Shown piece by piece: positions 1 to 34,767 of a stretch of DNA of 34,767 nucleotides. Both the position numbers and the translations under genes were made by a program. A model generated the notes under the pieces. That model saw only the letters and a list, made by a program, of their open reading frames with translations. It was not told where the DNA came from and did no database searches. The number at the start of each line of letters is the position of its first letter. Positions within the stretch are counted from its first letter, which is position 1. This DNA is from an uncultured Desulfuromonadales bacterium (lineage in GTDB: Bacteria; Desulfobacterota; Desulfuromonadia; Geobacterales; CAIOGM01), in the NCBI GenBank assembly GCA_903929485.1, contig CAIYUY010000187.1, positions 1 through 34,767 of the forward strand, in the 5' to 3' direction.

Positions 1-756
1 GACAAAAGGCCCATTTATTGTTACCAGGTCTCCATTAGTCATATTTACTGGATTAATTACTGGATAACCACAACTTTGGTATGATGCCGCCTTGAGAACA
101 GTACCAAATGGCCCTGTTTGCAAAGAAATGTCTCCAGTGGCAATCAGCTCTTTACAAGGTTTAGTGGCATATTTCGAAACCTGAGCAAAGTATTCAACCG
201 CTAAAGACGAACGTAGTTTTTTGACTAAAGAGTCAAGATACCTCAATGATTCTAGAACTGTATCAGTTGTAGACAAAATTTTGATCAATGATATTTGCTC
301 TTCCAACGGCGGTAGCGCAAACTGCTGAACCGCCATTGTCTTCCAATTGATCGTCGGTGACAACGACCCGACTGAAATCTCCACCGCCCGGTTCATGAAT
401 AAATCACTCTGCATGAAGAACGGCAGGAACTCCGGCAATACGACATCGGTTCGTGGCCGCAGCACCATGGCATGGGCTGAACAGATACCATCGAACTCCG
501 CCACACCCAACTTCCGCTGATAAGCCCTGCGCCGCGCAAAGATGATGTCGCCCTTCTTGAAACAGAGCTTGGTGGCTTCCACGTCTTCCGGCTTTCCCCA
601 TCGCCGAATCTTCAACGAATCCGGATCAAGGTGTTCCAACCCGACGTAAAATTCAACTCCGGGCTTTGACGGATCATCAATCCGCTCATTGACGTTGATC
701 GCGATTTGATCAAAACGCCAACTCTTCCAGCCGGGCTTCAGGGCACTATCCTTCAT
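1..756 (-). CDS. hsdS: Type I restriction-modification specificity subunit HsdS (5' part, runs off left edge)
   Basis: HsdS gives a type I R-M complex its DNA target specificity. About 252 residues are visible: a first target-recognition domain, with LEHLDPDSLKIRRWG and FKKGDIIFARRRAYQRKL near residues 40-85, followed by the conserved spacer ending PPLEEQ, then the start of the second half. The frame is open to base 1, so the gene continues outside the window. The ATG overlaps the end of the upstream antitoxin gene by 11 bases, so translation is probably coupled; no strong ribosome binding site stands alone. The usual partner hsdM, expected upstream, is present only as a short remnant at 2443-2535. 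This HsdS may therefore be an orphan or depend on a methylase encoded elsewhere. The family call is secure; activity is unknown. Confidence 0.9.
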   Translation of the reverse strand, partial: MKDSALKPGWKSWRFDQIAINVNERIDDPSKPGVEFYVGLEHLDPDSLKIRRWGKPEDVEATKLCFKKGDIIFARRRAYQRKLGVAEFDGICSAHAMVLRPRTDVVLPEFLPFFMQSDLFMNRAVEISVGSLSPTINWKTMAVQQFALPPLEEQISLIKILSTTDTVLESLRYLDSLVKKLRSSLAVEYFAQVSKYATKPCKELIATGDISLQTGPFGTVLKAASYQSCGYPVINPVNMTNGDLVTINGPFV

Positions 757-1843
757 GCGCCCACACGTAGCGAACCTTGAGCGATTTATTCAGGAACGAA
801 TTCCATGGGAGACGTTTTTCATTTTGTAAACGTCCAATGACGATACCTGGAGCAATACCATGTTCTGTCGCAAAGTTACGAATACTGGATTCGTTAGCAG
901 AGAGAGTGTTTAACATACGCGCAGCTGGGGGAGGTATCAGCAGGTCCCTTGCAAAAGTATTCGCTTGCTCTTCATCGTCGTTGCCGAGGTCTCCTTCGAC
1001 ATCAATGAAAAGAAGCTTTTTCCCATGCAACAACAGGTGCCCAGCTTCGTGAAAAAAGGAAAACCAGAAATGGTCATTGGTCTTATGCCGAAGGCTCAAC
1101 ATAAGTAAAGCTTTCCCCTGACCGACCCATTTAGTCGCCCCGCTTACAGGGCATCCTTTTGGCGCCGGAGTGACCACTACGGCGACACCAACCGCAGCAC
1201 AGACTTCTGTTAATTTCGGGATAAAAATCTCAGGATCAGGCTCAGTTGTAAGTGCCCGTAGCTTTAAAAGGGTCTCTTTGAAATGCGTCTTGTTATATGG
1301 CTCACAAACAATCATAGCTGACTGCCGTTCGCCTCCGCGTAACCATGCCGAAACAGCACCACTATGTTTGGCAAATTTTTCCGAGGATCGGTAGGCTGCC
1401 ACCGGCTTGCCATATTCATTTTGCCAAGCGGAAACAGAAGCAACCCCAAAGAAACGGAGACACTCGGCAACCATCTCACCTTTATCAGCAAAGGAGCGAA
1501 TCCAGCCGAAATTGATCATATCCCGGACCGGTATCTCCTTGAGCCAACCCGCAAAAGCCGCCAAGGAAATACGCTCTTCAGCTCTGGCGAGACCTTCACG
1601 GTAGTGGGCTTCCCGGGTAAGCCAGAAACTGGCGGGACTTCCCAGAACACGTTCAAGCTTTAAGGCTGCATCTTCCGTTAGTGCGACCTTACCATTTATA
1701 AGCTGACTAATGTGCTTGGTGGTATAACCGGTGCGAATTGCGAATTCCGCCTGATTCCATCCGCGTTCTTCAAGCAGATCGAGAATAGTGTCGCCTGGCG
1801 GTGAAACCCAGTCAGGGGTAAATGCTGTTGATACATTAGCCAT
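746..1843 (-). CDS. HigA-like antitoxin fused to ImmA/IrrE-type metallopeptidase
   Basis: A two-domain protein of 365 residues. The N-terminal ~90 residues are an XRE-type helix-turn-helix of the HigA/VapI kind (PPGDTILDLLEERGWNQAEFA, then TTKHISQLINGK), expected to bind its own promoter and neutralise the toxin. The C-terminal part carries the zinc-peptidase motif FFHEAGHLLLH (HEAGH about residues 265-269) and the downstream EEQANTFARDLLIP segment that normally supplies the third metal ligand, as in ImmA/IrrE proteins. The start is taken at the ATG at 1843, which has AGGTGA six bases upstream; an in-frame GTG at 1852 is less likely. It overlaps the toxin gene by 8 bases and hsdS by 11, so toxin, antitoxin and specificity subunit form one translational unit. 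Whether the peptidase cleaves a partner is not shown. Confidence 0.88.
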   Translation of the reverse strand: MANVSTAFTPDWVSPPGDTILDLLEERGWNQAEFAIRTGYTTKHISQLINGKVALTEDAALKLERVLGSPASFWLTREAHYREGLARAEERISLAAFAGWLKEIPVRDMINFGWIRSFADKGEMVAECLRFFGVASVSAWQNEYGKPVAAYRSSEKFAKHSGAVSAWLRGGERQSAMIVCEPYNKTHFKETLLKLRALTTEPDPEIFIPKLTEVCAAVGVAVVVTPAPKGCPVSGATKWVGQGKALLMLSLRHKTNDHFWFSFFHEAGHLLLHGKKLLFIDVEGDLGNDDEEQANTFARDLLIPPPAARMLNTLSANESSIRNFATEHGIAPGIVIGRLQNEKRLPWNSFLNKSLKVRYVWAHEG

Positions 1844-2165
1844 GATAATCACCTATAAAAACGATGCGGACCTTTGTCACGCTTTCCCAACGAATGGACT
1901 CGTCTTCACGTACGGGAATAGGGTGGTTTGCCGGTTCAAAAACAAGGCGCACTCCTCCATGAAGATCGAGAGCGAATTCACCAATTCGATCTCCTTTCAG
2001 CGGGTGAGGATGCCCGGATGATAATTCGGCCATGTTTGCTGCCGCACGGAGATCTGCCAATCGGGTTCGGAGCTTACGACTACAGTTGTCACCTAACTGT
2101 TTCGTCATAGCCTTTTGTTGTTCGCAGAGTTTTTGTAAATCGGGAGAGGAGAATTCAATGTCCAT
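1836..2165 (-). CDS. RelE/ParE-superfamily (HigB-like) toxin
   Basis: A 109-residue basic protein resembling HigB/RelE-fold toxins annotated as 'killer' or plasmid-maintenance proteins. It has an N-terminal helical part (SPDLQKLCEQQKAM), then HPLKGDRIGEFALDLHGGVRLVFEP, the usual central strand region, and a C-terminal VTKVRIVFIGDYHG strand. Members of this family typically cleave mRNA on the ribosome, but catalytic residues cannot be confirmed by eye. It lies first in a toxin-then-antitoxin order, as is usual for higBA, and its stop overlaps the antitoxin start. The reading frame is intact. It has its own promoter with a palindromic operator just upstream. Its position between an hsdM remnant and hsdS is unusual. 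Confidence 0.85.
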   Translation of the reverse strand: MDIEFSSPDLQKLCEQQKAMTKQLGDNCSRKLRTRLADLRAAANMAELSSGHPHPLKGDRIGEFALDLHGGVRLVFEPANHPIPVREDESIRWESVTKVRIVFIGDYHG

Positions 2166-2176
2166 GCTGACTACCT

Positions 2177-2205
2177 TTTATAAAACAATTTACCAAGAAG
2201 GTAAA
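2177..2205 (-). promoter_or_regulatory. Promoter and palindromic operator of the toxin-antitoxin module
   Basis: Read on the minus strand, TTTACC (2205-2200) and TATAAA (2182-2177) are separated by 17 bases, a good sigma-70 layout, with the toxin ATG 11 bases past the -10. The -35 is one half of an inverted repeat, TTTACC-5 bases-GGTAAA (2189-2205). That is a likely HigA-type operator allowing autorepression by the antitoxin. This suggests the module, and through it hsdS, has its own promoter. The sites are seen in sequence; their use is inferred. Confidence 0.6.
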
Positions 2206-2318
2206 CACTTTTAATTGCCGTCATCGAGTAAAACCACGCAGCGGAGCTATGTTTCTTGTTCCCAGGCTCCAGTTTCCTGGCGGCGGGCACGACGACCGAC
2301 GACGTAGTGAGAGTCCAA

Positions 2319-2430
2319 GGGGACGCACATAAGTATATAAGTTACTTGTCGCCTTCGTACAAAACACCTTTCTCTCAAATTAAATCTTTAGTGCACCAAA
2401 GAGGAAACTTATAAACTTATGTGCGTCCCC
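2319..2430. repeat. Long inverted repeat, GGGGACGCACATAAGT type
   Basis: A left arm beginning GGGGACGCACATAAGT (2319-2343) is matched by its near-perfect reverse complement at 2406-2430, with 62 AT-rich bases between. The arms differ at about one position in 25. The element resembles non-coding palindromic elements of the REP or MITE kind found between genes in many Proteobacteria. It contains no gene. It separates the hsdM remnant from the toxin gene, and its arm supplies the premature stop of the remnant. Bases 2206-2318 next to it hold no gene I can recognise. Confidence 0.75.
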
Positions 2431-2463
2431 TTCTTTCTAAACTTATGTGCGTCCCCTTCTTTC
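2412..2463. repeat. Perfect tandem duplication of a 26-base unit
   Basis: Bases 2412-2437 and 2438-2463 are identical (TAAACTTATGTGCGTCCCC followed by TTCTTTC). A further partial CCTTCTTTC follows. The unit includes the right end of the adjoining inverted repeat, so the end of that element has been duplicated, probably by slippage or during insertion. The duplicated DNA lies directly against the truncated 5' end of hsdM. Confidence 0.85.
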
Positions 2464-2535
2464 CCTTCTTTCCCGGAGGATATTGGCGGATTCCCAAAGG
2501 TGATTTTCAAGCTGCGAGAGGCTGATGCTTGTCAT
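2443..2535 (-). pseudogene. hsdM: Truncated hsdM remnant (first 21 codons of a type I DNA methyltransferase)
   Basis: From the ATG at 2535 the minus strand reads a peptide containing LSQLENHLWESANILR. This is the characteristic N-terminus of type I methyltransferase subunits, where it is followed by a conserved GPVDAADFK-like region. Here homology stops after codon 21 (about 2473). The frame then runs through the purine-rich 26-base repeat (ERRERRGRT) and stops within it at 2443. No later part of hsdM can be seen before the toxin gene. The remnant starts 23 bases after the dprA-like stop and lies upstream of higBA-hsdS on the same strand. The natural reading is that a complete hsdM-toxin-antitoxin-hsdS operon lost most of hsdM through a deletion linked to the repeat element. 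The identification rests on about 21 residues, but these are distinctive. Confidence 0.75.
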
Positions 2536-2558
2536 ATTTTGTCGCTACCCACGATCTG

Positions 2559-3572
2559 TTAAAGTACAGACGACAGCTCGTCAGAGAACAGGGAGAGATT
2601 ACCCTGAGTCGCCGTCGGCGTTGTTATCGGCATGGTCGCACTGAACAACGCGTCGAACTCGTCGGAAGATTGCGGGTTCGGCCAGGGGAGTGCCCCCTTT
2701 TCGCGCAGGACGTCCAACCCCTTGGACGGCTCTCCCGTGGATCGGACATAAACAGGAACAAGTCTGAGTTTGTCCAACTGCTCAACTGCTCCCGCCCACG
2801 TCCCTCCCTTGTTGACATCAGAACTTACCACCAGCGCCGCATCGGCCAAGGTATAAATAAGCTTATTTCTCTGCATGGCGTTGCCGACAGTGAAGCCGGC
2901 ACAGGGGTCCTGGGGGGAGATCAGCAGCAGGCGCCCCCCCATGATGGCATTGCGGTGATCACGGTTCATGGCGCTCTTTTCCAGGCTCTCCCCGAGAACA
3001 GCAATGACATTCCCACCTGCCTCCAACGCGCCGCGCATGGCCGCTTGGTCAACCCCCTTTGCCCCACCCGAAACCAGCGTCTTTCCCGATCGGGCAGTGA
3101 GCTTGCCGACAGCCATTGTGTACTCCATCAGCGCCTCATCCGGATGGCGCGGCCCCACCACCGCAAGGCCGCCGCTGTCCAGGAGCCTGATATCACCGCA
3201 ACCGTACAGCAGAGGGGGCGCGTCTTCTCTCAGACGCCCCTTCAAACGCCGGGGATATGCGGTATCGGCACGGCTCATGACCCAGATAGCACGAGACTCC
3301 CAACGCTCTACCACCTGGCTCAACAGAAAGCCGCGTCCCACCAGACGCCGCAACCGCCCTTCTTCCATGACCGGTCGGCAAACGCGAAACAGCTCTCCGG
3401 CATCCGATGTCAAAAAATCCGCCGGCTGACGCCCAAGTTCACGCAGGTGACGAGCCAGACGATTGTACTCGCCAAGGTTCAGCAGATCAGGAGACGAAGG
3501 AGCATGCCCGACCATCAGCGGCGCAGTGAGAAGAAGGATCGCCTGGGTGTTGGGTGAAAGGGAGGGCGCCAT
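2559..3572 (-). CDS. DprA-like (Smf/DprA Rossmann-fold) DNA-processing protein
   Basis: A 337-residue protein of the DprA superfamily, whose best-known members bind single-stranded DNA and load RecA during transformation. Visible hallmarks are [20 protein letters not shown] (residues 105-124), matching the DprA YP-L-DAPP-LY-G region, the nucleotide-loop-like [20 protein letters not shown] (168-187), and [20 protein letters not shown], matching the RN-II-LS segment. The C-terminus shows no clear winged-helix domain. The start is the ATG at 3572, because it overlaps the recQ-like stop as TAATG, a strong sign of coupling; a longer frame to 3662 is only overlap. The partnership with a PRTase-bearing helicase recalls ShosTA, a defence/toxin-antitoxin system pairing a PRTase protein with a DprA-family protein, so this may be a defence DprA rather than the competence gene. 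Confidence 0.88.
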
Positions 3573-5650
3573 TAATCCCGCCCTGCCTGGGCCAGCGCCA
3601 CCGGCCAGACCTCGCCGCTGCCGTGACTGCGCAGCAGCCATGCAGCGGCGGTGAAGGTCCAACGTGAATCCACCAGGTCGTCAACCAAGAACAGGGGACC
3701 TCGCCGGGGGAGCCTCTGCGCGCAAAAAGCCAGGGAGCCGTCGATGTTTCGCGCCTGCTGAGTGCTGTTCGCCATGCTTTTCTGTTCAGGACGATGATCC
3801 GTTTTGGTCAGGACGACATGAAAGGGGAGACCAAGGAGGTCGGCCAGTCGCCGAGCGAAATCGGGGACGAGATCGGGGTGACGAAGTGACGGGATGCAGG
3901 TAACCCAGGTGGGGAATGTTTGCGGGTTCCACTCTCCGATCATCTTGGCGCAAGCTCCCACCAGTTCGTCGGAAAAGTGGAGATCAAGGGACCTGCCACG
4001 TCCGACGGCTCCTCCCCAACCGGCATCCCCCAGGATGGAGAGCGCCCTCCCCGGTTGCGCCAGCTGCCCCTGGGGAATGAACCCTTTCACCCCATACCGG
4101 GGCATACCGCCGTCCGGCCATTTCTTGCGCGGCTCAAAGGGAAGCCCGTCGCGGCAAAGATACGCCACAGCCTCCCGGACCAAAGCCTCATCCACTGAGG
4201 TGGGCAAAGGCGCCAGGGGAGGAGGAGTAACGGAGCTTGGGTCGCCATCCAGCGCCCTCACGAGAAAACCCATATGCTCGCCGAAGGGGAGTCTGACATA
4301 TGCCTGCATCTGCTCCTGCTCGGTGCGGCGCAGGGCCGTAAGCCGCTCCGCCCGCTCCCAGAACCCCTCACTCAGCTTCGCGGCGGTGAGTTGCCACTTG
4401 TGCCCCTGCTTGGCCATGGGTGCGGGAGATTCCAGGGAGAGGAGGGCCATCGTCTTTTCGATCCGCCCCTTGCTCACATTCACCCTGGCCATGATCTCGG
4501 GAACCGACAACCCGTCAGGCTCTTTCTCCAGCGCTTCCAGCACGGCAGCCACCTCCCGGCGAGACGGAAAGGCGCTGGTGATGAACCAGTCGGTGATGTT
4601 CGTCTCTTCCTCGCCGCTCAACAGGACTCCGTAGGCAGCATCAAGGGCGCGCCCCGCTCGGCCCGCCTGCTGATAATAAGCCACCACCGAACCGGGGGAT
4701 TGATAATGAATCACGAAGGCCAGATCCGGCTTGTCGTACCCCATCCCCAGAGCCGTGGTAGCCACCAGCGCCTTCACCCGATTATGGAGGAGCGCCTCCT
4801 CCAACTCCTCCCGACCGGGACCGGTTTGACCGGTGTACGCTTCCACGACCAGGCCCCGACTCTTCAGCCAACCGGCGACCTGCTCGGCGTCACGCACCGT
4901 CAGGGTGTAGATGATCCCATGCCCCTGAAGCGTCCCCAGCTGTTCCGCCAGCCAGGCCAGCCTCTCCGCCTGACTGGGGAGAGAGACCGTCTGGAGTGAA
5001 AGGGAACTCCGGTTCAGATCCCCCCGCGACACCTCCAGCCTGGGCCCCAGCACCGTTGCCAGATCCGCCAGCACCCGGTTGTTGGCGGTGGCCGTGGTGG
5101 CCAAAAGCCGCAGGTTGGGAGGGAGTGATCTGATGATCCGCTCCAGGAGACGATAATGAGGACGGAAATCGTGCCCCCAGTCGGAGATGCAGTGGGCCTC
5201 GTCGACCACCAACAGCGAAATTTGCCCGGCGATGCGGGCCAGAACTTGGGTCCGAAACCGCTCATTGGCCAGCCGCTCCGGCGAGATCAGCAGGATGTCG
5301 ATCTCGTTCTTCCCGAACTTCTCTTCCACGTCGCTCCATTCATCCGGATTATCGGAGTTGATGGTGGCGGCCCGCACCCCCATCCGCCGCGCCGCCGTGA
5401 TCTGGTTACGCATGAGGGAAAGGAGAGGAGAGATCAGCAGGGCAGGACCGTTCCCCCCTTCCCGGAGGAGCCTGGCGGCGATGAAGTAGACGAAACTCTT
5501 CCCCCAGCCGGTCTTCTGCACCACCAGTAACCGCCCTCGCCCCTCCACGATGTGGCGAATGGCCTCTTCCTGGCCGTCACGGAACCGGGCGCCGGGAAAC
5601 CCCGAGCCTAGCTTGAGAAGCTCCAGCGATTTTTCCGACGAGTAGGTCAT
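3572..5650 (-). CDS. RecQ-family DNA helicase with C-terminal phosphoribosyltransferase domain
   Basis: A 692-residue fusion. The helicase core is complete: Walker A QKTGWGKS (45-52), [17 protein letters not shown] (148-164, DEAH box with the aromatic-rich loop typical of RecQ), TTATAN (185-190), [18 protein letters not shown] (298-315) and [10 protein letters not shown] (325-334). The four cysteines of the RecQ zinc-binding domain are absent. A winged-helix-like region (about 365-430) and a linker follow, then a C-terminal domain with [17 protein letters not shown] (653-669). This matches the PRPP-binding signature of type I phosphoribosyltransferases, though the usual TTGAT loop reads DSRWT. 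GGAGG lies five bases before the ATG. It is tightly coupled to the DprA-like gene downstream and starts 25 bases after mlaD. DNA unwinding is likely; the role of the PRTase domain is unknown. Confidence 0.9.
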
Positions 5651-5675
5651 GGCAACCTCCGCTCATACGTTATTA

Positions 5676-6758
5676 TCAGAACAACGAGAACTTCACGTAC
5701 CGGCCGGGATTCGTCTTGATGTCGATCACCAGTTCGTCCACCGAGTTCACCATTCTGTCCATCTTGTTGTAGAGCTCCTTATCGCTCACCAGTTTCCCCG
5801 CGGTCCCCTCGCCACGGTTGATCCGGGCGGTCACCTCTTCCAGTGACCTGAGAGAGTTGTCGGCGCGACCCAGGAGGTCGGTACTCTTGTCATAGAGCTT
5901 CCGGTCATTGATGAGCAGACCGATGGTCCCATCCGACGAGGTGATCTTCCGGTTCAACGCCCGAACATCCTCGGCGGCCTGGACGCTCTTGTCGGCCAAA
6001 ACCACCAGCTTGTCGTAGAGTTGGCGATCATGGATAAAGCGGTTCATTGTCCCGTCCGATTCCGTGATCTCCTGTAGAGTCCGGTCGGCCCGCCCAAGAA
6101 TAGTGATCAGCTTGTCGTAGGGTTCACTGCTTCCCACCAGTTTACCGATAGTCCCCTTGCCGCTGTTGATGTTCATGACGACCCTGTTCAACTGCTTGGA
6201 GAGAATCACCAGGTTATCGTAGAGCTTGGGGTCCTTGGTGAACCGGCCGAAACTCCCTTCACCCTGGTTGATCCGGCCGATGATCCCGTTGAGCATCTCA
6301 AAGGAGCTGTCCGCCTTCTTCATCACATCTTCCATCCGGACAGTTTGCAACCCCACGAGGCGCCGAAGCGGCTTGACCGAATAGCCGGCACTGGGGGTGA
6401 TGTCCACATATTTTTCCCCCATAAGTCCCCGCGTCTTGATGGTGACCACCGAATCAGGGCCAATCTTCTTCAGTGAATCATGGTCCAGTTCCAGAACGAT
6501 CTCCACCTCGTTGCTTTTCTCCGGATGCTCGAAACCGAGGTAGGTGACGACCCCCACATCCATCCCCGCCAACCAGACCGGCGCCCCGGCTTTCAAGCCG
6601 GCCACATCCTTCATGATAACCGACAGCGTTTCAGTGGAGGCAAAGAGCTTGGTCTTCTGCCCCATGAGGACAATTCCACCCGCCAGACAGAGAAGCGCCA
6701 CAATGATGAACATTCCCACCCGCACCTGGGCCCACGCTATGTTGTCACTTCGTTTCAT
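5676..6758 (-). CDS. mlaD: MlaD-type MCE-domain lipid transport protein
   Basis: A 360-residue inner-membrane-anchored MCE protein that forms the periplasmic substrate-binding ring of Mla-type phospholipid transporters. A single transmembrane anchor is visible at about residues 14-32 (VGMFIIVALLCLAGGIVLMG). It is followed by one MCE domain with VAGLKAGAPVWLAGMDVGVV and TRGLMGEKYVDITP. The long C-terminal half consists of imperfect repeats around 'GxGTIGKLVxxxxLYDKL' (for example EGSFGRFTKDPKLYDNL and SDGTIGLLINDRKLYDK), likely helical. GAGGA precedes the ATG at 6758. It lies downstream of the ATPase gene mlaF and upstream of recQ on the same strand. The MCE family call is secure; the exact lipid carried is unknown. 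Confidence 0.93.
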   Translation of the reverse strand: MKRSDNIAWAQVRVGMFIIVALLCLAGGIVLMGQKTKLFASTETLSVIMKDVAGLKAGAPVWLAGMDVGVVTYLGFEHPEKSNEVEIVLELDHDSLKKIGPDSVVTIKTRGLMGEKYVDITPSAGYSVKPLRRLVGLQTVRMEDVMKKADSSFEMLNGIIGRINQGEGSFGRFTKDPKLYDNLVILSKQLNRVVMNINSGKGTIGKLVGSSEPYDKLITILGRADRTLQEITESDGTMNRFIHDRQLYDKLVVLADKSVQAAEDVRALNRKITSSDGTIGLLINDRKLYDKSTDLLGRADNSLRSLEEVTARINRGEGTAGKLVSDKELYNKMDRMVNSVDELVIDIKTNPGRYVKFSLF

Positions 6759-6789
6759 TGCATTCCTCTCTTATAAACCCTTAAAAACT

Positions 6790-6880
6790 GTGAAAGGTGA
6801 ATGGTGAAAGATGAACATAATCAAGAGTCTTTATTCACCATTCACCATTCACTTTTCACATTTCACTTTTCACTTTTCAC
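6790..6880. repeat. Heptad GTGAANG repeats in inverted arrangement
   Basis: The mlaF-mlaD spacer begins with GTGAAAG, GTGAATG, GTGAAAG on the plus strand. After a short unique stretch it continues with the opposite orientation, TTCACCATTCAC and several TTTCAC/TTTTCAC units, ending at the mlaF stop codon. The arms can fold as an imperfect hairpin. The same seven-base unit occurs at 15364-15438 and in short form near 7690. Confidence 0.75.
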
Positions 6881-7626
6881 TGCCTCGCAAACAGAGATTC
6901 GTCCGTGGGATGAAGAAACTCCCGGATTGCCGGGTGGTCAAAGGCGAGCATCTCCTCTCTCGTCCCCTCGAAGATCATCCTGGCCTTGTGTATGAAGGAA
7001 AACCGGTCCGAGACATTGAAGGCGGTCTCCAGATCGTGGGTCACCATGAGGATAGTCTTTCCCTCGGCCTGAAGGAGCCGGATGACATTGCAGACATTAT
7101 AGACCCCGATGGGATCAAGACCGGTGGTCGGCTCGTCAAAGAGGATGTACTCCGGATCGCTCGCCAGCGCCCGGGCAATGGCTGCCCGTTTTTTCATTCC
7201 GCCGGAGAGCTGCGCCGGATAGCGGTTTATGGTGTCCTCCAGCCCGACGAAGGAGAGTTTCTCCCGAACCACCCGCTCCACCTCTCCCTCCGGTCGCCCA
7301 GCCTCCAGCAGTCGATACCCCACATTCTCCCCCACAGTCATGGAATCGAAGAGCGCTCCCCCCTGAAAGACAATGGCGATCCGTCTCCGGACCTTGATCA
7401 GCTCTCCATCGGAAAGGGCGCCGATCCGCCGGCCGTCGATGCTCACCTTCCCCGAATCCGGCTTGATGAGTCCCAGCATCAGTTTCAGGATGGTGGTCTT
7501 GCCGACCCCCGAGGCTCCCAGAATGGTCCGGTTCACCCCTTTAGCCACAAAGAGATCCACCTCCTGAATGATCGTTCTCCCGTCAACGGAGTAGGTCAGA
7601 TTGTCCAGTCGAATCCCCTGTGGCAC
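6877..7626 (-). CDS. mlaF: MlaF-type ABC transporter ATPase
   Basis: A 249-residue ABC ATPase expected to power phospholipid transport with MlaE and MlaD. Walker A is GASGVGKTT (37-45), the Q-loop is VFQGGALFDSMTVGENV, the signature is LSGGMKKRAAIARAL (140-154), and Walker B plus D-loop is ILFDEPTTGLDP (161-172), followed by the H-loop VTHD. The GGALFDSMTV and SGGMKKR forms are typical of MlaF. The start is a GTG at 7626 with GAGGAG seven bases upstream. The gene is followed by mlaD after a repeat-filled 118-base gap. The permease gene mlaE, usually adjacent, is not in the window; upstream DNA holds only a palindrome and the divergent helicase gene. Confidence 0.93.
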   Translation of the reverse strand: MPQGIRLDNLTYSVDGRTIIQEVDLFVAKGVNRTILGASGVGKTTILKLMLGLIKPDSGKVSIDGRRIGALSDGELIKVRRRIAIVFQGGALFDSMTVGENVGYRLLEAGRPEGEVERVVREKLSFVGLEDTINRYPAQLSGGMKKRAAIARALASDPEYILFDEPTTGLDPIGVYNVCNVIRLLQAEGKTILMVTHDLETAFNVSDRFSFIHKARMIFEGTREEMLAFDHPAIREFLHPTDESLFARQ

Positions 7627-7706
7627 GGGTTAACTCCTCTGTTCGTAGCAACAGGGTTACTATATGCGAAAAGTTACTGGAGGGCAATGGTGAAGGGTGA
7701 AAACGT

Positions 7707-7729
7707 AGGGGCGCGGCTTGCCGCGCCCT
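7707..7729. repeat. Small palindrome, AGGGGCG family
   Basis: GGGCGCGGC (7709-7717) is separated by two bases from GCCGCGCCC (7720-7728), preceded by GTAG. It belongs to the same GTAGGGGCG...CGCCC family as the palindromes at 18341 and 27223. It lies between divergent mlaF and the helicase gene, just after a short GTGAAGG run. It could be an insertion-type repeat rather than a terminator, since no gene ends here. Confidence 0.7.
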
Positions 7730-7784
7730 TGTTGAAGAAAAGACAAGTTGTAATCAACACCATAAAAACGTATCCTCTCGTCCC

Positions 7785-10295
7785 ATGAAACGCTATTTCA
7801 CCGAACATGTGCAAAACCGGCTCCGGGAAGAGATACTGGACGCCGGCGGCAATGAAGTCTTTTTCCTGGGGCGGACCGACGAGGCGAAGATCGTCATCGA
7901 CGTGGAGCCGCTGGCCCGGGGAAACCGGGACGCCGTGGCCGCCATCATGATCACCGCCGCCTACGGCGATGTGGTCATCCATAACCATCCCTCCGGTCTC
8001 CTGACCCCCTCGGAAGCGGATATCGGGGTCTCTTCCCTGTTCGGCAACCGCGGGGTCGGTTTCTACCTCATCAACAACGATGTCACAAGCTGCTTCCAGA
8101 GTGTCCCCCCCTTTGCCCGGAAGGAGCTCATCCCCCTCTCCTACCCCGAGATCCAGGGGCTCTTCGGCCCGGAAGGGACCATCGCCCAAAAACTCCACGG
8201 CTATGAATTCCGGGAGGAACAGGTACGGATGTGCTTTGCCGTGGCCGAGGCGTTTAACAGCGGCCGGATCGCCGTCATCGAGGCGGGCACGGGAACCGGC
8301 AAGTCGCTGGCCTACCTCCTCCCCGCCATCTTCTGGGCGCTGCGCAACAAGGAGCGGGTCGTCGTCTCCACCAACACCATCAATCTCCAGGAACAGCTGA
8401 TCAGGAAGGATCTCCCCTTTCTGCAATCCATCATCAAGGACAAATTCCGGGCGGTCCTGGTCAAGGGGAGGAGCAACTACCTCTGCCTCCGGAAGCTGGA
8501 AGGGATCAAGGTTGAGCCGGCCCTCTTTCCCGACGAGCATGCCACGGAGATGCAGGCGATCATTGAGTGGAGCGCCAAGAGCGCCGAGGGGTGCCGCAGC
8601 GACATGAGTGTCCCCCCCAGGGACGAGCTCTGGGAGGAGGTGGCCTGCGAGGCAGACCAGTGCGGCCGGGTCAAATGTCCCTGGTATACCAAATGCTTCT
8701 TCTATTCCGCCCGGCGGGAAGCAGCCGGAGCCGACCTCCTGGTGGTGAACCATGCCCTCCTCATGGCCGATGTGGCGGTCCGCTCCGAGACCGGCTACGA
8801 ATCAACGGCGGTGCTCCCCCCTTTTTCCCGGCTCATCTTCGACGAGGGACACCATCTGGAGGATATCGCCACCAGCTTCCTCTCCAGCCAGGTCTCCCGC
8901 TACGGACTCCTCAAGACCCTGGCGGGGCTGCAACATCCCCGGAGAGCCCAGAAGGGGCTCCTCCCCCGACTGTCGGCTCTTCTCTCCCGCGACCTCCCCG
9001 ACAGCATGGAAGGACTCTTCCATGAAGTTGCCGGCATCGTGGAGACAATCCTCATCCCCGGGCGGCTGATCCTGGCCGACGCCGTCACCTCCACCATGGA
9101 CGGCTTGGCCCTGGGGCTCCTGGAGCAGCTGCGGGTCCCCAAGGAGCGCCACGGCGAGTACAAGCTCCGGCTTATCCCGGCGCTCTACGGCACCGGCTTC
9201 TGGAAGGAAACCGAGGAACGGACAGAGGAGCTGGCGCGGCGGATGAACGACTATGTGGCGGCCCTGGGGCGGCTCTTCAAATCCTGCGACAAGATACCGG
9301 AGGAGCTCCGGGAGAAATTCTCCGGCCTCCTCACCGACCTGAAGGGGGTTCGCGGAAGACTGGAGGTGACAGTGGAGAACCTGGCCGCCTTCACCCTGCG
9401 GGGAGAGGAGTCCTGCCGCTGGTTTGAGCTGAAGAGCGGCGGGCGGGGGATGACGCTGAAGCTCTGCGTCTCGCCGCTGGAGATCGCGGCGGCCTTCAAG
9501 GGGACGGTGCTGGACCGGTTCCGCACCGTGGTGGTGACTTCGGCCACCCTGGCCGTGGGGGAGAGCTTCTCCTTCCTCAAAAAACGGACAGGGATCGCCC
9601 TGGCGGCCCCGGAGCGGGTGACGGAACTCCTCCTCCCCTCCCCCTTCGACTACCAGCGGCAGGCCTTCGTGGGAATTCCCTCGGACATCGCCGAACCGAC
9701 CTCCTCCGGCTTCGACGCGATTCTTGAGCCGCACATTTTGGAGGCGCTCCTGGTCTCCCAGGGGAGAGCCTTCGTCCTCTTCACCTCCTACGATCTCCTC
9801 CGCCGGGTCTACGACCGGCTGGCCGTCCGCCTGGCTGCCGAGGGGCTTACCACCCTGAAGCAGGGGGAGATGAACCGGAGCCTCCTCCTTTCCCGCTTTC
9901 GGAAGGAGAAGAACGCGGTTCTCTTCGGTACCGATTCGTTCTGGGAAGGGGTAGATGTGAAGGGAAAGGCTCTGGAATTGGTGATCATCACCCGGCTCCC
10001 CTTCCGGGTCCCCACCGAACCGGTTCTGGAGGCTCGCTCGGAGCATATCGCGGCGGGAGGGGGGGATCCGTTCCTGGAGTACACCGTCCCCCAGGCGGTG
10101 ATCAAGTTCAAGCAGGGGTTCGGCCGGCTGATCAGGAGCCGCGACGACCGGGGGGGGGTCCTGCTCCTGGACAGCCGCGTCCTTTCCAAGAACTACGGCG
10201 GAACCTTTCTCCGCTCTCTCCCCCCGGTGGAGATCATCAGCGCCCCCGGGGCGGAGGTCTATCGCCGGATGCGGGAGTTCTTCAAGGAGTCGTGA
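7785..10295 (+). CDS. JAMM/MPN metallopeptidase-like domain fused to a DinG/XPD-family helicase
   Basis: An 836-residue fusion. The N-terminal ~110 residues form a JAB/MPN domain with the complete JAMM zinc signature HNHPSGLLTPSEAD (His66, His68, Ser76, Asp79) and a candidate Glu at residue 24, as in RadC-related proteins. A superfamily 2 DinG/XPD helicase follows: Walker A EAGTGTGKS (166-174), four cysteines at 288, 293, 298 and 304 suited to a 4Fe-4S cluster, the DEGH box (353-356), VVTSATL, and the C-terminal motif VLFGTDSFWEGVD. DinG resolves R-loops and forked DNA. No clear ribosome binding site precedes the ATG at 7785, so the start is less certain than the frame. It stands alone on the plus strand. 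A run of nine G bases at 10150-10158 lies inside the frame, which is intact. Confidence 0.9.
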   Translation: MKRYFTEHVQNRLREEILDAGGNEVFFLGRTDEAKIVIDVEPLARGNRDAVAAIMITAAYGDVVIHNHPSGLLTPSEADIGVSSLFGNRGVGFYLINNDVTSCFQSVPPFARKELIPLSYPEIQGLFGPEGTIAQKLHGYEFREEQVRMCFAVAEAFNSGRIAVIEAGTGTGKSLAYLLPAIFWALRNKERVVVSTNTINLQEQLIRKDLPFLQSIIKDKFRAVLVKGRSNYLCLRKLEGIKVEPALFPDEHATEMQAIIEWSAKSAEGCRSDMSVPPRDELWEEVACEADQCGRVKCPWYTKCFFYSARREAAGADLLVVNHALLMADVAVRSETGYESTAVLPPFSRLIFDEGHHLEDIATSFLSSQVSRYGLLKTLAGLQHPRRAQKGLLPRLSALLSRDLPDSMEGLFHEVAGIVETILIPGRLILADAVTSTMDGLALGLLEQLRVPKERHGEYKLRLIPALYGTGFWKETEERTEELARRMNDYVAALGRLFKSCDKIPEELREKFSGLLTDLKGVRGRLEVTVENLAAFTLRGEESCRWFELKSGGRGMTLKLCVSPLEIAAAFKGTVLDRFRTVVVTSATLAVGESFSFLKKRTGIALAAPERVTELLLPSPFDYQRQAFVGIPSDIAEPTSSGFDAILEPHILEALLVSQGRAFVLFTSYDLLRRVYDRLAVRLAAEGLTTLKQGEMNRSLLLSRFRKEKNAVLFGTDSFWEGVDVKGKALELVIITRLPFRVPTEPVLEARSEHIAAGGGDPFLEYTVPQAVIKFKQGFGRLIRSRDDRGGVLLLDSRVLSKNYGGTFLRSLPPVEIISAPGAEVYRRMREFFKES

Positions 10296-10304
10296 CAGTG
10301 GCGC

Positions 10305-10341
10305 GGGGAGTGGGGACTGGGATTACCGATCCCCACTCCCC
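10305..10341. terminator. Hairpin between converging helicase and chemotaxis receptor genes
   Basis: GGGGAGTGGGGA (10305-10316) pairs perfectly with TCCCCACTCCCC (10330-10341). It lies nine bases after the dinG-like stop and eleven before the receptor stop on the other strand. There is no long T run on either side, so it may be a repeat serving as a weak bidirectional terminator. Confidence 0.55.
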
Positions 10342-10352
10342 AGTCCCGGCCT

Positions 10353-12707
10353 CTAAAACGTTTCAAACTGGCTGTCCAGATCATCGTGAGCGTTCATGAC
10401 CAAATGGTGCCCCCCGGCAACCGGCGCCATGGTCTTGGGTTTGGCATAGCCGATGGCCCTTTTCACCGGCGCCTTGGGGAGAGCCCGGGGAGGTCGAGCC
10501 ATGACTCGCGTGGGGTGGCTCCTGGCCACATCGCCAATCTTGAAGAAGGCCACCGCCCCCTGGAGCTGTTCGGCCTGGGAGGAAAGCTCCTCGGCGGTAG
10601 AGGCCATCTCCTCGGCGGCGGAGGCGTTCTGCTGGATCACCTGATCCAGTTGCTGAATCGCCTTGTTGATCTGCCCGGCGCCGGAATCCTGTTCCCTGCT
10701 GGAAGCGTTAATCTCCTGCACCAGCTCCGAGGTCTTCTGAATGTCCGGAACGATGCGGGAGAGCATCTCCCCGGCCCGTTCCGCCACATCCACGCTGGAA
10801 GCGGAAAGTTCGGAGATCTCCCGGGCCGCCTGCTGGCTCCGCTCCGCCAGCTTGCGTACCTCCGAGGCCACCACGGCGAATCCCTTGCCATGCTCTCCGG
10901 CACGGGCCGCTTCGATGGCGGCATTGAGGGCCAGCATGTTGGTTTGCCGGGCGATCTCTTCGATGATGGTGATCTTCCCCGCGATCTCCTGCATGGCGAT
11001 CACGGTCTTGGCCACGGCCTTCCCTCCCGCCTTGGCGTCGTCCGCTGATTTGACGGCTATTTTTTCGGTCTGCTGGGCGTTGTCGGCGTTCTGCCGGATG
11101 TTAGCGGTCATCTGTTCCATGGAGGAGGAGGCCTCCTCGGCGGCGGCGGCCTGTTCCGATGCCCCTTGGGAGAGAGTCTCGGCCCCGGAACTCAACTCCA
11201 GGGAACCGGCGGCTACGTTGTCGGCGGCGGACTTGACTTCGCTCACCACCGAAGTGAGCTGTCTCACCATGGTGATGAGGGCCTTCATCAGCTCGTCGTT
11301 TTCCGAGCGCGGGGTGAGCTCCACCATCAGATTCCCCTGGGCCACCTCCCGGGCGCCGACGGCGATTCGGTGCAGCGCCTCTATGAGGATGTTCAGATTA
11401 TTCTTGATCTCGTTGAAGTCACCCTGGTACGTGGCGGTGATGAGCGGCGGCATATCCCCCTTGGAGATCCGGGCAACGTAATCGGCGGCCATGTTCAGGG
11501 GAACAATAACGGCATCCAGGGTATCGTTGACCCCCTGCACAATCTTCCTGAAATCCCCCTGGTGTCGGGTAGCGTCGGCGCGGCTGTCCAGGTTCCCGGC
11601 CACGGCGGATCGGATCAGGGTATCGGTGTCCATCGCCAGGGAGTTAACCGCTTCGATGCAGACGTTCAGATTGTTCTTTACCTCGTTGAAGTCACCATTG
11701 TAGCTGTCGGTGATCTTGGGGGGGATATCCCCCTTGGAGATCCGATCCACGTACTCGGCCGCCACGTTCAAGGGGCCGATGACAGCGTCCAGGGTTTCGT
11801 TGAAGCCGACCACGATGTTACGGTATTCTCCCTGATGCTTGCCGGCGTCGGCCCGGGTCGCCAGTTTCCCGGCCACCGCCGACCGGCTCAGCATCCCCGC
11901 GTCGGCCACCAACGCCCTGATGGTCGCCACCATGGTGCTCATGGCCACGAGGAGGCTGTCATCCCGCTTTCCTTTCGTATCGATCTCCATGGAGAGATCA
12001 CCCACCGCCACCTTCCTGGTAATTGCCACGACCTCCAGGGGGTCTCCACCCAGTTGCCCCTGGACGATGCGGGAGATGAAGATCCCCAAACCAACGGCCA
12101 GTAGCGCGCCGATAACGGTCAGCGTGAGGGTAGAGCGGGTGGCGGTACCCGCCAGGAGTGCATTGCTTTGGGCCGTCACCTTCCCCTGGGTGATTTTGGC
12201 GTCCACCAGCTTGTCCAGGGCATCATAGGCCGCCATGCCGGCGGTTTTCACCTCTCCGTCCATGAGCACCTTGGCCTCGGCATCCTTATCCTGCTCGGCC
12301 AACAGCAGCAACGGTTCCAGGGCCGTCTTGTACTGCTTCCAGGCATCGGTGAAGGTCGTGAAGAGCTTGCGCCCCTCTTCCGTGAGAATCGTCTTCTCAA
12401 GGTTGACTCCATCTTTCTCCACCGAGCTGATTAATTCACGAATTTTATTTATATGAATCTTGTTTTTTGCCGGATCACTCTCCAAGATCGTGTCCCGTAC
12501 GGCAACACGGATCAGCAGGTACGTGCAGGTCATGTTCTGCAGTTCACCCAACGGCACCGTGATCTTCTCGTAGAGCTTGGTGTCCTCGTCCTCGATCTTG
12601 TGAATGTTCACGACCCCGATCAAACCGATGAGCCCGGCGATGATCGCCACCAGGATAAAGCCGCTGATCAGTTTCGTACCGAGTTTCAGATCGTAGTACC
12701 ATTTCAT
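10353..12707 (-). CDS. Methyl-accepting chemotaxis protein with repeated HAMP-like modules
   Basis: A 784-residue membrane chemoreceptor that signals through CheA/CheW. The first transmembrane helix is at about 10-32. A periplasmic four-helix-bundle type sensor region (about 35-185) and a second transmembrane helix (about 190-212) follow. The cytoplasmic part begins with a HAMP segment ([22 protein letters not shown]), then three similar ~90-residue HAMP-like modules carrying RADA-HQG-(E/D)(Y/F)R and ISKGD-PP-IT motifs. The signalling domain contains the conserved hairpin tip [20 protein letters not shown]. The protein ends QFETF, matching the x-[FWY]-x-x-[FWY] pentapeptide that tethers CheR/CheB. 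AAAGGAG lies six bases before the ATG. A TATAAT box on the minus strand at 12734-12729 may be its -10, though no good -35 is seen. Confidence 0.93.
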
Positions 12708-12821
12708 GTCAGGCTCCTTTGTCTACTCATTATACCTATTCACATGCATTTCTACTCTCAAAAATCATTAAATGCAATAACGGATAAGGATAAAGATAAT
12801 CGTACAAAGGAGAAATCAGAT

Positions 12822-12872
12822 AAAAAAAAGGGGGGGGAACGGACATCATCTCCGCTCCCCCCCCTTTTTTTT
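12822..12872. terminator. Strong bidirectional rho-independent terminator after groEL
   Basis: Eight A then eight G bases (12822-12837) pair with eight C then eight T bases (12857-12872) around a short loop with partial extra pairing. On the minus strand it follows groEL by 28 bases and has a T tract on the exit side; on the plus strand it is symmetric. It separates the groESL operon from the chemoreceptor gene. Confidence 0.88.
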
Positions 12873-12899
12873 GTTTAAAACAGCTGCCGCAGGAATTTC

Positions 12900-14558
<1,659 letters not shown>

Positions 14559-14634
14559 TTATCCTCCGTGTCGGTTTGATTGATCTGCTGTTTTTGAGGG
14601 CCGTTTTTTTGCCTGACCCGGATAAATTCGGACG

Positions 14635-14925
14635 TTATTTTTCCACAACGCCCAGGATGTCGTCTTCCCTCATGATAAGGTAGTCCTGACCTTCCAGCTT
14701 GATCTCGGTACCGGAGTACTTGCCGAAGAGCACCTTGTCCCCCACGTTTACATCCATGGGGATGATCTTGCCGTCTTCAGTTTTCTTTCCCTTGCCGACT
14801 GCCACGACTTCGCCCTGCTGGGGTTTTTCCTTGGCGGTGTCGGGGATAAAGATGCCGCCGGCGGTCTTGGTCTCTTCGTCAACCCTCTTGACGATAATTC
14901 TGTCCTGCATCGGTCTCAAATTCAT
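14635..14925 (-). CDS. groS: Co-chaperonin GroES (10 kDa)
   Basis: A full-length 96-residue GroES, the heptameric lid for GroEL. It starts [14 protein letters not shown], carries the mobile-loop region [20 protein letters not shown] (about 17-36), and has [16 protein letters not shown] and [14 protein letters not shown] near the C-terminus, all typical of the family. An AGGAG-like ribosome binding site precedes the ATG. It is the first gene of the operon, behind a CIRCE operator and a sigma-70 promoter. Confidence 0.99.
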
Positions 14926-14976
14926 GCTTCTTACTCCTTTCTTCAGGTGGTGGTATGGATATGAGTGGGGAAAAAA

Positions 14977-15003
14977 TTAGCACTCAGAAGCTCCGAGTGC
15001 TAA
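14977..15003 (-). promoter_or_regulatory. CIRCE operator of groESL (HrcA binding site)
   Basis: A perfect match to the CIRCE consensus: TTAGCACTC (14977-14985), nine bases, GAGTGCTAA (14995-15003). CIRCE is the binding site of the heat-shock repressor HrcA. It overlaps the likely transcription start and lies 52 bases upstream of the groES start codon, so HrcA repression of the whole operon is expected. hrcA itself is not in the window. Confidence 0.97.
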
Positions 15004-15011
15004 CGATAAGG

Positions 15012-15040
15012 AATATAACTACCCCATAAGAAAAAATCAA
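15012..15040 (-). promoter_or_regulatory. Sigma-70 promoter of groESL
   Basis: On the minus strand TTGATT (15040-15035) and TATATT (15017-15012) are spaced by 17 bases, and transcription would begin at about 15005, inside the CIRCE element. The layout is the classic HrcA-controlled promoter. No sigma-32-like promoter was recognised. Confidence 0.8.
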
Positions 15041-15080
15041 GTGTTCCGTAAAAAAAATTTCTGGGGGGGCGCGGGGGGCG

Positions 15081-15353
15081 TCAGCGTTTCCGCCGGGCCA
15101 CCTCTTCCTGGTGGAATTTCTGGAAGAGAATATCATATTCCCGACTGCCGGGGATCTTGGGAGGACGATAGGAGGCAAGTTTTACCCGAACGGCGTCATC
15201 GATCTCGTCCCCCACCTCGAAATAGTGACCGACGGCGTCCTTGACACACTGAAGCGACCGGCGTTCGTCGCCCAGATCGGCCAGGTCATTTTTCCAGAGG
15301 GCGTTGATGATCAGGTGGGCCAGATGTGATACGCGGTCTTCGGAGATATGCAT
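15081..15353 (-). CDS. DUF507 family protein (second copy)
   Basis: A 90-residue soluble protein of unknown function resembling DUF507, small acidic/basic helical proteins often found as adjacent pairs in Geobacter and relatives. The segment MHISEDRVSHLAHLIINAL is the family N-terminus, and the C-terminus GSREYDILFQKFHQEEVARRKR is also typical. The start is the ATG at 15353, because a longer frame to 15416 would run into the heptad repeats upstream. It follows a paralogue (15444-15728) on the same strand. No ribosome binding site is obvious. Function unknown. Confidence 0.82.
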   Translation of the reverse strand: MHISEDRVSHLAHLIINALWKNDLADLGDERRSLQCVKDAVGHYFEVGDEIDDAVRVKLASYRPPKIPGSREYDILFQKFHQEEVARRKR

Positions 15354-15363
15354 GTATGAACCC

Positions 15364-15438
15364 GTGAATGGTGAAGGGTGAAGGGTGAAGGGTGAAAAAG
15401 ACTTTGATCTTTTCACCTTTCACGTTTCACCATTCACA
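15364..15438. repeat. Heptad GTGAANG repeats with inverted second arm
   Basis: GTGAATG and three consecutive GTGAAGG units, then GTGAAAA, are followed after about 15 bases by TTCACCTTTCACG and TTTCACCATTCAC in the opposite sense. The outer GTGAATGGTGAA and TTCACCATTCAC are exact reverse complements. The array lies between the two DUF507 genes and could form a hairpin in their shared transcript. Confidence 0.82.
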
Positions 15439-15443
15439 TGTTT

Positions 15444-15728
15444 TTAAAGGACTATTTTCCGTTCCTTGGCCAGTTTTTCCTTTACCATCCGGAGCATCTT
15501 CGGCTTGTCGATGTCGCCGCCGCCACCCATGGAGCGAAGGGTCTGCTCCAGGAGACGCTCGGCGTCTTTCTCCAGGTCGGCTTCCTGCCGGATATCGGCG
15601 GCAATAGCGCTCTTCATGGAGGCCAGAGCCTTTCCCCGCTCAACCTTGAGAGTCATCAACCCCTCGTGGTCCAGCGCCGTCAACACCTGCTCGGCCAATC
15701 TCGCTATCTGCTCTTCTCTCAGTCTCAT
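15444..15728 (-). CDS. DUF507 family protein (first copy)
   Basis: A 94-residue helical protein starting MRLREEQIARLAEQVLTAL, similar in layout to its neighbour at 15081-15353 (N-terminal MxxxExxxxxLAxxxxxAL, short central link, charged C-terminal helix KMLRMVKEKLAKERKIVL). The start at 15728 has GGAG five bases upstream; an extension to 15773 is unlikely. The pair probably forms one transcript interrupted by heptad repeats. Function is unknown. Confidence 0.82.
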   Translation of the reverse strand: MRLREEQIARLAEQVLTALDHEGLMTLKVERGKALASMKSAIAADIRQEADLEKDAERLLEQTLRSMGGGGDIDKPKMLRMVKEKLAKERKIVL

Positions 15729-15830
15729 GGGCACTCCGTGAAGGCATTCTAGCGAACCTTTGGAAAATTGCAAGAATAATCAATTGATGAATGAGGATCA
15801 GCTCTTCAGCAACAGGATAAATATCACAAT

Positions 15831-15977
15831 CGCTCGATCCGGGAGAGGGAAAATCAGCGCGGCGGTCATACCTCCATCATCGCCGTGACTGCCCGCGCCC
15901 TGCACAAGGAGCGAGACCGTATCATGAGCCAGGGATTTGACGGCTACACCACCAAACAGTCAATTGGCATGAGATAA
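15831..15977 (+). pseudogene. Remnant of a response-regulator receiver domain
   Basis: On the plus strand a short frame reads SIRERENQRGGHTSIIAVTA, continuing RALHKERDRIMSQGFDGYTTKQ, then a stop at 15975. This is the C-terminal third of a receiver domain: 'IIAVTA' is the Thr strand, the region 'KERDRIMSQGFDGY' matches KGDRERCLAAGMDGY, and TTKQ stands where the conserved KP motif should be. There is no start, no phospho-acceptor half and no DNA-binding or kinase part. It looks like a leftover of a hybrid kinase or response regulator gene. The rest of the 15729-16140 spacer holds no other gene; TTGACT at 16036 could be part of a promoter for the next gene. Confidence 0.72.
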
Positions 15978-16140
15978 TCTATCAAAACAAAAACATTCCA
16001 CCGCTCTAACTAATTACTTTTCTATAAACAAAGAGTTGACTTTTTGTTGTTTCCGGCCCTTAAGTATTCATCTCAACTCTCCCGGATAAGCGGCCATCTC
16101 CAAAGAACGGATACCACAAACTGTCCGACCGGGATGACCG

Positions 16141-17232
16141 ATGGAGATAGAAGGGAAAATAGCCACAATGATCGATCCATCCGCCATCCTGAACGCAGCC
16201 ATCCTGATCGTCGACGATCTCCTTCCCAACGTCATCCTACTCACACGAATGCTGACCGCGGCCGGCTACAGATCCATCACGTCAACTCTCGATCCCTGTG
16301 AGGTCTTCCAGCTCCATCGTGAAAACCGGTACGACCTCATCCTGCTGGACGTCATGATGCCCGGCATGGACGGATTCCAGGTGATGGAGGGGCTCAAGGA
16401 GCTTGAACCGGACGGCTACCTTCCGGTGTTGGTCATCACCTCTCAACCGGGTCACAAGCTGCGCGCACTCCGGACCGGGGCAAAAGATTTCATCAGCAAA
16501 CCGTTTGAACTGGCGGAGGTGCTGGCTCGCGTCAGCAACTTGCTGGAGATGCGCTTGACGCACAAGGTACTGCACAATTACAACGGGGCGTTGGAACAAC
16601 GGGTGAGCGAAAGGACCGCCGATCTTCAGGAAAGCTACCTGGAAACCATTTTCATGATTATTAGAGCGGCGGAATTCAGAGACAACGACACCGGCGCCCA
16701 CCAGCGACGGATCAGCTATTCATGCCGGGAGCTGGCAGTGAGACTGGGCCAGAGCAAAGAGGATGTTGATCTGATCTTTTTCGCCAGTCCCATGCACGAT
16801 ATCGGCAAAATAAGTATCCCCGACGTTATCCTGCTCAAGGCGGGGGGCTTCACTCCGGAAGAGTGGGGAATCATGGAGGGGCACACCTTGATCGGTGCGA
16901 AGATCCTGGGAAACAGCAAGTCTCCCTACCTCAAGGCAGGCGCTGAAATTGCCCTGAATCATCACGAACGTTGGAACGGCGGAGGGTATCCCAACGGCAA
17001 ACAGGGTGAAGCTATCCCCCTGACGGCCCGCATCATGAACATATGCGACATCTATGACGCCCTCCGAAGCAAGCGCCCCTACAAGACCACCTACGACCAT
17101 CTGAAAGCCATGGAGATCATCACCCACGGCGACGGCCGCACCATGCCGGAACATTTCGATCCGGCTGTCTGGTCTCTCTTCGTGCGCCACCACCAGACTT
17201 TCAATGACATCTTCATGGAACAGTCGGTTTAG
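16141..17232 (+). CDS. Response regulator with receiver and HD-GYP output domains
   Basis: A 363-residue two-component output protein likely to hydrolyse cyclic di-GMP or a related dinucleotide on phosphorylation. The receiver domain has the acidic pair Asp25-Asp26, phospho-acceptor Asp70 (LILLDVMMPGMDGF), Thr100 and Lys120 (ISKPFE). A coiled-coil-like linker leads to an HD-GYP domain with the HD pair at 219-220 (MHDIGKISIPD), HHERWNGGGYP (274-284) and the later DIYDALRSKRPYK. The metal ligands and GYP are kept, so it should be active. An alternative start at 16168 (MIDPSAIL) is also possible; neither has a strong ribosome binding site. No partner kinase is adjacent, though a receiver remnant lies just upstream. 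Confidence 0.93.
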   Translation: MEIEGKIATMIDPSAILNAAILIVDDLLPNVILLTRMLTAAGYRSITSTLDPCEVFQLHRENRYDLILLDVMMPGMDGFQVMEGLKELEPDGYLPVLVITSQPGHKLRALRTGAKDFISKPFELAEVLARVSNLLEMRLTHKVLHNYNGALEQRVSERTADLQESYLETIFMIIRAAEFRDNDTGAHQRRISYSCRELAVRLGQSKEDVDLIFFASPMHDIGKISIPDVILLKAGGFTPEEWGIMEGHTLIGAKILGNSKSPYLKAGAEIALNHHERWNGGGYPNGKQGEAIPLTARIMNICDIYDALRSKRPYKTTYDHLKAMEIITHGDGRTMPEHFDPAVWSLFVRHHQTFNDIFMEQSV

Positions 17233-17320
17233 CGCCTCCGCTTGCCTGTTGCCTCCACCGGCCATCTCTGGTACTGTAACCCCCTATGATTTTTACTCTC
17301 GCCACACTCCGGAGATAGCC

Positions 17321-18331
17321 ATGCTCATCGTCATGAACCATACGGCAGGACCAGCAGAGATCCAGGCGGTTACGGGCGCCGTGGAGAGGATGGGACTGAC
17401 TGCCGCCCCCATTCCCGGCAGTGAACGGACCGCCATCGGCGTCCTGGGGAACAAGGGGTACGTGGATGACAGCACCATCCGCGACCTGACCGGCGTCCAG
17501 GAAGTCATTCATGTCTCCAAACCGTACAAACTGGTTTCACGGGATTTTCATCCGGAAGACACCATCGTGAAAGTGGGGTCGGTGGAGGTGGGCCAAGGGA
17601 AACGGCCGGTGGTAGTGGCCGGACCTTGTGCCGTGGAGAGCGAAGAGCAGATCATGAAAACCGCCTGGGCCGTGAAAAAGGCCGGAGCGGATATGCTGCG
17701 GGGGGGGGCTTTCAAGCCACGCACCGGCCCCCATACATTCCAGGGGCTCCGGGAAGCGGGTTTGCTCCTTCTGGCTCAGGCAGGAAAAGCAACGGGACTT
17801 CCCGTCGTCACCGAGGTCATGAGCCCCGACAACGTGGGACTGGTAGCCGAACATGCCGACCTCCTTCAGGTGGGGGCACGCAACATGCAGAACTTCGACC
17901 TCCTCCGGGAACTGGGAAAAATACGGAAGCCGGTTCTTCTAAAACGGGGGATGAGCGCGACCCTGGAGGAGTTCCTGGCTGCCGCGGAATATATTCTGGC
18001 CGAAGGGAATAACAACGTCATCCTCTGCGAACGAGGGATCCGGACCTTCGAAACCGCCACTCGCAACACCCTGGATCTGGCCATCGTGCCGCTCATCAAG
18101 GAGCTGTCACATCTCCCCGTCATGGTTGACCCGTCCCACGCCACGGGAAGGAGAAGCCTGGTTCCACCCATGAGCAAGGCCGCCATCGTGGGAGGCGCCC
18201 ACGGCATCCTGGTGGAGGTCCACCCGGAGCCGGAAAAAGCCCTCTCAGACGGCGCCCAGTCCCTCACCGTACCCGGCTTCGAAAAACTGATGGAGGAGTT
18301 GAGGAGGTTGTCCACGTTCCTCGGTTTCTGA
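17321..18331 (+). CDS. aroF: 3-deoxy-7-phosphoheptulonate (DAHP) synthase
   Basis: A 336-residue type I-beta DAHP synthase, which condenses phosphoenolpyruvate and erythrose 4-phosphate in the first step of the shikimate pathway. Residues 1-75 form the ferredoxin-like regulatory domain seen in Thermotoga-type enzymes. The TIM barrel starts at VVVAGPCAVES (metal-ligand Cys103). It carries RGGAFKPRTGP, LLKRG, CERGIRTFE and MVDPSHATGRRSLV, with catalytic and metal residues in place. The ATG at 17321 has GGAG six bases upstream; a longer frame from 17204 is ruled out by that site. It is a single gene here, followed by a palindrome that could act as a terminator. A nine-G run at 17700-17708 lies within RGGAF. 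Confidence 0.95.
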   Translation: MLIVMNHTAGPAEIQAVTGAVERMGLTAAPIPGSERTAIGVLGNKGYVDDSTIRDLTGVQEVIHVSKPYKLVSRDFHPEDTIVKVGSVEVGQGKRPVVVAGPCAVESEEQIMKTAWAVKKAGADMLRGGAFKPRTGPHTFQGLREAGLLLLAQAGKATGLPVVTEVMSPDNVGLVAEHADLLQVGARNMQNFDLLRELGKIRKPVLLKRGMSATLEEFLAAAEYILAEGNNNVILCERGIRTFETATRNTLDLAIVPLIKELSHLPVMVDPSHATGRRSLVPPMSKAAIVGGAHGILVEVHPEPEKALSDGAQSLTVPGFEKLMEELRRLSTFLGF

Positions 18332-18340
18332 TTTTTCCAC

Positions 18341-18368
18341 GTAGGGGCGAATAATTATTCGCCCCTAC
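18341..18368. repeat. Perfect 28-base palindrome, GTAGGGGCG family
   Basis: GTAGGGGCGAATAA (18341-18354) is followed directly by its exact reverse complement. It lies between the converging aroF and TPR genes. The adjoining bases 18369-18400 look like a degenerate second copy (GATTATTCACCCCAACG, then GATTATTGCCCCTACGG), and these form the end of the TPR gene. It may act as a terminator for aroF, but it is one of several family members in this window. Confidence 0.88.
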
Positions 18369-18370
18369 GA

Positions 18371-19963
18371 TTATTCACCCCAACGATTATTGCCCCTACG
18401 GATCGCCGGCTCCTGGGCAATCCGGCGGATCACCCCTTCCCAATCGCCGGGAAACTGTTGTCTGAAAATTTTCATGCCGGGATACCACGGGGAATCATCC
18501 CTTCCCATCATCCAGCGCCACTCACTGGCGAAGCGGTTGAGGAGCCAGACCGGCTTTCCCAGCCCCCCCGCCAGATGGGCAATTGCAGTATCCACCGTTA
18601 TGATGAGATCCAGTTCGTCCACCAGCGCCGCGGTATCCAGAAAGTCCGGACATTCATCCATCCAGTCGGTAATCTCCCAACAAAGGCTCTTCAGCTGCCG
18701 CCGGGCCTCGTCCCCTTGCTGCAAGCTCACAAAACGAACCCCCTTTGCCGTCATCAAGGGGGCAAGGGAGTTCAAGTGAATGCTCCGCTGGGCATCGGCT
18801 TGGTTCAGACGGCAGCCGGCCCACGCCAACCCTACCTTCATCCCCTTCATACCGTCCAGCCGGTTGCGCCAGAACGCCTTCATCCCCAATGGCGCAGTGA
18901 GATAGGGGAACGAGTGGGGAATCGTTTCCAGACGACTCCCCAAAAGATACGGCAAACTCATGATTGGGCAGTACAGGTCGAATTCTCCCAAAAAATCAAC
19001 CTCTTCCAACAGCGTAACATCATCAACACCGGGAATGGTCCGCATCATCCGGAATAATGACGGAGAGTGGCAGCAGACGGTAAGCCGTTGGAGCTTCTCT
19101 CCCTTAAGAAGCGGCAGGTAGCGCATCATCATCAGGCTGTCGCCAAAACCCTGCTCGGTGACCACCAGCAAGGATCGCCCGGTCAGCGGCTCTCCCCGCC
19201 ATCGTCCCTGGGGAGGGAACCGACTGAGAATCAGCTCCTGATACCTCTTTCCCGTCCCCACACCGAAGCGAGACTCGTACCGCGCCAAACCTTCCTCATA
19301 ATTCCCCTGTAACAGCAGCACAAGAGCAAGGTTATGGTGAGCTTCCACGAAATCAGGATCAAGAGCAATGGCTTTTCGGTAAGCTGTTTCCGCATCTTTC
19401 ACCCTCCCCAACCCTCTCAGGGTGGCGCCCAGGTTCCCGCAGATATCGGCGGACGGTCCGAGAGCGACAGCTTTTTCATAAGCGGCTACCGCCTCTTCCG
19501 GTTTCCCCAACTCCCTCAGCGTGGCCCCCAGATTATTCCAGGCCTTGACGCCACCCGGGTTGAACCGGGCGGCGTTCCGGTAGGATGTTTCCGCCTCCCC
19601 ATAACGACCGGTTTCCCCAAGGACAATGCCCAGATTATAGTGAGCGTCGGCATAATCAGGCCTGAGGAGAAGCGCCCGCCGGTACCGAATTTCCGCCTCA
19701 TGGGGCTGACCGGCGGCCTGATAGGCAACCCCCAGATTATTGAAAGCCGCCGGCTCCCGGTCATTGATCGACAACGCCTTGGCGATGAGCTCAATGGCGT
19801 CAGCTACTTTTCCGGTTTGTCGGGACAAAACCCCAAGGAGGTGCCAGGCATCGAAACATTCAGGATGAACGGTCAGCAGCTGCCGGTAAATAGTTTCAGC
19901 TTGGGCGAACTCTCCGGACCGATGATGCTCCAGGGCCAGCTCAATCGCCTGAGATGGTTCCAT
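18371..19963 (-). CDS. TPR-repeat protein with C-terminal glycosyltransferase-like domain
   Basis: A 530-residue soluble protein. Residues 1-215 hold about six tetratricopeptide repeats with the usual W/G/Y-A/P spacing (for example AFNNLGVAYQAAGQPHEAEIRYRRAL is one, described here only by its 'NNLGVAY' and 'AEIRYRRAL' ends). The C-terminal half resembles the GT9/GT41-like fold: LLVVTEQGFGDSLMMMRYL, KVGLAWAGCRLNQADAQRS and the late IITVDTAIAHLAGGLGKPVWLL, matching the sugar-nucleotide binding motif. Such proteins are annotated as TPR glycosyltransferases, possibly modifying proteins or cell-surface glycans, but the substrate is unknown. The last eight or so codons (RRGNNRWGE and the stop) are supplied by repeat-like DNA. 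Confidence 0.87.
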   Translation of the reverse strand: MEPSQAIELALEHHRSGEFAQAETIYRQLLTVHPECFDAWHLLGVLSRQTGKVADAIELIAKALSINDREPAAFNNLGVAYQAAGQPHEAEIRYRRALLLRPDYADAHYNLGIVLGETGRYGEAETSYRNAARFNPGGVKAWNNLGATLRELGKPEEAVAAYEKAVALGPSADICGNLGATLRGLGRVKDAETAYRKAIALDPDFVEAHHNLALVLLLQGNYEEGLARYESRFGVGTGKRYQELILSRFPPQGRWRGEPLTGRSLLVVTEQGFGDSLMMMRYLPLLKGEKLQRLTVCCHSPSLFRMMRTIPGVDDVTLLEEVDFLGEFDLYCPIMSLPYLLGSRLETIPHSFPYLTAPLGMKAFWRNRLDGMKGMKVGLAWAGCRLNQADAQRSIHLNSLAPLMTAKGVRFVSLQQGDEARRQLKSLCWEITDWMDECPDFLDTAALVDELDLIITVDTAIAHLAGGLGKPVWLLNRFASEWRWMMGRDDSPWYPGMKIFRQQFPGDWEGVIRRIAQEPAIRRGNNRWGE

Positions 19964-20012
19964 GAGGATAATCCATGATTTACGTGGGGGGAGATAAAGA
20001 AGGAAAGAGAGG

Positions 20013-20348
20013 TCAGGAATCCTTCTTCCTGCCGAAAAGAGAAACGACTTTACCCCCTCCCGTACCGTGAGACGGCTCTTTGCGGGGAGGAACGGGGGGC
20101 GCTTCTTCCTTCACCGGACAGATAATCTTTTCCAGCCTGATGGGTGTCCCCCCCATGGTATACGGAACACCATCGATCTGACCTTCGTCCAGTATCCAGG
20201 TGTAGACCTGGAGCGGCGTGGTAAGAACCAGGAGCTTTACCTGCCACCATCCCGGCTTGAAATCGGGAGAAATATCCTCAATACGGGCAAAAAATCCCGG
20301 TTTATCGTCCACATGCACCAGCACCAGGTCATTCATTTCAGTAGCCAT
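20013..20348 (-). CDS. Small conserved hypothetical protein
   Basis: A 111-residue protein not recognised as a named family. The first 75 residues (DLVLVHVDDKPGFFARIEDI, PGWWQVKLLVLTTPLQVYTWIL) look like a compact beta-rich domain. The rest is a proline- and lysine-rich tail (EEAPPVPPRKEP) likely to be disordered. A good GGAGG site lies eight bases before the ATG at 20348. It overlaps the end of the upstream cysteine-rich gene by 16 bases, so the two are translationally linked. No membrane segment is seen. Function unknown. Confidence 0.75.
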   Translation of the reverse strand: MATEMNDLVLVHVDDKPGFFARIEDISPDFKPGWWQVKLLVLTTPLQVYTWILDEGQIDGVPYTMGGTPIRLEKIICPVKEEAPPVPPRKEPSHGTGGGKVVSLFGRKKDS

Positions 20349-20935
20349 GGCTCATACCTCCGTCGGTGGGGGGAGTCGGGAGCAGCACTTTTGTCCCGCT
20401 CCCCTTGCTCCATCCAAAGAAAAAAACTCTCGGCAAGAGCTCCTCCGAACCGATCCGCCGTCCACCGGCGAAGACGGCGCAGTTCCTCTTCCAGCCGGGC
20501 AAGTTCAGTGAGTTCCGTAGCGGAAAGTCGCGCTTCAATCAGTTCACAAATGAAGGTGACACAGGTGAATGATCGGCGAGAAGAAATAATACGGCAGCCG
20601 GAGCTCCCCAGAAAAGGGCAGGCGCCGGAAGCAAACTCCGGCGCCACGGGAAGCTCTTGAGCGGCAAAGCAGGCAAGAAGATCCAGGGGAGCAGGATGAT
20701 ATCTCCCCACCCGACAGCAGGCCCCGTTACAGAGGGCGCAGACGGCGGAACCATCCGCCCCGTCGGAAAGGAGCACGATCTTCTCTTTGAGCCGTCCCAT
20801 CTCTGCCAGTAGAGGGACGAGTTCGTCGCGTGACTCCGGGGAGATTGCGGCAAACTCTGCTCTCAGCAGCTCCACCCCCCTGTCCCAGAGCGCGGCAAAA
20901 CCTTCCTGGCTTTGTGAACCTTGCTTATTCAGCAT
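20333..20935 (-). CDS. YkgJ-like cysteine-rich (zinc/iron-binding) protein
   Basis: A 200-residue protein with the cysteine pattern CALCNGACCRVG, then ACPFLGSSGCRIISSRRSFTC with a later FICE. This matches the CxxCxGxCC...CPFL...GC...R...C layout of the YkgJ family, whose members are thought to bind zinc or an Fe-S cluster. The N-terminal 60 residues and C-terminal helices are not recognised. The start is put at 20935 (MLNKQGSQ). The open frame continues upstream to 21193, but that part is repeat sequence and RNase P RNA, so it is rejected. It is coupled to the small gene downstream. Biochemical role unknown. Confidence 0.78.
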   Translation of the reverse strand: MLNKQGSQSQEGFAALWDRGVELLRAEFAAISPESRDELVPLLAEMGRLKEKIVLLSDGADGSAVCALCNGACCRVGRYHPAPLDLLACFAAQELPVAPEFASGACPFLGSSGCRIISSRRSFTCVTFICELIEARLSATELTELARLEEELRRLRRWTADRFGGALAESFFLWMEQGERDKSAAPDSPHRRRYEPWLLK

Positions 20936-20965
20936 TCTCGGTTTACCAACATAAAAAAAATCATT

Positions 20966-21090
20966 GAACCGCGAAGACGCAAAGTACGCGAAGAAAACAG
21001 GAAAAACAACAGAATCAAATTTCTTCCGCTTTACCTCAAAAAAGGATTTCCTTTGCGGTTCCTTTGCGTTCTTCGCGTCTTTGCGGTGAA
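20966..21090. repeat. Inverted repeat of the 'CGCGAAGACGCAAAG' intergenic type
   Basis: The left arm ACCGCGAAGACGCAAAG (from 20968) and right arm CTTTGCGTTCTTCGCG plus TCTTTGCGGT (21062-21087) are complementary, with about 65 bases between. Elements of this type are widespread non-coding repeats, and in one frame they yield the spurious peptide HRKDAKNAKE. It fills the gap between the YkgJ-like gene and rnpB. Confidence 0.8.
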
Positions 21091-21122
21091 AAGGTTTTAC
21101 TTGTCGGCAGTTGGTAAATAGT

Positions 21123-21504
21123 GGCTGGAGCAGCCCATAAGCCGGGTCCTGTTCCCGACGCCGGTTACCCTGCGTCGAGTGACGGTCATTCATCTAGGAC
21201 TGCCGTTACCGGCAGCCTCAAGCGGCCAACCCGGAAGCACGGGCGGGACACCCTTAACGCTTCCCTATGAGGCCTTGCTCCTGGTGGGGTTTACCTGGCA
21301 TCCGCTGTCACCAGCGAATCCGGTGAGCTCTTACCTCACCCTTTCACCCTTACCTCCCTTGCCAACGACTCCGGGAGGCGGACTTCTCTCTGTGGCACTT
21401 TCCCTGGGGTCACCCCCGCTGGACGTTATCCAGCACCATACCCTGTGGAGCCCGGACTTTCCTCCCCCCGCATGCGGGCGGCGACCATCCGTGCTGCTCC
21501 AGCC
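21123..21504 (-). ncRNA. rnpB: RNase P RNA (bacterial class A)
   Basis: The catalytic RNA of RNase P, which removes 5' leaders from pre-tRNAs. On the minus strand the ends GGCTGGAGCAGC and GCTGCTCCAGCC pair as helix P1. The conserved core is visible as GAGGAAAGTCCGGGCTCCAC near the 5' end, CAGGGAAAGTGCCACAGAGA in the middle, and GGTAAACCCCACC further on. The length, about 382 bases, fits the class. It starts 13 bases after the stop of the zinc-ribbon gene on the same strand, and no separate promoter is obvious, so it may be transcribed with it. Confidence 0.95.
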
Positions 21505-21517
21505 AAACCGTAAAAAC

Positions 21518-22237
21518 CTAGGCAGCCGTCTCCGCCGCCCGGATAAAGAGCATCCTCTGACAATGAGGGCAGACGATCAGTTCCAGCCCCTTGTACAGGT
21601 TGTTATACATCTGGGGAGGGATCTGCATGTTGCAGCCGAGACAGCTTCCGTCCCGTGCTTCAACCACGGCGATCCCCTGCCGCTTCTCCCGAAGCATCTT
21701 GTAGCGGTTGAGCAGAGGGGCGTTCAAACCGGCTGTCGTCGCTTCCCGCTGGGACTGATCACCGGCAATCACGGCATCGAGTTTGTTCAGTTGAGCCTGA
21801 ACCTCCTTCTTGCGGACCCCGATATTACCGGTAAGCGCAGCCAAGTTCTTCTCTCCATCGGCAACTTTCCCCTGCAGGAGCTCCGCTTCGCCGAGTTTGG
21901 AGATTATCTGCTCTTCCATCTCCGTTTTGACTTTTTTCGCGGTGGAGACCTCCTTCAGGACTGCCTGATACTCTTTTTGGGTCTTGATGTCATGGAGGCG
22001 AGTCTCCGACCGGACAATGATATCGGCCTCCACGGCCATGGTCTTCTCACTCTCCTCTTTCTCCCCCTGAAGAGCGGTTAACTCCTCCCTGAGGGTATCA
22101 AGAGAGAGTCGCGACTCTTCGATCTCTCTGTCCAGATCGTTCATCTGCTGGAGGAGAAGATCCTTCTCCGCCTGTCGGCCGTCAATCTTCAGATCGATAC
22201 ACTGCAACTCCTCCAACAGCTTCACCTTGACTTGCAC
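21518..22237 (-). CDS. Coiled-coil protein with C-terminal C4 zinc ribbon
   Basis: A 239-residue protein with a long N-terminal coiled coil (residues 5-175, rich in Glu, Lys and Leu heptads). It ends in a zinc ribbon with CLGCNMQIPP and VCPHCQRMLF, the CxxC pairs of the zf-RING_7/DUF164 family. Relatives are widespread, and the gene next to rnpB is a common arrangement. No enzymatic role is established; proposed roles include nucleic acid or protein binding. The start is GTG at 22237, with AGGAGG seven bases upstream. It lies downstream of the Nif3-family gene on the same strand. Confidence 0.88.
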   Translation of the reverse strand: MQVKVKLLEELQCIDLKIDGRQAEKDLLLQQMNDLDREIEESRLSLDTLREELTALQGEKEESEKTMAVEADIIVRSETRLHDIKTQKEYQAVLKEVSTAKKVKTEMEEQIISKLGEAELLQGKVADGEKNLAALTGNIGVRKKEVQAQLNKLDAVIAGDQSQREATTAGLNAPLLNRYKMLREKRQGIAVVEARDGSCLGCNMQIPPQMYNNLYKGLELIVCPHCQRMLFIRAAETAA

Positions 22238-22342
22238 TACACACCTCCTCGTGCGGTTTCCTCCACGACGCTTTTCGTGGCAGGCGCCGCCGCGCCTTTT
22301 AAAGTTGCATCATCCTAAAAACATGAGTGGGACGGGTTACTT

Positions 22343-23482
22343 TCATTCTTGACAGCCGGCAGCCGTCACAACCTGGAACGGATCCAGCTCGTCGCGACAG
22401 CAAAGCACCTCCACCTCGTACTTCCGGTGGCGGCACTCTCCGGTAATTCTCGTTGCCAACCCTTGGGCGGCTATGATTTCGGTACCGAAGTGTCCGGCGT
22501 CCACGAGCGCCAAACCAAGCTCCTGGGCGGTACGGGCCTCGTGATATTTGATGTCGCCGGTGACCAACAGATCGGCGCCACGGCGCTTCGCTTCGTGCAT
22601 GAAGGAAGCGCCACTGCCGCTGCAGAGGGCGACCCTACGGATCGACAGGAGGGGATCCCCCACATACCTGACGGCCGGAACGCCGAGACTCGCGCGAACA
22701 GCCGCCGCATATTCCGCCAAGGGAGCCGCTCTCTCCAGCAAACCGATCCGGCCGAGACCGAATCCCTTACCTTTATTGAGAAGCGGATAGAGATCATAGG
22801 CAGGCTCTTCGTAAGGATGGGCAGCCTTCAGCGCCTCGGTGGCCTTCCCCAGGTCAGCGCTGCGCAAAAGCACCTCGATACGCGCCTCCTGGGCGCACTC
22901 CCGTATCCCTATTTCCCCTTGGAACGGCTTCGCCCCCTCCAGAGGGAGAAACGTCCCCGATCCATCAACCCGGAACGAGCAATCTCGATAGTTCCCCATG
23001 ACCCCGCTAAATCGGAACAAAGCTTCCATTACCCGCGACTCAAACCCCTTGGGGACAAAGACCGCCAACTTGACCAGCTCTTCCCGCACCGTTTCCACCA
23101 GCGGGCGGCAGGAGCCGACTCCGATCCGCTCCGCAAGAAGGTCATTCAGCCCTCCTTCGGCGCTGTCATAATTCGTATGCAACGACACGACGGCCAGATT
23201 ATTCTTGATGGCGCGAAAGATTCGGGCGGTGGTCGGATCCGCCGCGGAAAGCCGGGGAAGCGGCTTGAAGATAAACGGATGATGAGTGACAAGGAGTTGA
23301 CATCGGTTGGCGATGGCGGCTGCCACCGCCGACTCCCCGGGATCAAGGGCCGTCATGATCCGGGAAACGGGAGCCGCCGGGTCCCCCACCTGCAAACCCA
23401 CGGCATCCCACTCTTCGGCAAGGGCCTGTGGGGCAATTTTGTTAATGATTCCAACGATATCAGACAGTATGGGTATCGTCAT
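22343..23482 (-). CDS. Nif3-like dinuclear metal centre protein (YbgI/YqfO family)
   Basis: A 379-residue member of the Nif3 family, which forms a hexameric toroid with two metal ions per subunit. Its reaction is not settled, despite the label 'GTP cyclohydrolase 1 type 2 homologue'. Metal-binding motifs are visible: LLVTHHPFIFKPL (His pair), VVSLHTNYDSAEGGLNDLLAE, and DAGHFGTE near the C-terminus. The length exceeds the 250-residue basic form, so a YqfO-type inserted domain (around residues 130-235) is present. The start is the ATG at 23482; an in-frame GTG at 23488 is also possible. The gene lies upstream of the zinc-ribbon gene and rnpB. Confidence 0.9.
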   Translation of the reverse strand: MTIPILSDIVGIINKIAPQALAEEWDAVGLQVGDPAAPVSRIMTALDPGESAVAAAIANRCQLLVTHHPFIFKPLPRLSAADPTTARIFRAIKNNLAVVSLHTNYDSAEGGLNDLLAERIGVGSCRPLVETVREELVKLAVFVPKGFESRVMEALFRFSGVMGNYRDCSFRVDGSGTFLPLEGAKPFQGEIGIRECAQEARIEVLLRSADLGKATEALKAAHPYEEPAYDLYPLLNKGKGFGLGRIGLLERAAPLAEYAAAVRASLGVPAVRYVGDPLLSIRRVALCSGSGASFMHEAKRRGADLLVTGDIKYHEARTAQELGLALVDAGHFGTEIIAAQGLATRITGECRHRKYEVEVLCCRDELDPFQVVTAAGCQE

Positions 23483-23599
23483 GCCCACTCAAAAGAAAAG
23501 AGTGCACCCTGTCGGTATGCACTCTTGTTCCCCACTCCATGGGAATCGGTTCTGCTTCGTTTTCGCGTTAAAGACATCCCCGATATATCCCATGAAAAA

Positions 23600-23676
23600 T
23601 GGTGGGCCCACCAGGATTCGAACCTGGGACCGACCGGTTATGAGCCGGTAGCTCTAGCCAGCTGAGCTATAGGCCC
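23600..23676 (-). tRNA. tRNA with anticodon CAT, probably tRNA-Ile2 (lysidine type)
   Basis: A 77-base tRNA with encoded CCA. On the minus strand it begins GGGCCTATAGCTCAGC, has the anticodon loop CTCATAA and the T-arm GGTTCGAATCC, and ends GGGCCCACCA. All four stems pair. The anticodon CAT would read AUG, or AUA if lysidine-modified by TilS. The CTCATAA loop and the C4-G69 and C5-G68 pairs fit tRNA-Ile2 better than elongator or initiator Met, but identity by eye is not final. Confidence 0.9.
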
Positions 23677-23691
23677 TCAAAATAGTTACTC

Positions 23692-23720
23692 ATCGTACCC
23701 ATTAAGGGGGGGGGTGTCAA
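23692..23720 (-). promoter_or_regulatory. Promoter of the tRNA gene with a nine-C spacer tract
   Basis: On the minus strand TTGACA (23720-23715) and TACGAT (23697-23692) are 17 bases apart. Transcription would start about 10 bases before the tRNA 5' end. The first nine bases of the spacer are all C. The promoter is close to consensus, as is usual for tRNA genes. Confidence 0.8.
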
Positions 23721-23913
23721 GGAAAAAGCCGGAAATTACCAAGGCCCCGGGAAAAAGAGAAGCTCACCTGTTTGCATTGAGTTCATTTTTACCTGTATAC
23801 TCCCCGAAACTATTCTCCCCCTTTTTGCAAAAAAAGCCCGGCGCCAGAAACCCTCTCTCCTTCTTCCCGTAAAGTATGCTAAGATGCGCCACTTTCCGCA
23901 GATGAGGTTATCA

Positions 23914-26004
23914 ATGAAACAAGCAGTTGCTTCACCGGGGAAATGCCACCCCCTGGGCTCAACGGTGACCCCCGACGGGGTTAACTTCGCCATCTTTTCC
24001 CGAAGCGCCACCGCCATGGAGCTCCTCTTCTTCCAGAGCGCCGACGCCCCGACTCCCAACCGAGTCATCCCCCTGGACCCGCGGTTCAACAGAACCTGCG
24101 ACTACTGGCACGCCTTTGTTCCCGACGTGAGCCCGGGGCAGATCTACGCCTATCGGGCCGACGGCCCCTTCGCCCCTGACCAGGGGCACCGCTTCGACAA
24201 AAGCAAGGTACTCCTGGACCCCTACGGCAGGGGGGTCGCTGTCCCCCAAACGTACAACCGCGAGGCTGCCAGCCTGCCGGGAGACAATGCCCCCTTCGCC
24301 CTCAGAAGCGTCGTGGTGGACCGCCGTGGCTACGATTGGGAAGACGACGTCCCGCTTCGTTACCCCGTCTCCCAGACGGTCATCTACGAGATGCATCCTG
24401 CCGGTTTCACCCGCAACCCCAATTCGGGCGTCCCACCGGAGAAGCGCGGCACCTACGCGGGTCTCGTGGAGAAGATCCCCTACCTGAAAGAGCTGGGAAT
24501 AACCGCTGTGGAACTCCTCCCCATCTTCGCCTTCGACCCGGAGGACGCCCCGCTGGGGCGGCTCAATTACTGGGGGTACTGTCCCATCTCATTTTTTGCC
24601 CCCCACGTGGGATACAGTTCCCGGAAAGAGCCTCTGGGACCGATTAACGAATTCCGCGACCTGGTCAAGGCCTTTCACCGGGCAGGGATCGAGGTCTTTT
24701 TGGACGTGGTCTTCAACCACACCGCCGAAGGGAATCACGAAGGACCGACCTTGAGCTTCAGAGGGCTGGAAAACAGCGTCTACTACATCCCGGAGGCCGA
24801 CCGCTCCTGTTACGCCAACTATACGGGGACCGGCAACACCCTCAACGCCAACCACCCCACCGTCCGCCGGATGATCGTGGACAGTCTCCGCTACTGGGTG
24901 GAAGAGATGCATGTGGACGGCTTTCGCTTCGACCTGGCCTCCATTCTCTCCCGTGACGAGAACGGCCACCCCATGAGCAACCCCCCCGTCCTCTGGGACA
25001 TCGACACCGATCCGGTGCTGGCCGGGACCAAACTCATCGCCGAGGCATGGGACGCAGGAGGACTCTACCAGGTGGGGTCATTCATCGGCAATACCTGGAA
25101 AGAGTGGAACGGCCGGTTCCGGGACGACGTCCGGAGCTTCCTCAAGGGAGAGGATTCCACCGTCCGCCCCCTTTCATGGCGACTCCTGGGAAGCCCCGAC
25201 CTGTACGGCCACGAAGAGCGGGAACCGGAACAGAGCATCAACTTCGTCACCTGCCATGACGGGTTCTCCCTCAACGATCTGGTTTCGTACAACTTCAAGC
25301 ACAACGACGCCAACGGAGAGGGAAACCGGGACGGGACGGATGACAACCGGAGCTGGAACTGCGGAGTGGAGGGACCGACGGGCGATCCCCACGTGGAAGC
25401 GCTGAGGGAGCGGCAGATAAAGAATTTTTTTGCAATAAACCTTCTGTCGCTGGGAGCCCCCATGCTTCTCATGGGGGATGAGTGCCGGCATACCCAGGGG
25501 GGAAATAACAATGCCTACTGTCAGGACAACGAAACAAGCTGGTTCGATTGGGAGCTGGTGGAACGGCACAAGGGACTCTACCGGTTTGTGCGGGAGCTGA
25601 TCAAACGCCGGCTCCAACGAGATGCATCCCTGGACACCGAAGGCTTAAGCCTCAACGCCCTCCTGCGCCGCTCCCGCATCGACTGGCACGGCGTCAAGCT
25701 TAACCAGCCCGACTGGGCGGACTGCTCTCACAGCATCGCCGTGACTGTCCGGGGGCTCCGGGGGAGTTTTGCCGTGCATCTCATGATCAACGCCTGGTGG
25801 GAGGAGCTCCGCTTCGAACTCCCGTCCCGCTCCGGAGAGCGGAGATGGCGGCGCTGGATCGATACCTCCCGACCGTCACCCGACGATATTTGTGACTGGC
25901 GGGATGCCCCCCCCTTCCCCGGCAGAACTTGCACCGTGGCTTCCCGCTCCATCGTAGCGCTGGTCTCGCTGTTGCCGGCGGGACAGGGACGAAAGAAAAG
26001 GTAA
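23914..26004 (+). CDS. glgX: Glycogen debranching enzyme GlgX (isoamylase-type)
   Basis: A 696-residue GH13 enzyme that hydrolyses alpha-1,6 branches in glycogen or limit dextrin. An N-terminal CBM48-like domain (PLGSTVTPDGVNFAIFSRSA) precedes the barrel. Catalytic residues are visible: nucleophile Asp340 in VDGFRFDLAS, acid/base Glu377 in LIAEAWDAGG, and Asp449 in TCHDGFSLNDLVSY. YEMHPAGFTRN and VVFNHTAEGNHEGPT are also typical of GlgX/TreX. The ATG at 23914 has GAGG six bases upstream, so two earlier in-frame ATGs are not preferred. It is a single gene between the tRNA and the oppositely oriented rnd. Its stop codon lies at the start of a hexameric repeat. Confidence 0.94.
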   Translation: MKQAVASPGKCHPLGSTVTPDGVNFAIFSRSATAMELLFFQSADAPTPNRVIPLDPRFNRTCDYWHAFVPDVSPGQIYAYRADGPFAPDQGHRFDKSKVLLDPYGRGVAVPQTYNREAASLPGDNAPFALRSVVVDRRGYDWEDDVPLRYPVSQTVIYEMHPAGFTRNPNSGVPPEKRGTYAGLVEKIPYLKELGITAVELLPIFAFDPEDAPLGRLNYWGYCPISFFAPHVGYSSRKEPLGPINEFRDLVKAFHRAGIEVFLDVVFNHTAEGNHEGPTLSFRGLENSVYYIPEADRSCYANYTGTGNTLNANHPTVRRMIVDSLRYWVEEMHVDGFRFDLASILSRDENGHPMSNPPVLWDIDTDPVLAGTKLIAEAWDAGGLYQVGSFIGNTWKEWNGRFRDDVRSFLKGEDSTVRPLSWRLLGSPDLYGHEEREPEQSINFVTCHDGFSLNDLVSYNFKHNDANGEGNRDGTDDNRSWNCGVEGPTGDPHVEALRERQIKNFFAINLLSLGAPMLLMGDECRHTQGGNNNAYCQDNETSWFDWELVERHKGLYRFVRELIKRRLQRDASLDTEGLSLNALLRRSRIDWHGVKLNQPDWADCSHSIAVTVRGLRGSFAVHLMINAWWEELRFELPSRSGERRWRRWIDTSRPSPDDICDWRDAPPFPGRTCTVASRSIVALVSLLPAGQGRKKR

Positions 26005-26063
26005 AAGTAGAGGTAGAGGTAAAGATTTTTCTTTACCTCTACCTTTACCTCTACCTCTACCTT
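26000..26063. repeat. Hexamer-based inverted repeat between glgX and rnd
   Basis: GGTAAAAGTAGAGGTAGAGG and TAAAG on the plus strand are followed after a short AT stretch by CTTTACCTCTACC, TTTACCTCTACC and TCTACC. The units are near-repeats of GAGGTA and GGTAAA. The arms pair, forming a hairpin between converging genes, probably a shared terminator. Confidence 0.78.
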
Positions 26064-26068
26064 ACTCT

Positions 26069-27184
26069 TTACGAGAGGAGCCGCCCCACCTCGTCTCCGT
26101 AGAGCTCCCGCTGCCACCGGCGTGAAATGATCCCGTGGGCGCCGACGCCCCCCGGAAGCTCGGTGAGAGCCTCAAGAAGAGCATTATTGGCGAGAATACC
26201 AGGTTCCAGGAGAAGGTTCTTGGCCTTCACTTCCCGCCACTTCTTGAGGGACTTCAGGAGGTCATCTCTGTGCGGGTCCCGTGACGACCGGGGGACAAAG
26301 GGAAAACGGGGAAGCTCTGTAGCCGGCAGGGCGCACCCTCTCTCCACGGCCTTGAGCAGACTGGCTCCCATCCTCTCCACGAGCTTCTCGGAAAGACCGG
26401 AAATACCGGCAAGGTCCGCGGTCAACCGGGGACGCTTCTCCGCCAGCTCCATCAGCGCCTCATTACCGATGACCTTGAAGGGAGGACGATCCAACCGGCT
26501 CGCCTGCTCGTCCCGGAACCGGAGCAGCTCTTCCAGCACCGCCAACGCCCGGGGCTCCATCTTTGCAGCCCCTTTGAAGCGAATAAAGAGCGGAGCATCC
26601 TCCCGTGAGACGACCCTCACCCCCTGAAGCACGGCGCACTCTTCTTCTACCCAGGCAAGACGCCCCTTCGCCTGCAACTCCTCGGACAGCTGCCCGTAAA
26701 AGCTGATAAGCAGGGTAGTATCTTCCACCGCGTAAGCCAGCATCTCCGGACTCAAGGGGCGCCGACTCCAATCGGCCTTCTGAAATTGCTTGTCCAACTC
26801 CACACCAAACCGCTTCTTCAGAGCCGCCGCCAACCCAACCTCCTTCTCGCCGAGAAACTGGCAGGCGATCATGGTATCGAAGAGGTTTTCCACATGGATA
26901 CCAAAATCACGATGGAGTGAACGGATATCATAGTCGGCGCCATGAAAGATTTTCCGGATCCGCGGATCGGCCATGACCGGCGCAAGAGGGGAGAGATCGG
27001 TAACGGCCAGAGGATCCACCAGCGCCGAATAATCCGGGATTGAGAACTGCAGGAGACAAACCTTCTCCCGGTAGTGGTGGAGTGAATCGGCCTCAAGGTC
27101 ACAGGCAATAATTGGTTCCCGGCCGAGCCGGTCGGCAAGTTCCTCGAGTCCGGCCTGCGTGGTGATCATCGGTACAGTGGTCAT
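26069..27184 (-). CDS. rnd: Ribonuclease D
   Basis: A 371-residue DEDD-family 3'-5' exoribonuclease with roles in tRNA and small RNA 3' processing. Exonuclease motifs are visible: IIACDLEADSLHHY (Exo I, Asp29 and Glu31), IFHGADYDIRSLHRDFG (Exo II), and MLAYAVEDTTLLISFY (Exo III). An HRDC domain follows around 200-285 (RFRDEQASRLDRPPFKVIGN), plus a second C-terminal helical region, as in full-length RNase D. The ATG at 27184 has AAAGG eight bases upstream. The reading frame extends upstream to 27466, but that part overlaps mqnC and a palindrome and is not credible. It is on the same strand as mqnC. Confidence 0.92.
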   Translation of the reverse strand: MTTVPMITTQAGLEELADRLGREPIIACDLEADSLHHYREKVCLLQFSIPDYSALVDPLAVTDLSPLAPVMADPRIRKIFHGADYDIRSLHRDFGIHVENLFDTMIACQFLGEKEVGLAAALKKRFGVELDKQFQKADWSRRPLSPEMLAYAVEDTTLLISFYGQLSEELQAKGRLAWVEEECAVLQGVRVVSREDAPLFIRFKGAAKMEPRALAVLEELLRFRDEQASRLDRPPFKVIGNEALMELAEKRPRLTADLAGISGLSEKLVERMGASLLKAVERGCALPATELPRFPFVPRSSRDPHRDDLLKSLKKWREVKAKNLLLEPGILANNALLEALTELPGGVGAHGIISRRWQRELYGDEVGRLLS

Positions 27185-27222
27185 CAAAACTGCCTTTCTT
27201 ATGTTGTTGTGGTGAATGTATT

Positions 27223-27246
27223 GTAGGGGCGAACGGCGTTCGCCCT
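27223..27246. repeat. Small palindrome, GTAGGGGCG family
   Basis: GGGCGAAC (27227-27234) and GTTCGCCC (27238-27245) flank the loop GGC, preceded by GTAG. This is a third member of the family seen at 18341 and 7707. It lies between mqnC and rnd. Confidence 0.8.
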
Positions 27247-27252
27247 GACACC

Positions 27253-28326
27253 TCAGCGAGGGTAACTTCTTAGTATCTCGTACGTGGTGGTCCGCTGCGC
27301 CGGAGTGAATCCGGCGCCACGAATGAGGTCGATCATCTCTTCCCGGTTCATTTGGAAGGTGCACCCCGCGGCAGCCACCACGTTTTCTTCCAGCATGGTT
27401 CCCCCCAGGTCGTTGGCCCCGAAGAAAAGCGCCACCTGGGCAAGCCGCGCCCCCTGTGTTACCCAACTTGCCTGAATGTTGGTGATATTGTCAAGCACCA
27501 TGCGCGATAAAGCCAGAACCTTGAGGTATTCAACCCCCGTGGCGGTAGTTCCGCCCAATTCCGTGTTCCCCGGCTGATAGCTCCAGGGGATGAAGGCGGT
27601 GAAAGAGCCCCCCTTGGCTTGCAGCTCCCGCACCCGGAAGAGGTGCTCCACGATATCCTCCGGCCCCTCGCTGCTGCCGAACATCATGGTGGCGGTGGTG
27701 GGCATTCCCAGGCGGGCTGCTTCCTCCATGACCGCCCCCCACCCCTGCCAACTTATCTTGTTGGGTGAAATTTCTTGCCGAACCGACTCCACCAGAATTT
27801 CCGCCCCGCCGCCGGGAACCGAATTCAGCCCCGCCCCATGGAGACGCCGGAGCGTCTCGGGCATGGCTATCCCGGAGATCCGGGCGATATGGGTAATCTC
27901 CGCCGGGGAAAGGGAGTGATTCCGGACTCCGGGGAAGCGGCGCCTGATCTCCCGGAAGAGTTCCTCGAACCACTCTATCTTTAGCTCCGGGTGAAGCCCC
28001 CCCTGCATGAGGAGTTGTGTTCCTCCCGCGGCAACCAGCTCTTCAATCTTCAGGAAGATCTCTTCAGGGGTCAGCAGGTAGGAATCGTCAGCCCCATGGT
28101 CCCGGTAAAAGGCGCAGAACCGGCATTTGGATTCGCAGACGTTGGTGTAGTTAACGTTTCGATCCACCACGAAGGTAACGATCCTTTCGGGGTGAAGCCG
28201 CTTCCTGATCCCGTCCGCCAGCTTCCCCATCGTCAGGAGATCACCCTGGGTGAGAAAAACAAGAGCCTGGGCGCGGGTGAGGGATCGGCCATCTTTCACA
28301 GCGTGAAGCAGTGATGTCATATCCAT
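27253..28326 (-). CDS. mqnC: Cyclic dehypoxanthinyl futalosine synthase
   Basis: A 357-residue radical SAM enzyme catalysing the cyclisation step of the futalosine route to menaquinone. The 4Fe-4S motif CESKCRFCAF is at residues 64-73 (Cys64, 68, 71). Family segments include LLMQGGLHPELKIEWFEEL, GLNSVPGGGAEILVESVR, and FIPWSYQPGNTELGG. The ATG at 28326 is chosen because AAGG lies six bases upstream; an ATG at 28320 is an alternative. It is preceded by a LysE pseudogene and mqnE on the same strand, so the two menaquinone enzymes were probably co-transcribed. mqnA, mqnB and mqnD are not in the window. Confidence 0.93.
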   Translation of the reverse strand: MDMTSLLHAVKDGRSLTRAQALVFLTQGDLLTMGKLADGIRKRLHPERIVTFVVDRNVNYTNVCESKCRFCAFYRDHGADDSYLLTPEEIFLKIEELVAAGGTQLLMQGGLHPELKIEWFEELFREIRRRFPGVRNHSLSPAEITHIARISGIAMPETLRRLHGAGLNSVPGGGAEILVESVRQEISPNKISWQGWGAVMEEAARLGMPTTATMMFGSSEGPEDIVEHLFRVRELQAKGGSFTAFIPWSYQPGNTELGGTTATGVEYLKVLALSRMVLDNITNIQASWVTQGARLAQVALFFGANDLGGTMLEENVVAAAGCTFQMNREEMIDLIRGAGFTPAQRTTTYEILRSYPR

Positions 28327-28337
28327 AGGCAACCTTG

Positions 28338-28530
28338 TTATCTTTCCGCCAGGGCCAACCGAAGTCCCAGGAGGGCAAAGATTCCTCCGGCCAGGGTGTG
28401 AACCGTAACACCGCTGCACATCCCCCAGGCGGTGACCAGGGCGGCCCGGCGCCCCGGGCCATCCCCTGGGTAATCACGAAGATATTGTCCGGCCCCTGCG
28501 CAAGAGTCAGGGCCATGGCGGCAGTTCACA
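28338..28530 (-). pseudogene. Broken LysE/RhtB-family exporter fragment
   Basis: The minus strand reads AMALTLAQGPDNIFVITQG, the N-terminal signature of LysE/RhtB amino-acid exporters (usually 'LTPGPDNLFVLTQ'). After about 22 residues homology moves by one base into another frame as RRAALVTAWGMCSGVTVHTL and then ALLGLRLALAER, then a stop at 28338. An in-frame stop precedes the first part. Only about 60 of some 200 residues remain. It lies between mqnE and mqnC. A single-base indel near 28450 and loss of the 3' part explain the state. Confidence 0.72.
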
Positions 28531-28612
28531 TCATCCGCCAGCATAACGGAAAACATCTTCCATTGCACCAAGTTAGTTGCGAATCGCACCTTTATTTCGT
28601 CGAATACTCATT

Positions 28613-29692
28613 TCAATAGGTCCTGATCTCGTTATAGAGGGTATCCCGCTCCACGGGGATCTTCCCCCCCTTCCGGATCAGGTCGATGATACCGTCACGG
28701 GACAGGGCCTGGGGAGAGGCGGCGCCGGCGTCGTGGCCGATCTTCTCCTCCACCACGGTGCCGTCCAGGTCATTAACCCCGAAGGCCAGGGAAACCTGGG
28801 CGATCTTCTCCCCCACCATGACCCAGTAGGCCTTGATGTTGGCGAAGTTATCCAGATAGATCCGGGCAATGGCAAGAGTCTTCAGATCATCAACCCCGCC
28901 GCTGAGCTTGTTCTTCAGGTGCCCCAGGGGGTTATTCTCACTCTGAAAAGCCAGCGGAATGAAGACCTGGAACCCGCCGGTTCGATCCTGCAGCTCCCGA
29001 AGCCGCCGCATATGATCAACCCGGTGGGCGTAACTCTCCACGTGACCGTAGAGCATGGTGGCGTTGGATCTGAGCCCGGCGCCATGAACCTTCTCCATGA
29101 TCTCCAACCACCGCTCGCCGCTGATCTTCTCCGGACAGAGCTTGTCGCGGACCTCCTTCGTTAATATTTCCGCCCCCCCACCGGGGAGGGAACCGAGTCC
29201 GGCTCCCTTCAACTCATGGAGGGTCTCGGCAATGGACAAACCAGCCAGCCCCGCCAGATAATCGATTTCCACGACGGTGAACGCCTTCAGATGAAGCGTT
29301 GGCGAAACATCCTTCACGGTGCGAAGCATCCCAAGATAAAACTCGAAGGGGAGATCGGGGTGGAGTCCCCCGACGATATGAATCTCGGTAGCCCCCTGGG
29401 CAAGGGCATCCTCCGCCCGCCGCCGGATCTCCGCCAAATCATAGGTATACGCTCCAGCCTCGTCCCCGTTTTTGGAAAAAGCGCAGAATTGGCAGCGGTT
29501 GACACAGATATTGGTGTGATTGAGGTGGCGGTTGACGTTGAAGAAAACCCTTCGGCCATTCTTCTTCTCGTTGACAAAAGCCGCCAGTTCGCCGATCTCC
29601 AGGAGATCGGGGTGTTCGAAGAGGAAGAGCGCCTCGTCGTCGGTGATCCGAACACTATTAATAACTTTTTCTTCTATGTTTTTAAATGTCAT
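28613..29692 (-). CDS. mqnE: Aminofutalosine synthase
   Basis: A 359-residue radical SAM enzyme that makes aminofutalosine from 3-[(1-carboxyvinyl)oxy]benzoate in the futalosine pathway to menaquinone. The cluster motif CVNRCQFCAFSKN starts at Cys63. Other typical segments are TEIHIVGGLHPDLPFEFYL, GAGLGSLPGGGAEILTKEV, SNATMLYGHVE and FIPLAFQSENNPLGH. The start is the ATG at 29692; its ribosome binding site is weak. It is first of the mqnE-(LysE remnant)-mqnC run. A menaquinone-based respiratory chain is expected from this pair. Confidence 0.94.
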   Translation of the reverse strand: MTFKNIEEKVINSVRITDDEALFLFEHPDLLEIGELAAFVNEKKNGRRVFFNVNRHLNHTNICVNRCQFCAFSKNGDEAGAYTYDLAEIRRRAEDALAQGATEIHIVGGLHPDLPFEFYLGMLRTVKDVSPTLHLKAFTVVEIDYLAGLAGLSIAETLHELKGAGLGSLPGGGAEILTKEVRDKLCPEKISGERWLEIMEKVHGAGLRSNATMLYGHVESYAHRVDHMRRLRELQDRTGGFQVFIPLAFQSENNPLGHLKNKLSGGVDDLKTLAIARIYLDNFANIKAYWVMVGEKIAQVSLAFGVNDLDGTVVEEKIGHDAGAASPQALSRDGIIDLIRKGGKIPVERDTLYNEIRTY

Positions 29693-29794
29693 AAGTTATC
29701 ACATCTCGTTTCGAAGTAAAGACAGCTGCATTGTCGGACAAAAGCACAAACATAGGGCGATGGTCAAGCAATAATAGTGAATATGCCCTGTCGG

Positions 29795-32779
29795 TCAAGA
29801 ATCATTTAACCGTGAATATACTTTTTTCAACATCCATTCCCGCACCATCCCACCAAAAGCCTTGTCTTCGACAATTTTTTCGAATATTTCCTGATTCTGG
29901 TCCATTCTTTCTATCAGCTTGCCCAGGAACTGATCCTCGAAGGCATACTTGAAAGTATCAATTTTATTGGCTTGGGCCTGTGTTTTCAGGGTTTCATCCT
30001 GGACCAGTTCAGCTTCAATCTGGTCGAAGAAAAGTCTGTCGGCCTGCTGAAAATCGGTGCCGAATCGTTCATTCAGTAGATCGATGATTTCAGACAATGC
30101 CGCGGTATCTTCCTTTGCTCGTGTTATTCCCGCCTCCGACAGCCCGTCAATCTCGCCGGGTTCATCCTTTTGCAACTCAATGCTTCCTTCAGCGATCTTT
30201 TGCAGGCGGTAATACTCCAGGGTAACCTCATCGTCCAGTCTCAGGCTTTCCGACAAATCTCTTTTGGGTAGCTTTGTTTGCAATAGCCGGGCAAAGGCGT
30301 AAAACTTTTCGAAGTCAGGCTCGGTAAAGGGCATTATCTGGGCAAGGAAAGAGTAGAGATTGGTCCAGGTCCGGAGACCTTTCTTGAAATCATCTTTTTC
30401 ATCTTCTTTCACCATCGCCTTGAACCGGTCCACCGCCGGATCGAGACAGGCGTATAAGAGCGATTGGTCTTTAGTCGTTAACCTGCGGCTATCCTTGAAA
30501 TAGAGTCGCGCAAACGCCTCGATCTCCGATTGCCAGTAAATCCGTTTTTCGTCAAGTTTCCCCTTCAGATCATAAAGGTGGTTAGGATCGGGTTCGTTGG
30601 TAACGGTCGTTATTTCGTAATATGGCTGAAACGAGGAGAGGATGGTATCCCGGTCGTTGACGAAGTCCAGGATAAACGTATCCTCCTTGCCGGGACAAGT
30701 TCGATTAAGTCTGGAAAACGTCTGAACCGCTTTTACACCCGACAGCTTTTTATCCACATACATGGTCTGCAACAATGGTTGATCGAAGCCGGTCTGATAC
30801 TTGTCCGCAACGATGAGAATCTTGTATTCATCCTTGGCGAATATTTCCGGCAGCTCCCGCTCGCCATACCCGGTGAGGGAAGGCTCGGAAACGCCATCGG
30901 GAAAGTCGTCGTCAATCACCTTTCCAGAAAAGGCCACCAACACCCTGATGTCGGCATATTCCTTGGCTTTTATATAACGATTGAATTCGTCGTAGTACCT
31001 TTTTGCATGAAGTCGTGAACCGGTCACCACCATGGCTTTGGCCCTGCCGCCGATCTTGCGAGCAACAACTTGTCGAAAATGCTCCAGGATGATCTCGGTC
31101 TTCTGGCTAAGGTTATGGGGATGCAGCGACACATATTTCCCTATGGCCTGGGCAGCCTTCTTCCTGTTGAGGAGCGGGTTCTCCTCAATTGCCTTGGTCA
31201 GCTTGAAGTAAAGCTCGTAGGTCGTATAGTTTTCCAGAACATCCAGAATGAACCCTTCCTCAATTGCCTGCCGCATGGAATAGAGGTGAAACGGTTGCGG
31301 CTTACCCTCCGAATTCAAATGACCAAACACGGCCAGAGTCTTATATTTCGGCGTGGCGGTAAAGGCAAAAAACGAGATATTCCGCTGTCTCCCTCTGGCT
31401 GCGGCTGACTTCTCCACTTCGGCGTTGATTTCGTCTTCGGCGTCATCACCGCCGGGATCATTCACACAAGCCTCATCAAGGGAGCCGGCGGAGAGGACCT
31501 CCTTCATCTTCTTGCTGGCCTCGCCCCCCTGCGAACTGTGGGCCTCGTCGATAATGACGGCATATCTCCTGTCCGGCAGATCGCCGACCTTCTCCATGAC
31601 AAAGGGAAACTTCTGCAAGGTGGTAATGATGATGTGCGCTCCGTAGCTGATTGCGGCGGCAAGCTGGGAGCTATCCTTGTCGACCTTTTGCACCACCCCG
31701 GTTTTATGCTCGAACTGATAGATGGTGTCCTGCAACTGGTTATCAAGCACCTTGCGGTCGGTCACCACGATGACACTATGGAAAATCCGTTCATCCTGTC
31801 CATTGTGCAGCGTGGAGAGTCCGTAGGCCAGCCAGGCGATGGAATTGCTTTTTCCCGAACCGGCTGAATGCTGAACCAGATAGTTATTACCGACGCCCCT
31901 GATCCTGGCGTCACTCATCATTTTTCGAACGGAATCAAGCTGATGGTAGCGGGGGAAGATCATTTTTTCGCTTTTCTTCGTCACTCCGCCCAACTCATAC
32001 TCCTCGGTTTGCAGGTGGATGAAGCGCTGAATGATATCAAGCCAGCTATTTTTGACCAGGGTTTCTTCCCAAAGATAGGAACTTTTGTAACCATCGGGGT
32101 TTAACGGGTTCCCTTTGCCGTTGCCACATCCTTTATTGAAAGGAAGCCAGTGGGTTCTGTTCCCGTCCAGTCTGGTGGCCATATATACTTCGTCGGGATC
32201 GACGGCGAAATGAACGAGGGCTCTCTTCTTGAAGGCAAAAAGCAATTCGCGGTTATCCCGATCCTGGGCGTACTGCCGCTTGGCGTTGGCCGCCGTCTGG
32301 CCGGTAAAATGGTTCTTCAGCTCCAGTGTCGCCACGGGGAGGCCGTTGAGGGAGAGGACCAGATCAATGGAGTTTCTGTTCTTATCGCTATAGAAAAGTT
32401 GACGAGTTACCTTCAGCCGGTTCCGTTCATACAGCGTCAAAGTGTCCTGGTTCATGGCGGATTCCGGCTTGAAAAAAGCCATCCGGAAGCGGATGCCGTA
32501 ATCCACGAAACCGTTACGGATGACATCCAGGGAACCTCGTAAATCCAGCTCTTTATACAGCCGCTGGATTATCCGGTAATGGCAATCGGCGCCATGAACG
32601 GCTTCCAGTTTTGACCACTTTTCCGGCTGAGTCGACCGGATGAAATCGACCACCTCGGCCTTGAACATCCCCAGTTCAACGCTGTACTCATCGACGTTCC
32701 CCTGGATATAACCACCCTGTTCGACGAGCCTTTCGACAATGGCGGACTCAAAGGTCTTTTCCGTACGGATATCGGTCAT
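29795..32779 (-). CDS. hsdR: Type I restriction enzyme R subunit HsdR
   Basis: A full-length 994-residue motor-nuclease that translocates DNA and cuts unmethylated targets in complex with HsdM and HsdS. The nuclease site is visible as SIDLVLSLNGLPVATLELKN (Asp139, Glu153, Lys155). The helicase part has Walker A QHSAGSGKSNS (303-313), VVTDRKVLDNQ, IIDEAHSSQGG (DEAH 411-414), FFAFTATPK and, further on, VADKYQTGFDQPLL and FSRLNRTCPGK. The C-terminus is helical. GAAGGAA precedes the ATG at 32779. It is last on the strand after hsdS and the SIR2 gene, with 331 bases of non-coding DNA before it, so it may have its own promoter. All key residues are present, suggesting an active enzyme. Confidence 0.97.
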   Translation of the reverse strand: MTDIRTEKTFESAIVERLVEQGGYIQGNVDEYSVELGMFKAEVVDFIRSTQPEKWSKLEAVHGADCHYRIIQRLYKELDLRGSLDVIRNGFVDYGIRFRMAFFKPESAMNQDTLTLYERNRLKVTRQLFYSDKNRNSIDLVLSLNGLPVATLELKNHFTGQTAANAKRQYAQDRDNRELLFAFKKRALVHFAVDPDEVYMATRLDGNRTHWLPFNKGCGNGKGNPLNPDGYKSSYLWEETLVKNSWLDIIQRFIHLQTEEYELGGVTKKSEKMIFPRYHQLDSVRKMMSDARIRGVGNNYLVQHSAGSGKSNSIAWLAYGLSTLHNGQDERIFHSVIVVTDRKVLDNQLQDTIYQFEHKTGVVQKVDKDSSQLAAAISYGAHIIITTLQKFPFVMEKVGDLPDRRYAVIIDEAHSSQGGEASKKMKEVLSAGSLDEACVNDPGGDDAEDEINAEVEKSAAARGRQRNISFFAFTATPKYKTLAVFGHLNSEGKPQPFHLYSMRQAIEEGFILDVLENYTTYELYFKLTKAIEENPLLNRKKAAQAIGKYVSLHPHNLSQKTEIILEHFRQVVARKIGGRAKAMVVTGSRLHAKRYYDEFNRYIKAKEYADIRVLVAFSGKVIDDDFPDGVSEPSLTGYGERELPEIFAKDEYKILIVADKYQTGFDQPLLQTMYVDKKLSGVKAVQTFSRLNRTCPGKEDTFILDFVNDRDTILSSFQPYYEITTVTNEPDPNHLYDLKGKLDEKRIYWQSEIEAFARLYFKDSRRLTTKDQSLLYACLDPAVDRFKAMVKEDEKDDFKKGLRTWTNLYSFLAQIMPFTEPDFEKFYAFARLLQTKLPKRDLSESLRLDDEVTLEYYRLQKIAEGSIELQKDEPGEIDGLSEAGITRAKEDTAALSEIIDLLNERFGTDFQQADRLFFDQIEAELVQDETLKTQAQANKIDTFKYAFEDQFLGKLIERMDQNQEIFEKIVEDKAFGGMVREWMLKKVYSRLNDS

Positions 32780-33110
32780 ACGTGGATTCCTTCTTGTTTC
32801 CTGAGTAGCGACAATCTTCAGCTTTCTAAAATCACACCTCTGGATTCCCGCTCAGAAGCATTGCGGGAATGACAACCTTAAACGGTATATTGAGAAATTT
32901 CGAGCCCCTTAAACGTTCACACAGCGATATATCGGCAGATATGGTTTCTCCTGCAAAATATTCGGTTGAATAATACGTCAAATTGCCGTAGAGTCACTTG
33001 TAGATGGGGGCCATGTCGGCGTAAGCAGTTCGTGCTTGCCAACCGCCACTGAGTACCCAGTAACAAGTTAAAGGGGTTCTAGCGAGGTGGGCAGTTCGTG
33101 CCAGCTGTAG
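32780..33110. other. 331-base non-coding gap with a GATTCCCGC inverted repeat
   Basis: This gap between the SIR2 gene and hsdR has no convincing gene in any frame. It contains ATTCCCGC (32844-32851) and GCGGGAAT (32863-32870), a hairpin of the common GGATTCCCGC/GCGGGAATGAC repeat type. It also contains a degenerate direct repeat, GCAGTTCGTGCTTGCC (from 33027) and GCAGTTCGTGCCAGC (from 33091). No clear promoter for hsdR was found. It may be the scar of an insertion or deletion. Confidence 0.6.
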
Positions 33111-34691
33111 CTAGGGCTCCTTTGTTTTTTGGTGATATTTGAGCCAATCATAGATCCGAATAGCTCTTTTAAGATCTGTTTTGAGTCCAGAATTGCCAGA
33201 AGAAAGAATAGAAGGATTTTTCGTAAGAAAATCTTTCAATAAATTATGTAGTTCAGTGACTTTGATATTTTCTTCTCTCAAATCAGGAAGAGCTTGGAGA
33301 AGCTTCGCAACTGACATTGTTTTTACCAATGAGTCGATAGTTTCATTTCTGTGGGCTTTTTTCTCACGATTCTTTTTAATTGTACCCGAAAGTAAATCGT
33401 CAAAATTTTCTTTTATTGCGAGTTTGACTCGCTCCGGGATGTTACCTTTAAAGTCAAGAAGGTATTTGTGGACTGGAAGGTTAAGACTGTTGCTGGTTAG
33501 CAACGCAGGTAATGCAAATGTCACAATGCTTTCTGCATCAAAACCCCTGTTATCAAGTACCACGTCACCATAAAGCTCTTCTACTGGTAAACCGGCATAT
33601 CCCCTCAGACCAAAATTTGCCAGCACACCAACTCCAACAACCACTTCCACATCTTCAAGCTTGTCATCCTCAAGATTCATAACGCGCATTCTACCAGTCG
33701 GTTTATTGGCAAGAACCAGTTCATAGATGTCCTGCTTTAATCGCCTTAACATCGGTGCGTTATATTTTGCCTGATTCTCCAGCAGCGCCTGATAGAGCGG
33801 TTCGTAACTCTTAATGCGAACACGCGTCATGTCTATGGCCTTGCCACCTTCAAATGATTTACTGTACGTGGAAATCTCTTCCGCAGCTCCATTCTTTGCC
33901 CGCTCTACAAAGATAAGCCGTTCCCTGATTTTTTCGAGATTTTCCGAGGAAAGACATTTCACAATAGATTTTAAGATGATTTCAATATTTGAATCATTGA
34001 TCGAATAACCGATGAAAACTATGGGGTGTTCGAGGAAGATGGTGAGAATTTTGGCGGCAAGGTAGGCGTTTTTCTCTGAAAAATCAACGTAATCCGATTC
34101 GTTGATAATTATCGACTCCGGTTTTGAGCAACAGCCGTGGATTTTATAGATTTCGGAAATGCCCTGCAACGGAGAGAACAACAATTCCTCTTGTCCAACA
34201 TATTTCGTGTAACTGGGGAAAACATCCTCGATGAAGCTGTCATAGTTCGTCGTCAGCACCCCTCCGATGCTTCGCATTTCAAGCTGCTTGAATTGTTCAA
34301 TCTCTGAAGCATATTCCGGCTCATATGTCTTGCTCCGTTCGCGCATATAACCGGCGATCTCTATTTTGAACGGAGATATGGAACGGCGCAACTCATCGGC
34401 AGATTCTGTACGGTTATTTCTAAACCTATCATCCTTGAACCATCTCATATTGAAATCGTGTTCTATCAACTCCGCAATTTTCGGCAACTCTCCTTCCTTG
34501 CATCCAGAGGCTTTTGCCTGCTGCACATACATTTCATAAGCAAACTCGTTATCGGTGACCATCTGAGCAAATTTCCTGAGAAGTCCAACCCAGTTTTCCA
34601 ATCCCAAATATCGAATAGAAAGCCCTGATCCTAAGAACAGAAAAGGGAGGTGGTCATACTTTTTCAATCGCTTTAGAATGGCATTTTTCAT
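33111..34691 (-). CDS. SIR2-domain protein embedded in a type I restriction-modification operon
   Basis: A 526-residue protein. The first ~250 residues form a SIR2-like NAD-binding fold: FLFLGSGLS (17-25, the GAGxS-like loop), GGVLTTNYDSFIEDVF (143-158, the TxNYD motif), IYKIHGCCSKPESI (181-194, with the catalytic-type His) and VFIGYSINDSNIE (225-237). The remaining 275 residues are not recognised; they contain a beta-rich part (DVEVVVGVGVLANFGLRGY) and C-terminal helices. SIR2 domains in defence systems (Thoeris, DSR, SIR2-pAgo) deplete NAD+ during infection, so an NADase effector role is inferred. The ATG overlaps the hsdS stop as ATGA, so it is translated with hsdS. It is clearly AT-richer than the core genes, suggesting acquisition. 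No membrane segment is seen. Confidence 0.87.
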   Translation of the reverse strand: MKNAILKRLKKYDHLPFLFLGSGLSIRYLGLENWVGLLRKFAQMVTDNEFAYEMYVQQAKASGCKEGELPKIAELIEHDFNMRWFKDDRFRNNRTESADELRRSISPFKIEIAGYMRERSKTYEPEYASEIEQFKQLEMRSIGGVLTTNYDSFIEDVFPSYTKYVGQEELLFSPLQGISEIYKIHGCCSKPESIIINESDYVDFSEKNAYLAAKILTIFLEHPIVFIGYSINDSNIEIILKSIVKCLSSENLEKIRERLIFVERAKNGAAEEISTYSKSFEGGKAIDMTRVRIKSYEPLYQALLENQAKYNAPMLRRLKQDIYELVLANKPTGRMRVMNLEDDKLEDVEVVVGVGVLANFGLRGYAGLPVEELYGDVVLDNRGFDAESIVTFALPALLTSNSLNLPVHKYLLDFKGNIPERVKLAIKENFDDLLSGTIKKNREKKAHRNETIDSLVKTMSVAKLLQALPDLREENIKVTELHNLLKDFLTKNPSILSSGNSGLKTDLKRAIRIYDWLKYHQKTKEP

Positions 34692-34767
34692 ACAGCCACC
34701 TCTCCCCGAACATCGATTTTTCCCGTTACCACCTCTGAAATCAGAGTTGTCCGGTATTCCTTGAACA
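34688..34767 (-). CDS. hsdS: HsdS C-terminus (second type I specificity subunit, runs off right edge)
   Basis: The last 25 codons read FKEYRTTLISEVVTGKIDVR then GEVAV and a stop. This is the typical HsdS ending (LKEYRTALISAAVTGKIDVR-like), which follows the last helix of the second conserved region. The stop TGA overlaps the SIR2 start codon as ATGA. The rest of the gene, and presumably hsdM, lies to the right of the window. It is a different gene from the hsdS at the left edge. Confidence 0.88.
   Translation of the reverse strand, partial: FKEYRTTLISEVVTGKIDVRGEVAV

Follow-up and report, generated by a model that had tools for sequence, protein, structure and literature searches.

A RecQ-type helicase–PRTase gene and a DprA-like gene identified as PsyrTA (RqlHI), and their placement beside type I restriction genes

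Operons of a helicase–PRTase toxin and a DprA-like antitoxin are known under two names, PsyrTA and RqlHI. The PsyrTA of Pseudomonas syringae was reportedly the subject of work by Sberro et al. in 2013, and Millman et al. are said to have placed PsyrTA among anti-phage systems in 2022. Two later papers cite the Sberro et al. study on PsyrTA (PMC8790059; PMC9122126), surveys call the pair an abortive-infection defence, and it has been entered in defence catalogues (PMC10121019). In E. coli, a 2015 study showed that cells with RqlH alone underwent SOS induction, formed filaments and lost viability, and that this toxicity was dependent on the PRTase, because it was abolished by the DIVD663EVME and D663A substitutions, while with the helicase mutants K49A and D148A viable counts were low and the SOS response was induced more strongly (PMC4670107). 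The E. coli RqlI bound RqlH and countered its toxicity, for which residues 1-320, without the HTH, were enough (PMC4670107). Unbalanced RqlH and RqlI resulted in SOS induction and sensitivity to DNA damage, and fitness was unimpaired in the rqlHI double mutant (PMC4670107). The same study described RqlH without RqlI in many Gram-positive bacteria, which means that the pair is not strictly obligatory (PMC4670107). When the PsyrTA of one E. coli strain was expressed in K-12, no protection was detectable, and a growth defect was observed (PMC12409345).

The window, which is the whole stretch of DNA analysed here, is a contig of 34,767 bases (C187) from a draft genome of 5.36 Mb. The features of the locus are as follows:

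7626 to 6877, minus strand: mlaF
5676 to 6758, minus strand: mlaD, the host gene next to which the pair is inserted, 25 bases upstream of rqlH
3572 to 5650, minus strand: rqlH (psyrT), toxin component, 692 aa, ATG start, recognised by PADLOC, motifs, homologues and AlphaFold
3570 to 3574, minus strand: overlap of the rqlH stop (TAA) and the rqlI start (ATG), read in the sequence as TAATG with one base in common
2559 to 3572, minus strand: rqlI (psyrA), antitoxin component, 337 aa, DprA-like (SMF/SLOG), recognised by PADLOC, PF02481, AlphaFold and Foldseek
2473 to 2535, minus strand: 21-codon remnant of the hsdM 5′ end, immediately after rqlI (MTSISLSQLENHLWESANILR)
2317 to 2460, no strand assigned: direct and inverted repeats beside the hsdM break, found in the sequence (AAGGGGACGCACATAAG)
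1836 to 2165, minus strand: small ORF adjoining the HigA-like gene, with a sub-threshold HigB match only
746 to 1852, minus strand: HigA-like HTH protein with an M78 (IrrE-like) peptidase domain (PADLOC PD-Lambda-2_B, E 2e-29)
1 to 756, minus strand: hsdS, running off the contig end (PF01420 match at 259-564)

The comparison with PADLOC models showed that RqlH matched PsyrT (PDLC03928) with 865 bits over residues 1-689, and that RqlI matched PsyrA (PDLC03927) with 394 bits over residues 5-330, the second best model for RqlI being ShosA with 85 bits. There is hardly any doubt that the pair is another copy of PsyrTA (alias RqlHI), an already described toxin-antitoxin and anti-phage pair. The sequence-only reading had proposed a defence pair akin to ShosTA with its PRTase carried on a helicase, which was right in substance, but the arrangement is not a new one, as it is that of PsyrTA/RqlHI. 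RqlH remained below the NCBI equivalog cut-offs for canonical recQ (258 versus 640 bits), of which it also lacks the zinc cysteines, and for DpdF (NF041063; 150 versus 550 bits), and RqlI below that for canonical DprA (TIGR00732; 85 versus 191 bits); the genome also encodes separate RecQ-like and DprA-like genes. The overlap of the helicase stop with the DprA-like start, described in the sequence-only reading, was found again, with both open reading frames in place on the minus strand. Among 85 related loci, most have an rqlI start that overlaps the rqlH stop or lies near it, and RqlI adjoins RqlH in 77 of the 85 sampled; of the eight loci without an adjacent RqlI, three are cut off by the end of their contig, and in one (L106) RqlI is present with an overlong ORF.

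RqlH is composed of a RecQ-like helicase (about residues 1-360), a helical linker without zinc cysteines, and a C-terminal PRTase (about residues 510-692), and its AlphaFold model has a pLDDT of 89. The helicase motifs are intact, with Walker A at residue 47, DExH at 149, and motif VI at 327. The PRTase domain of the window RqlH, found at about residues 580-690, scored weakly against Pfam when taken alone (E 0.0076), and the earlier assignment of this domain is upheld because 16 of 19 RqlH family members matched Pribosyltran (best E 5e-8) and because the family profile retrieved PRPP synthetases, HGPRT and PurF from the PDB. A fold search with the whole RqlH model returned RecQ-type helicases only among its 50 best matches, so the assessment of the PRTase fold relied on the profile rather than on a structure match. 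The PRPP loop at residues 656-665, which contains DDLVDSRWT, had been considered unusual. The alignment of 80 RqlH proteins showed the form DD-x-x-D-S-x-W-T with few exceptions; the window protein thus has an ordinary loop for this family, and the idea of an aberrant loop was rejected in favor of a family signature. Its DLVD corresponds to the DIVD that was mutated in E. coli RqlH. The four RecQ zinc cysteines are indeed absent from the window RqlH, as had been noticed, but this is the hallmark of a group of 29 rows, consisting of the window protein and relatives at 63-94% identity. The remaining RqlH proteins, which are 47-53% identical to that of the window, carry C-x(n)-C-x2-C-x2-C, with three of the four cysteines in one member. 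In the tree, the zinc-free proteins lie on one side of a fully supported branch, and the clade includes Pseudomonas syringae, Mycobacterium, Chlorobiaceae, Cyanobacteria and Verrucomicrobia.

RqlI matched PF02481 with an E of 1.9e-34, and the best Foldseek matches of its model were DprA 3uqz and ShosA 8zva. The AlphaFold model (pLDDT 90) has high confidence up to about residue 311, beyond which it is disordered, and the winged helix is absent from it, in agreement with the sequence-only reading. Most RqlI proteins have 100-180 extra residues after the DprA core, in which an HTH was recognised in several, and 22 of 78 sampled RqlI proteins, including those of the window and two congeners, end within 45 residues of the core, a few of the 22 perhaps because their contigs end. 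A recent frameshift truncating RqlI was rejected, because the two congeners are equally short, and no convincing winged-helix remnant was found downstream of rqlI, where the best relevant match (E 0.009) covered 21 residues and contained an internal stop. As a separate observation, residue 141 of RqlI (3150-3152), in the VVGSR motif of the DprA fold, is a proline; serine occupies this position in 73 of 78 homologues, and the congeners of the window retain it. The identity of rqlHI, its domain make-up, conserved catalytic residues and gene coupling are established by these data.

The hsdM debris mentioned in the sequence-only reading consists of the 21 N-terminal residues of a congener's HsdM: MTSISLSQLENHLWESANILR is identical to the start of the HsdM of congener G003 (locus L025), after which the reading frame breaks off. 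In G003, rqlHI is followed by hsdM-hsdM-hsdS-hsdR, of which the window keeps these first 21 codons of the hsdM behind rqlHI, and also hsdS, whose N-terminal half is near identical to the L025 HsdS and which is part of the same type I locus as in G003. The repeat cluster at 2317-2460 is possibly the footprint of a mobile element or of REP type. The HigA-like/M78 gene and the small ORF (746-2165), placed between the hsdM remnant and hsdS, account for the toxin-antitoxin module that had been seen nearby. Far from rqlHI, an ORF on the minus strand (29795-32779) has weak similarity to HsdR (56 bits).

When the genomes of 58 relatives were compared, rqlH was present in six, the window's own counted. 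The congeners G002 and G003 have rqlHI at the same site as the window, 91-94% identical, and the same-order genomes G010 and G028 have an RqlH of the other clade, 52% identical to that of the window. Closer to the window RqlH than these are the proteins of the gammaproteobacterium Solimonas (76%) and of Chlorobiaceae and Mesorhizobium (74%), and the RqlH tree crosses phyla. In the outgroup G007, two M16 peptidase genes come after mlaD (mlaD-M16-M16), in G002 the order is mlaD-rqlHI-M16, and in the congener G001, which is without rqlHI, it is mlaD-DUF4403-M16, the middle gene being one that we take to be DUF4403-type:

8608 to 9996 of L111 (contig C128 of G001): DUF4403-type gene, placed between mlaD and the M16 genes and in overlap with the stop codon of mlaD

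The position after mlaD is perhaps a hotspot for insertions. The G+C content is 62% in rqlHI versus 56% in the neighboring mlaDF. Because rqlHI is sparse, is nearer to the genes of other phyla than to those of order relatives, differs in G+C, and is placed as the comparison of the mlaD sites shows, it is, judging by these comparisons, a horizontally acquired module inserted behind mlaD in this genus, and not a housekeeping one. A housekeeping setting was rejected, with mlaD serving as the insertion site only. Plasmid carriage was seen in 11 records covering at least 80% of RqlH. None of the phage records covered 80% of the protein, and the matches, at less than 40% identity, were limited to about the first 360 residues, so that carriage of rqlH by phages was rejected, only the helicase part being matched.

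The flanks of related rqlHI loci contain type I methylases, BrxL, LmuB, SoFic and PDC candidates (RM, BREX, Lamassu). The sequence-only reading had named homologues mainly in housekeeping settings as evidence against a defence role, and the gene was found to be sparse, mobile, and often placed by RM, BREX and Lamassu genes; its horizontal spread and defence-gene company are established here. Of 85 loci, 13 have type I restriction genes within the examined flanks, and in nine of the 85 these genes are immediate neighbors of the pair and run in its direction. For a stretch of this size the chance expectation is roughly 1-3% by our own estimate from PF01420 density (120 matches in about 81 Mb from 20 relatives, usually two per HsdS). 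The order hsdM-hsdS-rqlH-rqlI-hsdR was found beside an integrase in all four inspected E. coli records, which were three chromosomes and one conjugative plasmid, and the same layout occurs in V. furnissii and Providencia; the hsd-linked allele is present in 53 of 5426 complete E. coli genomes. No published report of a linkage between PsyrTA and type I restriction was found in the literature searched, the coverage of which is incomplete.

The best explanation overall is that rqlHI is a PsyrTA toxin-antitoxin, most likely serving in abortive-infection defence, and we consider this likely. In the mechanism envisaged, RqlH would be a RecQ-type translocase carrying the PRTase as its toxic part, and RqlI, with its DprA fold, would bind RqlH and restrain the PRTase, a restraint that was demonstrated in E. 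coli. Infection or DNA stress could be the trigger, when the helicase engages DNA or when ssDNA draws RqlI away. The freed PRTase would then use PRPP to damage its presumed substrates, nucleotides or DNA, and the cell would suffer DNA stress and stop growing before the phage spreads. This abortive-defence mechanism appears reasonably probable from the analysis, and the window copy is presumably active. A role of rqlHI in the sensing or processing of DNA that is foreign or damaged is also plausible.

The linkage to restriction genes could be explained differently if RqlHI were a guard of the linked type I system, silenced by it and released by a phage anti-restriction protein, like PrrC with EcoprrI, in which the coupling of a toxic protein to a type I system has its precedent (PMC2610378). 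The hsdM-hsdS-rqlH-rqlI-hsdR order shared by E. coli, V. furnissii and Providencia, the counts of adjacent (9/85) and of any (13/85) type I genes against the chance expectation, and the type I genes beside rqlHI in G003 together with the hsdM and hsdS remains in the window are consistent with such control. On the other hand, 72 of the 85 sampled loci had no type I genes in the flanking DNA examined, so the linkage is not a requirement, in MG1655 RqlI keeps RqlH in check without a linked type I operon, and co-location in defence islands alone may explain the linkage, which makes a guard role unlikely. It is similarly doubtful that PsyrTA has been repeatedly recruited into type I operons as the PRTase counterpart of PrrC, with the window, where the type I system has decayed, and G003 as such cases; the co-location with type I restriction could be ordinary clustering of defence genes in islands.

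A role of RqlH and RqlI in chromosomal repair or recombination, with toxicity as a by-product of imbalance, was first proposed by Russell and Mulvey, and would agree with the RecQ-type helicase and with the SOS induction and DNA-damage sensitivity upon imbalance (PMC4670107), as well as with the position of the pair 25 bases behind mlaD, the same place being kept in three congeners. Such DNA maintenance is quite improbable for a pair which is missing from most relatives and transferred between phyla, which differs in composition and has defence genes as neighbors, and which shares its genome with separate RecQ-like and DprA-like genes. The RqlH PRTase may share features with ComF-type PRTases, and the DprA fold is common to RqlI and ShosA 8zva. 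That rqlHI is a plain ShosTA or a competence (ComF/DprA) relic is nonetheless scarcely credible, given the score of 85 bits for ShosA versus 394 bits for PsyrA, and a PRTase that is fused to a helicase and has no TTGAT-type loop.

Read as PsyrTA, the window pair is one more well-marked case of this system. At the level of the family, the main points are the zinc-free clade extending over many phyla, and the repeated shortening of RqlI to the DprA core. The recurrent placement of rqlHI in or beside type I operons provides a concrete hypothesis for the trigger of the toxin, and its occurrence in several lineages suggests that the linkage is worth following.

Among the known systems, several PADLOC DpdF models (7-deazaguanine DNA modification) match RqlH, one of them its C-terminal part, but RqlH is far under the NCBI DpdF cut-off. 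ShosTA has in common with the pair a PRTase, a DprA-like protein, and the fold match of RqlI to ShosA, but its PRTase is described as a separate protein, while that of the window is fused to a helicase, and the ShosA score is low. PrrC and RloC (PMC2610378) are similar in that there is genetic linkage between a toxic protein and a type I restriction operon, but PrrC is an anticodon nuclease, and control of RqlHI by a restriction enzyme is hypothetical. The E. coli RqlH–RqlI pair (PMC4670107) shares with the window pair the helicase–PRTase toxin, the DprA-like antitoxin, the operon order, and the DxVD residues, whose mutation abolishes toxicity in E. coli. The studied E. coli RqlI has 400 aa with an HTH domain, which the window RqlI lacks, and a plasmid-borne E. 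coli RqlH (L114) is 47% identical to the window protein and has the zinc cysteines. The PsyrTA of Pseudomonas syringae (L104) has an RqlI about 120 residues longer than that of the window, which is without the C-terminal winged helix, but both of its proteins match those of the window, the gene order is equal, the profile match is full-length, and its RqlH is 71% identical to that of the window and likewise without zinc cysteines.

Follow-up and report, generated by a model that had tools for sequence, protein, structure and literature searches.

The window, that is, the whole stretch of 34,767 nucleotides that was analysed, belongs to an assembly of 5.36 Mb in 369 contigs (99.25% complete) and carries on its forward strand an open reading frame of 836 aa, whose ATG start is common to its homologues (MKRYF/MQKYF...) and whose product is the sole DinG/YoaA-family match in its own assembly (at E 0.001). 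Among the best 80 of 501 confirmed relatives, the nearest named locus is that of an uncultured Geobacteraceae MAG (L091), with a JAB domain that is 98% identical. The gene and its parts are arranged as follows:

7785..10295, + strand: RadC-like DinG gene, 836 aa (ORF translation, Pfam, NCBIfam)
7785..8108, + strand: JAB (RadC-type) domain, residues 1-108 (PF04002, JAB-alone model, fold matches)
7854..7856, + strand: Glu24, candidate catalytic Glu, in NEVFF (identical in 110/110 rows)
7980..7988, + strand: His66-Asn67-His68, predicted metal ligands (identical in 110/110 rows)
8010..8021, + strand: Ser76-x-x-Asp79 of the JAMM motif (S76 and D79 in 110/110 rows)
8109..8189, + strand: variable linker, residues 109-135 (dN/dS raised in most pairs over residues 111-135)
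8280..8306, + strand: helicase motif I (Walker A), EAGTGTGKS, residues 166-174 (translation)
8484..8696, + strand: Fe-S region with C234, C293, C298 and C304, and an extra C288 (alignment)
8841..8855, + strand: helicase motif II, DEGHH, residues 353-357 (translation, alignment)
9738..10226, + strand: Helicase_C_2 domain, residues 652-814 (Pfam)

The fusion of a JAMM domain to a Fe-S helicase, claimed in the sequence-only reading of this DNA, is present, the 836-aa protein matching PF04002, DEAD, ResIII and Helicase_C_2 (E 9.7e-48) in a single ORF. The HxH-x7-S-x2-D signature and the candidate Glu of that reading are also found in the translation, as H66-N-H68, x7, S76, x2 and D79, with Glu24 in GNEVFF, and so are its four cluster-type cysteines: C234, C298 and C304 are conserved in 26/26 aligned rows and C293 in 25/26, with the fifth cysteine, C288, in 23/26. 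An N-terminal JAB and a complete DinG/YoaA-type Fe-S helicase are encoded in one ORF, and the motif is not a chance occurrence.

The helicase part has the features of the DinG/XPD superfamily, with motifs I and II, the Fe-S cysteines and Helicase_C_2, and is predicted to be a 5'-to-3' Fe-S DNA helicase. NCBIfam models rank YoaA first (equivalog NF053712, 578.6 bits, below its curated cut-off, 680), with DinG models next and, as a weak match, RadC. The AlphaFold2 model of the whole protein has a pLDDT of 83.6, with its minimum at residues 291-297, beside the Fe-S cysteines. Its best fold match is E. coli DinG (6fwr; Z 29.3, rmsd 5.5, 657 aligned), followed by CRISPR-associated DinG, S. aureus DinG and XPD chains, the S. 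aureus DinG 8zef giving Z 22.5, rmsd 5.3 and 640 aligned against the motor. The window protein therefore resembles E. coli YoaA and DinG as a four-Cys Fe-S helicase, with YoaA as best family score and DinG as best fold match, but it differs from them by its extra JAB, its sub-cut-off YoaA score and the lack of a detectable HolC. E. coli YoaA is described as working with HolC (PMC8378479, PMC9826845); a HolC match (PF04364) was found in 0/56 relatives, the own genome included, and the E. coli and Caulobacter controls matched.

By its sequence, the N-terminal domain is a RadC-type JAB and not one of the classical peptidase type. The PF04002 (RadC-like JAB) match covers residues 8-82 (E 1.9e-5, 25 bits for a cut-off of 22.1), and isolated N-terminal domains match the same profile in 22/22 related rows. 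The Prok-JAB profile PF14464 is matched weakly by 11 of these 22 domains (best E 0.0072), and gave no match with the window protein's own N-terminal domain. The similarity to RadC itself is partial: the NCBIfam RadC equivalog (PRK00024) scores 21.8 bits, below its curated cut-off of 180, and the PF04002 match spans profile positions 5-87 of 121, so that the C-terminal DHIIIG block of the RadC JAB, present as DHxIxG in 6/6 canonical RadC rows, is unmatched. When profiles were compared with six canonical RadC domains, the 28 columns that aligned (97.0%) all surrounded the motif, which thus supplies most of the similarity. The window protein hence shares with RadC/YicR (PF04002, PRK00024, 2qlc) the JAB core and the HNHPSG...PS..D motif, but has neither the RadC N-terminal half nor a matched DHIIIG block. 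Matches of the RadC-type JAB were also observed in open frames of 2776, 2831 and 3325 aa (G050:C2:323610, G022:C25:17135 and G054:C1:2775587), which are perhaps giant multidomain proteins.

Modelled alone with AlphaFold2 (pLDDT 90.7), the N-terminal domain has a predicted JAB/MPN fold. Foldseek places RadC 2qlc on top (E 3.7e-6), before CSN5, a proteasome lid subunit, bacterial BubCD and AF2198. A second structural aligner gives Z 9.7 for two Rpn11 structures (4owp, rmsd 2.7, 104 aligned; 4ocl, rmsd 8.1, 109 aligned) and Z 8.7 for RadC 2qlc (rmsd 3.4, 103 aligned). As Rpn11 thereby outranks RadC by one Z unit, the predicted fold cannot separate a nuclease from a peptidase. Like the JAMM/MPN+ peptidases, the domain combines HxH-x7-S-x2-D and an upstream Glu with the predicted JAB/MPN fold; identity to the Rpn11, PfJAMM1 and CSN5 rows shown is, on the other hand, 13-17%, and by sequence the window JAB is closer to RadC.

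The five residues E24, H66, H68, S76 and D79 are unchanged in 50/50 full-length rows of the order, the own one included; six pieces of hits, from the five loci L055, L060, L050 (two pieces), L059 and L057, were left out of this set as broken, partial or JAB-less. They are equally kept in 110/110 rows (own included) spanning other classes, among them MAGs labelled Acidobacteria, Dadabacteria and KSB1, in a set where some genes are present twice and from which pieces starting after residue 15, such as L140, were left out. I17, R45, G46, N67, P69 and P75 are also invariant in these 110 rows. In the pooled sets, 127/129 distinct N-termini have E/H/H/S/D, the other two being those of G112 (GRREE) and G527 (JAB unrecognisable); near-copies were kept in this count, L189 without JAB is included, and G042 is not among the 129. 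The relatives taken from the contig search (the best 80 of 501 confirmed) lean to intact motifs, as the search patterns contained part of the motif. Helicase-only searches and one further search, which do not lean this way, brought G042, G112 and G527 to light or confirmed them; of the 10 hits of the further search, one (G576) is a fragment without N-terminus.

Selection was estimated on six pairs formed by the window protein and its counterparts in three congeners: for the JAB, dN/dS is 0.03-0.12, versus 0.07-0.20 for the two helicase parts, and that of the linker (residues 111-135; same six pairs, four sequences) is mostly above both, up to 0.56. A decayed JAB in the window protein is ruled out, its five residues being intact and the domain being under purifying selection. 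The earlier view that the domain is not decayed was exposed to the possibility that its key residues vary among homologues, and the outcome was the opposite in all three sets. That it may be catalytic was proposed as well; the conservation in 127/129 N-termini argues for catalysis, whereas G112, which keeps a JAB without any of the five residues, speaks against pure catalysis. The sequence-only interpretation as a whole is partly supported.

Three irregular genes were met among the relatives. The JAB region of L140, which from the pattern of matches would be the G468 gene (G468:C20), is interrupted, its profile matches 1-74 and 65-124 lying apart; this would be a duplication or an assembly fault. 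L141 and L143 come from MAGs with the label Acidobacteria gp11, and in each of them the helicase gene is split into two frames, with different break points.

The fusion is ordinary in its order. The helicase part, used alone as query, is found in 134/141 genomes of the order and in all 103 of high quality (at least 90% complete, at most 5% contaminated), and JAB profile matches are found in 130/141 and 101/103, respectively. Four genomes have the helicase without a JAB match; coordinates show that the hits of G483, G517 and G521 run off the contig end, and G042 is a real absence. In a phylum-wide draw of 395 evenly sampled genomes, 36 helicases are set apart from all others (E at most 4.3e-143; next 1.2e-72), 19 of them from other classes. 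A JAB is detected by profile search in 34 of these 36 genomes, on another contig in the case of G310; the two without a match are G112 and G424, the latter running off the contig end. Within the same class, eight genomes from outside the order were also found to have the JAB.

In a midpoint-rooted tree of 49 rows, built on the helicase part (residues 136-620) with the JAB excluded, 35/35 JAB-bearing helicases lie on one side of a branch supported at 100/100, versus 11 non-JAB DinGs. The 11 outgroup rows all come from one phylum and are weak hits (of 12 fetched, the incomplete L264 was omitted). Warnings of the tree program concern long branches, namely L156, G112, L084 and several outgroups, and an uneven composition in nine rows. 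The topology fits a single acquisition followed by mostly vertical descent, a picture that an outgroup wider than one phylum could change. A recent or mobile fusion is unsupported, the proteins forming one clade that is near-universal in the order. In viral contigs, 73 loci were hit, all by partial matches that reach E 1e-6 at best and cover no more than 78 residues.

Three genes depart from the common architecture. In G112 (L175, 1745-4243), a colinear JAB is still recognised by the JAB profile (12.1 bits, positions 6-104), with the changes E24G, H66R, H68R, S76E and D79E; the branch length in the helicase tree is 1.08, and a canonical radC lies elsewhere, on contig C3, not adjacent. G527, from a genome that is 74% complete, keeps the helicase with no recognisable JAB ahead of it. 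G112 and G527 share a clade of nine rows (100/100) with seven intact rows of their class, and this clade lies within the wider JAB clade (97/93). In G042 (L055, 1933-4900), the helicase sequence starts only with the linker, 55 bp after the end of a complete radC (radC 1933-2625, helicase ATG 2681; a candidate junction on one assembled contig). Its downstream gene resembles, by eye, a gene near the intact JAB-DinG of G014, and its helicase groups among rows of its genus. As the tree nests them within JAB-bearing rows, all three exceptions look secondary. G112 keeps its JAB without the five residues, and the domain can therefore persist without them; this dead JAB is either still of some use without catalysis or in the course of decay, and it does not outweigh the conservation seen elsewhere.

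Replacement of radC by the JAB-DinG gene is unsupported: in 56/56 relatives the best PF04002 match is at most 1.5e-33, and the best value of a JAB-DinG is, among the matches listed for these relatives, weaker (2.1e-8). One genome (G551, 95% complete) has a JAB-DinG without any other PF04002 match, and the best match of G012 is a broken radC. In this one-contig genome (L179), whose JAB-DinG is intact, radC appears to be split by an insert of ~16.5 kb (contig positions 652389-652649 and 669154-669306; one side fetched), with radC as insertion site.

The neighbourhood of the gene was also considered. When the flanking ORFs of 80 loci were clustered, shadow ORFs dominated the result and no operon partner stood out clearly. 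As to SOS control, the LexA-like pattern GGTTNNCNNNNGNNNACC has no site with at most 2 mismatches in intergenic 7627-7784, in a scan that is powerless because the window holds 117 matches versus 116 expected. The intergenic positions 7681-7752 contain a G+C-rich palindrome recurring at 24 places in the own genome (E 0.001, itself included), which looks like a dispersed REP-like element. At 6786-6863 lies an inverted repeat of TGAATGGTGAA type, with 30-nt arms (87%) and a related copy at 7681-7701.

The sequence-only reading had called the combined activity notable, which is weakened by the fact that the fusion is already in print: section 3.8 of Cheng 2025 (PMC11981726) names a 'RadC-like DinG', models the Desulfuromonas soudanensis member, reports conserved E, H, H and D and an absence of HolC, and states that no research had been done on this subgroup. 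The window protein agrees with this description in its RadC-like N-terminal domain, where one Glu, one Asp and two His are found, in its YoaA/DinG-like motor with the CCCC Fe-S motif, in the absence of HolC and, as modelled, in its C-terminal helix; no difference was found from the D. soudanensis member as described there. RadC fusions to DinG/RAD3-like helicases are also mentioned in PMC5512222. What the analysis adds is that the fusion is nearly universal in the order and falls into one clade, that its key residues withstand a test of conservation, and that there are natural cases of loss and decay.

As for RadC itself, print is divided. Aravind's group argues that the RadC clade lacks the groove for a ubiquitin tail and that nucleic acid is its more likely substrate (PMC5512222, PMC3482391); PMC3482391 relays the nuclease proposal for RadC, which is based on context and not on experiment. 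In PMC4725251, by contrast, E. coli RadC/YicR is called a putative JAMM deubiquitinase; in PMC11342252 the RadC-type JAB is listed among predicted effectors. In the open-access literature we found neither experiments on a RadC-like DinG nor a reported activity of any RadC-type JAB. A precedent for the architecture is provided by S. aureus DinG (ExoDinG, 8zef), described as having 3'-5' exonuclease and 5'-3' helicase activities for which joint action is proposed (PMC12345164): it has, like the window protein, an N-terminal metal-dependent domain ahead of the same motor, but this domain is a 3'-5' exonuclease where the window protein has a JAB.

The computation establishes the two domains, shows that the JAMM residues are intact and conserved, and places the fused helicases in a single clade. 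The reading that we favour, and to which we give about an even chance, is that of a RadC-like DinG in which a metal-dependent JAB hydrolase is coupled to a 5'-3' DNA helicase and acts on nucleic acid, not on a ubiquitin-like tail. The motor would load on single-stranded DNA and move 5' to 3', and the JAB would hydrolyse or trim nucleic acid at its metal site, be it a displaced or damaged strand or a blocked end, in a joint action like that proposed for S. aureus DinG and its N-terminal exonuclease. Zinc binding, catalysis and action of the JAB on nucleic acid unwound by the motor are all three what we infer. In the cell, the protein would be a vertically inherited repair helicase that does not need HolC. 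The preference for nucleic acid over peptide derives indirectly from the RadC-type sequence and from the ExoDinG precedent.

The JAB could alternatively be a true JAMM peptidase or isopeptidase that frees DNA-bound proteins in the path of the translocating helicase from a protein adduct or a small modifier. We regard this as possible but rather doubtful. The complete JAMM set is conserved, the fold matches extend to Rpn11, CSN5, PfJAMM1, bacterial BubCD and Ubl-deubiquitinase structures, and half of the related domains match Prok-JAB weakly; metalloproteases are moreover given as the topological neighbours of the RadC-like domain, with zinc modelled by that analogy (Cheng 2025, PMC11981726), and the deubiquitinase label of RadC/YicR (PMC4725251) points the same way. 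The domain nevertheless groups by sequence with RadC, where the groove for a ubiquitin tail is argued to be missing (PMC5512222, PMC3482391), and the crude clustering of flanking ORFs brought out no clear partner. The peptidase of the sequence-only reading is thus unsupported so far, even with print divided on RadC.

Somewhat less probable, and in our view unlikely, is a JAB that mainly serves as a binding or structural module, its residues holding a structural metal or a ligand without catalysis. The JAB/MPN fold is known to have given rise to MPN-minus domains that are catalytically dead. They offer a precedent for such a module, with which the colinear G112 domain changed at all five residues, and the helicases kept without JAB in G042 and G527, are in agreement. 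This would poorly explain why the five residues are kept in nearly all N-termini across several classes and record labels, and the long branch of G112 among seven JAMM-intact rows is as secondary decay predicts. The arrangement in G042 also suggests a more speculative and improbable scheme, in which RadC and DinG/YoaA helicases take part in one reaction, the window JAB being the RadC active site in cis and G042 the same machine split. If true, RadC would gain a partner and a testable substrate. No radC was found in the 74% complete genome of G527, though action in trans, if it held for every JAB-less case, would require one there.

Returning to the RadC-like DinG that we favour, the protein is real, conserved and ordinary for its lineage, and belongs to a subgroup that received its name in 2025. 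RadC-type JAB domains occur widely, and no biochemical function has been agreed on for them; in this protein, such a domain is joined to a motor that is known to have DNA as its class of substrate. Owing to its strict conservation and to its natural controls, namely one member with a dead domain and two JAB-less members, one of them beside radC, JAB-DinG is a good place to learn what RadC-type JAB domains do.
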